Origin: an uncultured Flaviramulus sp.
Lineage (GTDB): Bacteria; Bacteroidota; Bacteroidia; Flavobacteriales; Flavobacteriaceae
NCBI GenBank assembly: GCA_947501105.1
Contig: CANMUP010000006.1
Coordinates: forward strand, 62,001 to 126,000
Length of the DNA stretch: 64,000 nucleotides
Direction of reading: 5' to 3'
The position numbers and the translations under genes are program-made. Shown here one piece after another: positions 1-64,000 of this stretch (position 1 is the first letter of the stretch; each line of letters opens with the position of its first letter). The notes under the pieces were generated by a model. The model was not told the origin of the DNA. It did not search any database and worked only from the letters and a program-made list of their open reading frames with translations.

Positions 1-1686
1 CCAGATGTAGAACGCTATATGAAAATTACTGTTGAAGAATTTCTATCACAAGGGAATGCCTTCGAGTATCAATTACAGCCTCTAAAAGATATTCACCTTC
101 ATTCGCAAATGGATTTTGAAATAAAGCAAAACGGAAACATTATATACATTTATGTATTTATAGGCATCGCCTTATTGGTTATCTTAATTGCTGGAATAAA
201 TTTCATGAATTTATCTACCGCAAGGTCTGGAAAACGAGCAAAGGAAGTTGGAGTAAGAAAGGTTACTGGAGCTTCAAGAAAAATGCTAATCGCTCAGTTT
301 TTAACAGAATCTGTTATTCAAAGTTTTATTGCATTATTCTTAGCTTTTATACTAGTAGAACTATTCCTTCCAGGTTTTAATAATATTATGGAAACCAACC
401 TTACTCTTTTTAATGATTATATTGGAAAAACTGTTTTATTCGCATTATTAGTAACTCTAATTTATGGGTTATTTGCAGGAAGTTATCCAGCATTTTTCTT
501 ATCAGCATTTCAACCAATTGCAGTACTAAAAGGAGATCTCACTAAAACTAAAGGCGGGGCATTATTAAGAAAAGTACTTGTAGTTATACAATTTACAGCA
601 TCTACAATTTTAATTATTGGTATGATAATTATTTTTAAACAGATTTCATTTTTACATAATAAAGATCTTGGTTTTAACGGAGAGCAGGTAATAGTAGTTC
701 CGCTACAAACAGATGCTATGACACAGAACTTTAGAAACTACAAAGATATATTTCTAAAAAATAGCAATGTTTTAAGTGTTACAAGAGCATCTTACTATCC
801 TGGAGATAATCCAAACCAAAACATGTTCGCCTTAGAAGGAAATGAAGAACAATTACCGTTATGGAATATGGAAGTTGATTATGATTTCATGAAAACTTTA
901 GATATTGAGCTGCTCGAAGGACGCAAATTTGACAGGGAAAAGGAATCAGATTCTGTTCCATACTATATATTAAATGAAACTGCTGTAAAAAACTTAAACA
1001 TTGAAAATGCAGTAGGAAGACGTTTAGGCAGGTACACAGGAAATGATGGAGGCTTAGAATACGGCAATATAATAGGAATTGTTAAAGATTTTCATATTGA
1101 AGGTTTTAATCAACCCATCCGCCCAATGATACTCACTATAGAAAATTTTGTTTGGTTTGCGTCTTTTAAAATTGCAAAGAATGACATGAATGCTACAATC
1201 GATTATATTGAAACTGAATGGAACAAATTAGAGCCATCACATCCTTTTAGGTATAAGTTTTTAGATCAAAAATTTGGAGCCTTATTAAGACAACAAGAAA
1301 ATTTTGGTACCATGTTTTTATTTCTAACTATACTTGCCATAATAATATCTGCAATGGGATTATACGGCTTAGCGTCATATACAGCTGAGCAACGTACAAA
1401 AGAAATTGGTATAAGAAAGGTTTTAGGCTCTTCAGTACCTCAAATTATGAATATGCTAACCAAAGACTTTATTAGATTAGTATTAATTGCAAATATCTTT
1501 GCATGGCCTATCACCTATTTACTGGCCAAAAATTGGTTAACAAATTTCTCATATCAAATAGATATGCCATTATTACCTTACTTCTTTGCTACTTTTTTAG
1601 CTTTAATAATAGCATTAATTACAGTAAGTTCTCAAGCATATTTAGCAGCAAATTCAGATCCTGTAGATGCCTTGAAATATGAATAA
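1..1686 (+). CDS. ABC transporter permease, FtsX/MacB-like (5' partial; the frame is open to the window edge)
   Basis: Frame stays open upstream of the listed ATG (PDVERY-MKITVEE...). Two FtsX-type TM regions with 'RAKEVGVRKVTGASR' and 'RTKEIGIRKVLGSS' motifs. Confidence 0.9.
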   Translation, partial: PDVERYMKITVEEFLSQGNAFEYQLQPLKDIHLHSQMDFEIKQNGNIIYIYVFIGIALLVILIAGINFMNLSTARSGKRAKEVGVRKVTGASRKMLIAQFLTESVIQSFIALFLAFILVELFLPGFNNIMETNLTLFNDYIGKTVLFALLVTLIYGLFAGSYPAFFLSAFQPIAVLKGDLTKTKGGALLRKVLVVIQFTASTILIIGMIIIFKQISFLHNKDLGFNGEQVIVVPLQTDAMTQNFRNYKDIFLKNSNVLSVTRASYYPGDNPNQNMFALEGNEEQLPLWNMEVDYDFMKTLDIELLEGRKFDREKESDSVPYYILNETAVKNLNIENAVGRRLGRYTGNDGGLEYGNIIGIVKDFHIEGFNQPIRPMILTIENFVWFASFKIAKNDMNATIDYIETEWNKLEPSHPFRYKFLDQKFGALLRQQENFGTMFLFLTILAIIISAMGLYGLASYTAEQRTKEIGIRKVLGSSVPQIMNMLTKDFIRLVLIANIFAWPITYLLAKNWLTNFSYQIDMPLLPYFFATFLALIIALITVSSQAYLAANSDPVDALKYE

Positions 1687-1708
1687 TTATCATTAATCAA
1701 CCAAAACC

Positions 1709-1740
1709 AAAAAGCCCTAGAAAATTTTCAAGGGCTTTTT
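1709..1740. terminator. Bidirectional intrinsic terminator between convergent genes
   Basis: AAAAAGCCCT-N12-AGGGCTTTTT inverted repeat with A/T tracts, between the permease (+) and parC (-). Confidence 0.85.
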
Positions 1741-1759
1741 AAAATATAAAAATCAAGTT

Positions 1760-4429
1760 TTAAAATAAAGTAATCTGCCCTTCGTCATCAGTTTCTAAAT
1801 CATTTGATTGGCTTTCAGAATTATTTTTATCAGTATCCGCTTTTGTTTCAGAATCGTTAGCTAAAACTTCAGTTTCATCAATAACTTCCAATTCATCTGC
1901 ATGAACTTCTTTTGGTGCTTCAAAAGGAATTGGATCTAATAAATTGATTTGATTTACTTTGTCTTTTGTAAGTTGATTTCCCAAAGCGTTTATACCTTTA
2001 ATAGTAATAAATTCTTCAAGATTAACTTCTAAATTATCTTTTCTATCCTTACCACGTTCTTTAGCAAAAACTATTTCAGCCATAGGCTTCCAATCGGTAG
2101 AAACAATTTCTAACTGCGAGTTAGGATGTTCAGAAATAAATGATTCTTCCCTACCTTCATTTTCAATTAAAAACCGTTTTACATAATACATTTCTTTTTC
2201 GCCATTAAAATAAATAGCAGATATTGGCTTTTTTGGTGTCCATTTTTCCATAACAATCATATCTCCATCAAAATGCATGGTTACTTCTGGTGTTACGGTT
2301 TTAACCATTCCAGATTGATTGATAATTAATAGTTTGTCTTCACCTCTAAATTCACCAACTAGCTCGCCTCTGCCATCAACATTTAAACGTTGTACAGCAT
2401 CATCAAACCATATTTTACGAGGTTTTAAAGTAGAAACTCCTTTCTCTTTTAATTCAACACGTTTAACAGAATATTTTGTAACCAAATTCCCTTTTGAAGT
2501 ACGCCCTTTAATTAGTATATCAGCAAAATCAATATCCCATTTTAGTTTTTTAATACTACCAGCTTGTCGCAAATTAACAGTTACCACTTCGGCTTCACCA
2601 TTTGGGTTTGCAGAAAAATAAAGTACTACGGAGTTTTTATTTCCATTGGTTAAATCGTAATCCTTATCGCGTGTAATACTAGTAACAGCAAATCGTTTTA
2701 TATATGATGGTCCTCCTTTTCCATCACGATAAATGATATTATAAATAGTACGTTTATCTTTCTTTTTAAACACAGCGACGTGTATAATATCTTTACCAAT
2801 AAAAGTTTTAGAACCTACTTTGGTAACCATCATTTTACCTTCTTTGGTAAATACAATAATGTCATCAATATCACTACAATCACAAACATATTCGTTTCTA
2901 CGTAACGATGTCCCTATAAACCCTTCTTCTCTGTTTACATAAAGTTTAGTGTTACGAATAACAACCTTAGTAGCATCAACATCATCAAAAATTCTAATTT
3001 CGGTTTTGCGTTCACGTCCTTTTCCGTAATCCTTTTTTAATCTTGTAAAATAAGCAATAGCATAATCTATAAGATTCGCTAAATGATGCTTTATTTCGGC
3101 TATTTGATCTTCTAAAGCATCAATTTTTTGTTGCGCTTTATCTATATCGAATTTTGATATACGTTTAATTCGGATTTCGGTTAATCGCACAATATCATCT
3201 TTTGTAATTGCGCGTTTTAAATGTTTTATATGTGGTTGAAGCCCTTTGTCAATAGCATTAATAACACCTTCCCATGTTTCTTCTTCTTCAATATCTCGGT
3301 AAATTCTGTTTTCAATAAAAATGCGTTCTAAGGATGCAAAATGCCATTGCTCCTCAAACTCGTTTAACTTAATCTCTAATTCTTGCTTTAAAAGCTGAAC
3401 GGTGTTATCAGTTGAGCGACGTAACATTTCTGTAACCCCAACAAATAATGGTTTATTGTCTTCAATAACACAACCTAAAGGCGAAATAGACGATTCGCAA
3501 TTTGTAAAAGCATACAACGCATCAATGGTTTTATCTGGCGATAATCCGGATGGAAGGTGTATTAATATTTCAACTTCAGCAGCTGTATTATCTTCAATTT
3601 TTTTAACCTTGATTTTACCTTTATCGTTGGCTTTTAGAATAGAATCTATAAGTGACGATGTAGTTGTTGCATAAGGAATTTCAGTAATCGCCAATGTATT
3701 TTTATCAACTTGTGCTATTTTTGCACGAACACGTACTTTTCCTCCTCTTAAACCATCATTATAGTTTGAAAAATCGGCTATACCAGCAGTTGGAAAATCT
3801 GGTAAAATGGTAAATCGTTTACCTTGTAAATGTTTTATTGAAGCATCAATAAGTTCAATAAAATTATGAGGCAATATTTTTGTCGATAACCCAACAGCAA
3901 TACCTTCTCCTCCTTGTGCCAAAAGTAACGGAAACATAACTGGGAGGTTTACTGGCTCTTTTCGTCTGCCGTCATAAGAGGCTTGCCACTCGGTTATTTT
4001 AGGATTGTAAACAACATCTAAGCCAAACTTTGAGATTCGTGCTTCAATATAACGTGATGCAGCTGCTCTATCTCCTGTTAATATATTTCCCCAGTTTCCT
4101 TGCGTATCAATTAACAAGTCTTTCTGTCCAATCTGTACCATAGCATCTGCTATACTTGCATCTCCATGAGGGTGATATTGCATAGTATGACCAACTATGT
4201 TTGCTACTTTATTATATCGTCCATCATCCAAATCTTTCATGGAATGCATGATACGACGTTGCACTGGTTTAAAACCATCTTCTATAGCTGGAACGGCACG
4301 TTCTAATATAACATACGATGCATAATCTAAAAACCAATCTTTATACATACCAGTAACTCTGGTAATGGTTTCTTGGGGTTCTTGATTTTCTATATTTTCG
4401 TTCGTTAGGTCGTCGTTTTCTTCTATCAT
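1760..4429 (-). CDS. parC: DNA topoisomerase IV subunit A
   Basis: GyrA/ParC family: 'ERAVPAIEDGFKPVQRRIMHSM', 'YHPHGDASIADAMVQIGQ', catalytic Tyr context 'AAASRYIEARISK'; adjacent to parE. Confidence 0.92.
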   Translation of the reverse strand: MIEENDDLTNENIENQEPQETITRVTGMYKDWFLDYASYVILERAVPAIEDGFKPVQRRIMHSMKDLDDGRYNKVANIVGHTMQYHPHGDASIADAMVQIGQKDLLIDTQGNWGNILTGDRAAASRYIEARISKFGLDVVYNPKITEWQASYDGRRKEPVNLPVMFPLLLAQGGEGIAVGLSTKILPHNFIELIDASIKHLQGKRFTILPDFPTAGIADFSNYNDGLRGGKVRVRAKIAQVDKNTLAITEIPYATTTSSLIDSILKANDKGKIKVKKIEDNTAAEVEILIHLPSGLSPDKTIDALYAFTNCESSISPLGCVIEDNKPLFVGVTEMLRRSTDNTVQLLKQELEIKLNEFEEQWHFASLERIFIENRIYRDIEEEETWEGVINAIDKGLQPHIKHLKRAITKDDIVRLTEIRIKRISKFDIDKAQQKIDALEDQIAEIKHHLANLIDYAIAYFTRLKKDYGKGRERKTEIRIFDDVDATKVVIRNTKLYVNREEGFIGTSLRRNEYVCDCSDIDDIIVFTKEGKMMVTKVGSKTFIGKDIIHVAVFKKKDKRTIYNIIYRDGKGGPSYIKRFAVTSITRDKDYDLTNGNKNSVVLYFSANPNGEAEVVTVNLRQAGSIKKLKWDIDFADILIKGRTSKGNLVTKYSVKRVELKEKGVSTLKPRKIWFDDAVQRLNVDGRGELVGEFRGEDKLLIINQSGMVKTVTPEVTMHFDGDMIVMEKWTPKKPISAIYFNGEKEMYYVKRFLIENEGREESFISEHPNSQLEIVSTDWKPMAEIVFAKERGKDRKDNLEVNLEEFITIKGINALGNQLTKDKVNQINLLDPIPFEAPKEVHADELEVIDETEVLANDSETKADTDKNNSESQSNDLETDDEGQITLF

Positions 4430-4435
4430 GCTTTA

Positions 4436-6310
4436 TTAGGCTTTCTCTTCTTCAATTAAATCTAACTCTACTTTTAGATTATCAATAATAAATTCTTGTC
4501 TTGTAGGTGTATTTTTTCCCATGTAAAAAGATAATAAATCTTCAATAGACATGTTATCGTCTAGCATAATGGGGTCTAAACGAATATCTTCACCAATAAA
4601 ATACTTAAACTCATCTGGAGATATTTCACCAAGTCCTTTAAATCGTGTAATCTCTGGCTTAGGTTTTAGTTTTTCAATAGCATCTCGACGTTCTTCTTCA
4701 GAATAACAGTAAATGGTTTCCTTTTTGTTTCGCACTCTAAACAAAGGGGTTTGCAAAATATACAAATGCCCTTCTTTAATCACTTCTGGAAAAAACTGAA
4801 GAAAAAATGTAATAAGCAACAAACGAATGTGCATACCATCTACATCGGCATCGGTTGCAATCACGACATTATTATATCGCAAATCTTCTAAAGACTCTTC
4901 AATATTTAAAGCGGCTTGAAGCAAATTAAACTCTTCGTTTTCGTAAACTATCTTTTTACTTAAGCCATAGCAATTAAGTGGCTTTCCTTTTAAACTAAAA
5001 ACGGCTTGTGTATTAACGTCACGAGATTTTGTAATACTACCTGATGCAGAATCTCCCTCAGTAATAAAAAGTGTAGATTCTAAATTACGTTCGTTTTTAG
5101 TATCTCCAAAATGTACACGGCAATCGCGTAATTTTTTATTGTGAAGGCTTGCTTTTTTTGCTCTGTCTTTTGCTAGTTTACGAATACCAGATAGCTCTTT
5201 ACGCTCACGCTCTGCTTGTAAAATTTTACGTTGAATTTTTTCTGCAGCATCTGCATTCTTATGCAAATAATTATCTAAATACGTTTTTACAAAATCGTTG
5301 ATATAAGTTCTTACTGTTGGTAAGCCTCCTCCCATATCGGTTGAACCTAATTTGGTTTTAGTTTGACTCTCAAAAACAGGTTCCATTACTTTTATGGCGA
5401 TGGCGCTTACTACCGATTTCCGAATATCTGAAGCATCATAATTTTTACCAAAATATTCTCTAATCGTTTTTACCAACGATTCTCGAAATGCGTTTAAATG
5501 CGTCCCGCCTTGCGTGGTATTTTGTCCGTTAACAAAAGAGTGATATTCTTCGCTATACTGGGTTTTACTGTGCGTTAAAGCAATTTCAATATCATCACCT
5601 CGTAAATGTATAATGGGGTATAATCTATCAGATTCGTTAATATTTTCACTTAATAAATCCTTTAATCCGTTTTCGCTAAAATACTTTTCGCCATTAAAAA
5701 CAATCGTTAAACCTGGGTTTAAATACACATAGTTTTTAAGCATTTTAACGATATACTCGTTTCTGTACTTGTAATTTTTGAAGATAACATCATCAGGAAT
5801 GAAAGATACTTTAGTTCCTTTTCTACGAGACGTATCATCCAATAAATCTTGGTTTGTTAAATTACCTTGTTCAAACTCCGCGGAAGCACTTTTACTATCT
5901 CTGGTAGATTCTACTCGAAAATAGGATGATAAGGCATTTACCGCCTTTGTACCAACTCCATTTAATCCTACCGATTTTTTAAAAGCTTTGGAATCATACT
6001 TTCCACCTGTATTCATTTTAGAAACTACATCAACCACTTTACCTAGAGGAATACCTCGTCCATAATCGCGAACCGTAACTTTTGTACCTTGAATAGAAAT
6101 TTCGATGGTTTTACCAGCACCCATAACATATTCATCAATAGAATTATCGAGTACTTCTTTTAAAAGGATATAAATACCATCATCTGGTGACGATCCATCA
6201 CCCAATTTACCAATATACATTCCTGGACGCATACGAATATGTTCTTTCCAGTCTAAAGAGCGTATATTATCTTCGGTATAATTGGATTGTTGAGCCATAG
6301 AATTGAGCAA
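4436..6310 (-). CDS. parE: DNA topoisomerase IV subunit B
   Basis: GHKL/TOPRIM family: '[13 protein letters not shown]', '[14 protein letters not shown]', '[10 protein letters not shown]', '[13 protein letters not shown]'. Confidence 0.93.
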
Positions 6311-6417
6311 ATTTTAATGATAGGATGCTAATATAACACAACGCTATAAAAAATAAAACAGCCTTTACACAAAGTAATTAACAATATAGAATTGTTTTTG
6401 TTGAGAACATTAAATCG

Positions 6418-7320
6418 TTACTTACTCTCTTTTTTTAAAGACACCAATAATATACCAATAATTACTACAAAAGCCCCAATTAATTGTAATGTTGTTAAAT
6501 ATTCATCTAAAAAAATAGTAGCCAAAATGATTGTAGATATTGGTCCTACACCAGCTACAATTGCAAAATTTGACGAATTAATTATTTTAATCGACATAGA
6601 GACTAAATATGATGGAATTACTGTAGCAAAAACAGCTATTAAAAATCCTAATACATAAACCCCAAAAGCATGCCCGAAAATATTAGATTCAGTAGAAAAA
6701 CTAAAATGAACAAATACACAAAAGCAAGAAACTAACATGGCATAAGATGTGAACTTAATAACTCCAAATTTAGGGATTAACCAACCGCTGCCAACCAAAT
6801 AAGACGCATAAGTAATGGCACTTAGTAAAATAAAGAATCCGCCTAAATAGGTATTAGTTCCAGATATAGCAACCTCATCCCAAAAGGCAATAATAATCCC
6901 TAAATAAGTTAAAATAATCGCTCCTATTTGCAATTTATTGATTTTCTTCTTTAAAAATATTTTATTTAAAAGGAGCACAATAGTTGGGTAAAGAAAGAGG
7001 ATAATACGCTCCAAACTTGCTTTTATATAGGTAAGCCCAACAAAATCGAAATAACTTGCCAAATAGTACCCTACAAAACCAAAAAAGAAAATCCACAAAA
7101 AATCATTCCTCGTTGCTTTTATCAAAGGATTTTTTTTTCTGGACGAAAATGCTATTATTAAATAAAAAGGAAATGCAAATAGCATTCTTAACAATAACAT
7201 ACTAATAGCATCTACATTATAATTGTAGGCTAACTTTACCATAACTGCCTTTGAAGAAAATAAAACAATTCCTAAAACACCTATTAAAACACCATAAATA
7301 AAAGATTTAGTGACATTCAT
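6418..7320 (-). CDS. EamA/DMT-family transporter
   Basis: About 10 predicted TM segments in two repeats, EamA-like pattern. Confidence 0.85.
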   Translation of the reverse strand: MNVTKSFIYGVLIGVLGIVLFSSKAVMVKLAYNYNVDAISMLLLRMLFAFPFYLIIAFSSRKKNPLIKATRNDFLWIFFFGFVGYYLASYFDFVGLTYIKASLERIILFLYPTIVLLLNKIFLKKKINKLQIGAIILTYLGIIIAFWDEVAISGTNTYLGGFFILLSAITYASYLVGSGWLIPKFGVIKFTSYAMLVSCFCVFVHFSFSTESNIFGHAFGVYVLGFLIAVFATVIPSYLVSMSIKIINSSNFAIVAGVGPISTIILATIFLDEYLTTLQLIGAFVVIIGILLVSLKKESK

Positions 7321-7398
7321 AAAACGAATATAGACTAGTATATTTTAGCTATAATTCGAGACAATGAATAATTACGATGTTCAAATAAAAAAGAAAGA

Positions 7399-7851
7399 TT
7401 AAATTGACTCTGCTTTTTCTTTTAAGAATTGATTTCTTGTTTTTAAAAGTTTCCTCATATACCTTTTTAAAAACAACCAATTTGCCAATTTTCCAAAAGC
7501 ACCATACGGAGATTCAAAACTGAATTTATCAATCATTATGGTTTCATTTTCGCTTTCGCGGAAGATATGCTCGTGTCGAAACGATTTAAAAGCGCCAAAA
7601 ACCATTTCATCTACAAAATAATTTGGAGCATCGTATTCAGTGATTTTTGAAGTTAGATGCTGTACAAAACCTAAATGTTTAGCTTCCCAACTCACCCATT
7701 CACCCAATTCAATTAAACCAGATGTTTTACCAGCAATAGCTTTTTCGTTGGAATGCTTTAAAGATTCTTGATGAGAGTCAATATTACGAGCTAAATCGAA
7801 ACAGGTTTTAATTTCTGCTTTAATTTCAGTTTCAATCTCTATTAATGGCAT
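7399..7851 (-). CDS. SRPBCC-family (START-like) protein
   Basis: Small polyketide-cyclase/START-like sequence: 'IEIETEIKAEIKTCFDLARNIDSHQES...MVFGAFKSFRHEHIF'. Confidence 0.75.
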   Translation of the reverse strand: MPLIEIETEIKAEIKTCFDLARNIDSHQESLKHSNEKAIAGKTSGLIELGEWVSWEAKHLGFVQHLTSKITEYDAPNYFVDEMVFGAFKSFRHEHIFRESENETIMIDKFSFESPYGAFGKLANWLFLKRYMRKLLKTRNQFLKEKAESI

Positions 7852-7923
7852 TCTAGTTGAGTTTAAGAGAGCGAAAATATTAAAATTCTTACGATTAAAA
7901 AATAGTTAAGAAACTATTAAGCT

Positions 7924-9018
7924 TTAAACATTAAAAAGGAAGTGCATTACATCTCCATCTTTAACGATATAATTCTTTCCTTCTACTCGCATTTTTCCAG
8001 CTTCTTTAACCTTAGCTTCACTACCAAATGTTACATAATCGTTATAAGCGATAACCTCTGCTCTAATAAAACCTTTTTCAAAATCGGTATGAATTACACC
8101 TGCAGCTTGTGGTGCAGTAGCCCCAATATCTACAGTCCAAGCACGAACCTCTTTAACACCAGCTGTAAAATAAGTTTGCTGATTTAGTAATTTATATGCC
8201 GAACGGATTAATTTTGCCGAACCTGCTTCCTCAAGCCCAATATCTTGAAGAAACATTTGACGCTCTTCATAATCATCCAATTCATTAATATCTGCTTCTG
8301 TACCAACTGCTAGCACTAAAACTTCAGCATTTTCGTTTTTTACCGCCTCTTTTACTAGCGTTACATAATCATTGCCTGAAACCGCCGAACCTTCATCTAC
8401 ATTACAAACATACATTACTGGTTTATCTGTAATTAATTGTGATGGCTTTACAAAATCATTATAATCATCTTCAGAAAACTCTAAAGTTCTAACCGATTTT
8501 CCTTCTTCCAAACCAGTTTTTAAGGTTAATAAAATGGCTTCTTCTTTTTGAGCCTCTTTATTTCCTGTTTTAGCAGCACGTTTAACTTTATCTAATTTTT
8601 TATCAACAGTCTCTAAGTCTTTAAGCTGTAATTCTATATCGATAGTTTCCTTATCTCGAATTGGATTTACATTGCCATCAACATGCACAATATTATCATT
8701 ATCAAAACAGCGTAAAACATGAAGAATGGCATCGGTTTCACGAATATTTGCTAAAAACTGGTTTCCTAAACCTTCACCCTTACTTGCCCCCTTTACTAAA
8801 CCAGCAATATCCACAATTTCTACAGTTGCAGGTTGTACGCGTTCTGGAGTCACTAATTCTTCCAGCTTTTCTAAACGTGGATCTGGCACGTTTACCACAC
8901 CAATATTAGGTTCAATAGTACAAAAAGGAAAGTTTGCACTTTGCGCTTTTGCATTAGACAAACAGTTAAATAATGTTGACTTCCCTACGTTTGGTAATCC
9001 TACAATTCCAGCTTTCAT
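7924..9018 (-). CDS. ychF: Redox-regulated ATPase/GTPase YchF (Obg family)
   Basis: 'GLPNVGKSTLFNCLS', 'ANFPFCTIEPNIGVV', C-terminal TGS domain. Confidence 0.96.
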   Translation of the reverse strand: MKAGIVGLPNVGKSTLFNCLSNAKAQSANFPFCTIEPNIGVVNVPDPRLEKLEELVTPERVQPATVEIVDIAGLVKGASKGEGLGNQFLANIRETDAILHVLRCFDNDNIVHVDGNVNPIRDKETIDIELQLKDLETVDKKLDKVKRAAKTGNKEAQKEEAILLTLKTGLEEGKSVRTLEFSEDDYNDFVKPSQLITDKPVMYVCNVDEGSAVSGNDYVTLVKEAVKNENAEVLVLAVGTEADINELDDYEERQMFLQDIGLEEAGSAKLIRSAYKLLNQQTYFTAGVKEVRAWTVDIGATAPQAAGVIHTDFEKGFIRAEVIAYNDYVTFGSEAKVKEAGKMRVEGKNYIVKDGDVMHFLFNV

Positions 9019-9035
9019 TCAATAAGTTTTTCTAT

Positions 9036-9062
9036 ATTCTCTTGAAAAAGAGAATCTTTTTT
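9036..9062 (+). terminator. Intrinsic-terminator-like hairpin in the ychF 5' region, oriented on the + strand
   Basis: ATTCTCTT-GAAA-AAGAGAAT-C-TTTTTT; perfect 8-bp stem, GNRA-type loop, T-tract on + strand only. Confidence 0.6.
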
Positions 9063-9073
9063 ATTTGCGAGTG

Positions 9074-9081
9074 CAAATATA
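9074..9081 (-). promoter_or_regulatory. Putative -7 element (TATATTTG) for ychF
   Basis: Matches the Bacteroidota TAnnTTTG consensus on the minus strand; no clear -33 TTG. Confidence 0.4.
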
Positions 9082-9167
9082 GTTGTTTGTATTAAGAAAT
9101 CTATTAGCTAGTTCTCAGTTTTAATTCAATATGGAAATAGCATTTCTAATCTATTTAAAAAATAATC

Positions 9168-9175
9168 TATATTTG
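9168..9175 (+). promoter_or_regulatory. Putative -7 element (TATATTTG) for the ECF sigma gene
   Basis: TAnnTTTG match 53 bp upstream of the start codon. Confidence 0.4.
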
Positions 9176-9227
9176 TTGAAGTTGAAATTTAATTTCACTA
9201 GTTATTTAGATTGCTGATAAGCTGATT

Positions 9228-9803
9228 ATGAAAAACTTAACAGATTATGATTTATGGGTATCACTTAAAAGTGGTGACTTAAAAGCATTCTCCACTTTGT
9301 TTAAAGTTTATTACCCTTTATTGCATAATTACGGCTTAAAACTTTCAAATTATAATGAGCAATTAACCGAAGATTGTTTGCAAGAGTTTTTTCTTTACGT
9401 TTATGAACACAGAGAAAATTTAGCAGATTTAAATTCGATAAAACCATATTTGTATGTGTCATTTAGGCGACATTTATTTCGTGAAATAAAAAAAGCTTCA
9501 AAAATGATTAATTATGATGAAAAAGAAAACTTTTTTGTTGAGATAAATTTTTCTGTTGAAGATGTTATTATTCAACAAGAAATTGATGCTTTAAAGCAAG
9601 AAAATTTAGCTAAACTTTTAAATGAGTTACCTAATAGGCAAAAAGAAGTTTTATACTTAAAATATTATAGCGATTTAAATATTGATGAAATAGCAAAAGT
9701 TTTGGAAATAAACTACCAAAGCGTTTTAAATTTGATACACAAAGGCATTAAAAAATTGCGTCAGGACGCATCGCTTAACGAGCTTTTAAAAGATATTGTA
9801 TAA
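9228..9803 (+). CDS. RNA polymerase ECF-type sigma factor (FecI-like)
   Basis: Sigma70 region 2/4 pattern ('LPNRQKEVLYLKYYSDLNIDEIAKVLEINYQSVLNLIHKGIKKLRQ'), next to a FecR gene. Confidence 0.9.
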   Translation: MKNLTDYDLWVSLKSGDLKAFSTLFKVYYPLLHNYGLKLSNYNEQLTEDCLQEFFLYVYEHRENLADLNSIKPYLYVSFRRHLFREIKKASKMINYDEKENFFVEINFSVEDVIIQQEIDALKQENLAKLLNELPNRQKEVLYLKYYSDLNIDEIAKVLEINYQSVLNLIHKGIKKLRQDASLNELLKDIV

Positions 9804-9898
9804 ATAATAAATAAATACTTAAAAAAGAGAGTATATAAAATGTAAATGACTCTTATAATAAGTATAGAAAAGAAGATTACTGAATAGTCTCTCAGTTT

Positions 9899-10894
9899 AT
9901 GAAAAATAGAACATATACAAAAATAGAAGATTTAATAAATGATACGTCATTTGTTAATTGGGTACATAAAAAACAAATGGCTGATGTTGACTTTTGGGAT
10001 AATTGGCTTCAAGAAAACCCAGATAAAAAACAACTTGTATTTGATGCAAGAGATATTCTTGTTGGGGTTAAGTTTAACAAAACTTATGTTTCTGAGGAAA
10101 AAACTCTTAATGCATGGGAGAAGTTTGAGCAAAACGTAACAACTACTAACAAAGTTTATAAAATCCCTTTCTATAAAAACATAAAGTATCAAAGCATTGC
10201 TGCTACTATAGTATTATTTATTGCAATTTCTGTTTTTTATTTAGTAAGCAAGCCTACTACTGTTATGCATAAAACAGCTTATGGAGAAATAATTGATATT
10301 AAACTTCCAGACGGAACTAAAGTTAAATTAAATTCAAATTCAGTTTTATCTTATAATAATGATGATGTCAGAGAAGTTATTTTAGAAGGCGAAGCATTTT
10401 TTAATGTAGAGAAAAAACCTGCCACTAACACTAAATTTTTAGTAATAACTGAAGATTTAAAAGTTGAAGTTTATGGTACTTCCTTTAATGTTAATAATCG
10501 TAATACCAGAACTCAAGTGTTTTTAGAGGAAGGAAATATTGCTCTTAAGTTAAATAATGGCATACAAAAAAAGATGATACCCGGAGATTTGGTTTCTTAT
10601 TCTTATAAAGCTGATAGAATAATAGAAGAAAAAAGAATTCTTAGACCAGAATTACAAACCTCATGGAAAAATGGGTCTTTAATTTTTGATCGAGCTACCT
10701 TAGAATCTGCAATGAGTAAAATTGAAGACACATATGGAATTAGTACAATTTTTGAAGATGATGCGAGTAAAACAGTATTAATAACTGGCGCAGTACCTAC
10801 TCAAGATTTAGAAATTTGTATCAAAACCATCGAAAAGTCCGCACAAGTAACTATTGTAAATCAAGATAATAAGTTATACATTCACAAAAATTAG
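9899..10894 (+). CDS. FecR-family anti-sigma regulator
   Basis: FecR domain 'TAYGEIIDIKLPDGTKVKLNSNSVLSY...VILEGEAFFNVEK'; single TM segment. Confidence 0.92.
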   Translation: MKNRTYTKIEDLINDTSFVNWVHKKQMADVDFWDNWLQENPDKKQLVFDARDILVGVKFNKTYVSEEKTLNAWEKFEQNVTTTNKVYKIPFYKNIKYQSIAATIVLFIAISVFYLVSKPTTVMHKTAYGEIIDIKLPDGTKVKLNSNSVLSYNNDDVREVILEGEAFFNVEKKPATNTKFLVITEDLKVEVYGTSFNVNNRNTRTQVFLEEGNIALKLNNGIQKKMIPGDLVSYSYKADRIIEEKRILRPELQTSWKNGSLIFDRATLESAMSKIEDTYGISTIFEDDASKTVLITGAVPTQDLEICIKTIEKSAQVTIVNQDNKLYIHKN

Positions 10895-10902
10895 GTTTTA
10901 AT

Positions 10903-13878
10903 TTGCGTAAAATGTATTCCAATAAACCTTTAAAAATAATCTTGATAATTGTCCTGATTATAAATTATAGCATTGGTTTAAATGCGCAGAATACTGAAAA
11001 TCAAAAAATAAAATTAACACAGTTTTTATCTAAACTAAGTGAAGAACAACAAGTTTTTTTTACTTATGACGTAGACTTACTTGAGAATATTGAAGTTGAT
11101 ACAAATCAATTAAACAATAAAGACTTACAAGTTATAATTGACTATCTAAGGGTTAAAACCAATCTTCATTTCGATAATTTAGGAAATAATTACTATGTAA
11201 TTTATAATGATAGCGAAAAAGGGAAAGCTTCATTTGAAAAAGCAAAGAAACGCTTAAATGAAACCATTGCTACAATTTCAAATTCAAATGGTTTTACCAA
11301 TTATACAATAAAGGGAAAAGTTGTCAACTTACTCAATGAGCCCTTAGCCGAAGCTAACATTATTGAAAATGGTTCTATTAATGGAACTACTGCAGACATA
11401 AACGGAAACTTTACACTAGAAACAAACTCATTAAACAATCTATTTATTACAGTAAGCTATGTTGGCTATGCTTCAAAAGTAATTGCTATTAAAAATGAAA
11501 ATGATATAATAATCGTATTAGAACCAGGAGAATCTTTAAACGAAGTTCAAATAGTTGGTTCTAGAAACGCAAACAGATCAGCACTTGATACGCCTTCAGC
11601 AATAGATATAGTTCAATTGGAACAAGCAACTAATAGAACTGGGCAAATAGAAATTAATCAAATACTTCAATTTGTTATCCCATCTTTTAACGCTTCAAAA
11701 CAGTCTGGTGCAGATGGTGCAGACCATATTGTTCCAGCCACACTAAGAGGTTTAGGTCCAGATCAAACCTTAATACTAATCAATGGAAAAAGGAGGCATC
11801 AATCTTCCTTAATTAATTTATATGGTACTCGTGGAAGAGGAAATTCTGGAACCGATTTAAATGCCATACCTGCATCAGCCATAGAAAAAATTGAAATATT
11901 GCGTGATGGTGCATCAGCTCAATATGGTTCCGATGCTATAGCTGGGGTAATGAATATTGTTTTAAAAGACAAAGTAGACACCTTTAATGGAAATATTACC
12001 TATGGTTTCAACAATGCTAATGCCAAAGGAAATTTTACAAACCCTACTTCTGGTATTGATGGAAATACCATGAAACTATCAGGTAATTACGGAATGAAGG
12101 TTTTTGAAAATGGATTTATCAATTTAACAACTGAATATTTATCAAAAGAAAAAACTTTAAGACCAGGAGCAGATTTTAGAGAAAAGTATGGTGAAGCTGG
12201 TTTGGATGAATATAGTATTTTTATAAATACAGAAATTCCAATAAACAAGCATTCAAATTTCTACGCTTTTGGAGGCTATAGTTATAGAGATTCAGAATCT
12301 TATGCCTTTACAAGACCTTCAGATAGCCCTAGAAATGTACTTGAAATTTATCCCAATGGATTTAATCCATTAATAACGGCTAAAATAAAGGATAACTCTA
12401 TTTCTACTGGTTTTAGAACTCAATTTAATGGCTGGAACGTAGATATAAATAATACATTTGGTAAAAACAATTTTCATTATTTTATTAAAGAAACACTAAA
12501 TGCAACTTTGCTTGCTAATTCGCCTACAAGCTTTGATGCAGGCGGACATGTATTAAATCAAAATACTACAGGAGCAGATTTTACAAGATTTTATAAAAAT
12601 ATTCTCAACGGAATAAACATTGCTTTTGGTACAGAATATAGAATAGAAAATTATAAAATATTTGCTGGAGAAATTGGCTCGTATGCTGCATTTGATATTA
12701 ATAACAATATAGTTAACCAAAATACACCAGCTAGTGATATAATAATGCTAAATGGTTTTCCACGCCCAAGAGGGTCTCAAGGTTTTCCTGGATATGCACC
12801 TGAAAATGAAGTAGATCAAACTAGATCTAATCTAGCTGTATACGTCGATACTGAATTTGATTTTACAAATAAATTTATGTTTGGTATTGCTGGACGTTAT
12901 GAAAACTATAGTGATTTTGGTAGTACATTCAATATTAAATTATCATCAAGGTATAAAGCTAATAATAACTTTAATGTAAGGAGTTCATTTAGCTCAGGAT
13001 TTAGAGCACCATCGTTAGCTCAAATTTATTATAACTTAAAATTCACAAATTTTATTGGAAGTGAACCATCAGAATCTTTATTAGAATTAAATGATAGTCC
13101 CATTACAAGAAGTTTTGGCATTGGAAGTTTAATTGAAGAAAAGGCAATTAATGGTAGTTTTGGTTTTACAGCAAAAACTAAAAACTTTAAAGCAGCTGTT
13201 GATGCATACTATGTAAATATTAAAGATAGAATTATTCTAACAGGAAATTTTGACGCCTCAAATCTTAATTTAAATGTAAACGATGTGCAGTTTTTTACTA
13301 ACGGTGTAAATACAAGTACAGTAGGTATAGATGTAATACTAACATGGAAAAAAAATATTGAGAACAATTGTTTTTTAGTATCCTTTGCTGGAAATGTTAA
13401 TAGAATGACTATTGATAAAATAAAAAATAAAACTCTAGATGAAGAAACCTTTTTTGGAATACGTGATCAATACTTCTTATTAGCATCTGCCCCAAAAAGT
13501 AAGTTTAATTTAAATTTTAACTATTCAAGTAAAAAAATAAATACAAACCTAACCCTTACCAGTTTTAGTAAAGTAACCTTAATAGATTGGCAAATTTATC
13601 AACCCACAATTGTTGAAGACCCAAGTTCTGAATATATTGACGAAACAGATAGATTACAAAAGGCAACAGATATTTATAATTCTAAATTAACTACAGACTT
13701 TAATATTGGTTATGCTTTAACTGATAAAATTGCATTAAAATTAGGTGCAAACAATATATTCAATATATACCCAACCGCTCAAGAAAATAATTGGACAGAT
13801 GGTGGCGGTTATTGGGATTCTGTGCAAATGGGAACTAATGGTTCCTTTTTCTATTCAAATATTTCTTATAAATTTTAA
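10903..13878 (+). CDS. TonB-dependent receptor with N-terminal STN (signalling) domain
   Basis: Signal peptide, STN-like N-terminus, carboxypeptidase-regulatory-like domain, plug ('RDGASAQYGSDAIAGVMNIVLKD') and beta-barrel. Confidence 0.92.
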   Translation: MRKMYSNKPLKIILIIVLIINYSIGLNAQNTENQKIKLTQFLSKLSEEQQVFFTYDVDLLENIEVDTNQLNNKDLQVIIDYLRVKTNLHFDNLGNNYYVIYNDSEKGKASFEKAKKRLNETIATISNSNGFTNYTIKGKVVNLLNEPLAEANIIENGSINGTTADINGNFTLETNSLNNLFITVSYVGYASKVIAIKNENDIIIVLEPGESLNEVQIVGSRNANRSALDTPSAIDIVQLEQATNRTGQIEINQILQFVIPSFNASKQSGADGADHIVPATLRGLGPDQTLILINGKRRHQSSLINLYGTRGRGNSGTDLNAIPASAIEKIEILRDGASAQYGSDAIAGVMNIVLKDKVDTFNGNITYGFNNANAKGNFTNPTSGIDGNTMKLSGNYGMKVFENGFINLTTEYLSKEKTLRPGADFREKYGEAGLDEYSIFINTEIPINKHSNFYAFGGYSYRDSESYAFTRPSDSPRNVLEIYPNGFNPLITAKIKDNSISTGFRTQFNGWNVDINNTFGKNNFHYFIKETLNATLLANSPTSFDAGGHVLNQNTTGADFTRFYKNILNGINIAFGTEYRIENYKIFAGEIGSYAAFDINNNIVNQNTPASDIIMLNGFPRPRGSQGFPGYAPENEVDQTRSNLAVYVDTEFDFTNKFMFGIAGRYENYSDFGSTFNIKLSSRYKANNNFNVRSSFSSGFRAPSLAQIYYNLKFTNFIGSEPSESLLELNDSPITRSFGIGSLIEEKAINGSFGFTAKTKNFKAAVDAYYVNIKDRIILTGNFDASNLNLNVNDVQFFTNGVNTSTVGIDVILTWKKNIENNCFLVSFAGNVNRMTIDKIKNKTLDEETFFGIRDQYFLLASAPKSKFNLNFNYSSKKINTNLTLTSFSKVTLIDWQIYQPTIVEDPSSEYIDETDRLQKATDIYNSKLTTDFNIGYALTDKIALKLGANNIFNIYPTAQENNWTDGGGYWDSVQMGTNGSFFYSNISYKF

Positions 13879-14024
13879 AATTAAGTAATTGATTTTCAGA
13901 ATTTTAACTTAAAAATTATTAATAAGTTAAAAAAAAGTTAAGCTTCAACGAGTATATTATAAAGTTTATATGCTTATAACTTATATAAGTAACAAATTCT
14001 TTATAATAACTAAACAAATCATTT

Positions 14025-16781
14025 ATGAAAAACACAATTCTTTTATTTTTATTAATTTTTAGTGTCTCGTTTACTTTTGCACAGCAAGATGTGACTGGAA
14101 AAGTTACCGACCAAAATGGTATAGGCGTTCCAGGTGTAAATGTTATAGAAAAAGGTACTACAAATGGAACTACTACTGATTTTGATGGAAATTACTCTAT
14201 AACTGTAGACAGTAACGGTACTTTAGTATTTAGTTATGTAGGTTATTCTACCAAAGAAGAAGCAGTAAACGGAAGAACTCAAATAAGTGTATCGCTATCT
14301 GATGGTGAAGCACTAGCTGAAATTGTACTTGTAGGTTCTCGTACAGCACCACGAAGTAATGTTGATACACCTTTACCAGTTGATGTTGTTGGTGTTAAAG
14401 AATTAACTTCTACAGGGCAAGCTACTTTTGATAAAGCATTACAATATAGAATCCCATCATTTAATACGGTACAAACACCTGTAAATGATGCTACATCTTT
14501 ATTAGATCCTTATGAAATTAGAAACATGGGACCAAGTAGAACATTAATTCTTATTAATGGTAAACGTAAAAATTTAAGTGCTTTATTATATACACAAACC
14601 TCTCCGGGTCGTGGTGAAACTGGTGCTGATATTTCTGCTATTCCAACAGACGCTATTAAACGTGTAGAAATACTTCGTGATGGTGCATCTGCACAATATG
14701 GATCGGATGCTATTGCTGGTGTAATGAATATTATACTTAAAGATTCTCCTAACGATGGATCAGCAACTTTAAGAGGAGGAATGACTTCTGAAGGCGATGG
14801 TGAAATGTTTGGTTTTAGTGTAAATAATGGTAGTACTATTGGAGATGACAAAGGCTTTATCAATTATACTATAGATTTTTCAAAAGTAAACCAAGCAAAC
14901 AGACCAGGTACAGTAAATGCTGCTGGTGAAGCTGCCGATTTTGGAGCTAACATTGCAGATGTACAAGAATTCTTGACTCGTCGTCCAGATGCAGGGAACA
15001 TAAATGGATCTCCTGAAACTGCTGCTTCAAAATTCTTAGTAAACGGTGGTTTTGATTTAAGTGATAACACAGAGTTATACTTTAATGCTGCTTATGTTTA
15101 TAAAAAAGTAAACAGTTTTGCAAACTACAGAACGCCATATTGGAGAACGGTTACAGATTTCCCATATTTAGCAGACTTTTTCCCAGGAAATCACCCAACA
15201 AATGCAGGTGGGTATGATGGTTATGTACCAACATTCGAAGGTTTATTAAATGATTATAATGGAACTATTGGTATTAAAACTAAAATTAACGATTGGAATG
15301 TTGATTTGAGTTATACTACTGGTGGCAACACACAAACTTATAAAGTAAATAATTCACATAATAGAAACGTAGTATATTCTCCATCAACTTGGGTGGATGC
15401 TAATAATAACGGTTCTGTTGATGATGGTGAAATTACTGCAGGCTCTGAATTATACAGGTCTAATAGTAAACAATCTTTTGATCCGGGCGGAACTCGCTTT
15501 ACTCATAATGTTGGAAATATAGATATAAATAGAATCCTTTCTGATAAAGTAAGTATTGGTTTTGGAGCTGAGTTTAGAAATGAAGTTTTCGAAGTTATTG
15601 AAGGTGAATTAGCATCTTACGATGGCGGTGGTGCAGATTCGTTCTCTGGTAACAGTCCAGATAACTCTGGTAAATTTAATCGTTACAACTTCGGAGGTTA
15701 CTTTTCTTTAGATTACGATGTAAGTGAAGCTTTCTTATTAAGCGGAACAATAAGAACAGAAAACTATTCAGATTTTGGAAACACATTTGTATATAAATTA
15801 AGTTCTCGTTTAAAATTAAGCGATAAACTTACTGCTAGAGCATCTATATCTTCAGGATTTAGAGCGCCAACATTACATCAAATTTACACGCAAAAAGCAC
15901 AATACAGCTTTATTCCTGGTCAAGGTATTCAAGTTGGTGGTTTAGTAAATAATGTATCTACTCAAGCAAAGCTATTAGGTCTTCCAGAATTAGATGCAGA
16001 AACATCAAATAACTTTACCATTGGTGTTGGTGGAAAATTAACAAACAACTTAAGTTTTACTGTAGATTATTATAGTATTAATGTAGAAGACAGAATTGTA
16101 TTAGGTTCTGAGGTTACACCTCCTAATTCTCCTGCATTTGCTGGATTATCAGATTTAAGTTTCTTTGCAAACGCATTAGACACAAAAACATCTGGTTTAG
16201 ATGTTGTTATTAGCCAAAAGAATATTTCACTTGGTTCTGGCGAGTTAGATCTTAACTTATCTGGTAATTATACTATTACTAACGAAAGAGATGGTGCTGT
16301 GAAAGACCCTGCATTTTTAGCTGCTGGCCAAACTATTGTAACACCTACTCAAGAAGCCTTATTTTTTACATCTAGACCAAAAACAAAATGGATTTTAGGT
16401 GCAAATTATGATATCGATAAATGGGGCTTGTCTCTTAATAACACATACTTTGGAAAAACAACGTTTAAACAACAAGGTATGAGTAACGATTTAAGAACAG
16501 AGTTTACACCAAAAATAGTAACAGATTTAGGTATTAATTTTAATGCTAATGATAAATTAACCATTGCATTAAATGTAAATAACTTATTAAATGTGTTACC
16601 AGAATGGAGCTTTAAAGCAGAAAATGCTGCTGGACAAGCTATTTTGGCTGATGCTGCACAAGTACAAAATCAATCTAACCTAATTACTTTTAACCAACGT
16701 TATTCTCAAATGACATACGATGGTTATCACTTTAGTCAATTAGGAACCATGTTTAACTTATCGTTAAACTATAAATTCTAA
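14025..16781 (+). CDS. TonB-dependent receptor lacking the STN domain, paralog of the preceding receptor
   Basis: Signal peptide, CarboxypepD_reg-like domain, plug 'RDGASAQYGSDAIAGVMNIILKD'; extensive similarity to 10903..13878. Confidence 0.92.
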   Translation: MKNTILLFLLIFSVSFTFAQQDVTGKVTDQNGIGVPGVNVIEKGTTNGTTTDFDGNYSITVDSNGTLVFSYVGYSTKEEAVNGRTQISVSLSDGEALAEIVLVGSRTAPRSNVDTPLPVDVVGVKELTSTGQATFDKALQYRIPSFNTVQTPVNDATSLLDPYEIRNMGPSRTLILINGKRKNLSALLYTQTSPGRGETGADISAIPTDAIKRVEILRDGASAQYGSDAIAGVMNIILKDSPNDGSATLRGGMTSEGDGEMFGFSVNNGSTIGDDKGFINYTIDFSKVNQANRPGTVNAAGEAADFGANIADVQEFLTRRPDAGNINGSPETAASKFLVNGGFDLSDNTELYFNAAYVYKKVNSFANYRTPYWRTVTDFPYLADFFPGNHPTNAGGYDGYVPTFEGLLNDYNGTIGIKTKINDWNVDLSYTTGGNTQTYKVNNSHNRNVVYSPSTWVDANNNGSVDDGEITAGSELYRSNSKQSFDPGGTRFTHNVGNIDINRILSDKVSIGFGAEFRNEVFEVIEGELASYDGGGADSFSGNSPDNSGKFNRYNFGGYFSLDYDVSEAFLLSGTIRTENYSDFGNTFVYKLSSRLKLSDKLTARASISSGFRAPTLHQIYTQKAQYSFIPGQGIQVGGLVNNVSTQAKLLGLPELDAETSNNFTIGVGGKLTNNLSFTVDYYSINVEDRIVLGSEVTPPNSPAFAGLSDLSFFANALDTKTSGLDVVISQKNISLGSGELDLNLSGNYTITNERDGAVKDPAFLAAGQTIVTPTQEALFFTSRPKTKWILGANYDIDKWGLSLNNTYFGKTTFKQQGMSNDLRTEFTPKIVTDLGINFNANDKLTIALNVNNLLNVLPEWSFKAENAAGQAILADAAQVQNQSNLITFNQRYSQMTYDGYHFSQLGTMFNLSLNYKF

Positions 16782-16803
16782 CAATTTTGAGTAGTTAATT
16801 ATT

Positions 16804-16840
16804 AAAAGTGCCGCTCTTTTATAGAGTGGCACTTTTTTTT
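16804..16840 (+). terminator. Intrinsic terminator after the TonB receptor
   Basis: AAAAGTGCCGCTC-TTTTATA-GAGTGGCACTTTT followed by T tract. Confidence 0.88.
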
Positions 16841-16862
16841 ATCTTTATTTTAAATAAATAAT

Positions 16863-17603
16863 ATGCAGAGTTTATATAAAAATGGTTTTGAGAAAATTTA
16901 TGATGCCATGTATCAAACTTTTATTGATTATGATGATGAGTTTGCGTTTTATTCAAATATAATCAATAAGTATAAAAAGAATAATGTTATAGAAATTGGG
17001 TGTGGTACTGGAAACCTTGCTAAACGTTTTATAAATTCAACATTCGACTATATAGGTTTAGATTTAAGCGAAGACATGGTTAGCCTTTCAAAATTAAAAA
17101 ACCCAAGCGGTACATTCATTCAAGGAGATATAACAAAATATGTGCTTAAAAAGCCTTTAGAATCTACAATTATTACTGGACGAACTTCAAGTTACCTATT
17201 AAGCAATAAAACCATACATAGTGCTTTAAAAACTATTCACAATAATTTAACTGCTGGTGGTTTGCTGTGTTTTGATTTTATTGATGCCAATAGATTTATT
17301 AAAAGCATAAAAGGAGGGAAAAAAGTATATCATGAAGCCTTTTTTGATAACAAATGTTATTACAGAGAAAGCTATATGAAAGATAATAACTTAGATAACT
17401 TTATGTTTAATTGGGATTCTATTTATTACCAAAAAACAAATTCGGAATCTATAAAACTAACTGAAGATAAATCTATTGTTAGGGCTTTTACTAAAAACGA
17501 ATGGGAGCTTTTCCTTTATCTGAATAATTTTGAACTGATAGAATTTATAGACCGCAAAAGTTATGCTTTTGATACTTATGTAGTAGTTGCTAAAAAAATA
17601 TAA
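16863..17603 (+). CDS. Class I SAM-dependent methyltransferase
   Basis: Motif I 'NVIEIGCGTGNLAKRF', 'YIGLDLSEDMVSLSK'. Confidence 0.85.
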   Translation: MQSLYKNGFEKIYDAMYQTFIDYDDEFAFYSNIINKYKKNNVIEIGCGTGNLAKRFINSTFDYIGLDLSEDMVSLSKLKNPSGTFIQGDITKYVLKKPLESTIITGRTSSYLLSNKTIHSALKTIHNNLTAGGLLCFDFIDANRFIKSIKGGKKVYHEAFFDNKCYYRESYMKDNNLDNFMFNWDSIYYQKTNSESIKLTEDKSIVRAFTKNEWELFLYLNNFELIEFIDRKSYAFDTYVVVAKKI

Positions 17604-17633
17604 TTCGAAAAATTCTTTTTATATAATGAATTG

Positions 17634-18410
17634 TTATATCATTTTTACCAATATTTCCTTCATCATTTTTGCCGCTAAAAAAGCTGTCATATTTTGAAAA
17701 TCTCTATTAGGATTATATTCTACAATATCTGCTCCTACAACCTCAGCATCTATATTTTGAATTAAATTAATAACTTCTCTTGATGATAATCCCCCAGGTT
17801 CGTGATGTGATACTCCAGGTGCAAATGCAGGATCAAAAGCATCCAAATCTAAAGAAATGTAAAGCGGGTTCTCAAATTTAGGTATTGTAGTTAAATTTAA
17901 GTTTTTCATTTGATGAATTTCTACTCCAAACTTGTCTGCCTGTTCTGCTTGATGTGTGTTTAAAGTTCTAATACCAACTTGTACCAATCTAGTAGCAAAA
18001 CCATTTTCCATAATTCTTGCAAACGGACAAGCATGAGAATACTTATCCCCTTCATAATTATCATACAAATCTGAATGTGCATCAATATGAAGAATATCTA
18101 ACTTAGGATATTTCTCATTATAAGCCTTAATTATTGGAAATGTAATGGAATGGTCACCTCCAAGTGTAAAAACTTTAGTTTTACCATTTAGATGTTTCTT
18201 TGTGATGTTTTCAATATCGAAATATTCAGTAATTTCAAAATCCCCTTTGTCCTTTATAATATCGTTTTCTATAGATATTCCGTTTTCAGAAAATAAATTT
18301 AAAGAACCACTATGTAAAGCTTCTCTAATTAATGGTGGTGCTAGTTTTGGGCCTTTTTGATATGATGATTTCTCATCAAACTGTATTCCTTGAATAATTA
18401 TTTTTGTCAC
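17634..18410 (-). CDS. Arginase/agmatinase family (ureohydrolase) protein
   Basis: Mn-ligand motifs 'LGGDHSITFPI', 'IDAHSDLYD', 'SLDLDAFDPAFAPGVSHHEPGGLS'. Confidence 0.9.
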   Translation of the reverse strand: MTKIIIQGIQFDEKSSYQKGPKLAPPLIREALHSGSLNLFSENGISIENDIIKDKGDFEITEYFDIENITKKHLNGKTKVFTLGGDHSITFPIIKAYNEKYPKLDILHIDAHSDLYDNYEGDKYSHACPFARIMENGFATRLVQVGIRTLNTHQAEQADKFGVEIHQMKNLNLTTIPKFENPLYISLDLDAFDPAFAPGVSHHEPGGLSSREVINLIQNIDAEVVGADIVEYNPNRDFQNMTAFLAAKMMKEILVKMI

Positions 18411-18486
18411 TTTATAGAATAGTTATAATATTAAAATTGTAAATCATTATGCATTTAGTAAAGATAATTCTATAAAATTTATAGGC

Positions 18487-18525
18487 AAAAAAATCCCAAG
18501 CTAAACACTTAGGATTCATTTTACA
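18487..18525 (-). terminator. Intrinsic terminator downstream of the sterol desaturase gene
   Basis: Minus strand reads AATCCTAAG-tgtttag-CTTGGGATT-TTTTTT; stem closed by one U-G pair in that orientation. Confidence 0.8.
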
Positions 18526-18541
18526 ATTTTTACTAATTAAG

Positions 18542-19339
18542 TTATTCCTTATATACTTCATCACTTTTATTAGGCACTGTCACATCTTTAAACAAGAACA
18601 TATCTTTTATTCTGCTTGAAGCCCCAATATAAAAACCTGTTTCCTTTTGATAGTTTTTTGGATTCTCAAAAGTGCCAAAAATTATGTCTATCAGAGGCAA
18701 ATCTACATAGTTATTTTTATGTATTCCTTTTCCGTGATGAATAGAATGGCTTTCTGGACGCTGTACAATATACCCAATCCAACGTGGTGTTTTTATATTT
18801 GCATGTTGAAAGAATGCTAAAAAATTTATAACAAAAAGTAATATAGTAATAGTTTGTGGTGGCAACCCAATAAGTAATGCAAAGCTAACACTACCAACAA
18901 GGGTAAAACCAATCATATCCAATGGGCTATGAAATAAAGATCCGTAAGCATCTAATCGCTCGGCGCTATGATGAACTTGATGAAAACTACGCCATAAAAA
19001 ATCATACTTGTGCATTGTAAAATGATAGGCATACATAACAAGCTCATAAACAATAAAACCAATTGCAGAACTAACAAAAACATTTAAATGACTCAAATCC
19101 AGCAATTGAAATTTTGCCAAATATGGATCTATAACTATTGGTAAATATGATGCTATCAAAAAGAAGGTAAAGAAAAACATCAAGCCTTTCAATCTCCAAT
19201 ATTTTATCTTAGGAAGCACTCTAGCAGGAAAAACTTCCTCCCATAATATTAAAAGTGCATATGATGCCAATACAGCTAAAGATAAAGGGTCTAATAGTAA
19301 ATCTAAGGGTGTTGGTAATTGCGAAAAAACAGTTTCCAT
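18542..19339 (-). CDS. Sterol desaturase / fatty acid hydroxylase family membrane protein
   Basis: His-box pattern 'HFTMHKYDFLW', 'HQVHHSAER', 'HSIHHG'; multiple TM segments. Confidence 0.9.
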   Translation of the reverse strand: METVFSQLPTPLDLLLDPLSLAVLASYALLILWEEVFPARVLPKIKYWRLKGLMFFFTFFLIASYLPIVIDPYLAKFQLLDLSHLNVFVSSAIGFIVYELVMYAYHFTMHKYDFLWRSFHQVHHSAERLDAYGSLFHSPLDMIGFTLVGSVSFALLIGLPPQTITILLFVINFLAFFQHANIKTPRWIGYIVQRPESHSIHHGKGIHKNNYVDLPLIDIIFGTFENPKNYQKETGFYIGASSRIKDMFLFKDVTVPNKSDEVYKE

Positions 19340-19415
19340 AATTTATAATTTTAAGTTTGAGTTGCAAAAATAATTGCACCTTCAGCTTTAAACTAAAAAT
19401 TACACTTGACCTATG

Positions 19416-19982
19416 TTAGGAATTTATTTTTTTTCTAATTCTACTTAAACTTTCAGGATGTATTCCTAAATATTTTGCAATTTTATTCACTGGGATGTTA
19501 GATATATAATTAGAATGTGTTTGAAACATTTCTGCATAACGCTCTTCTGCCGTTTTAGATAAAAAATCTTTTTCCCTTTGTGCTTTTCTAACATAAGCTT
19601 GTTCAAATAAAACTCTACTAAACTTATTAGCATCTGCAGAATTTTCATAAGCATTTTGCAACGCATCATAAGAAATCATTTCTAACTCGCAATCCATTAA
19701 AGCAGTTACTTTTACATCTGATGGAGTTTGTGTCAAAAAAGACGTTAAACCAGCAAACATCTCGTTTACAAAGAAAAAATCAATAATTTTTTCTGATACA
19801 TAACTTCTAATAGTCATTTCAACAATACCTTTATTTATAAAGTAAACAAAAGGTTCCACTTTATCGTATTCAGATATAATATCATCTTTCTTAAAATGAA
19901 TCGTCTTTACTTTATAAGGCAGCTCATTATACGACTCGTAGGATGTATTTAAAATGGTATTATAAAGCTCTAAAAAAGACAT
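19416..19982 (-). CDS. Crp/Fnr-family transcriptional regulator
   Basis: cNMP-binding-like fold and C-terminal HTH 'ISNIPVNKIAKYLGIHPESLSRIRKKI'. Confidence 0.85.
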   Translation of the reverse strand: MSFLELYNTILNTSYESYNELPYKVKTIHFKKDDIISEYDKVEPFVYFINKGIVEMTIRSYVSEKIIDFFFVNEMFAGLTSFLTQTPSDVKVTALMDCELEMISYDALQNAYENSADANKFSRVLFEQAYVRKAQREKDFLSKTAEERYAEMFQTHSNYISNIPVNKIAKYLGIHPESLSRIRKKINS

Positions 19983-20049
19983 ATTAAATTAAAACTAAAC
20001 TATTAACCTTAAAATTAATCTTTTTTCTACTATTTCAATACTAAAAACA

Positions 20050-20084
20050 AAAAATCCCAAGTTTACACTTAGGATTAATTTTAT
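20050..20084 (-). terminator. Intrinsic terminator downstream of the ferredoxin gene
   Basis: Minus strand AATCCTAAGTGTAAACTTGGGATTTTTTG; near-identical to the terminator at 18487. Confidence 0.78.
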
Positions 20085-20105
20085 AATTTAATGCTGGCTA
20101 ACGAT

Positions 20106-20459
20106 TTAGCCATCTGGATGCATAAAGCGTTGTTTAGCTAACAATTCATCTTCAGTTTCGACAACATCTTCATCTGGCACACAACAATCTACAGGGCAAA
20201 CCGCTGCACATTGAGGTTCGTCATGAAACCCTTTACATTCCGTACACTTGTCTGGTACAATGTAATAAATCTCGTCACTTACAGGTTCTTGAGCTTCATC
20301 GGCATCAACTTCTGCACCATTAGTTAAAACCACGGTACCATTCAAACTTGTTCCGTCTTTATAGCGCCAATCATCTGCTCCTTCATATATTGCTGTATTT
20401 GGGCACTCTGGTTCGCAAGCACCACAATTTATACATTCGTCTGTTATTATAATTGCCAT
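20106..20459 (-). CDS. 4Fe-4S dicluster ferredoxin
   Basis: '[27 protein letters not shown]' and second cluster '[22 protein letters not shown]'; start trimmed to the internal Met of ORF 20106..20528. Confidence 0.92.
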
Positions 20460-20535
20460 AGCGTTTTTTCTCTTGAGTTTGCTTAAATTTGCAGACGCAA
20501 AAATAAAGCCAAAACCATTCATAACCAAATATAGA

Positions 20536-21594
20536 ATGAATTTACAACAAAGAATTAACGCTTTTGTGAAATTAGGAGATTTTATAGGTCAATTTTCTAA
20601 TGAAGCTATCCAAAAAAAGGATAATGTGGAACATAATGATATATTCTTTGACGGTTTTAAACATCAATTAAAACTAGCCGAAGAACACAATGGGTGGTTT
20701 ACTCAAGAAAATATAAAATTTGCGTTAAATGGATGGGCAAATTCTTTAACTCTTGAAAATATATCAAAATGGCTACAACCTTACCAATTAGATGTTGTTA
20801 CTCCTAAAAAAATAGCAATAATTATGGCAGGAAATATTCCATTGGTTGGGTTTCATGATTTTTTATCGGTTTTAATTTCTGGGCATCAAGTATTAGTTAA
20901 GCAATCATCAAACGATAAACATCTACTACCCTATTTGGCAAAGTATTTAGAATTTGTTGAAAATGATTTTAAAGGACAAATAAGTTTTACCGAAGAGAAA
21001 ATTGAAAGTTTTGATGCCGTAATAGCTACTGGCAGTAATAATACAGCACGCTATTTCGAGTATTATTTTAAAGGAAAACCATCAATTATTAGAAACAACA
21101 GAAATTCGGTAGCAATTATAAATGGTAAAGAATCTAGCGAAGATTTAAAAAACCTTTCAGAAGATATTTTTAGATATTACGGATTGGGTTGTAGAAATGT
21201 ATCTAAACTTTTTGTGCCTAAAAATTATAAATTCGATGCTTTTTTTGAAGCGATGTACCATTGGCATCCAATAGTTGAAAAAGCTAAATACGCTAACAAT
21301 TATGATTATAATAAGGCAGTGTATTTAATGAGCGAATTTGATATGCTTGAAAATGGTTTTTTTATGATTAAGGAAGATGAAAGTTACGCATCACCTATTG
21401 CAACTCTGTTCTATGAATATTATGATGATACAGAACAACTAAAGAAAAAAATAAAAGCAGATGCTAACCAAATTCAATGTATGGTATCAAAAGGGTTTGC
21501 AGAAAATGAAATTACATTTGGAGCAACCCAAAAACCTCAACTTTGGGATTATGCAGATGATGTAGATTCTATTGCATTTTTATTAGAAATATAG
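20536..21594 (+). CDS. Acyl-CoA reductase (LuxC-like) family protein
   Basis: Aldehyde-dehydrogenase-like fold: '[37 protein letters not shown]', '[16 protein letters not shown]'; start trimmed to MNLQQR. Confidence 0.82.
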
Positions 21595-21668
21595 CTTAAA
21601 AATTATCAATTTTATAACACATAATCGTCAATTAATTAGCAACTTTGCATCTTAAATTTCACTACAAA

Positions 21669-22733
21669 ATGAAAAAACATAACTTTAGTGCCGGACCATG
21701 TATTTTACCTCAAGAAGTTTTACTAAAAGCATCAGAGGCAGTCATAGATTTTGATAACAGCGGTTTATCGTTAATTGAAATTTCACACAGAAGTAAGGCT
21801 TTTGTTGATGTTATGGAAAAAGCCAGAGCATTAGCTTTAGAGTTGCTTGGCTTAGAAGGTAAAGGTTATAAAGCATTGTTTTTACAAGGCGGAGCAAGTA
21901 CCCAATTTTTAATGACTGCTTTAAATCTATTAGAAAAAAGAGCAGGCTATTTAAATACAGGAACTTGGGCAGATAAAGCTATTAAAGAGGCAAAAATTTA
22001 TGACGATATCTACGAAGTTGGTTCGTCAAAAAATGCAAACTTTAACTATATTCCTAAAGGCTACGATATTCCTTCAGATTACGATTATTTTCATTGTACA
22101 TCAAACAATACCATTTTTGGAACACAAATGAAATCGTTTCCTAAATGTGATATTCCTATGGTTTGCGATATGAGTAGTGATATTTTTTCACGCACACTAG
22201 ATTTTACTCAATTCGATTTAATTTACGCTGGAGCACAAAAAAATATGGGACCAGCTGGTACCACTCTAGTTGTAATTAAAGAAGATATTCTTGGTAAAGT
22301 ATCACGAAAAATTCCATCAATGATGGATTATAAAACACACATAAGTAAAGGTAGTATGTTTAATACACCACCTGTTTTTGCTGTGTATACATCAATGTTA
22401 ACCTTAGAATGGTTAAAAAATCTTGGAGGTATTGCTGCCATTGAAGAAGAAAACGAAAAGAAAGCTCGTTTGATGTATTCAGAGATTGATTTAAATCCAT
22501 TATTTAAAGGATATTCAACTAAAGAAGACCGCTCTAACATGAATGCAACATTTACTTTAGAAAACGAAAACCTAAAAGAAACGTTTGAAACCATGTTGAA
22601 AGAAGGCGGTATTAATGGTTTAAATGGACACAGAAGTGTTGGTGGTTACAGAGCATCAATGTATAATGCATTACCGCTAGATAGTGTTAAGGCATTAGTA
22701 GAAATAATGAGTGAATTAGAAAGTAAAGCGTAA
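21669..22733 (+). CDS. serC: 3-phosphoserine/phosphohydroxythreonine transaminase
   Basis: 'MKKHNFSAGPCILPQEVL', 'AGAQKNMGPAGTTLVVI', 'GLNGHRSVGGYRASMYNA'. Confidence 0.96.
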   Translation: MKKHNFSAGPCILPQEVLLKASEAVIDFDNSGLSLIEISHRSKAFVDVMEKARALALELLGLEGKGYKALFLQGGASTQFLMTALNLLEKRAGYLNTGTWADKAIKEAKIYDDIYEVGSSKNANFNYIPKGYDIPSDYDYFHCTSNNTIFGTQMKSFPKCDIPMVCDMSSDIFSRTLDFTQFDLIYAGAQKNMGPAGTTLVVIKEDILGKVSRKIPSMMDYKTHISKGSMFNTPPVFAVYTSMLTLEWLKNLGGIAAIEEENEKKARLMYSEIDLNPLFKGYSTKEDRSNMNATFTLENENLKETFETMLKEGGINGLNGHRSVGGYRASMYNALPLDSVKALVEIMSELESKA

Positions 22734-22782
22734 AAAATAAATATTAAAACATTTTCGCTTTTGCGGAAATAAAAACTATAAC

Positions 22783-23733
22783 ATGAAAGTATTAGCAAAC
22801 GATGGCATTTCGCAAAGCGGTATTGATGCCCTAGAAAAAGGGGGTTACGAAGTTATCACTACAACTGTAGCACAAGAACAATTAGAAAATTACATCAACG
22901 AAAAAGAAATAAATGTTTTATTGGTACGTAGCGCAACTACAGTACGTAAAGATTTAATTGATGCCTGTCCAAGCTTAAAAGTTATAGGTCGTGGCGGTGT
23001 TGGTATGGATAACATTGATGTTGAATATGCTAGAGAAAAAGGACTTTCAGTAATAAACACGCCAGCTGCCTCATCTCATTCTGTAGCAGAATTAGTATTT
23101 GGACACCTTTACGGATTATCTCGTTTCTTACATAACTCAAACAGAGACATGCCTTTAGAAGGAGATAGTAATTTTAAAGGGTTAAAGAAAGCTTATGCTA
23201 AAGGTACTGAATTAAGAGGAAAAACTTTGGGTGTTTTAGGTTTTGGTCGTATTGGTCAAGCTACCGCTAAAGTTGCTCTTGGAGCAGGTATGAAGGTAAT
23301 AGCTTTCGATCCGTTTTTAGAAAAAGCTGATTTGGAGTTAGAATTTTTTGATGGTCAAAAAGTAAATTTTGAAATTAATACTATTTCTAAAGAAGATGTT
23401 TTAAAACAATCAGATTTTATAACATTACATGTTCCTGCTCAAAAAGATTACGTAATTGACGAAGCTGAGTTTAACATAATGAAAGATGGTGTTATAATTG
23501 CCAATGCAGCTCGTGGTGGTGTTGTAAATGAAGTGGCTCTTGTAAAAGCTATCGAAAAAGGCAAAGTAGCTAGAGCTGCATTAGATGTTTTTGAAAAAGA
23601 ACCTAAACCAGAAATTCAACTATTGATGAATCCTGCATTATCATTAACGCCACATACAGGTGCAGCAACTAATGAAGCACAAGATAGAATTGGTACAGAA
23701 TTAGCATCGCAAATAATTAATATTCTTGGATAG
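22783..23733 (+). CDS. serA: D-3-phosphoglycerate dehydrogenase (short type)
   Basis: D-2-hydroxyacid dehydrogenase: '[25 protein letters not shown]', '[10 protein letters not shown]'; follows serC. Confidence 0.92.
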
Positions 23734-23776
23734 AGAATATCTTTTTAAATAAATGTGACCTAATCAGTATAACTGA

Positions 23777-23804
23777 GTCCTAACATATGTTGGGACTTTT
23801 TTTG
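23777..23804 (+). terminator. Intrinsic terminator after serA
   Basis: GTCCTAACA-TA-TGTTGGGAC followed by TTTTTTT. Confidence 0.8.
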
Positions 23805-23858
23805 TACCTTCAACATCCAATTTATTAATCTTTAACTTAAAAAAAACAAAATATAATC

Positions 23859-24500
23859 ATGGCAGGAATTTTAGATTTATTAAACAGTGACCTAGGAAAA
23901 ACTATTGTTAGTGGAGTTGCTGGTCAAACAGGACAAGACGAAAGCAAAACCGGAAGCGTACTAACTATGGCTTTACCTGTTTTAATGCAAGCTATGAAAA
24001 GAAATGCTTCAACACCTCAAGGCGCTGAAGGTTTACTTGGAGCTTTAAATGGAAAACATGATGGTAGCATTTTAGATAATTTAGGAGGCCTGTTTGGCGG
24101 CGGAGTAGATTCTAATGTTCTTGATGATGGTGGAAAAATTTTGGGTCATGTTTTAGGGGGAAAGCAACAGCACGTTGAAAATGCTTTAAGTCAAAAATCA
24201 GGAATGGACGCTGGTTCTATTGCACAAATATTAAAAGTTGCTGCTCCTATACTAATGGGTGTTTTAGGAAAACAATCTAGACAACAACAAGTGAGTAGCC
24301 CTAGTGGTATAGAAGGCTTATTGGGAGGCTTACTTGGAGGTAGTTCAAAACAACAAGAACAAAGCTTTTTAGAATCTATTTTAGATGCTGATGGAGATGG
24401 TAGTGTTATTGATGATGTTGCTGGAATGGTACTAGGTGGTAATAAAAAGAAAAAAGGCGGACTTGGTGGATTATTAGGTGGTCTTTTTGGAGGAAAATAA
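23859..24500 (+). CDS. DUF937-domain protein
   Basis: Gly/Leu-rich repeats ('GLLGALNGKHDGSILDNLGGLFGGG', 'GGLLGGLLGG') typical of DUF937. Confidence 0.8.
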   Translation: MAGILDLLNSDLGKTIVSGVAGQTGQDESKTGSVLTMALPVLMQAMKRNASTPQGAEGLLGALNGKHDGSILDNLGGLFGGGVDSNVLDDGGKILGHVLGGKQQHVENALSQKSGMDAGSIAQILKVAAPILMGVLGKQSRQQQVSSPSGIEGLLGGLLGGSSKQQEQSFLESILDADGDGSVIDDVAGMVLGGNKKKKGGLGGLLGGLFGGK

Positions 24501-24522
24501 ACAACCTTAAATTATAAATTCA

Positions 24523-24554
24523 AAATGCCAAACTAATTAGTTTGGCATTTTTTT
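24523..24554 (+). terminator. Intrinsic terminator after the DUF937 gene
   Basis: AAATGCCAAACTAATTAGTTTGGCATTTTTTT. Confidence 0.88.
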
Positions 24555-24622
24555 ATTAAAAACATTTAAAATCAGGCAATTAAAGGAAGGAATTTTGTAT
24601 TTTTAATAAAAAAATTTTAGTT

Positions 24623-25066
24623 ATGAAAACGTTTGTATACTTATTACTTGTATTAGGTTTCCTAATTGGATGCAATACATCAAAACAAATTTCCTCAAAT
24701 AGTAATAACAATGAGGAGCTAAACAAAATGGCTTCAAATGATACTGTTAAAATTGCTAATGATGAATTAGAATACGAAATTATTATTATCGAACCAGGTT
24801 TTAATTTTTGGTTAGCAAGCAGAGCAAGACCAGAAGGTTATTATTCGCAACAATTTCTAGAAAATAGAAACTATCAGTTTGTAATAGAATGGAATCAAAG
24901 AGTATTGCAGACTAATCGCTTTGATCCAAACCTATATGCACTACAAATTGATTACCAGCCTGGTATAGATTACGGTTATGATGTAAATTATAAATTGTAT
25001 AACTACTTCGTTTATTTTCAATTAACCTATAAACAAAGATTAGGGGCTTTTGTCCCTAGGATTTAA
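24623..25066 (+). CDS. Lipoprotein, DUF6146-like
   Basis: Signal peptide with lipobox 'GFLIGCNTS'; conserved 'GFNFWLASRARPEGYYSQQFLENRNYQFVIEWNQRV'. Confidence 0.7.
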   Translation: MKTFVYLLLVLGFLIGCNTSKQISSNSNNNEELNKMASNDTVKIANDELEYEIIIIEPGFNFWLASRARPEGYYSQQFLENRNYQFVIEWNQRVLQTNRFDPNLYALQIDYQPGIDYGYDVNYKLYNYFVYFQLTYKQRLGAFVPRI

Positions 25067-25109
25067 ATCTCTTTTAACTATTTTTGCAATCAAATAGCAA
25101 ATAGTTATT

Positions 25110-25412
25110 GTGAAGAAATTAAAAGAACGCTGGGGTATTGAGAATAATTGGCAAATTATCATTATTCTAATTGTATTTGCCGTAACAGGCTCAACTGCAT
25201 CATATATTGGTAAGCCTATTTTAAATTATTTGAATATTTCTAACGAAAACTTTGGACCTTTTGGATATTGGACTATTCGCATAGTTGTTCTTTTTATAAT
25301 GTATCAATTTATGCTTGTTTTTTTCGGCTGGCTTTTTGGTCAATACAAATTTTTTTGGAACTTTGAAAAAAAGATGCTTCGTAGAATTGGTTTTAAACGT
25401 TTTTTAGATTAG
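25110..25412 (+). CDS. Small membrane protein (DUF6787-like)
   Basis: GTG start; two TM segments; C-terminal 'FWNFEKKMLRRIGFKRF'. Confidence 0.65.
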   Translation: MKKLKERWGIENNWQIIIILIVFAVTGSTASYIGKPILNYLNISNENFGPFGYWTIRIVVLFIMYQFMLVFFGWLFGQYKFFWNFEKKMLRRIGFKRFLD

Positions 25413-25744
25413 TGCAATATATAAAAGAACATATTATTTTTAAGTTTGGTACACTATTTATAGTCGCATTGCTTTTAGTGCCTTCTGCTGTAAAATTCGC
25501 CCATATATTTACACATCATACGCATGAAGTTTGCAAAGGTTACGAAACCACACATATACATAAAGTAGATTTTGATTGTGATTTTTATAAATTTAAACTA
25601 AATAAAAATTTCACTTACTCCCTTTTTAATGTTGATTTATTTTTAGAAAAAGGTGAAACTCAACAAATCCAATCTCAATATCATTTTTTAAGTGAATATC
25701 AACGCTTACAAACTTCTCTTCGAGGTCCTCCTGTTTTAATTTAA
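25412..25744 (+). CDS. Small His/Cys-containing membrane-anchored protein upstream of a TonB receptor
   Basis: GTG start overlapping the previous stop (TAGTG); one N-terminal TM; 'HIFTHHTHEVCKGYETTHIHKVDFDCDFYKF'. Confidence 0.65.
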   Translation: MQYIKEHIIFKFGTLFIVALLLVPSAVKFAHIFTHHTHEVCKGYETTHIHKVDFDCDFYKFKLNKNFTYSLFNVDLFLEKGETQQIQSQYHFLSEYQRLQTSLRGPPVLI

Positions 25745-25757
25745 TATTATTTATCAA

Positions 25758-25816
25758 TTCTGAATAAACATATTCAGAAACCTAAACTATTAAATTAATA
25801 GGTTTTCGCATATGCG
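25758..25816. promoter_or_regulatory. Cluster of three inverted repeats in the leader of the His-rich TonB receptor
   Basis: TTCTGAAT-N6-ATTCAGAA (25758-25779), AAACCTA-N14-TAGGTTT (25778-25805), CGCATATGCG (25807-25816). Confidence 0.5.
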
Positions 25817-25838
25817 CAAATCGTAATTACACTTATTA

Positions 25839-28070
25839 ATGAAATTATTTTTAAATACATTGCTATTATTAGCAATCACTAGTCTATATAGTCAAAACAC
25901 AATAAAAGGAACAGTTATAGACGCCGATACAAAGCAAAGTTTAGCTTTTGTAAATATTTATTTAACTGATATAGAAAAAGGAACGTACACTAACGAACAA
26001 GGCTTTTTTTCTATTGAGAACCTACCCTCTGGAAAATACAATATGGTGGTTTCTATTATTGGATATGCTACTCAATCACTTGATGTTACAATTCCACTAA
26101 AAGATGATATCAATATTAGCTTATCTACGTCAGCTATAGAGATGGAAGACATTATCATATCAACTCCATTCCATAAACTACAAAGTGATAACGTCATGAA
26201 AGTGGAACGCAAAACCATAAAAGATTTAAAGTCAAGTGGTAGTGTAACGTTAGCAGATGGTATTACAAATATTGCTGGTGTTGAAAGCGTAACAACAGGA
26301 TTAGGCATAGGCAAACCAGTTATTAGAGGATTAAGCTCAAATCGTGTGTTAGTTTATACTCAAGGGGTTCGTCTAGAGAATCAACAGTTTGGTGCAGAAC
26401 ATGGATTAGGTATTAGCGATTCTGGCATTGAAAGTATTGAAGTTATTAAAGGTCCTGCTTCCCTGCTCTATGGAAGTGATGCTCTTGGAGGCATATTATA
26501 CTTAAATCCAGAACGGTTTGCTAGTAACAACTCATCTTTAGGAGATATAAGTGCTACTTATTATAGCAATACACAAGGATTTAATACCAATGCAGGTTAT
26601 AAATCTTCAGCTAATAATTTTAAATTTTTATTTAGAGGAAGTTTAACTGAACATTCTGATTATAAAACAAAAAGCTATCGCGTTACCAATACCCGTTTTA
26701 GAGAGCAAGATTTTAAAGCTGGCATTGGATACCAAAACAGCGCGTTTAAAACAAATTTTCGATATAATGTAAACAATTCTAAATTAGGAATTCCAGAAGA
26801 AATTGGTGAGCAATCAAAAAACAAAACACCTTTGTTACCTTTTCAAAATATTACAAACCATGTGTTTAGTTCAAAAACAACTGTATTTTTTAATGGCTCA
26901 AAATTGGATGTGAATTTAGGGTATATATATAATGATAGAAAAGAGTTTGAAGAACATCATGAACATGAGGAAGACGAAGATGAGGGTGAAGAGCATGAGG
27001 AAGAACATGAAGAAGATGAAACCCTAGAGGCTGCATTGCACATGAAGCTAAAAACATTTAATTACGATGCAAAATATAATTTACCAAAACTAGGCAAGTT
27101 TGAAACTATTGTTGGTATACAAGGTATGAATCAAATCAATTCAAATTATGGAGAAGAACAATTAATACCAGATGCAACAACTAATGATTTTGGAATATTT
27201 GCAACATCTCATATTCATTTTGAAAAAGTAGACATTCAACTTGGGGCTCGTTATGATAACCGAAACATAGATGTGTTAAATGGAATTAATAGAACATTTA
27301 ATAGTTATAATGGAGCTTTTGGGGTAAAAAAGAACATTACTAAAAACATTACAGCTAGAGTAAACTTAGCGACAGGCTTTAGAGCGCCTAATTTATCCGA
27401 GCTAACATCTGATGGGACTCATGAAGGTACCAATCGATATGAAATAGGGAATAACGATTTAAAGAGCGAGCAAAACTTTCAAACAGATATTGCTTTAGAA
27501 TTTAAAAATGAACATTTTGAAGTATTCGTTAATGGTTTTTACAACAGTATAAACAATTACATTTTTCTTTCTCCTGACGGCAACGTTATTGATAACACCC
27601 CTGTTTATTTGTATTTACAAAATGATGCAAAACTTTATGGAGGTGAGTTCGGGTTGCATTTACACCCACACCCCTTAGATTGGCTACATTTTGAGTCAAG
27701 TTTTGAAACAGTTACAGGAAAACAAAAAAATGATAATTATTTACCACTTATTCCTGCTAACTCTATAAGCAATATTATAAGAGTTGAATTTGATAATGAT
27801 TGGATAAAAAAAGGTTATGCATTTGCTAAATTGAAATCTACATTTAAACAAAATAACACTAGTCCTTTTGAAACAAACACAAATGGGTATAACTTATTAA
27901 GTGCAGGTTTTGGTGGAAGCTTTTCAGTTTTTAATAATGAGTTAAGTGTAACACTATCTGGAAACAATTTAACCAATAAATCTTATATAAATCATTTATC
28001 TCGTTTAAAGCCTGACAGTATTTTTAATATGGGCAGGAGTATTAATCTAGGATTAACTTATAATTTATAA
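25839..28070 (+). CDS. TonB-dependent receptor with His/Glu/Asp-rich loop, likely metal uptake
   Basis: Plug and barrel motifs; internal 'EFEEHHEHEEDEDEGEEHEEEHEEDE'. Confidence 0.9.
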   Translation: MKLFLNTLLLLAITSLYSQNTIKGTVIDADTKQSLAFVNIYLTDIEKGTYTNEQGFFSIENLPSGKYNMVVSIIGYATQSLDVTIPLKDDINISLSTSAIEMEDIIISTPFHKLQSDNVMKVERKTIKDLKSSGSVTLADGITNIAGVESVTTGLGIGKPVIRGLSSNRVLVYTQGVRLENQQFGAEHGLGISDSGIESIEVIKGPASLLYGSDALGGILYLNPERFASNNSSLGDISATYYSNTQGFNTNAGYKSSANNFKFLFRGSLTEHSDYKTKSYRVTNTRFREQDFKAGIGYQNSAFKTNFRYNVNNSKLGIPEEIGEQSKNKTPLLPFQNITNHVFSSKTTVFFNGSKLDVNLGYIYNDRKEFEEHHEHEEDEDEGEEHEEEHEEDETLEAALHMKLKTFNYDAKYNLPKLGKFETIVGIQGMNQINSNYGEEQLIPDATTNDFGIFATSHIHFEKVDIQLGARYDNRNIDVLNGINRTFNSYNGAFGVKKNITKNITARVNLATGFRAPNLSELTSDGTHEGTNRYEIGNNDLKSEQNFQTDIALEFKNEHFEVFVNGFYNSINNYIFLSPDGNVIDNTPVYLYLQNDAKLYGGEFGLHLHPHPLDWLHFESSFETVTGKQKNDNYLPLIPANSISNIIRVEFDNDWIKKGYAFAKLKSTFKQNNTSPFETNTNGYNLLSAGFGGSFSVFNNELSVTLSGNNLTNKSYINHLSRLKPDSIFNMGRSINLGLTYNL

Positions 28071-28072
28071 CT

Positions 28073-28110
28073 AAAAAATGCCTTTCAAATTTGAAAGGCA
28101 TTTTTTTTTA
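28073..28110. terminator. Bidirectional intrinsic terminator
   Basis: AAAAAATGCCTTTCAAATTTGAAAGGCATTTTTTTTT between convergent genes. Confidence 0.9.
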
Positions 28111-28126
28111 TTTTATAATATTATTG

Positions 28127-28417
28127 TTATTCATTATCAGCTTCAACCTCAACGATAATAGGCTTTTCTTCTTTTTGAAACACATAGGTTAAAAACCACA
28201 TTATAGTAAATGTTGGGATAATATCAAAACCTGGAATAGCTTCTTCAATAAACGATACTACACCAGCAATTTTTCCTTTAGTCCCTTTATACATTTTACT
28301 TATTAAATAAGCAGAAGCTGGAGCCCAAATTATGTCTATAAAGGTAACCATACCAATAACATCAAACAATATACTTAATGCTAGTTTTTTATTTTTGCTT
28401 AACTTTTCTAAATTCAT
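28127..28417 (-). CDS. Small membrane protein, function unknown
   Basis: Two hydrophobic segments, proper start, own terminator. Confidence 0.6.
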   Translation of the reverse strand: MNLEKLSKNKKLALSILFDVIGMVTFIDIIWAPASAYLISKMYKGTKGKIAGVVSFIEEAIPGFDIIPTFTIMWFLTYVFQKEEKPIIVEVEADNE

Positions 28418-28462
28418 AGGTGTTTGTTTTTAAACAATATAACGCAAGAAACATACCAAAAA

Positions 28463-29050
28463 TTACTTTCCAATTAACTTTAAAAACTCATTTCTAGTTT
28501 CAATTTTCTCAAACTGTCCTCTAAACCCAGAAGTTGTTGTTATAGAATTTTGTTTTTGTACGCCACGCATCATCATACACATGTGTGATGCCTCAACAAC
28601 CACAGCAACTCCTTGGGGTTTTAAAGTATCATTTATACAATCTAAAACTTGTTCTGTTAAGCGTTCTTGTACTTGCAAACGTCTTGCAAACACATCTACA
28701 ATTCTAGGTAATTTACTCAAACCAACTATATGCCCGTTTGGTATATATGCAATATGAGCTTTTCCGAAGAAAGGTAAAATATGATGTTCGCAAAGCGAAT
28801 ATAATTCTATATCTTTTACAATAACCATTTCGTTATAAGACTCCTTAAACATTGCGCTTTTAAGAATTTCAACAGGGTCTTGGTGATATCCTTGTGTTAA
28901 AAATTGCATAGCTTTTGCAGCACGTTCTGGTGTTTTTAGCAAACCATCTCTATCAGTATTTTCACCTAAATCTTCTATAATATTTTTATATCTATCCTTA
29001 ACATCATCTGTTACTTGTATATTATACTCTTCAAACTTTTTATATGGCAT
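28463..29050 (-). CDS. folE: GTP cyclohydrolase I
   Basis: '[16 protein letters not shown]', '[22 protein letters not shown]', '[23 protein letters not shown]', '[15 protein letters not shown]'. Confidence 0.97.
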
Positions 29051-29166
29051 TTTTTAACTTTAATAGTTTAAATAAAAATAGGTAAAAAATATTAGACGCC
29101 CCATTCTAACAAAAATTTCAAAAAAACATTAACAATTACTTTGGTTTTTTAACGTTTAGTTATGAT

Positions 29167-29211
29167 TGTAACATTTTTAACAAATGTAGTTTTGTTAAAA
29201 GTGTAACATTT
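29167..29211. promoter_or_regulatory. Composite repeat (direct repeats flanking an inverted repeat), candidate operator
   Basis: TGTAACATTT at 29167 and 29202; TTTTAACAAA (29175-29184) / TTTGTTAAAA (29191-29200). Confidence 0.5.
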
Positions 29212-29263
29212 ACTGATAAAACTGGTCTTTAACTCATCTACCAAAAAAACTAAACTAACTTTA

Positions 29264-31774
29264 ATGAGGCTCATAATTGCGTTCTGCTTTATTTTATTAT
29301 TCTCTTTTTTAACCAATGCTCAGGATAAAAAAACTTTGAACATTGTACGAACAAACAAAGCACCAAAAATCGATGGAATATTAGATGATAACGCATGGAA
29401 AAATGTAGACGAAGCCAAAGATTTTACTCAATTTAGGCCAGAAATGGGTGTTGCAGAAAAAGCGCATCAAAAAACAATTGTAAAAATAACTTATGATGAT
29501 AATGCCATTTATGTTGCTGCATATCTAAAAGATAAGCCTGAAAATATTCAAAAGCAATTTACAAGTCGAGATAATTTTGGTCAATCAGATTTTTTTGGTT
29601 TGGTGTTAAACCCAAATAATGATGCACAAAATGATACTGAATTTTTTGTATTTAGTTCAGGCACCCAAGCTGATGCTATAGCTTCTCCTAGTATGGAAGA
29701 GGGAGAAGACTTTGGCTGGAATGCTGTTTGGGATAGTGCTGTAAAAATTGTTGAAGATGGTTGGATTGTTGAAATGAAAATACCATATAGAGCGCTTCGA
29801 TTCTCTAATGATGATGTGCAAACTTGGGGTTTACAATTTCATAGACGTTTTAGAATAGATAACTCACAATATTCGTGGAACCCTATTGATAGATCTAAAG
29901 GTAACATTGGAATTTATCATGGCGAATTAACAGGTATTAAAAACATTAAACCACCAACTAGACTTAGCTTTTATCCGTTTGTATCTGGAATATCAACATC
30001 TTTTGATGGTGAAAATGAAACAGATTTAAACGTAGGCTTAGATGTGAAATACGGGCTTACAGAAAATTTTACTTTAGATGCTACTTTAATACCCGATTTT
30101 AGTCAAGCTGCTTTTGATAATGTAACATTAAACCTTGGTCCTTTTGAGCAAACTTTTAGCGAACAGCGTCAATTTTTTACAGAAGGAGTTGACCTATTTA
30201 ATAAAGGTGAGCTGTTTTTTTCAAGACGTATTGGTAATTCGCCATCAGAACAAGAAAATGTTGAAGAAGAACTAATCAGCAATGATGATATTAATGAAGA
30301 AATTGTAGACAATCCAAGTATTGTTAAAACACTAAATGCTATTAAAGTTTCTGGTCGCACAAAAAAAGGTTTAGGTGTTGGCTTTTTTAATGCAGTAACA
30401 GAAAAAACGCAGGCAAAAATAAAAACTACCGAATATATTAGAGACCAGAATACGCAAACCATAACAGATAGTGTTATTTCGTACAGAAGTAGAGTTACAG
30501 AATCTTTAACCAATTATAACATTTTAGTAATCGATCAGCAATTCAACGGAAACTCATCTGTGAGCCTCATCAACACCAATGTTACAAGAAACGGAAGCTT
30601 TAGAGATGCCAATGTTACAGGCCTTTTAGCAGATATTTCTAATAAGAGAAATACTTACAGTGTACGTGGTCAGGTAAAAATGAGTAATGTCAATTTAAGT
30701 GATGGAAACAGTACAGGTCTAAGCTCATTTTTTATGATTAGAAAAACACATGGTAAGTTTAGGTACAGTTTCGACCATAGTTTTGCTGATGAAGAATACG
30801 ACATTAACGATCTTGGGTTAAACAATAGAAACAACTTTAATAATTTTGGTATTGATGTTTCTTATCAAATATTTGAACCAACAGAAAAATTAAATAGCTT
30901 TCGTATTAATACATGGGTAAACTATCGCAGATTGTATAAACCAAGTACCTTTACAGGAACAAACTTTGGTATACGTTTTAATGCTCAAACAAAAAAACTC
31001 ATGTGGTTTGGTGCTAGAATTAATTTCGAACCTGGTAAGCAATACGATTATTTTGAGCCTCGAGATTTTGAGAATAAACGCTTTTTTGTTTTTAAAAACG
31101 TTGCCTTCATTGGTAGTTGGTTAGAAACAAATCAAAACAAAACATTCTCTGTTGAAACTAGCATGGGAACATTTACTCTTTTTGATAAAGAACGAGATTT
31201 ATTTGGTTATAATATTGAAATTGAACCTACCGTAAGGTTAAACGATAAGTTTAGAATTTCTTATGAATTAGAATACCAAAACAACAAAGGAAGTCGCGGT
31301 TTTGTTAATAATATTAATGATGACATTATATTTGGTGAGCGCGATGTCGTTTCTATCGAAAATGGTCTGTCTGGAGCATATAATTTTAATCCACTACATG
31401 CATTAAGCTTAACTTTTAGAAATTTTTGGAGCACCGTAAACTATGATTACGAATTATTTGCTCTTGAAAACGATGGTAGCTTATCAACAACAGATGGCTA
31501 TAATATAGATAGCTTAGAAGAAAGTCCAAATATTAATTTTAATACTTGGAATTTAGATTTACGCTATTCGTGGCAGTTTGCACCAGGTAGCCAATTAACA
31601 GCTTTATACAGAAACTCTTTATTTAATTCAGATTCAGCGTCAAAAGACAGCTATTTTAATAGCTTAAGCACCTTATTTGATCAACCAATACAGCACGTGT
31701 TTTCGTTAAAGCTTCAATATTTTATTGATTATAATAATTTAAAGAACGTATTTAAAAAGAAAAGTAACAGCTAA
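29264..31774 (+). CDS. DUF5916-domain outer-membrane-associated protein with family-9 carbohydrate-binding-like N-terminus
   Basis: Signal peptide; 'APKIDGILDDNAWKNVDEAKDFTQFRPEMG', long beta-rich C-terminus. Confidence 0.85.
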   Translation: MRLIIAFCFILLFSFLTNAQDKKTLNIVRTNKAPKIDGILDDNAWKNVDEAKDFTQFRPEMGVAEKAHQKTIVKITYDDNAIYVAAYLKDKPENIQKQFTSRDNFGQSDFFGLVLNPNNDAQNDTEFFVFSSGTQADAIASPSMEEGEDFGWNAVWDSAVKIVEDGWIVEMKIPYRALRFSNDDVQTWGLQFHRRFRIDNSQYSWNPIDRSKGNIGIYHGELTGIKNIKPPTRLSFYPFVSGISTSFDGENETDLNVGLDVKYGLTENFTLDATLIPDFSQAAFDNVTLNLGPFEQTFSEQRQFFTEGVDLFNKGELFFSRRIGNSPSEQENVEEELISNDDINEEIVDNPSIVKTLNAIKVSGRTKKGLGVGFFNAVTEKTQAKIKTTEYIRDQNTQTITDSVISYRSRVTESLTNYNILVIDQQFNGNSSVSLINTNVTRNGSFRDANVTGLLADISNKRNTYSVRGQVKMSNVNLSDGNSTGLSSFFMIRKTHGKFRYSFDHSFADEEYDINDLGLNNRNNFNNFGIDVSYQIFEPTEKLNSFRINTWVNYRRLYKPSTFTGTNFGIRFNAQTKKLMWFGARINFEPGKQYDYFEPRDFENKRFFVFKNVAFIGSWLETNQNKTFSVETSMGTFTLFDKERDLFGYNIEIEPTVRLNDKFRISYELEYQNNKGSRGFVNNINDDIIFGERDVVSIENGLSGAYNFNPLHALSLTFRNFWSTVNYDYELFALENDGSLSTTDGYNIDSLEESPNINFNTWNLDLRYSWQFAPGSQLTALYRNSLFNSDSASKDSYFNSLSTLFDQPIQHVFSLKLQYFIDYNNLKNVFKKKSNS

Positions 31775-31825
31775 TCATTGCCTATAAATCTATAAAGTAG
31801 TATTTTCATTGCCTAATTATTTTTT

Positions 31826-32485
31826 ATGATTAAAGCGAATAATGTTCATAAATACTTCAACGATTTACATGTTTTAAAGGGTGTAGACATTCATGTAAAG
31901 AAAGGTGAAGTTGTATCTATAGTTGGTGCTTCTGGTGCTGGAAAAACAACTCTATTGCAGCTTTTAGGAACCTTAGACAGAGCTTCCTCAAAAGAGGATT
32001 TTAATATTACAATAAACAACACCAATATTAATACACTAAATGATAAAACTTTAGCTAAGTTTAGAAACGAGCATATTGGTTTTATTTTTCAATTTCATCA
32101 ATTATTACCAGAATTTACCGCTTTAGAAAACGTGTGCTTACCAGCATTTATAAAAGGAACTAAAAAAACTGATGCTGAAAAACGTGCCAAAGAGCTTTTA
32201 GATTTTTTAGGACTATCACATCGTTACGACCATAAACCAAACGAGCTTTCTGGTGGTGAACAACAACGTGTTGCTGTTGCTAGAGCTTTAATTAACAACC
32301 CTGATTTAATTTTTGCTGACGAGCCTTCTGGTAATCTTGATAGTGAATCTGCCGAAACATTACACAGCCTCTTTTTTAAACTTAGAGAAGAGTTTGGGCA
32401 AACCTTTGTAATTGTTACACATAACGAAGAGCTTGCCAATTTAGCCGATAGAAAATTAACTATGGTGGATGGGAAAATAGTTTGA
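31826..32485 (+). CDS. lolD: ABC transporter ATP-binding protein, LolD-like
   Basis: Walker A '[15 protein letters not shown]', signature '[32 protein letters not shown]'. Confidence 0.82.
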
Positions 32486-32507
32486 TAAACTACTAATCAC
32501 TAAAATC

Positions 32508-33665
32508 TTATCTTTTTATCTTAACGGATTTATTAGTTTTAGCACTTTTTCGAGCGGCTTCAAGAATTTCCATAACAATCATATTATTTTCTAGTGAAGA
32601 TAAATTGAATGGCTTTAAAACTACATCTTTATTAATAACTGCAGCCAATAACGAAAAAGGATCATTAAAAGGAGGTTTTCTATAATTTAATTTCAATGAT
32701 TCTTCTTTATAACCACTATAGCCTTCGGAAATGCGAATGCGAAAATCTTTATCATTATCCTGATAAATAACACCTTTAACACCATAAACTTCCATGTCTT
32801 TTCTTCCTATTGGCCAATTCCATGAGGCTTGAATTATAGCAGTTGATTTATTATAAGTTAAAATTATAGTCGCATCATCATCCACTTCAGGGTTGTTTTC
32901 TGGCTGTTGTTGCTGTGTTATTGCAGTAACAGATATTGGCTTTTTACCATCATGCAACCAAGTTACAAGATTAGCACCATAGCAGCCAAAATCCATAATA
33001 GCACCTCCTCCATTTTGAACTGGGTCTATTAACCATTCTAAAAATTCGCTATTTACACCTATCTTTTTTGGTCCTTTATGACCATCTCTTACTACTATTT
33101 TTCTTAACTCTCCAATTTTACCAGATTTTAAAACTTTATAAGCCTTATGATTTGTTGGATACCATGTGGTTTCGTAATTGGTAAGCAAATGTATATTATG
33201 TTTCTTAGCCAGTTTTTCCATTTTTTTAGCATGCTTCAAACTTACCGCAAGAGGTTTTTCAACCATAACATGAATTCCTAAAGGAGCACATACCTCAACA
33301 ACCTTTAAATGGTCATGAATTGAATTAAAAGCAGTAACTGCGTCAGGTTTTTTAACTAAAACCATCTCCTCAATAGTATTATAAACTATATCCATGGAAT
33401 AATTATATATTTTCGAATACCTTTCCGCTAAAGCTCTGTTGGGCTCTACAATTCCAACAATTTGAATATCTCCTATATTATCTCTCCCCAAAATTTGATG
33501 AACATGGCTATGCGATAACCCTACTACACCAATTTTAATAGCGGGTTTCTGAGCTACAATTTGCAAAGAACATAATAATAGAAATAATAACAAGTAATTA
33601 ACAGCTAAGCTTTTTGTTTTAATAATCATTATAAGTTTATATTTGATTGAATGTACTATAAACAA
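32508..33665 (-). CDS. Gfo/Idh/MocA-family oxidoreductase with predicted signal peptide
   Basis: 'IKIGVVGLSHSHVHQILGRD', 'HVMVEKPLAVSLKHAKKME'; hydrophobic N-terminus ending near 'IVAQ'. Confidence 0.88.
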   Translation of the reverse strand: MFIVHSIKYKLIMIIKTKSLAVNYLLLFLLLCSLQIVAQKPAIKIGVVGLSHSHVHQILGRDNIGDIQIVGIVEPNRALAERYSKIYNYSMDIVYNTIEEMVLVKKPDAVTAFNSIHDHLKVVEVCAPLGIHVMVEKPLAVSLKHAKKMEKLAKKHNIHLLTNYETTWYPTNHKAYKVLKSGKIGELRKIVVRDGHKGPKKIGVNSEFLEWLIDPVQNGGGAIMDFGCYGANLVTWLHDGKKPISVTAITQQQQPENNPEVDDDATIILTYNKSTAIIQASWNWPIGRKDMEVYGVKGVIYQDNDKDFRIRISEGYSGYKEESLKLNYRKPPFNDPFSLLAAVINKDVVLKPFNLSSLENNMIVMEILEAARKSAKTNKSVKIKR

Positions 33666-33701
33666 AGTATTTCGCTAAGTTAAAGAATTAATTTTTTTAC
33701 A

Positions 33702-34466
33702 TTGAATAAAGCAGAGCTTAAAGAATTTTTAGATACTAAAGTAGTCCAATACAATAACCCAAGGTTTATTGAAAGTGACCCTATTAAAATACCACATCAA
33801 TTCAATGCAAAAGAAGACATTGAAATTGCTGGATTTTTAACGGCAACCATAGCTTGGGGGAATCGTAAAAGCATTATTAATAATGCAACCCGATTAATGA
33901 ATTTACTTGATAATGCTCCTTACGATTTTGTTTTAAACCATACTGAAACCGACTTAGAAAAACTACAACCTTTTGTACACCGCACATTTAATGGTAATGA
34001 TTGTATTCAGTTTATAAAGTGCCTAAGGCACATTTATTTGAATCACTCTGGTTTAGAATCTTTGTTCAATAAACACGCAGAAGCTAATTCACTCCAAAAA
34101 TCTATTTCAAATTTTAAGCTCACTTTTTTTGAAATTAAGCATCTAAAACGTACTCAAAAGCATGTGAGCGATCCGCTTAAAAACTCAGCAGCAAAACGCA
34201 TTAATATGTTTTTACGTTGGATGATTAGGAATGATAATGCCGGTGTTGATTTTGGTATTTGGGAGAGCCTCTCTCCTACTCAATTATCTTGTCCTTTAGA
34301 CGTACATTCTGGAAATGTAGCCAGAAAATTGGGGTTATTAAAAAGAAAACAAAATGATGCCAAAGCATTACTAGAATTGGATACTGCACTTCGTAAGCTG
34401 GATGCAAAAGATCCTGTTAAATATGATTTTGCTTTATTTGGACTGGGTGTGTTTGAAGGTTTTTAA
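33702..34466 (+). CDS. TIGR02757-family protein
   Basis: TTG start; 'IPHQFNAKEDIEIAGFLTATIAWGNRKSII', 'RMNMFLRWMIR'-type motif 'KRINMFLRWMIRNDNAGVDFGIW'. Confidence 0.82.
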   Translation: MNKAELKEFLDTKVVQYNNPRFIESDPIKIPHQFNAKEDIEIAGFLTATIAWGNRKSIINNATRLMNLLDNAPYDFVLNHTETDLEKLQPFVHRTFNGNDCIQFIKCLRHIYLNHSGLESLFNKHAEANSLQKSISNFKLTFFEIKHLKRTQKHVSDPLKNSAAKRINMFLRWMIRNDNAGVDFGIWESLSPTQLSCPLDVHSGNVARKLGLLKRKQNDAKALLELDTALRKLDAKDPVKYDFALFGLGVFEGF

Positions 34467-34469
34467 TTT

Positions 34470-34546
34470 GCGTTAGCGATTGAAACGGCATCCTTTTGCT
34501 TTTTTGCAAAAGATATAGTGTAAAGCGCGACCCTTTTGGGTAACGC
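34470..34546. repeat. Intergenic three-helix structured element, copy A
   Basis: GCGTTA...TAACGC closing stem; CTTTTGC/GCAAAAG hairpin; ACCC/GGGT hairpin; junction motifs AGCGATTGAAACGG and AAAGCGCG shared with copy B. Confidence 0.6.
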
Positions 34547-34549
34547 CAT

Positions 34550-34588
34550 AAAAAAAACGATTGACAAACTAATAGTTCATCAATCGTT
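34550..34588 (-). terminator. Intrinsic terminator for the M61 peptidase gene
   Basis: Minus strand AACGATTGA...TCAATCGTT followed by T tract. Confidence 0.75.
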
Positions 34589-34615
34589 AATATTATATTG
34601 TAATTTAAAAAGCAA

Positions 34616-36508
34616 TTAGCCTTTTAACCATGCTTCTCGTAATGATTTTTGTGCATCAGTAGCATTTTCTTTTGGTAAAATGCCTTTTCCTGTTGTATAA
34701 GTTTTAGTTGTTTTTGTTTTAATGATAACTTCTTCTTCTCCTCTATTTAACACAACCTCTATATCTTTTCCTGGTTTCCAAGAAAATACCTCTTGCAAAA
34801 TGGTATTGGCATTTTGCAATGTTAACGCTGTTCCGTTAATAGATTTTATAACGTCGTTTGGTTGTGCACCATTGTCTGCCCAAAAACTATTTTTTAACAC
34901 CATGTCTGTGAAAAATATGGTTCCTTTTTGTCCATCCCCACTAACTATTGGCGCTCCATTCATTAATATGTAATTGGTTTCTACTTTACCTTCGCCGATT
35001 TTTAATCCTACTTTTTCGAAAAATGTGTTATAGTTTATCGGTATATCGCCTATTACGTGATCGTTAAAGAAGGTTCTTAATGATGGATAAGTCATAGCCA
35101 CAATTTCGTCTATAATTTTGTCATCATCAAACGGTTTGTTTTTTCCATATTTATTAGATAACTCTTTCATTAAAGATAAAATACCACGATTGCCATTACT
35201 TTCTTCACGCATTAAAATATCTATACACATACCAATTAAAGCGCCTTTTTGATAAACGTTTATATATTGATCTTTATATGGTGCTTTTAAAACATTTTCA
35301 CTCATGATAGTAAAACTCATGGCGTCGTTCATTTGAGAGGCTGCTTGAATTTTACCCATCATTTTATTATAAAAGGAGGTTTCATCTACTAAACCTTCAC
35401 TAATTTGAAATAGAGAGGCAAAATATTCTGTTACACCCTCATACATCCACAAATGCTTAGAGAATGTCGGGTTGTTATAATCGAAATAGTGTACATCTTC
35501 AGAGTGCACACTTAATGGGGTTACAATATGAAAAAACTCATGAGACACTACATCAATCATACCTTCATCAAGAGCTTCTTTGGACATTGACTCTGGCATA
35601 ACTACTACGGTTGATGTGTGATGCTCTAAAGCTCCAAAACCTTTTGGAGAAGTTTCTTTTCCATCAGATAAGTACAAATAAATGTCGTAACGTGGTGTGG
35701 TATTAACATCTCCTAAATAAGCTTTTTGAGCTTTCATCATATTATAAATCGTTTCTTTTAACGATTTAGCAGAATGCACTTTGTTTGGTGAATATACGCT
35801 CAAAACTATTTTAATATCACCTACTAAAAACTCTTCAACATCCATATTTCCATACATCATTGGATTATCTGTAATGTCAAAATATCTAGGAGCAAAATAA
35901 CTTGTTGTTGTGTTTTTACCATCCTCAGTTTGTTTAGAACCCATATTTTGTAATGCAGATGTGCGTGCTAAATCAGTTTTGGCTGTAACATCCAATTTAT
36001 ATTGATTATTTTTTAGTGAATCAAAATATCCAATAAAACCATGCAAATTCAACACATAATTGCTTTCTTCAATATTAGTCCCTGATGGCGAAAACGGAGT
36101 CTCTTTGCCTATACCTCCTTCTGCCTCAATATCAAAAGTATCATTTACCAAATAGGTGATTTTATCAAGTTTAGTAGCATTAGCAATTGTCCAAGAATTG
36201 TCATCTGCTTTAGTAACTACCATTTCGTTTCCTTTATAATCTAAGGCTTTGAAATCATCAACATAACTTCCAAAATTACTTACCGAATAAGTCCCTTGTA
36301 TAACTTTTGGTAGTCGATATGTTACCGTTTCAACCGTAAAACGCCCTGGATTAATTGTAACCGGAGCTTTATCATCTACAACATTATTTAAGTGTATTGC
36401 TGTTTCAATAGGTAAGCTTGTTGCTAAATCGTTAACATTATTTTTTGTTGAACCACAACTTGCTAGCAAAATACCAGCAAATAATGCAGTAAGTGTTCTA
36501 TTCTTCAT
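34616..36508 (-). CDS. M61-family metallopeptidase with PDZ domain (lipoprotein)
   Basis: Lipobox 'LLASCGS', 'VVSHEFFHIVTPLSVHSED', C-terminal PDZ-like region. Confidence 0.9.
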   Translation of the reverse strand: MKNRTLTALFAGILLASCGSTKNNVNDLATSLPIETAIHLNNVVDDKAPVTINPGRFTVETVTYRLPKVIQGTYSVSNFGSYVDDFKALDYKGNEMVVTKADDNSWTIANATKLDKITYLVNDTFDIEAEGGIGKETPFSPSGTNIEESNYVLNLHGFIGYFDSLKNNQYKLDVTAKTDLARTSALQNMGSKQTEDGKNTTTSYFAPRYFDITDNPMMYGNMDVEEFLVGDIKIVLSVYSPNKVHSAKSLKETIYNMMKAQKAYLGDVNTTPRYDIYLYLSDGKETSPKGFGALEHHTSTVVVMPESMSKEALDEGMIDVVSHEFFHIVTPLSVHSEDVHYFDYNNPTFSKHLWMYEGVTEYFASLFQISEGLVDETSFYNKMMGKIQAASQMNDAMSFTIMSENVLKAPYKDQYINVYQKGALIGMCIDILMREESNGNRGILSLMKELSNKYGKNKPFDDDKIIDEIVAMTYPSLRTFFNDHVIGDIPINYNTFFEKVGLKIGEGKVETNYILMNGAPIVSGDGQKGTIFFTDMVLKNSFWADNGAQPNDVIKSINGTALTLQNANTILQEVFSWKPGKDIEVVLNRGEEEVIIKTKTTKTYTTGKGILPKENATDAQKSLREAWLKG

Positions 36509-36599
36509 CTCTTTTTAAATCTAAGTTCTGTTTAATGACGCCGAAAATACCATTATGTTACGACGTCCATTCTTAAGGTTCTGTTAAAAAAGAGGATTT

Positions 36600-37622
36600 A
36601 TGTATATTCGTCGCATGCAAAACCCCCTAATAAGTATATTAACGCCTTTTAAAAGCACAGAAGCATTTTTAGAAGATTGCCTAAATTCTATTTTAAAACA
36701 AACTTATAGCAATTGGGAATTACTAATTGTAGACGATTCTTCTACCGATTCTAGCAATAAAATAGTTGAAGCATTTTCCAAAAAAGACAGTAGAATTATC
36801 CTTTTAAAGAATTCTGGAAGCGGTATTATTGATGCGTTAAAGCTTGCTTTAAACAAAAGCAACGGTGAACTTATTACAAGAATGGATAGTGATGATGTAA
36901 TGCAACCCAACAAGCTAGAAGTGTTAGCAAATAAGCTTTTAACTCACGGGAGGAAACATGTTGCAATAGGTTTAGTAAATTATTTTTCTGAAGAAGGCAT
37001 AAAAGGTGGTTATAAAAATTATGAAACTTGGCTTAATAACTTAACAAAAAGAGGTGAAAATTATTCTGAGATTTATAAAGAATGTGTGATTCCTTCTCCT
37101 TGTTGGATGGTTTACAGAAGTGATTTAATAGCTTGTAGTGCTTTTAACCCAAACACCTACCCAGAAGATTACGATTTAGCTTTCAGGTTCTATAAACATA
37201 ATTATAACTGTATTCCTTGTGATGAAGTAATACATAATTGGCGTGATTATAGTTCGCGAACTTCAAGAACGCATATACATTATGCCGAAAATCATTTTAT
37301 AGATTTAAAGCTCCATTATTTTTTAGAACTAGATTATAATACAAATAAAAAGCTTGTGGTTTGGGGAGCAGGAAACAAAGGAAAAGTTATTGCTAAAAAA
37401 CTGATTAAAGAAGATATCTCATTTGATTGGATTTGTGATAACCCCAACAAAATTGGGCGCGATATTTACGGAAAAATATTATATCCTTTTAGTTTTTTAG
37501 CAACTATTAAAGACCCACAAAGCATAATAACCGTAGCTAATAAAAGTGCACAAAAAGAGATCAGAGATTATATGAACAAATTAGAAATGAAGCCTATTGA
37601 AGATTATATTTTCTTTTGTTAA
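36600..37622 (+). CDS. Glycosyltransferase family 2
   Basis: 'LISILTPFKSTEAFLEDCLNSILKQTYSNWELLIVDDSSTD', 'TRMDSDDVMQPNKLE'. Confidence 0.9.
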   Translation: MYIRRMQNPLISILTPFKSTEAFLEDCLNSILKQTYSNWELLIVDDSSTDSSNKIVEAFSKKDSRIILLKNSGSGIIDALKLALNKSNGELITRMDSDDVMQPNKLEVLANKLLTHGRKHVAIGLVNYFSEEGIKGGYKNYETWLNNLTKRGENYSEIYKECVIPSPCWMVYRSDLIACSAFNPNTYPEDYDLAFRFYKHNYNCIPCDEVIHNWRDYSSRTSRTHIHYAENHFIDLKLHYFLELDYNTNKKLVVWGAGNKGKVIAKKLIKEDISFDWICDNPNKIGRDIYGKILYPFSFLATIKDPQSIITVANKSAQKEIRDYMNKLEMKPIEDYIFFC

Positions 37623-37684
37623 TTAGGCGTAAGCATATTTAAAAATTCATTTGCATTTTCTATATTAGCACAATCTAAAATGCT

Positions 37685-39610
37685 ATGCAGTTTAAACACC
37701 CAGAACTTCTTTACGCCCTATTCTTACTGCTAATTCCTATTATTGTTCATTTATTTCAACTCAGAAAGTTTAAAAAAGTGGCATTTACTAATGTGGCCTT
37801 TTTAAAAGAAGCTACACTTAAAACACGTAAAAGTTCGCAAATAAAAAAATGGTTAATACTATGTACAAGATTATTACTGCTAGCTGCTATTATATTTGCA
37901 TTTGCGCAACCATTTACTTCAAAAATTGATGCTTTAAATATTAAAAAAGAAACTGTTATTTACTTAGATAACTCGTTTAGCATGCAAGCTAAAGGCAATA
38001 AAGGCGAGCTTTTAAAACGTGCTGTACAAGACATTATAAACAACGTACTAGAGAATGAAAACATCTCATTATTTACAAACGATGCTGTTTATAAAAACAC
38101 AACCATTAAAGCTATAAAAAATGATTTATTACAGCTAGATTACACAGCAAATGCTTTAAGTACTAAGGCTGCATTATTAAAAAGTAATACTTTTTTAAAA
38201 GACAAAACTAATAGCTTAAATAATATAATATTTATATCTGATTTTCAGAATGACACAAATAATTCAGGTATTAAAAAAGACTCACTCGTAAACTTACATT
38301 TTGTTAAACTACAGCCTGTAAACTTGAATAATATTTTTATTGATAGCTCTTATATTTCAAATATTTCGCCAACAAATATTGAGCTCACAGTACAATTAAA
38401 ACAAAGCGGAGAAAATATAGAAAACGTACCAGTATCATTATTCAATAATGATAATTTAATAGCCAAAACCTCGGTAGAGCTTATTGATAAAGCTTCTGCA
38501 GTATTTGCACTTCCCATTAATAATTCTATTAAAGGAAAAATTACCATTGATGATATCAATTTGCGGTTTGATAATAGTCTATATTTTAGTATAAACAACG
38601 GGTCAAAAATTAACGTATTATCTATAAATGAAAATGACGATTCATTTTTAAAACGTATATACAATGCTGTAGAGTTTAGTTACACATCTACTTCAACCAA
38701 TCAATTAAATTATAACCTTATAGATAACCAACATCTTATTATTTTAAATGAATTAAACACTATTCCTAATGCATTAATTTCTGCTATTAAAGCTTTTACA
38801 AGCCAAGGTGGATCGTTAATTGTTATTCCTTCAAAAGACATTACAAAGTCATCTTATAATACCTTACTTTCAAACTACGCAACTTCATTTAACAATTTAA
38901 TAGAAACTGAAAAACAAATTACAAGTATAAATTACTCACACCCTTTATACAGTAAAGACGTATTTGAGAAACAAGTGCGTAATTTTCAATATCCAAAAGT
39001 AAATAGCTTTTATAATGTCTCTTCAAATGGAGCTTCAGCAGTTTTAAGTTATGAGGATGACAATGCTTTTTTATATCAAAATAAAAATACTTTTATATTC
39101 ACTACTTCTTTAAATAGTGATAATTCAAATTTTAAAAATTCGCCATTAATTGTTCCAACACTTTACAATATTGCAAAATTCAGCTTTAAAATCCCGCAAT
39201 TATATTACACTATTGGTGAAGAAAACAGGTTTGATGTTGATACTCAATTACAACAAGATGATATTTTATCATTAGTAAATAACGAGATAAATATTATCCC
39301 AAAACAGCAATATTTCAATAACAAAGTAGTAATCAACACTTCTGAAAATCCTTCATTATCTGGGACATACTCAATAAAAAACAGGAGTGAAAATATTGCA
39401 AACGTTAGTTATAATTACAATAGAAATGAAAGCCATTTAGTTTACAATAATCTTTCAAATTTAAAAGATGTGACAGTGAGTGATTCTGTTACTGAAATTT
39501 TTGATACTATAAAAAGTGACTCAAAAATTAATGCCTTATGGAAATGGTTTGTTATTTTTGCACTAGCGTTATTGATTATTGAAATGCTCATCTTAAAATA
39601 TTTTAAATGA
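37685..39610 (+). CDS. BatA-domain / VWA-like membrane protein
   Basis: N-terminal 'FKHPELLYALFLLLIPIIVHLFQLRKFKKVAFTNVAFL', 'ETVIYLDNSFSMQAKG'; C-terminal TM. Confidence 0.87.
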   Translation: MQFKHPELLYALFLLLIPIIVHLFQLRKFKKVAFTNVAFLKEATLKTRKSSQIKKWLILCTRLLLLAAIIFAFAQPFTSKIDALNIKKETVIYLDNSFSMQAKGNKGELLKRAVQDIINNVLENENISLFTNDAVYKNTTIKAIKNDLLQLDYTANALSTKAALLKSNTFLKDKTNSLNNIIFISDFQNDTNNSGIKKDSLVNLHFVKLQPVNLNNIFIDSSYISNISPTNIELTVQLKQSGENIENVPVSLFNNDNLIAKTSVELIDKASAVFALPINNSIKGKITIDDINLRFDNSLYFSINNGSKINVLSINENDDSFLKRIYNAVEFSYTSTSTNQLNYNLIDNQHLIILNELNTIPNALISAIKAFTSQGGSLIVIPSKDITKSSYNTLLSNYATSFNNLIETEKQITSINYSHPLYSKDVFEKQVRNFQYPKVNSFYNVSSNGASAVLSYEDDNAFLYQNKNTFIFTTSLNSDNSNFKNSPLIVPTLYNIAKFSFKIPQLYYTIGEENRFDVDTQLQQDDILSLVNNEINIIPKQQYFNNKVVINTSENPSLSGTYSIKNRSENIANVSYNYNRNESHLVYNNLSNLKDVTVSDSVTEIFDTIKSDSKINALWKWFVIFALALLIIEMLILKYFK

Positions 39611-40863
39611 ACATACTTATAAAGTCTGCTACAATTATAGATTCTAAAAGTGAGTTTCACAACACAACTCAGGATTTATTAATTGAAAAAGGTGTGATTT
39701 CAAAAGTTGGAAAAAACCTAAAAAACCCAAAAAATTATCGAGAAATAAAATTAGATAACCTACACATATCTCAAGGTTGGTTTGATAGTAGTGTGTGTTT
39801 TGGAGAACCTGGTTTTGAAGAGCGTGACACCATTGTTAACGGGCTTAAAACTGCAGCTGGGTCTGGTTTTACAACAGTAGCCATGAATGCTAACACAAAC
39901 CCTGTAATAGATTCGAATTCTGATATCACATTTGTAAACTCAAAATCAGCCAACAATGCGGTGTCTCTATTACCAATTGGCGCGCTTACCGTAAATAGCA
40001 AAGGGGAAGATTTAGCAGAATTATTTGACATGAAAAATGCTGGATCTGTAGCTTTTTATGATTACAAAAAGCCAATTTCCAATCCTAATTTAATGAAGAT
40101 AGCATTGCAATATGCTAGCAATTTTGGTGGTTTGGTTTGCTCATTTCCGCAAGAAAATAAAATTTCTGGGCATGGTGTTATGAATGAAAACATAACAAGT
40201 ACATCTTTAGGTTTAAAAGGTAACCCTGCTTTAGCAGAGGAATTACAGATAACTCGTGATTTATTTTTATTAGAATATACAGGCGGAAAATTACATATTC
40301 CAACCATTTCAACAGCAAAATCTGTTGAATTAATTAGAGATGCTAAAAAGAAAAAACTAGATGTAAGTTGCAGTGTAGCCATCCATAATCTATATTTTAC
40401 TGATGATGCTTTAACGGATTTTAATACACATTTTAAGGTTTTACCACCATTACGGATACAACGAGATGTTGACGCTTTAATTGAAGGTATTAAAGACGGC
40501 ACAATAGATATGGTTACTAGTGATCATAACCCCATAGATGTTGAGCAAAAGAAGGTAGAGTTTGATCATGCAAATTATGGCACTATTGGACTTGAATCGG
40601 CTTTTGGAGCTTTACAAAATATCTTTACAACTAAAAAAACGATTGAAATTTTAACCAAAGGAAAGTCTCGTTTTGGGTTAGAACAAACCCCAATTAATAT
40701 TGATAATGCAGTTAATATTTCACTTTTTAATCCAGATTCAAAATACACTTTTACAAAAAAAGATATTATTTCGAAATCTAAAAATACCATTTTTGAAAAC
40801 GAAACTTTAAAAGGGAAAGTTTATGGCATTATTTCAAATAATAAAGTTTCTATAAAATCATAA
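39607..40863 (+). CDS. Dihydroorotase-like amidohydrolase, probably non-catalytic
   Basis: DHOase fold; canonical DxHxHxREPG is DSSVCFGEPG; HxxH-VST is HIPTIST; 'SDHNP' retained. Confidence 0.85.
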   Translation: MNILIKSATIIDSKSEFHNTTQDLLIEKGVISKVGKNLKNPKNYREIKLDNLHISQGWFDSSVCFGEPGFEERDTIVNGLKTAAGSGFTTVAMNANTNPVIDSNSDITFVNSKSANNAVSLLPIGALTVNSKGEDLAELFDMKNAGSVAFYDYKKPISNPNLMKIALQYASNFGGLVCSFPQENKISGHGVMNENITSTSLGLKGNPALAEELQITRDLFLLEYTGGKLHIPTISTAKSVELIRDAKKKKLDVSCSVAIHNLYFTDDALTDFNTHFKVLPPLRIQRDVDALIEGIKDGTIDMVTSDHNPIDVEQKKVEFDHANYGTIGLESAFGALQNIFTTKKTIEILTKGKSRFGLEQTPINIDNAVNISLFNPDSKYTFTKKDIISKSKNTIFENETLKGKVYGIISNNKVSIKS

Positions 40864-40865
40864 TC

Positions 40866-41198
40866 ATGACAAAACAAGATATTAAAGACGGCAAAGGCAT
40901 AGCTATTGTTAGTTATTTAGCTATTATAGGTATCATCATTGCATATTTTTTAAATAACGATAAAAAAAATCCGTTTACCAGTTTCCACATAAGGCAATCT
41001 ATTGGTCTGTGGCTTATGTTTCATTTACTTGGTTTTGTTGCTACTTCTTTTGATAGTTGGGGTGTGACCTCTGGTTTTTACTTGTTTTTTTGTGTTCTTT
41101 TTATTTATGGTTTAATCGGTGCTATTAGTGGTAAAGCTCAAACTATACCTATATTAGGTGAGTTATTTCAAAAATGGTTTAGTAATATAGGCAGATAA
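40866..41198 (+). CDS. DUF4870-like small membrane protein
   Basis: Three TM segments, 'IAIVSYLAIIGIIIAYFLNNDKKNPFTSFHIRQSIGLWL'. Confidence 0.7.
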   Translation: MTKQDIKDGKGIAIVSYLAIIGIIIAYFLNNDKKNPFTSFHIRQSIGLWLMFHLLGFVATSFDSWGVTSGFYLFFCVLFIYGLIGAISGKAQTIPILGELFQKWFSNIGR

Positions 41199-41855
41199 AT
41201 GATAAATACTTCACTCTCTTTACAACACATAATTCGTAAATCTACTTTAACAGAAAATGCACCATTATTAATTATGATGCATGGGTATGGCAGTGATGAA
41301 AATGACTTATTTTCATTCGCTAACGAATTACCAGAAGAGTTGTTTATTATTTCTGTAAAAGCGCCCTACCCTATGCAACCGTATGGTAATGCTTGGTATG
41401 CTATTAATTTTGATGCAGATAAAGGTAAATGGAACGACAACGAGCAGGCTAAAGAATCACTCAATTTAATCGCTACTTTTATTGACGAAGCCGTAAACAA
41501 TTATCCAGTAAATAAAAATAATGTTTCACTTTTAGGTTTTAGTCAGGGTTCCATTTTAAGTCATGCAGTTGCATTAACTTATCCAGAAAAAGTAAAGAAT
41601 ATTATTGCACTTAGTGGATATATCAATCATGATATTCTTCCTGAAAATATAAAGCAAAAAGATTACTCTAATTTAGATTTTTATTGCTCACATGGAAATG
41701 TCGACCAAGTTATTCCTGTTGATTGGGCAAGACAAACTTCACCATTTTTAAATTCATTAAATATTAAAAACATCTATTCAGAATTCCCAGTTGGCCATGG
41801 AGTTGCACCACAAAATTTTTATGAATTTAAAGATTGGTTAAGTAACAGGATTTAG
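41199..41855 (+). CDS. Alpha/beta hydrolase (carboxylesterase/phospholipase family)
   Basis: 'LIMMHGYGSDENDLF', nucleophile elbow 'LLGFSQGSILS', 'SHGNVDQVIPVDW', 'VGHGV'. Confidence 0.88.
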   Translation: MINTSLSLQHIIRKSTLTENAPLLIMMHGYGSDENDLFSFANELPEELFIISVKAPYPMQPYGNAWYAINFDADKGKWNDNEQAKESLNLIATFIDEAVNNYPVNKNNVSLLGFSQGSILSHAVALTYPEKVKNIIALSGYINHDILPENIKQKDYSNLDFYCSHGNVDQVIPVDWARQTSPFLNSLNIKNIYSEFPVGHGVAPQNFYEFKDWLSNRI

Positions 41856-41956
41856 CAATATTGTCTAAGTGAAATTTAAATAATTGTTAGAGGATTCTTA
41901 GTTATATCACAAATATTCAATAATATTTAATTAATTAAGTGCTATTTTATAATAGT

Positions 41957-41964
41957 TATATTTG
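41957..41964 (+). promoter_or_regulatory. Putative -7 element (TATATTTG) of the exported oxidoreductase cluster
   Basis: TAnnTTTG match in a 167-bp intergenic region 59 bp upstream of 42023. Confidence 0.4.
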
Positions 41965-42022
41965 TATTTATTGAAACTATTTTACTATTTCATTCAATTT
42001 TTATTTCAAGAATATATTGTAA

Positions 42023-43273
42023 ATGAAATCATATTTATATTTCTTTTTTTTTGTTTTCTATCTATATAGTTGTGATCATGAAATGATTAGCTTTAATGTA
42101 AACTCTGGGGCATACAATCGATTAGATAGTCCTGTTTTTTTGGATTATAGTTTTATAAAAAACAAAAAAGCTATTGAAAACCTTCAATTAGTTGAAATTG
42201 TTCAAGGTGATTATAAAAGCATTCCTTCTCAATTAAATAAACAAACAGAACAACTTTGGTTTGTATTAAATGGATTTACTCCAAAAGAAACAAAGCGAGA
42301 ATTTGCACTTGTCAAGAAACCAAAAAAAAGCAAAGACACTCAAATTAAAATCTTTAAAAAAAATGGAGGGCTGCTATTATCATTTAATAACAACCCCATT
42401 TTAAATTATCAATTTGAAATTACCTATCCAACCGAAGGTGTTAATGAGAAATATAAAAAATCTGGCTTTTTACATCCAGTATATTCTCCTGGAGGAGAAG
42501 TGCTAACCAGAATTCAAGCACCAGATCATTACCATCATTATGGCATCTGGGGACCTTGGACAAAAACTCATATTGATGGTCGATCTGTAGATTTTTGGAA
42601 CTTGGGGGACGAGCAGGGAACCGTTTTATTTAAATCGTTTTTAAACGAAACTCAAGGTGATATTTATAGTAGTTTTACCGCATTACAAGAACACATAGAT
42701 TTTGGAGCTGAAGAAAAAAACAGAGTTGCAATAAATGAAGAATTGGAGGTGAAAGTTTGGAATATAGGAATTGAGAATAAATTTTGGTTGGTTGATTACA
42801 CTACAAAAATTAGAAGCCCTTTAGATTCAGGGATCCTTTTTGGTGCATATCGTTATGGCGGAGGAATTGGATTTAGAGCAACTGAAAAATGGCATAAAGA
42901 CAATACATCTGTATTAACATCAGAAGGAAAAGATCGTTTATCCGCAGATGGGAGTTCTGCTAAATGGGCAATAATTGAAGGGGAATCTAAAACTAAAGAA
43001 GGTAGAAGTGGTATCTTGTTCATGGGATTTCCAGATAATAAAGAATTTCCAGAACCCATGAGGGTTTGGCCAATAGATGCTAATGGAGGAAGAGGCGATA
43101 TGTTTTTTGAATTTTGTCCGATTCGTCATGTAGAATGGAAAATAGAAAGTAAAAAAGAATATAGCTTAAGTTACCGTTTGCTTATTTTTGATGGAGAAAT
43201 TACAGCAGAACAAGCTGAAATGTACTGGCAAGGTTATGCAAACCCACCAAATGCAACGATAATATCTAAATAA
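42023..43273 (+). CDS. DUF6807 (PmoA-like) family lipoprotein
   Basis: Lipobox 'YLYSCDHE'; 'HPVYSPGGEVLTRIQAPDHYHHYGIWGPWTKTHIDGRSVDFWN'. Confidence 0.85.
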   Translation: MKSYLYFFFFVFYLYSCDHEMISFNVNSGAYNRLDSPVFLDYSFIKNKKAIENLQLVEIVQGDYKSIPSQLNKQTEQLWFVLNGFTPKETKREFALVKKPKKSKDTQIKIFKKNGGLLLSFNNNPILNYQFEITYPTEGVNEKYKKSGFLHPVYSPGGEVLTRIQAPDHYHHYGIWGPWTKTHIDGRSVDFWNLGDEQGTVLFKSFLNETQGDIYSSFTALQEHIDFGAEEKNRVAINEELEVKVWNIGIENKFWLVDYTTKIRSPLDSGILFGAYRYGGGIGFRATEKWHKDNTSVLTSEGKDRLSADGSSAKWAIIEGESKTKEGRSGILFMGFPDNKEFPEPMRVWPIDANGGRGDMFFEFCPIRHVEWKIESKKEYSLSYRLLIFDGEITAEQAEMYWQGYANPPNATIISK

Positions 43274-43286
43274 TTTAAATGAAAAA

Positions 43287-44072
43287 ATGAAAAAAATACT
43301 AGTATCAATTCTGTGCATATTTACTCTAGTAAATATACAGGCCAATAATGCAAAAAGTGAAGTAATAAAGAAAAAGAGAGTTTTAATATTTACAAAAAAT
43401 GGGTTATCATTAAATGGAAAAAAAGGATATGTCCACGAAAATATTTCAAATAGTATAAAAGCATTACAAGAAATTTGTAAACTAGAAAAAATAGAAACCG
43501 TGGCTAGTGAAGATGCATCACTATTTACAGATGAAACTTTAGCTCAGTTTGACGCTATTATCTTTTCAAATGCAAATAATGAAGTTTTTGATACAGAAGA
43601 GCAAAAACGATCCTTCCAAAAATATATTAGAAATGGTGGCGGATTTATTGGTATTCATTCGGCAAATGCGGTAGAAAGAGATTGGCCGTGGTATTGGGCA
43701 CTAATTGGCGGTAAATTTATGAGGCACGCTCCGCACCAAGAATTTGATGTTGTTGTCACAGATTCTAATCACCCATCAACAGAATTTTTAGGTGAAAAAT
43801 GGACAGTAAATGACGAATGCTATTATTCCAATAATTTAAATCCAGATATAAATGTATTACTTTCAGCAGATATGACAACTGTTAAAGACAAGAAGAAATC
43901 AGAATATCCTAATAACATTTTTGGAAATTATTTTCCAATATGTTGGTCTCATGAGTTTGATGGTGGCCGTCAATGGTATACAGCTTTAGGTCATGATTCG
44001 GAAACGTATGATGATCCAGTTTTTAGAAAGCATCTAAAAGGAGGTATTTTATGGGTTCTTAAAAAAAAATAG
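43287..44072 (+). CDS. ThuA-domain protein, secreted
   Basis: Signal peptide; 'NGGGFIGIHSANAVERDWPWYWALIGGKFMRHAPHQEFDVVVTDSNHPST', 'CWSHEFDGGRQWYTALGHDSETYDDP'. Confidence 0.9.
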   Translation: MKKILVSILCIFTLVNIQANNAKSEVIKKKRVLIFTKNGLSLNGKKGYVHENISNSIKALQEICKLEKIETVASEDASLFTDETLAQFDAIIFSNANNEVFDTEEQKRSFQKYIRNGGGFIGIHSANAVERDWPWYWALIGGKFMRHAPHQEFDVVVTDSNHPSTEFLGEKWTVNDECYYSNNLNPDINVLLSADMTTVKDKKKSEYPNNIFGNYFPICWSHEFDGGRQWYTALGHDSETYDDPVFRKHLKGGILWVLKKK

Positions 44073-44113
44073 TCAATATAAATGCCGGTTTTTAAAATTA
44101 AAACAAATAACAC

Positions 44114-45493
44114 ATGGAACGTAGAAATTTTATAAAAAAGACTGTAACTGGAGGCGCAGCAACACTTTTGGTGCCTACTATATTACCTTCTAATGTATTA
44201 GGACAAACCATTGCAAATAGAAAAATTAATGTAGGCCAAATTGGATGTGGAAGAATTGCTAGAGATCATGATATACCTGGAGTTATTCAATATGATAATG
44301 CTCGAATGATTGCAGTTTGTGATGTTGACAGTAATCGGGCAAAAGATGCCAAAGTATTAGTACAAAAATATTATACTAAGAAAACAGGAAGTGATAAGAC
44401 TGTTGACGTTAAAGTATATGAAGATTATAAAGACCTACTAATGAATCCTGAAATTGACGCAGTTGTTATTAGTACACCAGACCATTGGCATTCGCAACCT
44501 GCTATTGAAGCTGCACTAGCGGGTAAAGATGTATATCTTCAAAAGCCTACATCTTTAACCTTAGAAGAGGGCAGAATATTGGTAGATATTATAAAAAAGA
44601 AAGGAACAATTCTACAAGTAGGGACACAACAAAGAGCAATGCCACAATTTAGAATTGCTGCTGAATTGGTTAGAAATGGTAGAATTGGAAAATTACATAC
44701 GGTAAAAGTTGGATTACCAGGAGATCCTGCTGGACCAGAAGCTCCTGAAATGCCTACACCATCTAATTTAAACTATGATATGTGGTTAGGTTCTACTCCT
44801 GAAATTCCTTATACAGAAATTGGAGTGCACCCACAAAAAGGGTATGGTAGACCAGGTTGGTTAAGACTGGAACAATTTGGAGCAGGAATGATTACGGGTT
44901 GGGGTCAACATCATTATGATTCTGCTGCCTGGGGAATGGATACAGAATTAACTGGACCAATTTCTGTTGAATCAATTGCAGAGTTTCCAAAATCGGGATT
45001 GTGGAATGTACACGGAGATTTTATGGCTAAAGCAGAATATGCAAATGGTATTACTATGTATACTAGTGGAGGTTATACCAATGGTATAAAGTATATTGGA
45101 GATGATGGCTGGGTTTTTGTTTCTAGAGGGAACTATACGGCGTCAGCTTCAGATCCAGTAGCAAAGGATAAAAGCTCTAAAGCACTAAATGCTAGCAATC
45201 CAGATATTTTAAAATCTGTGATAGGCTCAAATGAAATTCATCTAAAGAAAATTGATGAACAGCATGGCGATTGGTTAAATAGCATTGAAAGTAGAAAAGA
45301 CCCTATTTCTAATGTAGAAAAAGGTCATCGTGCTTGTAGTGTTTGCTTGATTACTCATATTTCGATGAAATTAGGTAGAAAATTACATTGGAATCCTGAA
45401 AAGGAAATATTTTCCAATGATGCCGAGGCTAATAATATGCTTAAGCGCTCTCAACGTTTTCCTTACGGAGTAAACAATATTAAGGGTTTATAG
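44114..45493 (+). CDS. Gfo/Idh/MocA-family oxidoreductase, Tat-type signal
   Basis: 'MERRNFIKKTVTGGAATLLVP'; 'VGQIGCGRIARDHDIPG', 'DVYLQKPTSLTLEEGR'. Confidence 0.9.
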   Translation: MERRNFIKKTVTGGAATLLVPTILPSNVLGQTIANRKINVGQIGCGRIARDHDIPGVIQYDNARMIAVCDVDSNRAKDAKVLVQKYYTKKTGSDKTVDVKVYEDYKDLLMNPEIDAVVISTPDHWHSQPAIEAALAGKDVYLQKPTSLTLEEGRILVDIIKKKGTILQVGTQQRAMPQFRIAAELVRNGRIGKLHTVKVGLPGDPAGPEAPEMPTPSNLNYDMWLGSTPEIPYTEIGVHPQKGYGRPGWLRLEQFGAGMITGWGQHHYDSAAWGMDTELTGPISVESIAEFPKSGLWNVHGDFMAKAEYANGITMYTSGGYTNGIKYIGDDGWVFVSRGNYTASASDPVAKDKSSKALNASNPDILKSVIGSNEIHLKKIDEQHGDWLNSIESRKDPISNVEKGHRACSVCLITHISMKLGRKLHWNPEKEIFSNDAEANNMLKRSQRFPYGVNNIKGL

Positions 45494-45563
45494 ATCATAT
45501 ATATCAAAGTTGTTTAACCCAAGGCGAAACAACTATTAAACTAAATTCAATAAATATATTTCA

Positions 45564-46955
45564 ATGAGGCATTTAGCAATTTTGTGCTGTTTCTTTTTTG
45601 TTGCTTGTTTAGACAAATCCGAAAAGAAAGAAACTCATAAAGAAAACAACAATAAGAAAAGTGAAGTTACCTTAATGACATTAGATCCTGGGCATTTTCA
45701 TGCAGCATTAGTCCAGAAATCGATGTATAAACAAGTAAATAATAATGTTTATGTATATGGCCCAAAAGGACCAGATATTAAGCACCATCTAACACGTCTA
45801 GAAGGATTTAATACCAGAAAAGAAAACCCAACCCAATGGATAGAAAAAGTTTATGAAGGCAATGATTACCTGCAAAAGATGATTTCTGAAAAACCTGGAA
45901 ATGTCATGGTAGTTTCTGGTAAGAATAATAAAAAGATAGATTACATTAAAGCTGCTATTGATGCTGGAATTCATGTATATGCTGATAAGCCAATGATTAT
46001 TAATCCCGAAGGGTTTAATTTCTTAGAAGAAGTTTTTAAAAAGGCTGCCGAAAAGGGTTTAATAGTATATGATATCATGACAGAACGTTTTGAGATTACT
46101 ACTATTTTACAAAGAGAACTCTCTATGAATACTAATGTATTTGGAACATTAGTAGAAGGTACTCCAGAAAAACCAGCAATAACTAAAGAAAGTGTGCATC
46201 ATTTTTTTAAATACGTTTCTGGAAAACCTTTAAAAAGACCAAATTGGTTTTTTGATACTAAGCAACGTGGAGAAGGCTTGAATGATGTATCTACACATTT
46301 GGTAGATTTAGTACAATGGGAAGCATTTCCGAATATTACCCTGAAGAAATCTGATATTGAAATTATTGATGCTAAACATTGGACAACTAGTCTATCAAAA
46401 GAAATGTTTAAAAAAGTTACAGGTGCTGATACATTTCCTGATTTTTTAAAAAAAGATTTAGATGGAGAATTATTGAATATAAACTGTAATGGTTCTATAA
46501 CTTATAAGATAAAAGGAAAAATGGCTAAGACTTCTGTTATTTGGAATTTTCAAGCTCCAGAGGGAACAGGCGACACACATTATAGCATCATGAGAGGGTC
46601 CAAATGTGATTTAATTATAAAGCAAGGCGTGGAAGAAAATTACAAGCCAAAATTATATATCAAAATAAATGCTAATGAAGATGCAACAAAGTTTGAAGAA
46701 AACTTAAAAACAGCAATTGGTACAACTATCAATCAAAAATATTCAGGAGTAAAACTCGAAAAACTCGACAATAAAACTTGGTTTTTAGATATTCCTCAAG
46801 AATACAAAATTGGCCACGAGCAACATTTTGAGCAGGTTACAATAAACTTCTTAAAATATCTAAAAGAAGGTAACATGCCAGCTTGGGAAATTCCAAATAT
46901 GATTGTTAAATATTATACTACTTCTGAAGCGTTTAAATTTGCTAACAAAAATTAA
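45564..46955 (+). CDS. Putative oxidoreductase (Gfo/Idh/MocA-like with family-specific C-terminus), lipoprotein
   Basis: Lipobox 'FFFVACLDK'; 'ALVQKSMYKQVNNNVYVYGPKG', 'HVYADKPMIINPEGF', 'GLNDVSTHLVDLVQWEAFP'. Confidence 0.83.
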   Translation: MRHLAILCCFFFVACLDKSEKKETHKENNNKKSEVTLMTLDPGHFHAALVQKSMYKQVNNNVYVYGPKGPDIKHHLTRLEGFNTRKENPTQWIEKVYEGNDYLQKMISEKPGNVMVVSGKNNKKIDYIKAAIDAGIHVYADKPMIINPEGFNFLEEVFKKAAEKGLIVYDIMTERFEITTILQRELSMNTNVFGTLVEGTPEKPAITKESVHHFFKYVSGKPLKRPNWFFDTKQRGEGLNDVSTHLVDLVQWEAFPNITLKKSDIEIIDAKHWTTSLSKEMFKKVTGADTFPDFLKKDLDGELLNINCNGSITYKIKGKMAKTSVIWNFQAPEGTGDTHYSIMRGSKCDLIIKQGVEENYKPKLYIKINANEDATKFEENLKTAIGTTINQKYSGVKLEKLDNKTWFLDIPQEYKIGHEQHFEQVTINFLKYLKEGNMPAWEIPNMIVKYYTTSEAFKFANKN

Positions 46956-46959
46956 CAGA

Positions 46960-47661
46960 TTAGTTTATGACTAATCTAAACCCTTCACCATGAATGTTAA
47001 GTATTTCTACTTTTTCATCTAATTTTAAGTATTTACGTAATTTAGCAATATATACGTCCATACTACGAGAAGTAAAATAATTATCATCACGCCAAATTTT
47101 TGTAAGTGCTAATTCACGTGGCATTAAATCGTTTTCATGCAAGGCCAACAAACGTAATAATTCGTTCTCCTTTGGAGATAGTTTTATTGGATCTCCACCA
47201 TCAAAACGTAAAAAACGTAACTTAGAATTTAAATCGAAGCTTCCAATTTTAAATTCAAATTGTTTACTATCAGAAATAGTTTCGGTAGCCTTACGCTGCA
47301 TTATGGCTTTAATTTTCATTAAAAGCACTTCACTATCAAAAGGTTTATTCAAGTAATCGTCTGCACCAACTTTATAACCTTTTAAAACATCCTCTTTCAT
47401 AGCTTTAGCCGTCAAAAACACTATAGGCACATCTGTGTTTTTTTCTCTTATTTCTTTAGCTAAAGTAAATCCATCTTTATAAGGCATCATAACATCAAGA
47501 ATGCATAAATCGAAATCGTCCTTTTTAAACTTTTCGAAACCCTCCATACCGTTTTTAGCATGAACAACATCGTAATCATTCATTATTAAATAATCTTTAA
47601 GGACGGTTCCAAAATTTGGATCGTCTTCTACTAATAAAATTTTCTTTTTTTGCTCTTCCAT
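46960..47661 (-). CDS. OmpR-family response regulator, RprY-like
   Basis: Receiver 'KKILLVEDDPNFGTVLKDYL', 'LCILDVMMPYKDGF', C-terminal winged helix 'YFTSRSMDVYIAKLRKYLK'. Confidence 0.92.
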   Translation of the reverse strand: MEEQKKKILLVEDDPNFGTVLKDYLIMNDYDVVHAKNGMEGFEKFKKDDFDLCILDVMMPYKDGFTLAKEIREKNTDVPIVFLTAKAMKEDVLKGYKVGADDYLNKPFDSEVLLMKIKAIMQRKATETISDSKQFEFKIGSFDLNSKLRFLRFDGGDPIKLSPKENELLRLLALHENDLMPRELALTKIWRDDNYFTSRSMDVYIAKLRKYLKLDEKVEILNIHGEGFRLVIN

Positions 47662-47663
47662 AT

Positions 47664-49235
47664 TTATGTTATTATAGGCAGCTTTATTATAAATGTGCTT
47701 CCTTTACCTTTTTCACTTTCAACCGTTACATAACCTTGGTGGTCATCTACTATACGTTTTACATAAGCTAAGCCCAATCCGTGGCCTTTAACATTATGTA
47801 TGTTTCCTGTGTGTTCTCTATAAAATTTTTCGAAAACACGTTTTAAAGCAGCTTTACTCATTCCGCTACCATGATCTTTTATTTTCAATAAAATATTGGT
47901 TCCAATATTTTCTGTAATAACTTCAATTTTTAAAACATCTGGAGAATATTTAATGGCATTATCCAGAATATTAACCATTACATTAGTAAAATGCATTTCG
48001 TTAGCTAAAACAGATGATTTCTCAGCATTTAAATACGTTTCAATCGTTCCATTTCTATCTTCAACCAAAAGTTGCACATGTGTTAATGCGTCTTCAACTA
48101 AGTCGTGTAACTCAACTCTATCCTTACTAATATTTAGTTCGTTTTTTTCTAGTTTAGATATTCTTAAAACGTTTTCAACCTGTGCATGCATTCGTTTGTT
48201 TTCATCTTTTATCATATTAAGATAACGTATAACTTTATCTTTATCATCTATAATTTTTGGGTTTTTTATGGCATCTAAAGCTAAATTTATTGTAGCAATA
48301 GGTGTTTTAAACTCGTGCGTCATGTTATTAATAAAATCTGTTTTAATTTCAGATATTTTACGTTGCTTTACTAATTGATATAAAGCACTTGAATATGCTA
48401 AAATAATAACAGACGTAAAAATTATAGATAACAAAATCATACCCATAATAGATGACAAAATAAATTTTTTGTCATCAGGAAAATTCACTAAAAGTTTATA
48501 GTTGCTTTGATTATTTTCATCATAGAAAATAGGCACACTAAAAGTAGATGATTCATCTCTTTCGAAACCATCACTACGTACTTTAGTAGCTAAACTGTTG
48601 CTATAAATAGCAAACTCGTAATCAATATCGATATTGTCTGCTTTTAATTTATTTGTAAGCAAGTTTTCAATTTCATCTGCAGAAACTCTTTTGTGAACCG
48701 GTATTGTTTTTCTGTAAGCTCTTAAATTTTTATCAAAGTTATTTTTTTGAGCTTCAGCAATATTTCCGCTATTAATAATGTCTACAATTGGGCTTTTTGA
48801 AAGATCCTTTTCTGAAAATTCAGTTTCGTTAAATACCTGAATTTGAGATTCTCCAAGAATATTCTGAACATTAATACTATCTAAACCAATGTCAAAGAGC
48901 GATGAAGACAGTTTATAGTTCTCTTCTAAAACTCCACTTCTGTAAATAAGTGTTTCTTTTGTGCTATTATTTTGTTGATATATAAATAACTGAGAAACTG
49001 CAGCCGAATCACTCTTCTTTTCTTTATCTAACCTTTGATATTTTTCGAAATAAGAGTCTAACTCGTTTTTTTCTATCTTATTAGAAACATAACTTAATGC
49101 TGTTTTTACATTATGGTTAAAACGGTCATCTGCATTTTTCACAGAATCTTTTATATAATAAGCTTGAACGAATATGATACCTATAAGGGATAAACTCATT
49201 AAAAGCACCAATAGGATGAATATTCTTTTGCTCAT
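47664..49235 (-). CDS. Sensor histidine kinase, RprX-like
   Basis: Two TMs, HisKA 'NMTHEFKTPIATINLALDAI', HATPase 'MVNILDNAIKYS', 'GHGLGLAYVKRIVDDH'. Confidence 0.93.
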   Translation of the reverse strand: MSKRIFILLVLLMSLSLIGIIFVQAYYIKDSVKNADDRFNHNVKTALSYVSNKIEKNELDSYFEKYQRLDKEKKSDSAAVSQLFIYQQNNSTKETLIYRSGVLEENYKLSSSLFDIGLDSINVQNILGESQIQVFNETEFSEKDLSKSPIVDIINSGNIAEAQKNNFDKNLRAYRKTIPVHKRVSADEIENLLTNKLKADNIDIDYEFAIYSNSLATKVRSDGFERDESSTFSVPIFYDENNQSNYKLLVNFPDDKKFILSSIMGMILLSIIFTSVIILAYSSALYQLVKQRKISEIKTDFINNMTHEFKTPIATINLALDAIKNPKIIDDKDKVIRYLNMIKDENKRMHAQVENVLRISKLEKNELNISKDRVELHDLVEDALTHVQLLVEDRNGTIETYLNAEKSSVLANEMHFTNVMVNILDNAIKYSPDVLKIEVITENIGTNILLKIKDHGSGMSKAALKRVFEKFYREHTGNIHNVKGHGLGLAYVKRIVDDHQGYVTVESEKGKGSTFIIKLPIIT

Positions 49236-49244
49236 CGTTCAAAA

Positions 49245-49302
49245 TTAACATTTTAACATTTAGCGTACTTATCATTTAACCTTACATTAACAAAAATGTT
49301 AA
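49245..49302. promoter_or_regulatory. TTAACAT-box cluster upstream of the two-component operon
   Basis: TTAACATT direct repeats at 49245 and 49253 (8-bp period) and TTAACA-AAAA-TGTTAA at 49287-49302. Confidence 0.4.
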
Positions 49303-49312
49303 AATTTATGGG

Positions 49313-49900
49313 CTAAATGCATTTTTTTAAGATTTCCTGGTGCACCTTATTAACTTGTTTCTTTGTCCTTTCAAGTGTAGTATTATCAATAACAAAATCG
49401 GAGAGCTTTACTTTATCATCATCACTCCATTGATTTTTCATAATAGCTTTAAGCTTACTTTTTGTAGTATGGTCACGCTTTAGCAGCCGTTCAATTCTCA
49501 ATTCAATTGGAGCAGTTACTGTAATTACATAGTCGCACTGTTTGTTTCCGCCATTCTCAAATAGTATGGCAACTTCTTTTATTACGTAAGGAGTTATTTG
49601 TTTTAACGTCCACTTTTTAAAATGTCTTGCAACTCTAGGGTGTATGATAGCATTCATTTTCTCTAAATAACTACTATCATTAAAAATAATATCAGCAATA
49701 AATGATTTATTTAATTCTCCATTTATATATGCCTTATCCCCAAAAAGCTGAATAAGTTTTCTCTTAATAACTTTAGATTTTCGCATCAACTTTTTAGCCT
49801 CTACATCAGCAATATAAGTAGGTATTCCTAGAGCCATAAATTGTCTAGCCACGGTGGTTTTCCCACTTCCTATGCCTCCTGTAAGTCCTACTATAGTCAT
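49313..49900 (-). CDS. coaE: Dephospho-CoA kinase
   Basis: 'IVGLTGGIGSGKTTVARQFMALGIPTYIADVEAKKLM'. Confidence 0.95.
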   Translation of the reverse strand: MTIVGLTGGIGSGKTTVARQFMALGIPTYIADVEAKKLMRKSKVIKRKLIQLFGDKAYINGELNKSFIADIIFNDSSYLEKMNAIIHPRVARHFKKWTLKQITPYVIKEVAILFENGGNKQCDYVITVTAPIELRIERLLKRDHTTKSKLKAIMKNQWSDDDKVKLSDFVIDNTTLERTKKQVNKVHQEILKKCI

Positions 49901-50862
49901 TCTATTATAATAAATTCTATATTTTGTTGACTAATTTTTGCATGCTTCACCGTTTCTGGAAACTTTGTTAGTTCTGGCAACAAAAAAGATTGATTACTAG
50001 TTATTTTACTAAAATCGCATTCTATTTTAAAATCATTAGCTCCAATAGTTTTAAAATTCTTTAAGCTGGTATAGTAAACAACATTTACCGTTTTAGGAAA
50101 GTACTTTAACGTTTTGTTTTTAGGCCCATTTTTTATGCTTACTGGTACTTTTAGCGTGCCTTCTGTGAACTTCTCAACATTTGCAGTTAAATTTATTGTT
50201 TTATTAGAAAACTTTAAATCATTATTGTTTTCTGGTAAACTCAATTTAATTACTTTGTTTATATCAGATTTAACATCTTCCATTTCAACAAGTTCGGTTT
50301 CAATATTACTTATTTGCGATGCTAAAACATGTGGACCTATAACTTCTATAGAGTCTGGAGTAATTTTATAAGACTCTGCTATATCAAACCCTGAACTAAA
50401 TTTTATATTACTATTAAAAACTACAGGGATTTTTTTAACCAAATTAGCATCAAACCTAAATATTAAAGTATCTGGAGAAATATTTAGTAATTCAACTTGC
50501 TTACCAAATTGCGTACTAGCCAGTAAATATGCTTTAGATTTGCTCCAAACAAAAGTTGAATCAATTTTAGTAACATCTTTAGTAAAATCAATTGTAACTT
50601 TTGGTTTATTAAAATAGTAAGTAAGCCATTTAAAACCATGAGTTTTAAGTGTAATATTTAATATAGCGCTCGAATCATTAAGAATAATACTTTCTTGCGG
50701 AACATTAGTTTTATTAATATTAAAAGCGACTGTGTTTGTATATTCTTTTGATAGTTTTGTGAAGATTAAAATGATAAATGCAAAAAACAAAAACAAAAAA
50801 AACACATTTATTTTTCTATTTTTAATTGAAGTGGAAATTTTTGATTTTATTTTCTTTTTCAT
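49897..50862 (-). CDS. YbbR-like domain protein
   Basis: N-terminal TM, YbbR-like repeats; 4-bp overlap with coaE. Confidence 0.78.
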   Translation of the reverse strand: MKKKIKSKISTSIKNRKINVFFLFLFFAFIILIFTKLSKEYTNTVAFNINKTNVPQESIILNDSSAILNITLKTHGFKWLTYYFNKPKVTIDFTKDVTKIDSTFVWSKSKAYLLASTQFGKQVELLNISPDTLIFRFDANLVKKIPVVFNSNIKFSSGFDIAESYKITPDSIEVIGPHVLASQISNIETELVEMEDVKSDINKVIKLSLPENNNDLKFSNKTINLTANVEKFTEGTLKVPVSIKNGPKNKTLKYFPKTVNVVYYTSLKNFKTIGANDFKIECDFSKITSNQSFLLPELTKFPETVKHAKISQQNIEFIIIE

Positions 50863-51866
50863 TTTAATTTAAAGAATAGTTCTGGAAAATGAACCTCTGG
50901 TTTCTTTTTTAAAATACCAATTGCAAAAGTAGATTTAAAAAAACCGTATCCATACCCAAAAAACTGAACGCCAATAGCAGCAATAGACAATAATGAAACA
51001 ATAATATTTTTTGTTGATATTAAAGCTGCTAAAAATGCTATTACAAAATACAACATATAAGCTATTATTCCCCATTTTACTTTAACAAAAAGTAGTATTA
51101 CAGATAATAAAAACCCAATACAAAATAATGTTGGAAACCAATATGTTATTTTTTTAGTTGAAGGATGCCATTCATTTAAAATTGGACGAACTAATCCAAA
51201 CTTGTGAACTTGTTTATAAAATTTACTCCAAGAGATACGACGTTTATGATACACAAAAGCTTCAGGTATTAATCTTGTTTTAAAACCTAAATTCCATAAT
51301 CTTATTGATAAATCTGGGTCTTCTCCTGGATGAATGCGCCCAAAACCTTTTGAGGCTGTAAACGCTTCTTTTGAAATTCCCATGTTAAAACTACGTGGCT
51401 GAAAGGTATCGACACTATTTTTATTACCTCGAATACCTCCAGTAGTAATAATTGATGTCATTGAGAAATTAATGGCTTTTTGAAGGTTTGTAAACGAATC
51501 GTGTGCCGCATCTGGACCACCAAAACAGTCAACATAATTTGTATTTAAGCTTTTTTCAACTTCGTTTAAATAATTAGTAGGTAAAATACAATCGGAATCC
51601 AAAATGATAAAATAATTTCCTTTGGCATGTAGCATTCCAAAATTACGAGAATCTCCAGGACCAGAATTTTCTTTGAAATAATATGAAATATCTAGCTTTC
51701 CTTTATATACTTTAATAGCATCTTTTGATGATATAGTCGAGCCATCTTCAACAATTACTATTTCATATTCAGTTGTTGTGTCCAACTCAACAAAACTTTG
51801 TAGAAGCTCTTCAATTTCGTCTGGACGATTATAAACAGGAATGATGAATGAAAACTGTAATTGCAT
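50859..51866 (-). CDS. Glycosyltransferase family 2, membrane-associated
   Basis: 'FSFIIPVYNRPDEIEELLQSFVELDTTTEYEIVIVEDGST', 'IILDSDCILPTNYL'; C-terminal TMs. Confidence 0.9.
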   Translation of the reverse strand: MQLQFSFIIPVYNRPDEIEELLQSFVELDTTTEYEIVIVEDGSTISSKDAIKVYKGKLDISYYFKENSGPGDSRNFGMLHAKGNYFIILDSDCILPTNYLNEVEKSLNTNYVDCFGGPDAAHDSFTNLQKAINFSMTSIITTGGIRGNKNSVDTFQPRSFNMGISKEAFTASKGFGRIHPGEDPDLSIRLWNLGFKTRLIPEAFVYHKRRISWSKFYKQVHKFGLVRPILNEWHPSTKKITYWFPTLFCIGFLLSVILLFVKVKWGIIAYMLYFVIAFLAALISTKNIIVSLLSIAAIGVQFFGYGYGFFKSTFAIGILKKKPEVHFPELFFKLK

Positions 51867-51947
51867 AACACAAATGTAATTAATCCTAGTTCAATAATTT
51901 GCAAACTTATGGCTGCTTTTGGGATAATTACTTTTTTTTGGCAGATA

Positions 51948-52050
51948 AGCGCGGGAGCGATAGTAGTGGTTAGCTTTTGTAAAACTTAAACCTATGGTTT
52001 TACAAAACTAGTAACGGATAGCGCGGTTTTTATTTCTTTAAAAACCCGCC
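51948..52050. repeat. Intergenic three-helix structured element, copy B
   Basis: GCGGG...CCCGC closing stem; TTTTGTAAAAC/GTTTTACAAAA hairpin; GGTTTTTA/TAAAAACC hairpin; junction motifs AGCGATAGTAGTGG and GATAGCGCG. Confidence 0.6.
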
Positions 52051-52054
52051 AAAA

Positions 52055-52085
52055 AACAAAAAAGCCACCGTAAAAACGATGGCTA
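52055..52085 (-). terminator. Intrinsic terminator for fabI
   Basis: Minus strand AGCCATCG-TTTTTA-CGGTGGCT-TTTTTT. Confidence 0.82.
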
Positions 52086-52105
52086 AATTATATATATAAA
52101 ATTGT

Positions 52106-52921
52106 TTATTCTTTAGTAAAAGCTTCCATAACTGCATCGCTAACACCCATATTACTAAAGCCTCCGTCGTGGAATAGGTTTTGCAAAGTAACACGCTTTG
52201 TTAAATCGCTAAATAAAGATACTGTATAGTTTGCGCAATCTGAAGCCGTGGCGTTACCTAGTGGCGACATTTTATCTGCGTAAGCTATAAATCCATCAAA
52301 CCCTTTTACACCACTACCAGCTGTAGTTGGCGTTGGAGATTGCGAAATGGTATTAACACGCACTTTTTTATCGCGCCCAAAAAAGTAACCAAAACTACGT
52401 GCTACACTTTCTAAATATGCTTTATTATCGGCCATATCATTATAATCTGGAAACACACGTTGTGCTGCCATATAAGTTAAAGCTACAATACTCCCCCACT
52501 CATTCATAGCATCAGCTTTATAAAGGATTTGCATCACTTTATGAAAAGACATTGCAGAAACATCGGTTCCTTTTTGTGTCCATGCATAATTTTGATCTGT
52601 ATAATGTTTTCCTTTTCTAACATTTATTGACATGCCTATAGAGTGTAAAACAAAATCTATTTTGCCTCCAAGAATTTCCATAGACTGCGTTACCAAATTT
52701 TGTAAATCTTCTTCAGATGTGGCATCTGCAGGAATAATTTGAGAACCCGTTTTTTCGGCTAACTCATTAATTTGCCCCATACGCATTGCTACTGGCGCAT
52801 TGGTTAATACAAATTGCCCGCCTTCTTCATGAACTCGTTCTGCGGTTTTCCATGCAATTGAGTTAGAATCTAATGCTCCAAAAATGATTCCCTTTTTTCC
52901 TTTTAATAAATTATATGACAT
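52106..52921 (-). CDS. fabI: Enoyl-ACP reductase (NADH)
   Basis: 'GKKGIIFGALDSNSIAWKTAERVHEEG', 'YNDMADNKAYLESVARSFGYFFG'. Confidence 0.95.
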   Translation of the reverse strand: MSYNLLKGKKGIIFGALDSNSIAWKTAERVHEEGGQFVLTNAPVAMRMGQINELAEKTGSQIIPADATSEEDLQNLVTQSMEILGGKIDFVLHSIGMSINVRKGKHYTDQNYAWTQKGTDVSAMSFHKVMQILYKADAMNEWGSIVALTYMAAQRVFPDYNDMADNKAYLESVARSFGYFFGRDKKVRVNTISQSPTPTTAGSGVKGFDGFIAYADKMSPLGNATASDCANYTVSLFSDLTKRVTLQNLFHDGGFSNMGVSDAVMEAFTKE

Positions 52922-52971
52922 ATGTTGATTGGTTTATTTGTGTTCAAAAATACTAATCTTTTAACTTTTTT

Positions 52972-54627
52972 TCAATTCAGCAATTCTTTCGCATGGGCAA
53001 TGGCTGACGATGACATTTCTACTCCACCTAACATTTGAGCTATCTCAACTACACGCTCATCATGATTTAATTTAACCAAATTGGTTTCTGTAACATCATT
53101 AACATCTTCTTTATACACTTTAAAATGAGAGTGACCTTTGGCTGCAATTTGTGGTAAATGCGTAATAGAAAATACCTGCATCGTTTTACTCATTTCTACC
53201 ATAATATCTCCCATTTTGTTTGATATTTCTCCAGAAACTCCAGTATCAATCTCATCAAACATAATAGTTGGTAATTGTATATAATTAGACAATATTGATT
53301 TTATAGCTAGCATTATTCTTGATAATTCTCCTCCAGAAGCCGCCTTTTTAAGCTCGTTAAAACTTCCTCCTTTGTTAGCTGAAAACAAAAACAACAATTC
53401 GTCTTGTCCGTTTGCAAAGAATTGCTCACTCTTATATAAAACATCCATTTTAAACTGTGCATTTGGCATACCTAAGCTTGCCAAAATAGTTTCTAATTGC
53501 TCCTTTAACTGTGGAATAACTTCAGAACGCTTTTTATTAATTTCCTTTGAAATATTTTTAAGTTGATTAGTTTTAGATTTTATTTCAGATTGTTTTTTAT
53601 TAATAGTAATATCTAAATTTTGAGTAACTGCAACTTTTTCTTCTAATTCGTTTTTAATTTTTACTAATTCTGAAACATCACTAGCAACATGCTTTTGCAT
53701 TAAACTATGCAATGCTTTTAGTTTTGAATTTACTACTTCTAGCCTATTTGGATCTGCTTCAAGATTGTCTTGTAATATGTCAATTTCACTAAAAACATCG
53801 TCTAAATCTATTAAACTGCTATTAACTCTATTGAATAAATCTTCGTATTTTGAAGAGAATCCAGCGATGTTTTGAAGGTTGTTTTTTATACTAGTAAGTG
53901 TTGACAAAATGCCTATTTGCTCATCATTTAATAATTGATAGGATTCAGAAAGTTTTTCTTTTATACCTTCAATATTATTTAACGTTTCGTATTCTTCTTC
54001 AAGGGTTTGCTGTTCGCCTTCAATTAAATTAGCTTCAACTAACTCATTCAATAGAAATGAATTATAATCATGTTCTTTAATAGCCTCTACTTGAAAATTA
54101 TGCAATTCTTGTAATTCCTTTTCTAGCTTTTTATATGCTTTCAACTCTATAGTATAGCTTTGTAATAATTCATCATTATTAGCCAAAGCATCTATTACCT
54201 GAAACTGAAAATCGTTACTTGTTAATTGTAGAGTTTGATGTTGCGAATGAATATCAATTAATTGTTCTCCTAAAAGCTGTAAACTACTAAGGTTTACTGG
54301 CGAATCGTTTACAAATGCTCTAGACTTTCCTGAAGGCAAAATTTCTCGCCGTATAATAGTTTGTGTTTCATAATCAAAATCTTCAGCCTCAAAAAGTAAT
54401 TCTAAATTATAGCTTGAAACATCAAAAATGGCTTCAATAATACATTTCTGAGTTGCATCTTTTAAACTGCTTAAATCTGCTCGCTTACCAAGTATTAAAG
54501 ATAATCCGCCTAATAAAATGGATTTTCCAGCACCAGTTTCGCCTGTAATAATAGATAAGCCTCCATTAAAATCGACTTGAAGGTTATCAATTAAAGCGTA
54601 GTTTTTTATTGAAAGTGAGGTTAACAA
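52972..54627 (-). CDS. recN: DNA repair protein RecN
   Basis: 'MLTSLSIKNYALIDNLQVDFNGGLSIITGETGAGKSILLGGLSLILGKRA', 'ASGGELSRIMLAIKSIL', 'FDEIDTGVSGEISNKMG'. Confidence 0.96.
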   Translation of the reverse strand: MLTSLSIKNYALIDNLQVDFNGGLSIITGETGAGKSILLGGLSLILGKRADLSSLKDATQKCIIEAIFDVSSYNLELLFEAEDFDYETQTIIRREILPSGKSRAFVNDSPVNLSSLQLLGEQLIDIHSQHQTLQLTSNDFQFQVIDALANNDELLQSYTIELKAYKKLEKELQELHNFQVEAIKEHDYNSFLLNELVEANLIEGEQQTLEEEYETLNNIEGIKEKLSESYQLLNDEQIGILSTLTSIKNNLQNIAGFSSKYEDLFNRVNSSLIDLDDVFSEIDILQDNLEADPNRLEVVNSKLKALHSLMQKHVASDVSELVKIKNELEEKVAVTQNLDITINKKQSEIKSKTNQLKNISKEINKKRSEVIPQLKEQLETILASLGMPNAQFKMDVLYKSEQFFANGQDELLFLFSANKGGSFNELKKAASGGELSRIMLAIKSILSNYIQLPTIMFDEIDTGVSGEISNKMGDIMVEMSKTMQVFSITHLPQIAAKGHSHFKVYKEDVNDVTETNLVKLNHDERVVEIAQMLGGVEMSSSAIAHAKELLN

Positions 54628-54693
54628 TGGTGTTAGATGATTATAAATTATGAAAATAAAGATAGTAAATGTCTTTTACTTGAGTGGTGACAT

Positions 54694-55584
54694 TTAAAAT
54701 TTAATATTCCTCCATTTACTAGATTGTGTAGGAGCAATTTTTTGAAGCATATCTTTAAGACTAGAAATATTCACATTAGGTCCGTCTGAGAAAACTTGTT
54801 CAATTTCATCTGCTTTAGCATCAAAAAAAGTACGCAATAAAAAAGAGTTTGGTCTTCGACTGTTCATGGCTTTAAACTGCATTAAAGCATCAGCAATCTG
54901 CTCTTTCCCTTCTTTTGCTTTTTCGCTCATAATATCCAACCCTTCAATATGGTAATCATACATGACGTTTCTATACTCTTTAAAAGTTGGAGATAATACA
55001 TTATCAATTAACGCAAATCTGCTTTGCAAACCATCTTCTACTTTCCAACCTTTAAAATTTTCTTGCTGAGAATAATTAGTAATAGTTTGCGCTTGAGCAT
55101 AATAAGAATCGCCTCCTTTTTCTGAAAAAGAATCGGCATCTAGTGCCAAAATCATATAAATATGAAATGTTAATACCGATACTAAATTAGATTCGAATTG
55201 ATTAGGATTGAAAATTAAATTTTGAAACTCTAAATATCTGAATGCAAAATCCTTATCATTAAAACTATAAATTGGTGTGCTATATGAAGATCCAAAAACT
55301 GGTCGTGATGATTGCACTTGTAAAGTCCCTTGAAAAGCTTCTCCACTAAAATCGGTAATACTAATTACCATACTACAATTAATACGCTCTTGATTAGTAA
55401 AAGTTTTATTAGTCCATTTAGTATTATTAACAAATTCGTTTAGCTGATTTTCTAAGGTTTTAAAAATTTGCAAATTTTCATTACCCGTTTGTAATGCATT
55501 AACAACAACACTACAGTTTAGCTCTTGCGAAAAGCTTTTAACACCAAAGCATACTAGTAAAATTAATATGATATTACGCATCAA
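54694..55584 (-). CDS. porD: DUF4835 family, type IX secretion PorD-like protein
   Basis: Signal peptide, 'ELNCSVVVNALQTGNENLQIFKTLENQLNEFVNNTKWTNKTF'; located recN-[this]-coaBC. Confidence 0.72.
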   Translation of the reverse strand: MMRNIILILLVCFGVKSFSQELNCSVVVNALQTGNENLQIFKTLENQLNEFVNNTKWTNKTFTNQERINCSMVISITDFSGEAFQGTLQVQSSRPVFGSSYSTPIYSFNDKDFAFRYLEFQNLIFNPNQFESNLVSVLTFHIYMILALDADSFSEKGGDSYYAQAQTITNYSQQENFKGWKVEDGLQSRFALIDNVLSPTFKEYRNVMYDYHIEGLDIMSEKAKEGKEQIADALMQFKAMNSRRPNSFLLRTFFDAKADEIEQVFSDGPNVNISSLKDMLQKIAPTQSSKWRNIKF

Positions 55585-56785
55585 TTTGTTTTATAATTTC
55601 GTTTAATAAATCTTTAGCAACATCTGCTTTAGACTTTAATTGAAATTCGGTTATTGTTTCATTATCATCAATAAAAGTAACTTTATTGGTTTCGCTTTTA
55701 AAACCGGCACCTTTATCGTTTAACGAATTTAAAACAATTAAATTTAAATTCTTTCTTTTCAGTTTTCCTTTTGCATTTTCAAGCTCGTTGTTAGTTTCTA
55801 ATGCAAAACCTACTAAATATTGTTGTTTTTTAATTTGCCCTAAAGACTCCAAAATATCTTTAGTTTTAGTCAACTCTATGCTTAACGTAGAACTTGCCTT
55901 TTTTATTTTTTGAGAAGCAATTTCTTTAGATTTAAAATCTGCAACAGCTGCAGAAAGTATAGCAACATCAACATCTGCAAAATGGTTATGAGTAGCATCA
56001 TACATATCTTGCGCGCTAACTACTGATACAACTTTAATCAATGAATGATTTACTTTTTGATGTGTTGGCCCCGTAATTAAAACAACCTGAGCACCAAGAT
56101 TAGCTGATGCCTTAGCAATTTCGAATCCCATTTTACCACTTGAATGGTTTCCAATAAAACGAACAGGGTCGATAGCCTCGTAAGTTGGTCCTGCAGTAAT
56201 TAATATTTTCTTTCCGCGAAGCGGCAGTTTATCTAAAATATCACTTTCAACAAAAGCAATAATATCTTCGGGTTCAGCCATTCTTCCTTCACCAACTAAA
56301 CCACTTGCTAATTCGCCACTTGTTGCAGGAATCATTATGTTCCCAAAAGCATTAAGCTTTTCAAAAGATTTTAGTGTAGATGGATGCTTATACATATCTA
56401 AATCCATTGCTGGGGCAAAATATACTGGGCACTTCGCTGATAAATAAGTGGCTAAAAGTAAGTTGTCACAAACACCATTTGCCATTTTAGACAAAGTGTT
56501 TGCTGTTGCTGGAGCAATAATAAAAATATCAGCCCAAAGCCCTAAATCTACATGGTTATTCCATACAGCATTATCATCTTCTTCATTTGTGAATGATGAA
56601 TGCACTGGGTTTTTTGAAAGTGTGGATAAGGTTAGCGGTGTAATAAAATCTTTTGCAGATGGCGTCATTACAACTTTTACGTTTGCGCCCGATTTTACAA
56701 ATAACCTTACTAATGAAGCCGTTTTATAAGCGGCAATACCACCACTAATTCCTAATAGTATGTTCTTGCCGCTTAGAATACTCAT
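55574..56785 (-). CDS. coaBC: Bifunctional phosphopantothenoylcysteine decarboxylase / phosphopantothenate-cysteine ligase
   Basis: 'GKNILLGISGGIAAYKTASLVRLF', 'PAMDLDMYKHP', 'TAGPTYEAIDPVRFIGNHSSGKMG'. Confidence 0.96.
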   Translation of the reverse strand: MSILSGKNILLGISGGIAAYKTASLVRLFVKSGANVKVVMTPSAKDFITPLTLSTLSKNPVHSSFTNEEDDNAVWNNHVDLGLWADIFIIAPATANTLSKMANGVCDNLLLATYLSAKCPVYFAPAMDLDMYKHPSTLKSFEKLNAFGNIMIPATSGELASGLVGEGRMAEPEDIIAFVESDILDKLPLRGKKILITAGPTYEAIDPVRFIGNHSSGKMGFEIAKASANLGAQVVLITGPTHQKVNHSLIKVVSVVSAQDMYDATHNHFADVDVAILSAAVADFKSKEIASQKIKKASSTLSIELTKTKDILESLGQIKKQQYLVGFALETNNELENAKGKLKRKNLNLIVLNSLNDKGAGFKSETNKVTFIDDNETITEFQLKSKADVAKDLLNEIIKQIDA

Positions 56786-56792
56786 AATAATT

Positions 56793-57128
56793 TTATTCCT
56801 GAGAATCTTCTTCTGTATTTCTGTGATAAATTTTATCTGTTAACCATTCTTGAACTGCTAATGCATGTGGTTTTGGCAACTTCTCATAAAATTTAGAAAC
56901 CTCAATTTGCTCTTTATTTTCAAAAATTTCTTCAAGACTATCATTGTAAGTAGCAAATTCTTCTAACTTATCAATAAGTTCTTTTTTTATTTCTGAATTA
57001 ATTTGTTCAGCGCGTCTTGCAATGATAGAAATTGACTCATAGATGTTTTCTGTTGGCTCATCTATTTGATTTCTATCATAAGTTACGGTATTAACCGGAG
57101 CGTTGGTTTTTTTTAAATCCATTGACAT
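56793..57128 (-). CDS. rpoZ: DNA-directed RNA polymerase omega subunit (Bacteroidota type)
   Basis: 'TENIYESISIIARRAEQINSEIKKELIDKLEEF'; position between coaBC and bamD. Confidence 0.83.
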   Translation of the reverse strand: MSMDLKKTNAPVNTVTYDRNQIDEPTENIYESISIIARRAEQINSEIKKELIDKLEEFATYNDSLEEIFENKEQIEVSKFYEKLPKPHALAVQEWLTDKIYHRNTEEDSQE

Positions 57129-57130
57129 AA

Positions 57131-57967
57131 TTATTTGACTTTTTGTGCTATAGTTTTTAATGTTTCATCAATCTCTAAAGCCATATTATCAATAGTTTCA
57201 ATATGCTTTGAGTTTGTGTATTTCTTTTTGAATGCTTCGTAGTATTCTTTTGCGGTTTTTAGTCTATCTTGCTTTTTATATTCTACACTATTTATACCTA
57301 GTTTATAAGCAGAATCAAATCTGTAAAACAAAGCATCTTCTCGTAATGTAGATCCTGGAAAATCGAAAATAAAATTATCAAACGATTTTATAGCAGCCTC
57401 AAGCTCAGTAGATGTAAATGCTATCTTATTATATTGCTTTGCAATTTCAAAGGCCTTTTTTTCTAACTTAAAATCTAATTCTTTAACTAGCTTGTTAGCT
57501 TCAGTACTATATTCAGATTCTGAAAATAAATTAATAAAAGCTTGAAGTTTTTCAATAGCCTCAACAGTCTCCTTTTGATCTTTAGAATAAACTGGTGAAA
57601 GCATATAATAACTTTTAGCACTTAAAAAGGAAGCTTCTTCTAACTTTTCACTTTTAGGATAACTCGATGCAAAACGCTCAAACTGATAGCCAGCAACATA
57701 ATAGTCCCTCATTTTATAAAATGTATTAGAGTATAAATACATTAGCTTTTCGGCTTGAGGCTTTCCTCTATAATTTGGTACAATTTGCGCAAAAAGCTTA
57801 TTGGCTTTTGAGTATTTACCTTCGTTATATAAGTCTTCTCCCATTTTAAATTTAGGAGCTATCTCTTCGTTTTTTAAAACTTTTTGATACTCGCTGCAAG
57901 AGCTTAAAATTGTTAGCGTAATTGTAATGTAAAAAAACTTCTTCATAGATTTTAAAACAGAATGCAA
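57131..57967 (-). CDS. bamD: Outer membrane assembly lipoprotein BamD
   Basis: Lipobox 'LSSCSEYQKVLK', TPR-like repeats 'MGEDLYNEGKYSKANKLFAQIVPNYRGKPQAEKLMYLYSN'. Confidence 0.9.
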   Translation of the reverse strand: MHSVLKSMKKFFYITITLTILSSCSEYQKVLKNEEIAPKFKMGEDLYNEGKYSKANKLFAQIVPNYRGKPQAEKLMYLYSNTFYKMRDYYVAGYQFERFASSYPKSEKLEEASFLSAKSYYMLSPVYSKDQKETVEAIEKLQAFINLFSESEYSTEANKLVKELDFKLEKKAFEIAKQYNKIAFTSTELEAAIKSFDNFIFDFPGSTLREDALFYRFDSAYKLGINSVEYKKQDRLKTAKEYYEAFKKKYTNSKHIETIDNMALEIDETLKTIAQKVK

Positions 57968-58061
57968 AATTAAGTTATTATTATGGATTTTAAAAATATA
58001 ATTTCTCTGCTAAAATAAATGTTGAATTGCAGTAATGGTAAGGTTTAAGTAATATTTAACA

Positions 58062-58943
58062 TTACTTGAAGTCTTTTACAAATGCTGCTATTTTTTCTTT
58101 CAACGGATTTGATGCTGGAACTAATGGTAATCTAACTGTATCTTGACACAAGTTTATGGCTTCAAAAACGGCCTTTATTCCTGCTGGATTATTTTCCTCA
58201 AAAATATAGCTAACAATATCCATTAGCTTAAAGTGAATATCGTATGATGCTTTTGCATTTCCATTTAAACCTAAACGTATCATTTCTGAAAAAGTCTTAG
58301 GGAATGCTTGCCCAATAACGGAAATTACTCCTGCTCCTCCTGCTAAAACAACGCTAAGTGCTAAATCGTCATCTCCTGAAATAATCAAAAAATCTTCTGG
58401 TTTATCTTTTAGCAATTGCAGGTATTGAGCAACATTATTCCCTGCTTCTTTAACGGCTATTATATTTTTAAAATCGTTAGCCAATCGTAAAGTGGTTTCA
58501 GACTCCATGTTTTTAGATGTTCTCCCAGGAACATTATATAAAATAACATCTGTTGTACATGACTCAGCAATAGCCTTAAAATGTTGATATATGCCTTCTT
58601 GTGTAGGTTTACTATAATATGGAGAAACCGATAAAATGGCATCAATATTACTTAAATTTGTCTCTTTTATTTCTTCAATAACAGCAACAGTATTGTTGCC
58701 ACCAATACCTAAAACCATAGGTACTCTACCGTTATTAGCTTGAGAAATCGTTTGAACTACAGCCTGTTTTTCTTGCTTGGTAATGGTAACACTTTCGCCA
58801 GTAGTACCACAAATAACAAGATAATCCGTGCCATTTTCAATATTGAAATTAACAATGTTTGTTAAGGCTTCATGATCTATACTTAAATCAGATTTAAATG
58901 GTGTAACCAATGCAACTCCAGTACCTATAAACTTACTGCTCAT
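58062..58943 (-). CDS. dapA: 4-hydroxy-tetrahydrodipicolinate synthase
   Basis: 'GTGVALVTPFKSD', 'CGTTGESVTI', 'DVILYNVPGRTSKNM', 'AVKEAGNN'. Confidence 0.95.
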   Translation of the reverse strand: MSSKFIGTGVALVTPFKSDLSIDHEALTNIVNFNIENGTDYLVICGTTGESVTITKQEKQAVVQTISQANNGRVPMVLGIGGNNTVAVIEEIKETNLSNIDAILSVSPYYSKPTQEGIYQHFKAIAESCTTDVILYNVPGRTSKNMESETTLRLANDFKNIIAVKEAGNNVAQYLQLLKDKPEDFLIISGDDDLALSVVLAGGAGVISVIGQAFPKTFSEMIRLGLNGNAKASYDIHFKLMDIVSYIFEENNPAGIKAVFEAINLCQDTVRLPLVPASNPLKEKIAAFVKDFK

Positions 58944-59464
58944 TTTTTAATTTTATTTAATATGGTTAAGTATTTATGCAGCTCAGCTCTAAATACGTTG
59001 AATTCTTTTAAACTAGTTTTTATTATTAAATCGTTTAAGCGCGCATCAGTTTGCAAAATGCCAATTTTAAACTTTGCTTTAGATGTTGCAGTTAACAATT
59101 TTAACTCCAGCTCATCTTTTGTATAATAACTAATCAAGGCATCAAAGCTCGTATTTAAAAACGACTGCAATTCAATATTTTTAACAGCTCCATTCCAACC
59201 AAAGTCTTTAGGGTTAAAACATTCATCCCAAGTACTTAAGTTGTCTTTTTTGTTAGTTGAAAATGCTATAATTTTAAGTCTATTTGGCCTTACATTAATA
59301 TCAACAGCTAAAGTTCTAAACAGCTCAAAATCATCGATTTCGTCAATATTTAAGATAACTCCTAAACTTTCAACCTTATTATCTACAACACTTACTTCGC
59401 GTTGTGACAATAATTTATTTAGGTGTTTTTTATTAGATTTTTCTTTAAAACCTTTTAAAATCAT
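58940..59464 (-). CDS. DUF6913-like conserved protein
   Basis: Conserved Flavobacteriaceae-type protein; 4-bp overlap with dapA. Confidence 0.65.
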   Translation of the reverse strand: MILKGFKEKSNKKHLNKLLSQREVSVVDNKVESLGVILNIDEIDDFELFRTLAVDINVRPNRLKIIAFSTNKKDNLSTWDECFNPKDFGWNGAVKNIELQSFLNTSFDALISYYTKDELELKLLTATSKAKFKIGILQTDARLNDLIIKTSLKEFNVFRAELHKYLTILNKIKK

Positions 59465-59522
59465 TTATCTTTATACTTTTCGCAAAGGTAGGAAAACTAC
59501 ATTCAAAAAAGTTGGTTATTAT

Positions 59523-60281
59523 ATGAGGTTCACACATTTTATTTTTTTGTTAAATTTTTTTATTTTTTTGGGATGCAAACAAGAAAAGTTGCATCTAACA
59601 AAAATTGAAGGAAAACAAATTCAGATTACTGATAGTTTGTCTCCTAATCCTGAAATTGACTCTTTTATTAAACCTTTTAGAAATCATATTCAAAAAGATT
59701 TAGATAGTGTTTTAGCTTATTCTGTTAATACGTATTCTAAAACTGATGGTGATTTAAATACTGCCATTGGTAATTTTATGGCTGATGCTGTTTATAGTGA
59801 AGCAAATCCCATTTTTAATAGTAGAACTGGTAAAAACATTGATATGGTTTTACTAAATCATGGCGGTATCCGGTCTATTTTATCAAAAGGAAATGTAACT
59901 AAAAGAACTGCTTTCCAGTTAATGCCGTTTGAGAATAGTGTAGTTGTAGTAGCGTTGAAGGGTTCGCAAATTGATAGTATTGTTCATTATTTAAAATCAA
60001 GAAAAAGAGCGCATCCAATCTCTAAACTTAAGCTTATAGTTGACAAAGATTTTAATGTATCTGAAGCATCAATTAATGGCGAAAGCATAGACAAAAACAA
60101 AACCTACCATGTAGCAACTAACGATTATTTATATAAAGGAGGAAGCAATATGACCTTTTTTAAAAATAATGATAGTTTATACGTTTTAAACTATAAAATA
60201 AGAAATGCATTAATTGATAAATTCAAAAAATTGGATACTATTAACCCTGTTATTGACGATAGGTTTATTCAAATAAAATAA
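59523..60281 (+). CDS. 5'-nucleotidase C-terminal domain protein (lipoprotein)
   Basis: Start trimmed to 'MRFTHFIFLLNFFIFLGCKQEK'; 'IGNFMADAVYSEA', 'LLNHGGIRSILSKGNVTKRTAFQLMPFENSVV'. Confidence 0.88.
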   Translation: MRFTHFIFLLNFFIFLGCKQEKLHLTKIEGKQIQITDSLSPNPEIDSFIKPFRNHIQKDLDSVLAYSVNTYSKTDGDLNTAIGNFMADAVYSEANPIFNSRTGKNIDMVLLNHGGIRSILSKGNVTKRTAFQLMPFENSVVVVALKGSQIDSIVHYLKSRKRAHPISKLKLIVDKDFNVSEASINGESIDKNKTYHVATNDYLYKGGSNMTFFKNNDSLYVLNYKIRNALIDKFKKLDTINPVIDDRFIQIK

Positions 60282-60289
60282 TTCACCTC

Positions 60290-61207
60290 ATGAAACGTAG
60301 AAATTTTATACAACAAGCTACCGCTGGAACAGCTTTAGTAACACTTGGAGGCTTTGGATTACAGTCTTTTACTTCTTCAATAAAGACGTCAAAAATCACC
60401 ATATTACACACAAACGATGTGCACAGTCATATCGATGCCTTTGGTCCTGAAGACGGCAGAAACGCAAACAAAGGTGGTGTAGCAAGAAGAGCTAGTTTAA
60501 TAGATAAATTTAGAAAAGAAAACCCAAATACTTTATTACTTGACGCTGGCGATATTTTTCAAGGAACACCTTACTTTAATTATTATGGTGGTGAACTTGA
60601 ATTTAAATTAATGAGCAAACTTAAATATGATGCTGCCACTATTGGTAATCATGATTTTGACAATGGTATTGATGGCCTTTATACCCAATTGCCTTATGCT
60701 AAATTTGACTTCATATCAGCTAATTATGATTTTTCAAATACTATTATGGATACACATGTAAAGCCCTATAAAGTATTCAAAAAGGGTGATATTAAAATTG
60801 GTGTTTTTGGGTTAGGAATCGAGTTAAAGGGATTAGTTGATTCTTCTATGTTTAAAGAAACTAAATATTTAGACCCTATTGAAGTATCTCAAGATATGAC
60901 AAGGATTCTTAAAGAAGAAGAGCAATGTGATTTAATAATTTGCTTATCTCATTTAGGATATAATTACCGAAACAATGAAACTAAAATTAGTGATTTAAGA
61001 CTTGCTGCTGCAACAAAAGATATCGATTTAATTATTGGCGGACATACACATACCTTTTTAAGAAAACCAACCATCGCAAAAAATGTTGAAAACAAAAATG
61101 TGCTCGTAAATCAAGTTGGTTGCTATGGTATTAACCTTGGTAAAATTGATTTCTATTTTGACTCAGATAAAAATAAAGCTGCCGAAGGGACATCAATAAT
61201 TGTTTAA
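60290..61207 (+). CDS. 5'-nucleotidase N-terminal metallophosphatase domain protein (Tat-like signal)
   Basis: 'MKRRNFIQQATAGTALVTLGGFG'; 'ITILHTNDVHSHIDAFGPEDG', 'LLLDAGDIFQGTPYF', 'TIGNHDFDNG', 'IIGGHTHTF'. Confidence 0.92.
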   Translation: MKRRNFIQQATAGTALVTLGGFGLQSFTSSIKTSKITILHTNDVHSHIDAFGPEDGRNANKGGVARRASLIDKFRKENPNTLLLDAGDIFQGTPYFNYYGGELEFKLMSKLKYDAATIGNHDFDNGIDGLYTQLPYAKFDFISANYDFSNTIMDTHVKPYKVFKKGDIKIGVFGLGIELKGLVDSSMFKETKYLDPIEVSQDMTRILKEEEQCDLIICLSHLGYNYRNNETKISDLRLAAATKDIDLIIGGHTHTFLRKPTIAKNVENKNVLVNQVGCYGINLGKIDFYFDSDKNKAAEGTSIIV

Positions 61208-61953
61208 GCAAAAATATTATCAGAATTATAACTATTTTGGGTTTTATCTAGAATTGTGGAGCTTTTATTTTCTTCCATAACATAATTTAACAAAAGATAA
61301 ATGCCAATTACATAAATAACTCTTTCTAGCATAACAAAACTCCAACTATATACATAATACAAACTAACATAGTTTAGAATTGTTGAAAATACTAAACATA
61401 GAGCAACCATTAAAAAAAGTATAGAAGGTTTTGTATCGTTAGCTAAATATTTTCCAAAGGCTAAAAATATTAAGAGTATTAAAGAAATATTTTTAACTCC
61501 AAACAAAAACACCTCTAAGCTATCTGGTACTATAACTTTTAAAATACCATATAAAGTATATAAAAAATAAGCATTTATTAAAAATATTACTATCAAATAA
61601 ATTCCGACAACTTTATCAATTTCAAAAAGCTTAAATTTAGAAATCGCAATACCTATTAAACATATATAACTTAAAAAATAAAAAGAACTAGAGGCCTTAA
61701 TGAAAATTTCATTTTCGAAAAAAACCAACGAAGCATCTCCTAAAAAAGAAAATAAGAAAAAAGAAATTAAAGGAAGACTTAGTGCTTTATTCTTTATAAA
61801 AAATAAGATTAAAAAAACAGGAATGAATAAAGCTTTAGTGGTTTGCAAAACTAAAACATCTTCACTATAAGTTCCAAAAATACTAACTGTAACCAGAAGT
61901 AATAATGCGCCAAAAAAAACCTTATTAAAGCTAAATGGGAGTGAATCTTTCAT
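61204..61953 (-). CDS. YhhN-like (lysoplasmalogenase-family) multipass membrane protein, paralog 1
   Basis: About 8 TM segments, 'TTKALFIPVFLILFFIKNK', 'SFLGDASLVFFEN'. Confidence 0.68.
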   Translation of the reverse strand: MKDSLPFSFNKVFFGALLLLVTVSIFGTYSEDVLVLQTTKALFIPVFLILFFIKNKALSLPLISFFLFSFLGDASLVFFENEIFIKASSSFYFLSYICLIGIAISKFKLFEIDKVVGIYLIVIFLINAYFLYTLYGILKVIVPDSLEVFLFGVKNISLILLIFLAFGKYLANDTKPSILFLMVALCLVFSTILNYVSLYYVYSWSFVMLERVIYVIGIYLLLNYVMEENKSSTILDKTQNSYNSDNIFA

Positions 61954-61978
61954 GGTATTTTTATAAGTAGGTTGAAAA

Positions 61979-61986
61979 CAAATATA
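61979..61986 (-). promoter_or_regulatory. Putative -7 element TATATTTG for YhhN-like paralog 1
   Basis: TAnnTTTG on the minus strand; TTG 11 bp upstream, same layout as paralog 2. Confidence 0.5.
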
Positions 61987-61997
61987 AAAAAAAAAAT

Positions 61998-62066
61998 CAA
62001 TTACAGCGATAAAACCATGCTTTTCATCGATTATTTTGTTAGCATTTAGCTTTTTATCGATAAAGA
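61998..62066. promoter_or_regulatory. CGATAAAA-type box array upstream of YhhN-like paralog 1 (shared with divergent doxX-like gene)
   Basis: GCGATAAAA (62006), ATCGATTAT (62026), ATCGATAAA (62056). Confidence 0.5.
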
Positions 62067-62142
62067 TGTAGTCATAAAAAATAATTAAATTACATGCGCA
62101 TTATGTTCTTTATTATTTTATTAATTCCAATTTTAGAAAAAC

Positions 62143-62520
62143 ATGAAGAAACACATTCCATTAATATTACGAATAATTGTAGCTGCTATTTTAATCCAAA
62201 CCCTTCGCTTTAAATTCACTGCAGCCTCAGAAAGTGTCTATATATTTGAAACTGTTGGATTAGAACCTTTTGGTAGAATTGGTATAGGTATTTTAGAACT
62301 TATTGCAGGCGTATTAATATTAATACCAAAAACCGTATGGCTTGGGGCATCTTTAACAATTGGTGTAATTTCTGGTGCTATTTTTTTGCACTTGACAAAG
62401 CTAGGGATTGATATAAATAATGATGGAGGTCTTTTGTTTTTTACTGCAGTTGCTACCTTTATACTATCTGCAATAATTCTCTATATCCACAGAAAAGATA
62501 TTCCTTATATAAATAAATAG
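62143..62520 (+). CDS. DoxX-family membrane protein
   Basis: Four TM segments, 'ILRIIVAAILIQTLRFKFTAASESVYIFETVGLEPFGRIGIGILELIAGVLIL'. Confidence 0.82.
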   Translation: MKKHIPLILRIIVAAILIQTLRFKFTAASESVYIFETVGLEPFGRIGIGILELIAGVLILIPKTVWLGASLTIGVISGAIFLHLTKLGIDINNDGGLLFFTAVATFILSAIILYIHRKDIPYINK

Positions 62521-62526
62521 GTACAA

Positions 62527-63237
62527 TTATTCCTCTATTACCATTTCTTTTACTGGTTCTTCAACCAACTTAGATTGTTGATACAAGAAATAAAATGCTA
62601 AAACAAATAAGGAAACAGAAATAAAATTAAGTATATTTTGATGAGCTACATACAAATAAGCCACATTAATAACCTCACTAAAAACGATACACAAAGCTCC
62701 AAAAAACAAGAATAAAGACTTCTTATTATCCTTATAAAAATAATTTAGAAGGGATACCGATAATAGCAAAAGCATAATAATGTTATATGTAATTTCCAAG
62801 AAATATTCATTTGTCATTTCTAAAAATGGGTTTACTGCCTCTTGCAAGATATATGCTATATAAGTATTCAAGCCCATTAGGACAACTATATGTATTTTGA
62901 AATTCTTTAAAACATGAGCTCCACAAACAGATTTACAGATCTCAACTAAAAGAAAAGCATAGGATAACATACTTAAAGTGTTTCCTATAAAATAATAGTA
63001 GAGATAAGGAATGAAATCAATTGTAAAAAACGCTAACTCTGATAACGAATAGCTTACTAAAAACAACCAAAAAAACAGTGTTTTTGGTTTAATAGTAATG
63101 TAATAAAGCAATGCAATTAAAGGAAATATAGTCGAACTAAAGCTAGATGCCATTACCTCATTTCCATTAAATTGAAAAACAACAAAAAGGATATAAGCTA
63201 ATACAATTAAAACAATCAAGACTTTCGACTTGTACAT
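62527..63237 (-). CDS. YhhN-like multipass membrane protein, paralog 2
   Basis: About 8 TM segments; topology and upstream region resemble paralog 1. Confidence 0.62.
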   Translation of the reverse strand: MYKSKVLIVLIVLAYILFVVFQFNGNEVMASSFSSTIFPLIALLYYITIKPKTLFFWLFLVSYSLSELAFFTIDFIPYLYYYFIGNTLSMLSYAFLLVEICKSVCGAHVLKNFKIHIVVLMGLNTYIAYILQEAVNPFLEMTNEYFLEITYNIIMLLLLSVSLLNYFYKDNKKSLFLFFGALCIVFSEVINVAYLYVAHQNILNFISVSLFVLAFYFLYQQSKLVEEPVKEMVIEE

Positions 63238-63260
63238 AACAGTAATTTACAGTTAGGGTA

Positions 63261-63268
63261 CAAATATA
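63261..63268 (-). promoter_or_regulatory. Putative -7 element TATATTTG for YhhN-like paralog 2
   Basis: TAnnTTTG on the minus strand; TTG 11 bp upstream. Confidence 0.5.
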
Positions 63269-63279
63269 AAAATATTTTA

Positions 63280-63316
63280 CAATTAAGCGATAAAAAAATA
63301 CATTTTATCGATAAAA
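63280..63316. promoter_or_regulatory. CGATAAAA-type box pair upstream of YhhN-like paralog 2
   Basis: GCGATAAAA (63287) and ATCGATAAAA (63307), 20-bp offset as in paralog 1. Confidence 0.5.
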
Positions 63317-63323
63317 TTTGATT

Positions 63324-64000
63324 TTATTGTATTTTTTGTAAGAATTCATACTCATTTAATATGCTAATATTTAACTTTTCGGCTTTTTGCTTTTTACTAG
63401 GCCCCATATTTGTTCCAGCAACTATATAACTAGTTTTTGAAGAAATAGAACTACTAACCTTTCCTCCGTTATCCTCAATAAGCTTTTTTAAATCGTTTCT
63501 AGATATTGATTCGAAGACGCCAGTTACTACAATTGATTGCCCTTGCAAAATATTTGTTTGACCAATAAGCTGGTCAGCTGACATTTCTAACTGAACCCCA
63601 AACTGTTTTAACCTATTTAATATTAACATGTTTTGTTCTTCTTTAAAAAAAGATAAAACACTTTGCGCTATCTTTATACCTATTTCATCAACATTTACCA
63701 AATCTTCTTCTGATGCCGTGGCAATAACATCAATGCTTTTATAATGTTTAGCTAGTTTTTTAGCAACAGTTTCTCCAACAAACCTAATACCCAAGGCAAA
63801 CAAAACGCGCTCAAATGGTATTTTCTTAGAAGCATCAATTCCAAAAACCAAGTTATCTGCACTTTTTTCTGCCATACGCTCTAAAGGCATCACTTGTTCT
63901 TTTGTTAATTCATATAAATCAGAGTAGTTATTAATCAGGCCTTCATTAACTAAAAGCGCAACTGTTTCGCCACCTAACCCTTCAATATCCATAGCTTTTC
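63324..64000 (-). CDS. ligA: NAD-dependent DNA ligase, C-terminal part (5' truncated by the window edge)
   Basis: 'KAMDIEGLGGETVALLVNEGLI', HhH repeats, BRCT domain 'LQGQSIVVTGVFESISRNDLKKLIEDNGGKVSSSISSKTSYIVAG'. Confidence 0.95.
   Translation of the reverse strand, partial: KAMDIEGLGGETVALLVNEGLINNYSDLYELTKEQVMPLERMAEKSADNLVFGIDASKKIPFERVLFALGIRFVGETVAKKLAKHYKSIDVIATASEEDLVNVDEIGIKIAQSVLSFFKEEQNMLILNRLKQFGVQLEMSADQLIGQTNILQGQSIVVTGVFESISRNDLKKLIEDNGGKVSSSISSKTSYIVAGTNMGPSKKQKAEKLNISILNEYEFLQKIQ

Follow-up and report, generated by a model that had tools for sequence, protein, structure and literature searches.

Two elements, referred to here as copies A and B, in a window of 64,000 nucleotides from an uncultured Flaviramulus sp. 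are members of the Flavo-1 family (Rfam RF01705). On the Rfam strand, the full Flavo-1 unit is a three-way junction: P1 is its closing stem, P2 forms a long arm, P3 is a variable hairpin, and a short 3' tail, CCAAA, follows. The family is already known; the structural detail is new. Flavo-1 can be read, with a probability of roughly 0.5, as a non-autonomous, REP-like palindromic repeat that is selected to fold as single-stranded DNA.

Family membership and distribution

Flavo-1 is an orphan motif from a computational screen (Weinberg et al. 2010, PMC2864571), and its type in Rfam is 'Gene; sRNA'. In cmscan, both copies match the whole model (positions 1-76/76) and exceed its gathering cut-off of 42 bits, copy A with 55.9 bits (match 34461-34536) and copy B with 46.8 bits (match 51936-52032). 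The preliminary description of this DNA, made from the sequence alone, had treated the element as undescribed. It had also proposed a search of Rfam, in which a match to a known family would count against it, and that search returns RF01705 for both copies.

Further copies, which had been expected, are numerous. In the source genome (4.19 Mb), a search with RF01705 gives 66 matches at E<=1, and 45 of these exceed 42 bits. Three further species of the source genus contain 12, 20 and 38 matches (E<=1e-5). Wide occurrence in Flavobacteriia, which the preliminary description had mentioned, is likewise found: a pattern scan of one-genome-per-species contigs returned 119 stretches from several genera, including Flavobacterium, Chryseobacterium, Winogradskyella, Polaribacter and Lacinutrix, referred to below as the wide set. 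From these stretches 117 copies were read.

At E<=1e-6, Flavo-1 is present in 44 of 149 sampled Bacteroidia genomes, with a patchy distribution, and in 0 of 14 control genomes, so that its restriction to Bacteroidota holds. At E<=1 the control genomes give only weak matches under the cut-off. Plasmid and phage collections gave no match, a weak negative with a query of only 81 nt.

Secondary structure

The structure was evaluated on an alignment of 48 copies that have the three-way junction, drawn from three species of the source genus. The proposed pairs form in 92.7% of cells, compared with 78.6% after shuffling and at most 51% when the partners are slid. Twenty of the 25 base pairs vary on both sides, and 158 cells carry double changes, where shuffled data give 38.8 (0/500 shuffles) and slid controls no more than 24. 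Both the three-way junction and the covarying stems of the preliminary description are thus borne out, with the junction lying partly outside the Rfam model. That model (PMC2864571) shares the P2 arm, its loops and the occurrence in Bacteroidota. However, the Rfam alignment covers only P2, as one interrupted hairpin with unpaired flanks, and P1, P3 and the CCAAA tail fall outside it. Because RF01705 models P2 alone, P1 and P3 are additions to the published model.

In the source genus, P1 can be GCGTTA/TAACGC, GTGTTA/TAACAC or GCATTA/TAATGC; copy B has GCGGG/CCCGC. From its base upward, P2 begins with three pairs and an A.G mismatch. Two pairs then lead to a 3x3 loop, GNA/GNA, and another two to a second 3x3 loop, GGN/RTA, above which come three or four pairs and the apical stem. 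The two 3x3 loops are G.A-rich and conserved. The sequence of the P3 hairpin is free apart from its closing pairs, ACC/GGT.

The helices first described are present in copy A (34470-34546; stem GCGTTA/TAACGC, hairpins CTTTTGC/GCAAAAG and ACCC/GGGT) and in copy B (stem GCGGG/CCCGC, hairpin GTTTTTA/TAAAAAC). The segments AGCGATTGAAACGGC and AGTGTAAAGCGCG, taken at that time as junction words, pair together instead and form the lower P2 helix, interrupted by the A.G mismatch and the two 3x3 loops. The actual junction of copy A is a few bases only (A34475, G34529 and A34530). Adjacent helices do overlap, as had been remarked; the shared base is T34541, which fits both P1 and P3.

Table 1. Parts and neighbours of copies A and B, in window coordinates
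Feature	Position	Strand	Basis
Copy A, full element and flanks	34462..34554	+	cmscan RF01705, 55.9 bits; own model R1, 88.0 bits (copy A in R1 training set)
Copy A, P1 left arm GCGTTA	34470..34475	+	sequence; P1 covariation
Copy A, P2 arm	34476..34528	+	sequence and alignments
Copy A, P2 basal part: GCG/CGC, A.G mismatch, TT/AA, 3x3 loop GAA/GTA, AC/GT			
Copy A, P2 upper part: 3x3 loop GGC/ATA, ATC/GAT, bulged C, TTTTGC/GCAAAA, T6 loop			
Copy A, P3 hairpin ACCC-TTTT-GGGT (last T fits P1 too)	34530..34541	+	covariation, helices 5 and 6
Copy A, P1 right arm TAACGC	34541..34546	+	sequence; covariation
Copy A, 3' tail CATAAA (family consensus CCAAA)	34547..34552	+	information content
Copy B, full element and flanks	51943..52057	+	cmscan RF01705, 46.8 bits; R1, 65.2 bits (copy B in R1 training set)
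Copy B, P1 left arm GCGGG	51951..51955	+	sequence
Copy B, P2 arm, TTAG/CTAG sub-type	51957..52024	+	sequence; alignment
Copy B, P3 hairpin GTTTTTA...TAAAAAC	52026..52045	+	sequence; alignment
Copy B, P1 right arm CCCGC	52045..52049	+	sequence
DUF2400 gene	33702..34466	+	PF09674, 1.8e-88
M61 peptidase gene, convergent on copy A	34616..36508	-	

The lower part of P2 also covaries strongly across genera, with 95.7% Watson-Crick pairs in the 117 copies of the wide set. For instance, one of its pairs is TA in 39 copies, GC in 38, CG in 28 and AT in 6. A P1 of the GCGTTA kind is found in 59 of the 117, a proportion that, like those given next, is not free of bias, since the scan pattern fixed the middle of P2; its matching variants are GCATTA/TAATGC, GCAGTA/AACTGC, GCGTGA/CACGC and GCGAGA/CTCGC. 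The remaining 58 copies have AGC, rarely AAC, ahead of P2, and 49 of them have the complement GCT or GTT, followed by a conserved [TC]C. In these copies, P3 is absent (AAAT) or swapped for about 30 nt.

Ends, neighbours and orientation

Flavo-1 has sharp ends. By information content, good conservation outside the stem is limited to one base to the left of P1 and the CCAAA tail to its right. P1 of copy A starts 3 bases past the stop codon of the DUF2400 gene, and copy B (about 51951-52050) sits between two minus-strand genes.

Rfam classes Flavo-1 as an sRNA gene, and elements lie near genes, often just past stop codons. These facts are in line with a reading to which we give a minority share of belief, in which Flavo-1 acts as RNA. 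It would be a structured element, located in 3' or 5' UTRs or in small RNAs, whose two G.A-rich loops are read by a protein, and binding of the protein would alter mRNA stability, processing or termination. The strong covariation and the conserved non-canonical loops also suit it. The surroundings of the element speak against it. The motif TAnnTTTG occurs upstream in 20 of 169 cases and in 20 of 169 mirrored downstream controls; there is no promoter-like excess, and an upstream promoter is rejected since the signal equals its control.

When the element is read forward, its neighbours in the source genome (57 elements) are both reverse in 22 cases, both forward in 7, divergent in 12 and convergent in 16. 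The corresponding counts in the wide set are 18, 11, 15 and 10. Convergent spaces are over-represented around Flavo-1, with 16/57 against 25/278 in the source genome (p=0.0003) and p=0.05 in the wide set. The ratio of antisense to sense among tandem neighbours is 22:7 in the source genome, which is significant, and 18:11 elsewhere; the antisense bias is given no weight because outside the source genome it is only a non-significant trend. Where a bias is seen, its direction, antisense to the neighbouring genes, counts against an RNA. No fixed orientation upstream of related genes was found. All four orientation classes are present, which rules against a cis-regulatory RNA such as a riboswitch or leader. 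In G002, with the origin taken near dnaA, a hand count of 20 matches gives 14 co-directional with replication against 6, a bias that is not significant.

DNA or RNA

Wobble pairs are rare in P2. G.T accounts for 13 of 819 pairs (1.6%), compared with 16 of 204 (7.8%) in tRNA stems of the same loci (p=2e-5), and so low a share of G.U counts against an RNA, although it could reflect strong protein selection on one. On the Rfam strand G.T outnumbers A.C (13:4 and 10:2). This excess suits an RNA, and it suggests that the Rfam strand is the folded one, whether DNA or RNA. DNA folding parameters recover the Flavo-1 structure better than RNA parameters; since tRNA controls favour DNA parameters as well, folding energies were dropped as a discriminator. 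In the transcriptome of F. psychrophilum, Flavo-1 matches are indistinctly sense or antisense and many lie outside transcribed regions (PMC9723704), a further point against action as RNA. Taken together, the evidence favours, without proving, a DNA-level repeat over an RNA element.

Inheritance and mobility

Within the source genus, copies are vertically inherited and their positions are static, which counts against the reading as a mobile DNA repeat. Twelve of 13 elements of G000 are at the matching position in G003 (400 kb compared, about 92% identical). G002 offers no clean empty site, its elements being shared or decayed. Copies at matching places in G002 keep the architecture, but the apical half of P2 may differ and P3 may be unrelated. 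For instance, at G000 C1:931020, CATCC/GATAT in P2 becomes TTAGC/CTAGT in G002, next to an unrelated P3 and an unchanged P1. Another orthologous copy in G002 is decayed. When stems of G000 are compared with G003 and G002, single changes keep the pairing in 10 cases and break it in 8, and double changes keep it in 6 and break it in 0.

Copies kept at matching positions, together with the compensatory double changes, agree with an RNA element, and the double changes fit structural selection in RNA as well as they fit the DNA reading. The same comparison bears on a rather improbable explanation, namely an old mobile palindromic repeat with no present function, in which pairing is kept mostly by template switching within hairpins and by gene conversion rather than by selection. 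The wholesale swaps of P3 and apical P2, the near parity of kept and broken single substitutions and the decayed copies at orthologous places would all follow from it. Template switching should, however, erase mismatches, and many genera retain the A.G mismatch as well as the two 3x3 loops.

Another genus shows a recent dispersed amplification. Here G065 contains five dispersed copies of 86-96% identity, which share their right end and of which at least one differs in its left flank. G174, a relative about 96% identical, lacks one of these copies at the corresponding position; this does not amount to a clean empty site, since a further 4 kb or so of other DNA is present there in G065. Considered along with the retained positions in the source genus, the spread in G065 suggests a repeat that is mobile over long times and static within the source genus.

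Associated repeats

Other palindromes are found inside Flavo-1. CGTC-REP-like inserts (AGATTGCCACGTC...CTCGCAATGACG) lie in the apical loop of P2 at L075, L077, L079, L080, L085, L087, L089 and L090. The P3 hairpin is occupied at L054, L079, L087, L098, L103 and L129 by another short palindrome, TGAGCGnAGTCGAA or a variant of it. Palindromic inserts of the P2 loop are absent at the orthologue in two comparisons, L080 with L127 and L079 with L144.

Two copies, at L057 and L063 (source genome, ends of C2 and C1), lie 109 bp from the contig ends. Their left flanks are nearly the same, so both copies are probably part of a longer repeat at which the assembly broke. In G129 (L319:4784-5088), two tandem copies stand 224 bp apart amid further repeats (CCCTGACAGGGGT).

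Comparison with REP elements

REP elements and their RAYT transposases (PMC3733652, PMC2817692) offer close parallels. Like REPs, Flavo-1 elements are short, dispersed and intergenic, with palindromic, imperfect hairpins and a conserved terminal tail. They are also patchy across genomes, and here they are enriched between convergent genes. Unlike REPs, they are larger (about 75-180 nt), form a three-way junction and do not flank a RAYT gene. A terminal GTAG or CGTC tetranucleotide was not found in Flavo-1, whose conserved ends are P1 and CCAAA. CGTC-tagged REPs (PMC3733652) resemble Flavo-1 as dispersed palindromes with no known transposase, but they differ in sequence, are single hairpins and occur here as inserts within it.

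No mobilising enzyme was found for Flavo-1, a point against the DNA reading. In the source genome, the sole full Y1 transposase gene is flanked by a different palindrome. This RAYT-like gene (L092:1428-1983; C3:718214) has its own palindromes, CCCCCGCTAGCGCTCGTCTGTGACGAGTGACG and TAGCACTCGTTACAAACGAGCGCTAGCAAGGG, on both sides, with extra copies at L092:910-1065 and 2555-2700. Y1 (PF01797) is present in 38 of 44 Flavo-1-positive and 77 of 105 negative genomes (p=0.09), and G012 has 23 Flavo-1 copies without any Y1 match. A RAYT or Y1 enzyme is therefore disfavoured as the mobiliser: the flanks of the RAYT-like gene are other repeats, and the presence of Y1 does not clearly track Flavo-1.

Flavo-1 as a possible DNA repeat

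The reading of Flavo-1 as a DNA repeat draws on its dispersed multicopy occurrence, sharp ends, rare wobble and convergent enrichment, on the lack of a promoter signal and of a consistent sense orientation, and on the G065 amplification and the published transcriptome. Family membership, the three-way junction, the spread in many copies, the sharp ends and the static positions in the source genus have been shown, and we infer action at the DNA level, mobilisation by a putative enzyme and any present role. The enzyme would recognise the Flavo-1 strand when it is folded as single-stranded DNA, perhaps by the P2 loops and the 3' tail, and would spread the repeat. Once spread, an element would persist for long times in intergenic regions, with a preference for those between convergent genes. 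There it could be a binding site for a protein, a boundary or a structure at 3' ends.

A bolder form of the DNA reading is less probable. In it, Flavo-1 would not be an RNA family; its members would be mobile repeats that fold into a three-way junction as single-stranded DNA and stand apart from REPs. A putative protein of their own would read the paired G.A-rich loops and CCAAA, and their hairpin loops would be landing sites for other palindromic repeats.

Implications

For a family that has been an orphan since 2010, the complete structure, with P1, P3, the tail and two sub-types, improves the search model and fixes the exact ends. It also allows a direct test of whether the Rfam 'sRNA' label is correct or Flavo-1 is a structured DNA repeat. 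In the latter case, a protein, perhaps an enzyme, that recognises a DNA hairpin with a three-way junction awaits discovery in a major group of environmental bacteria.
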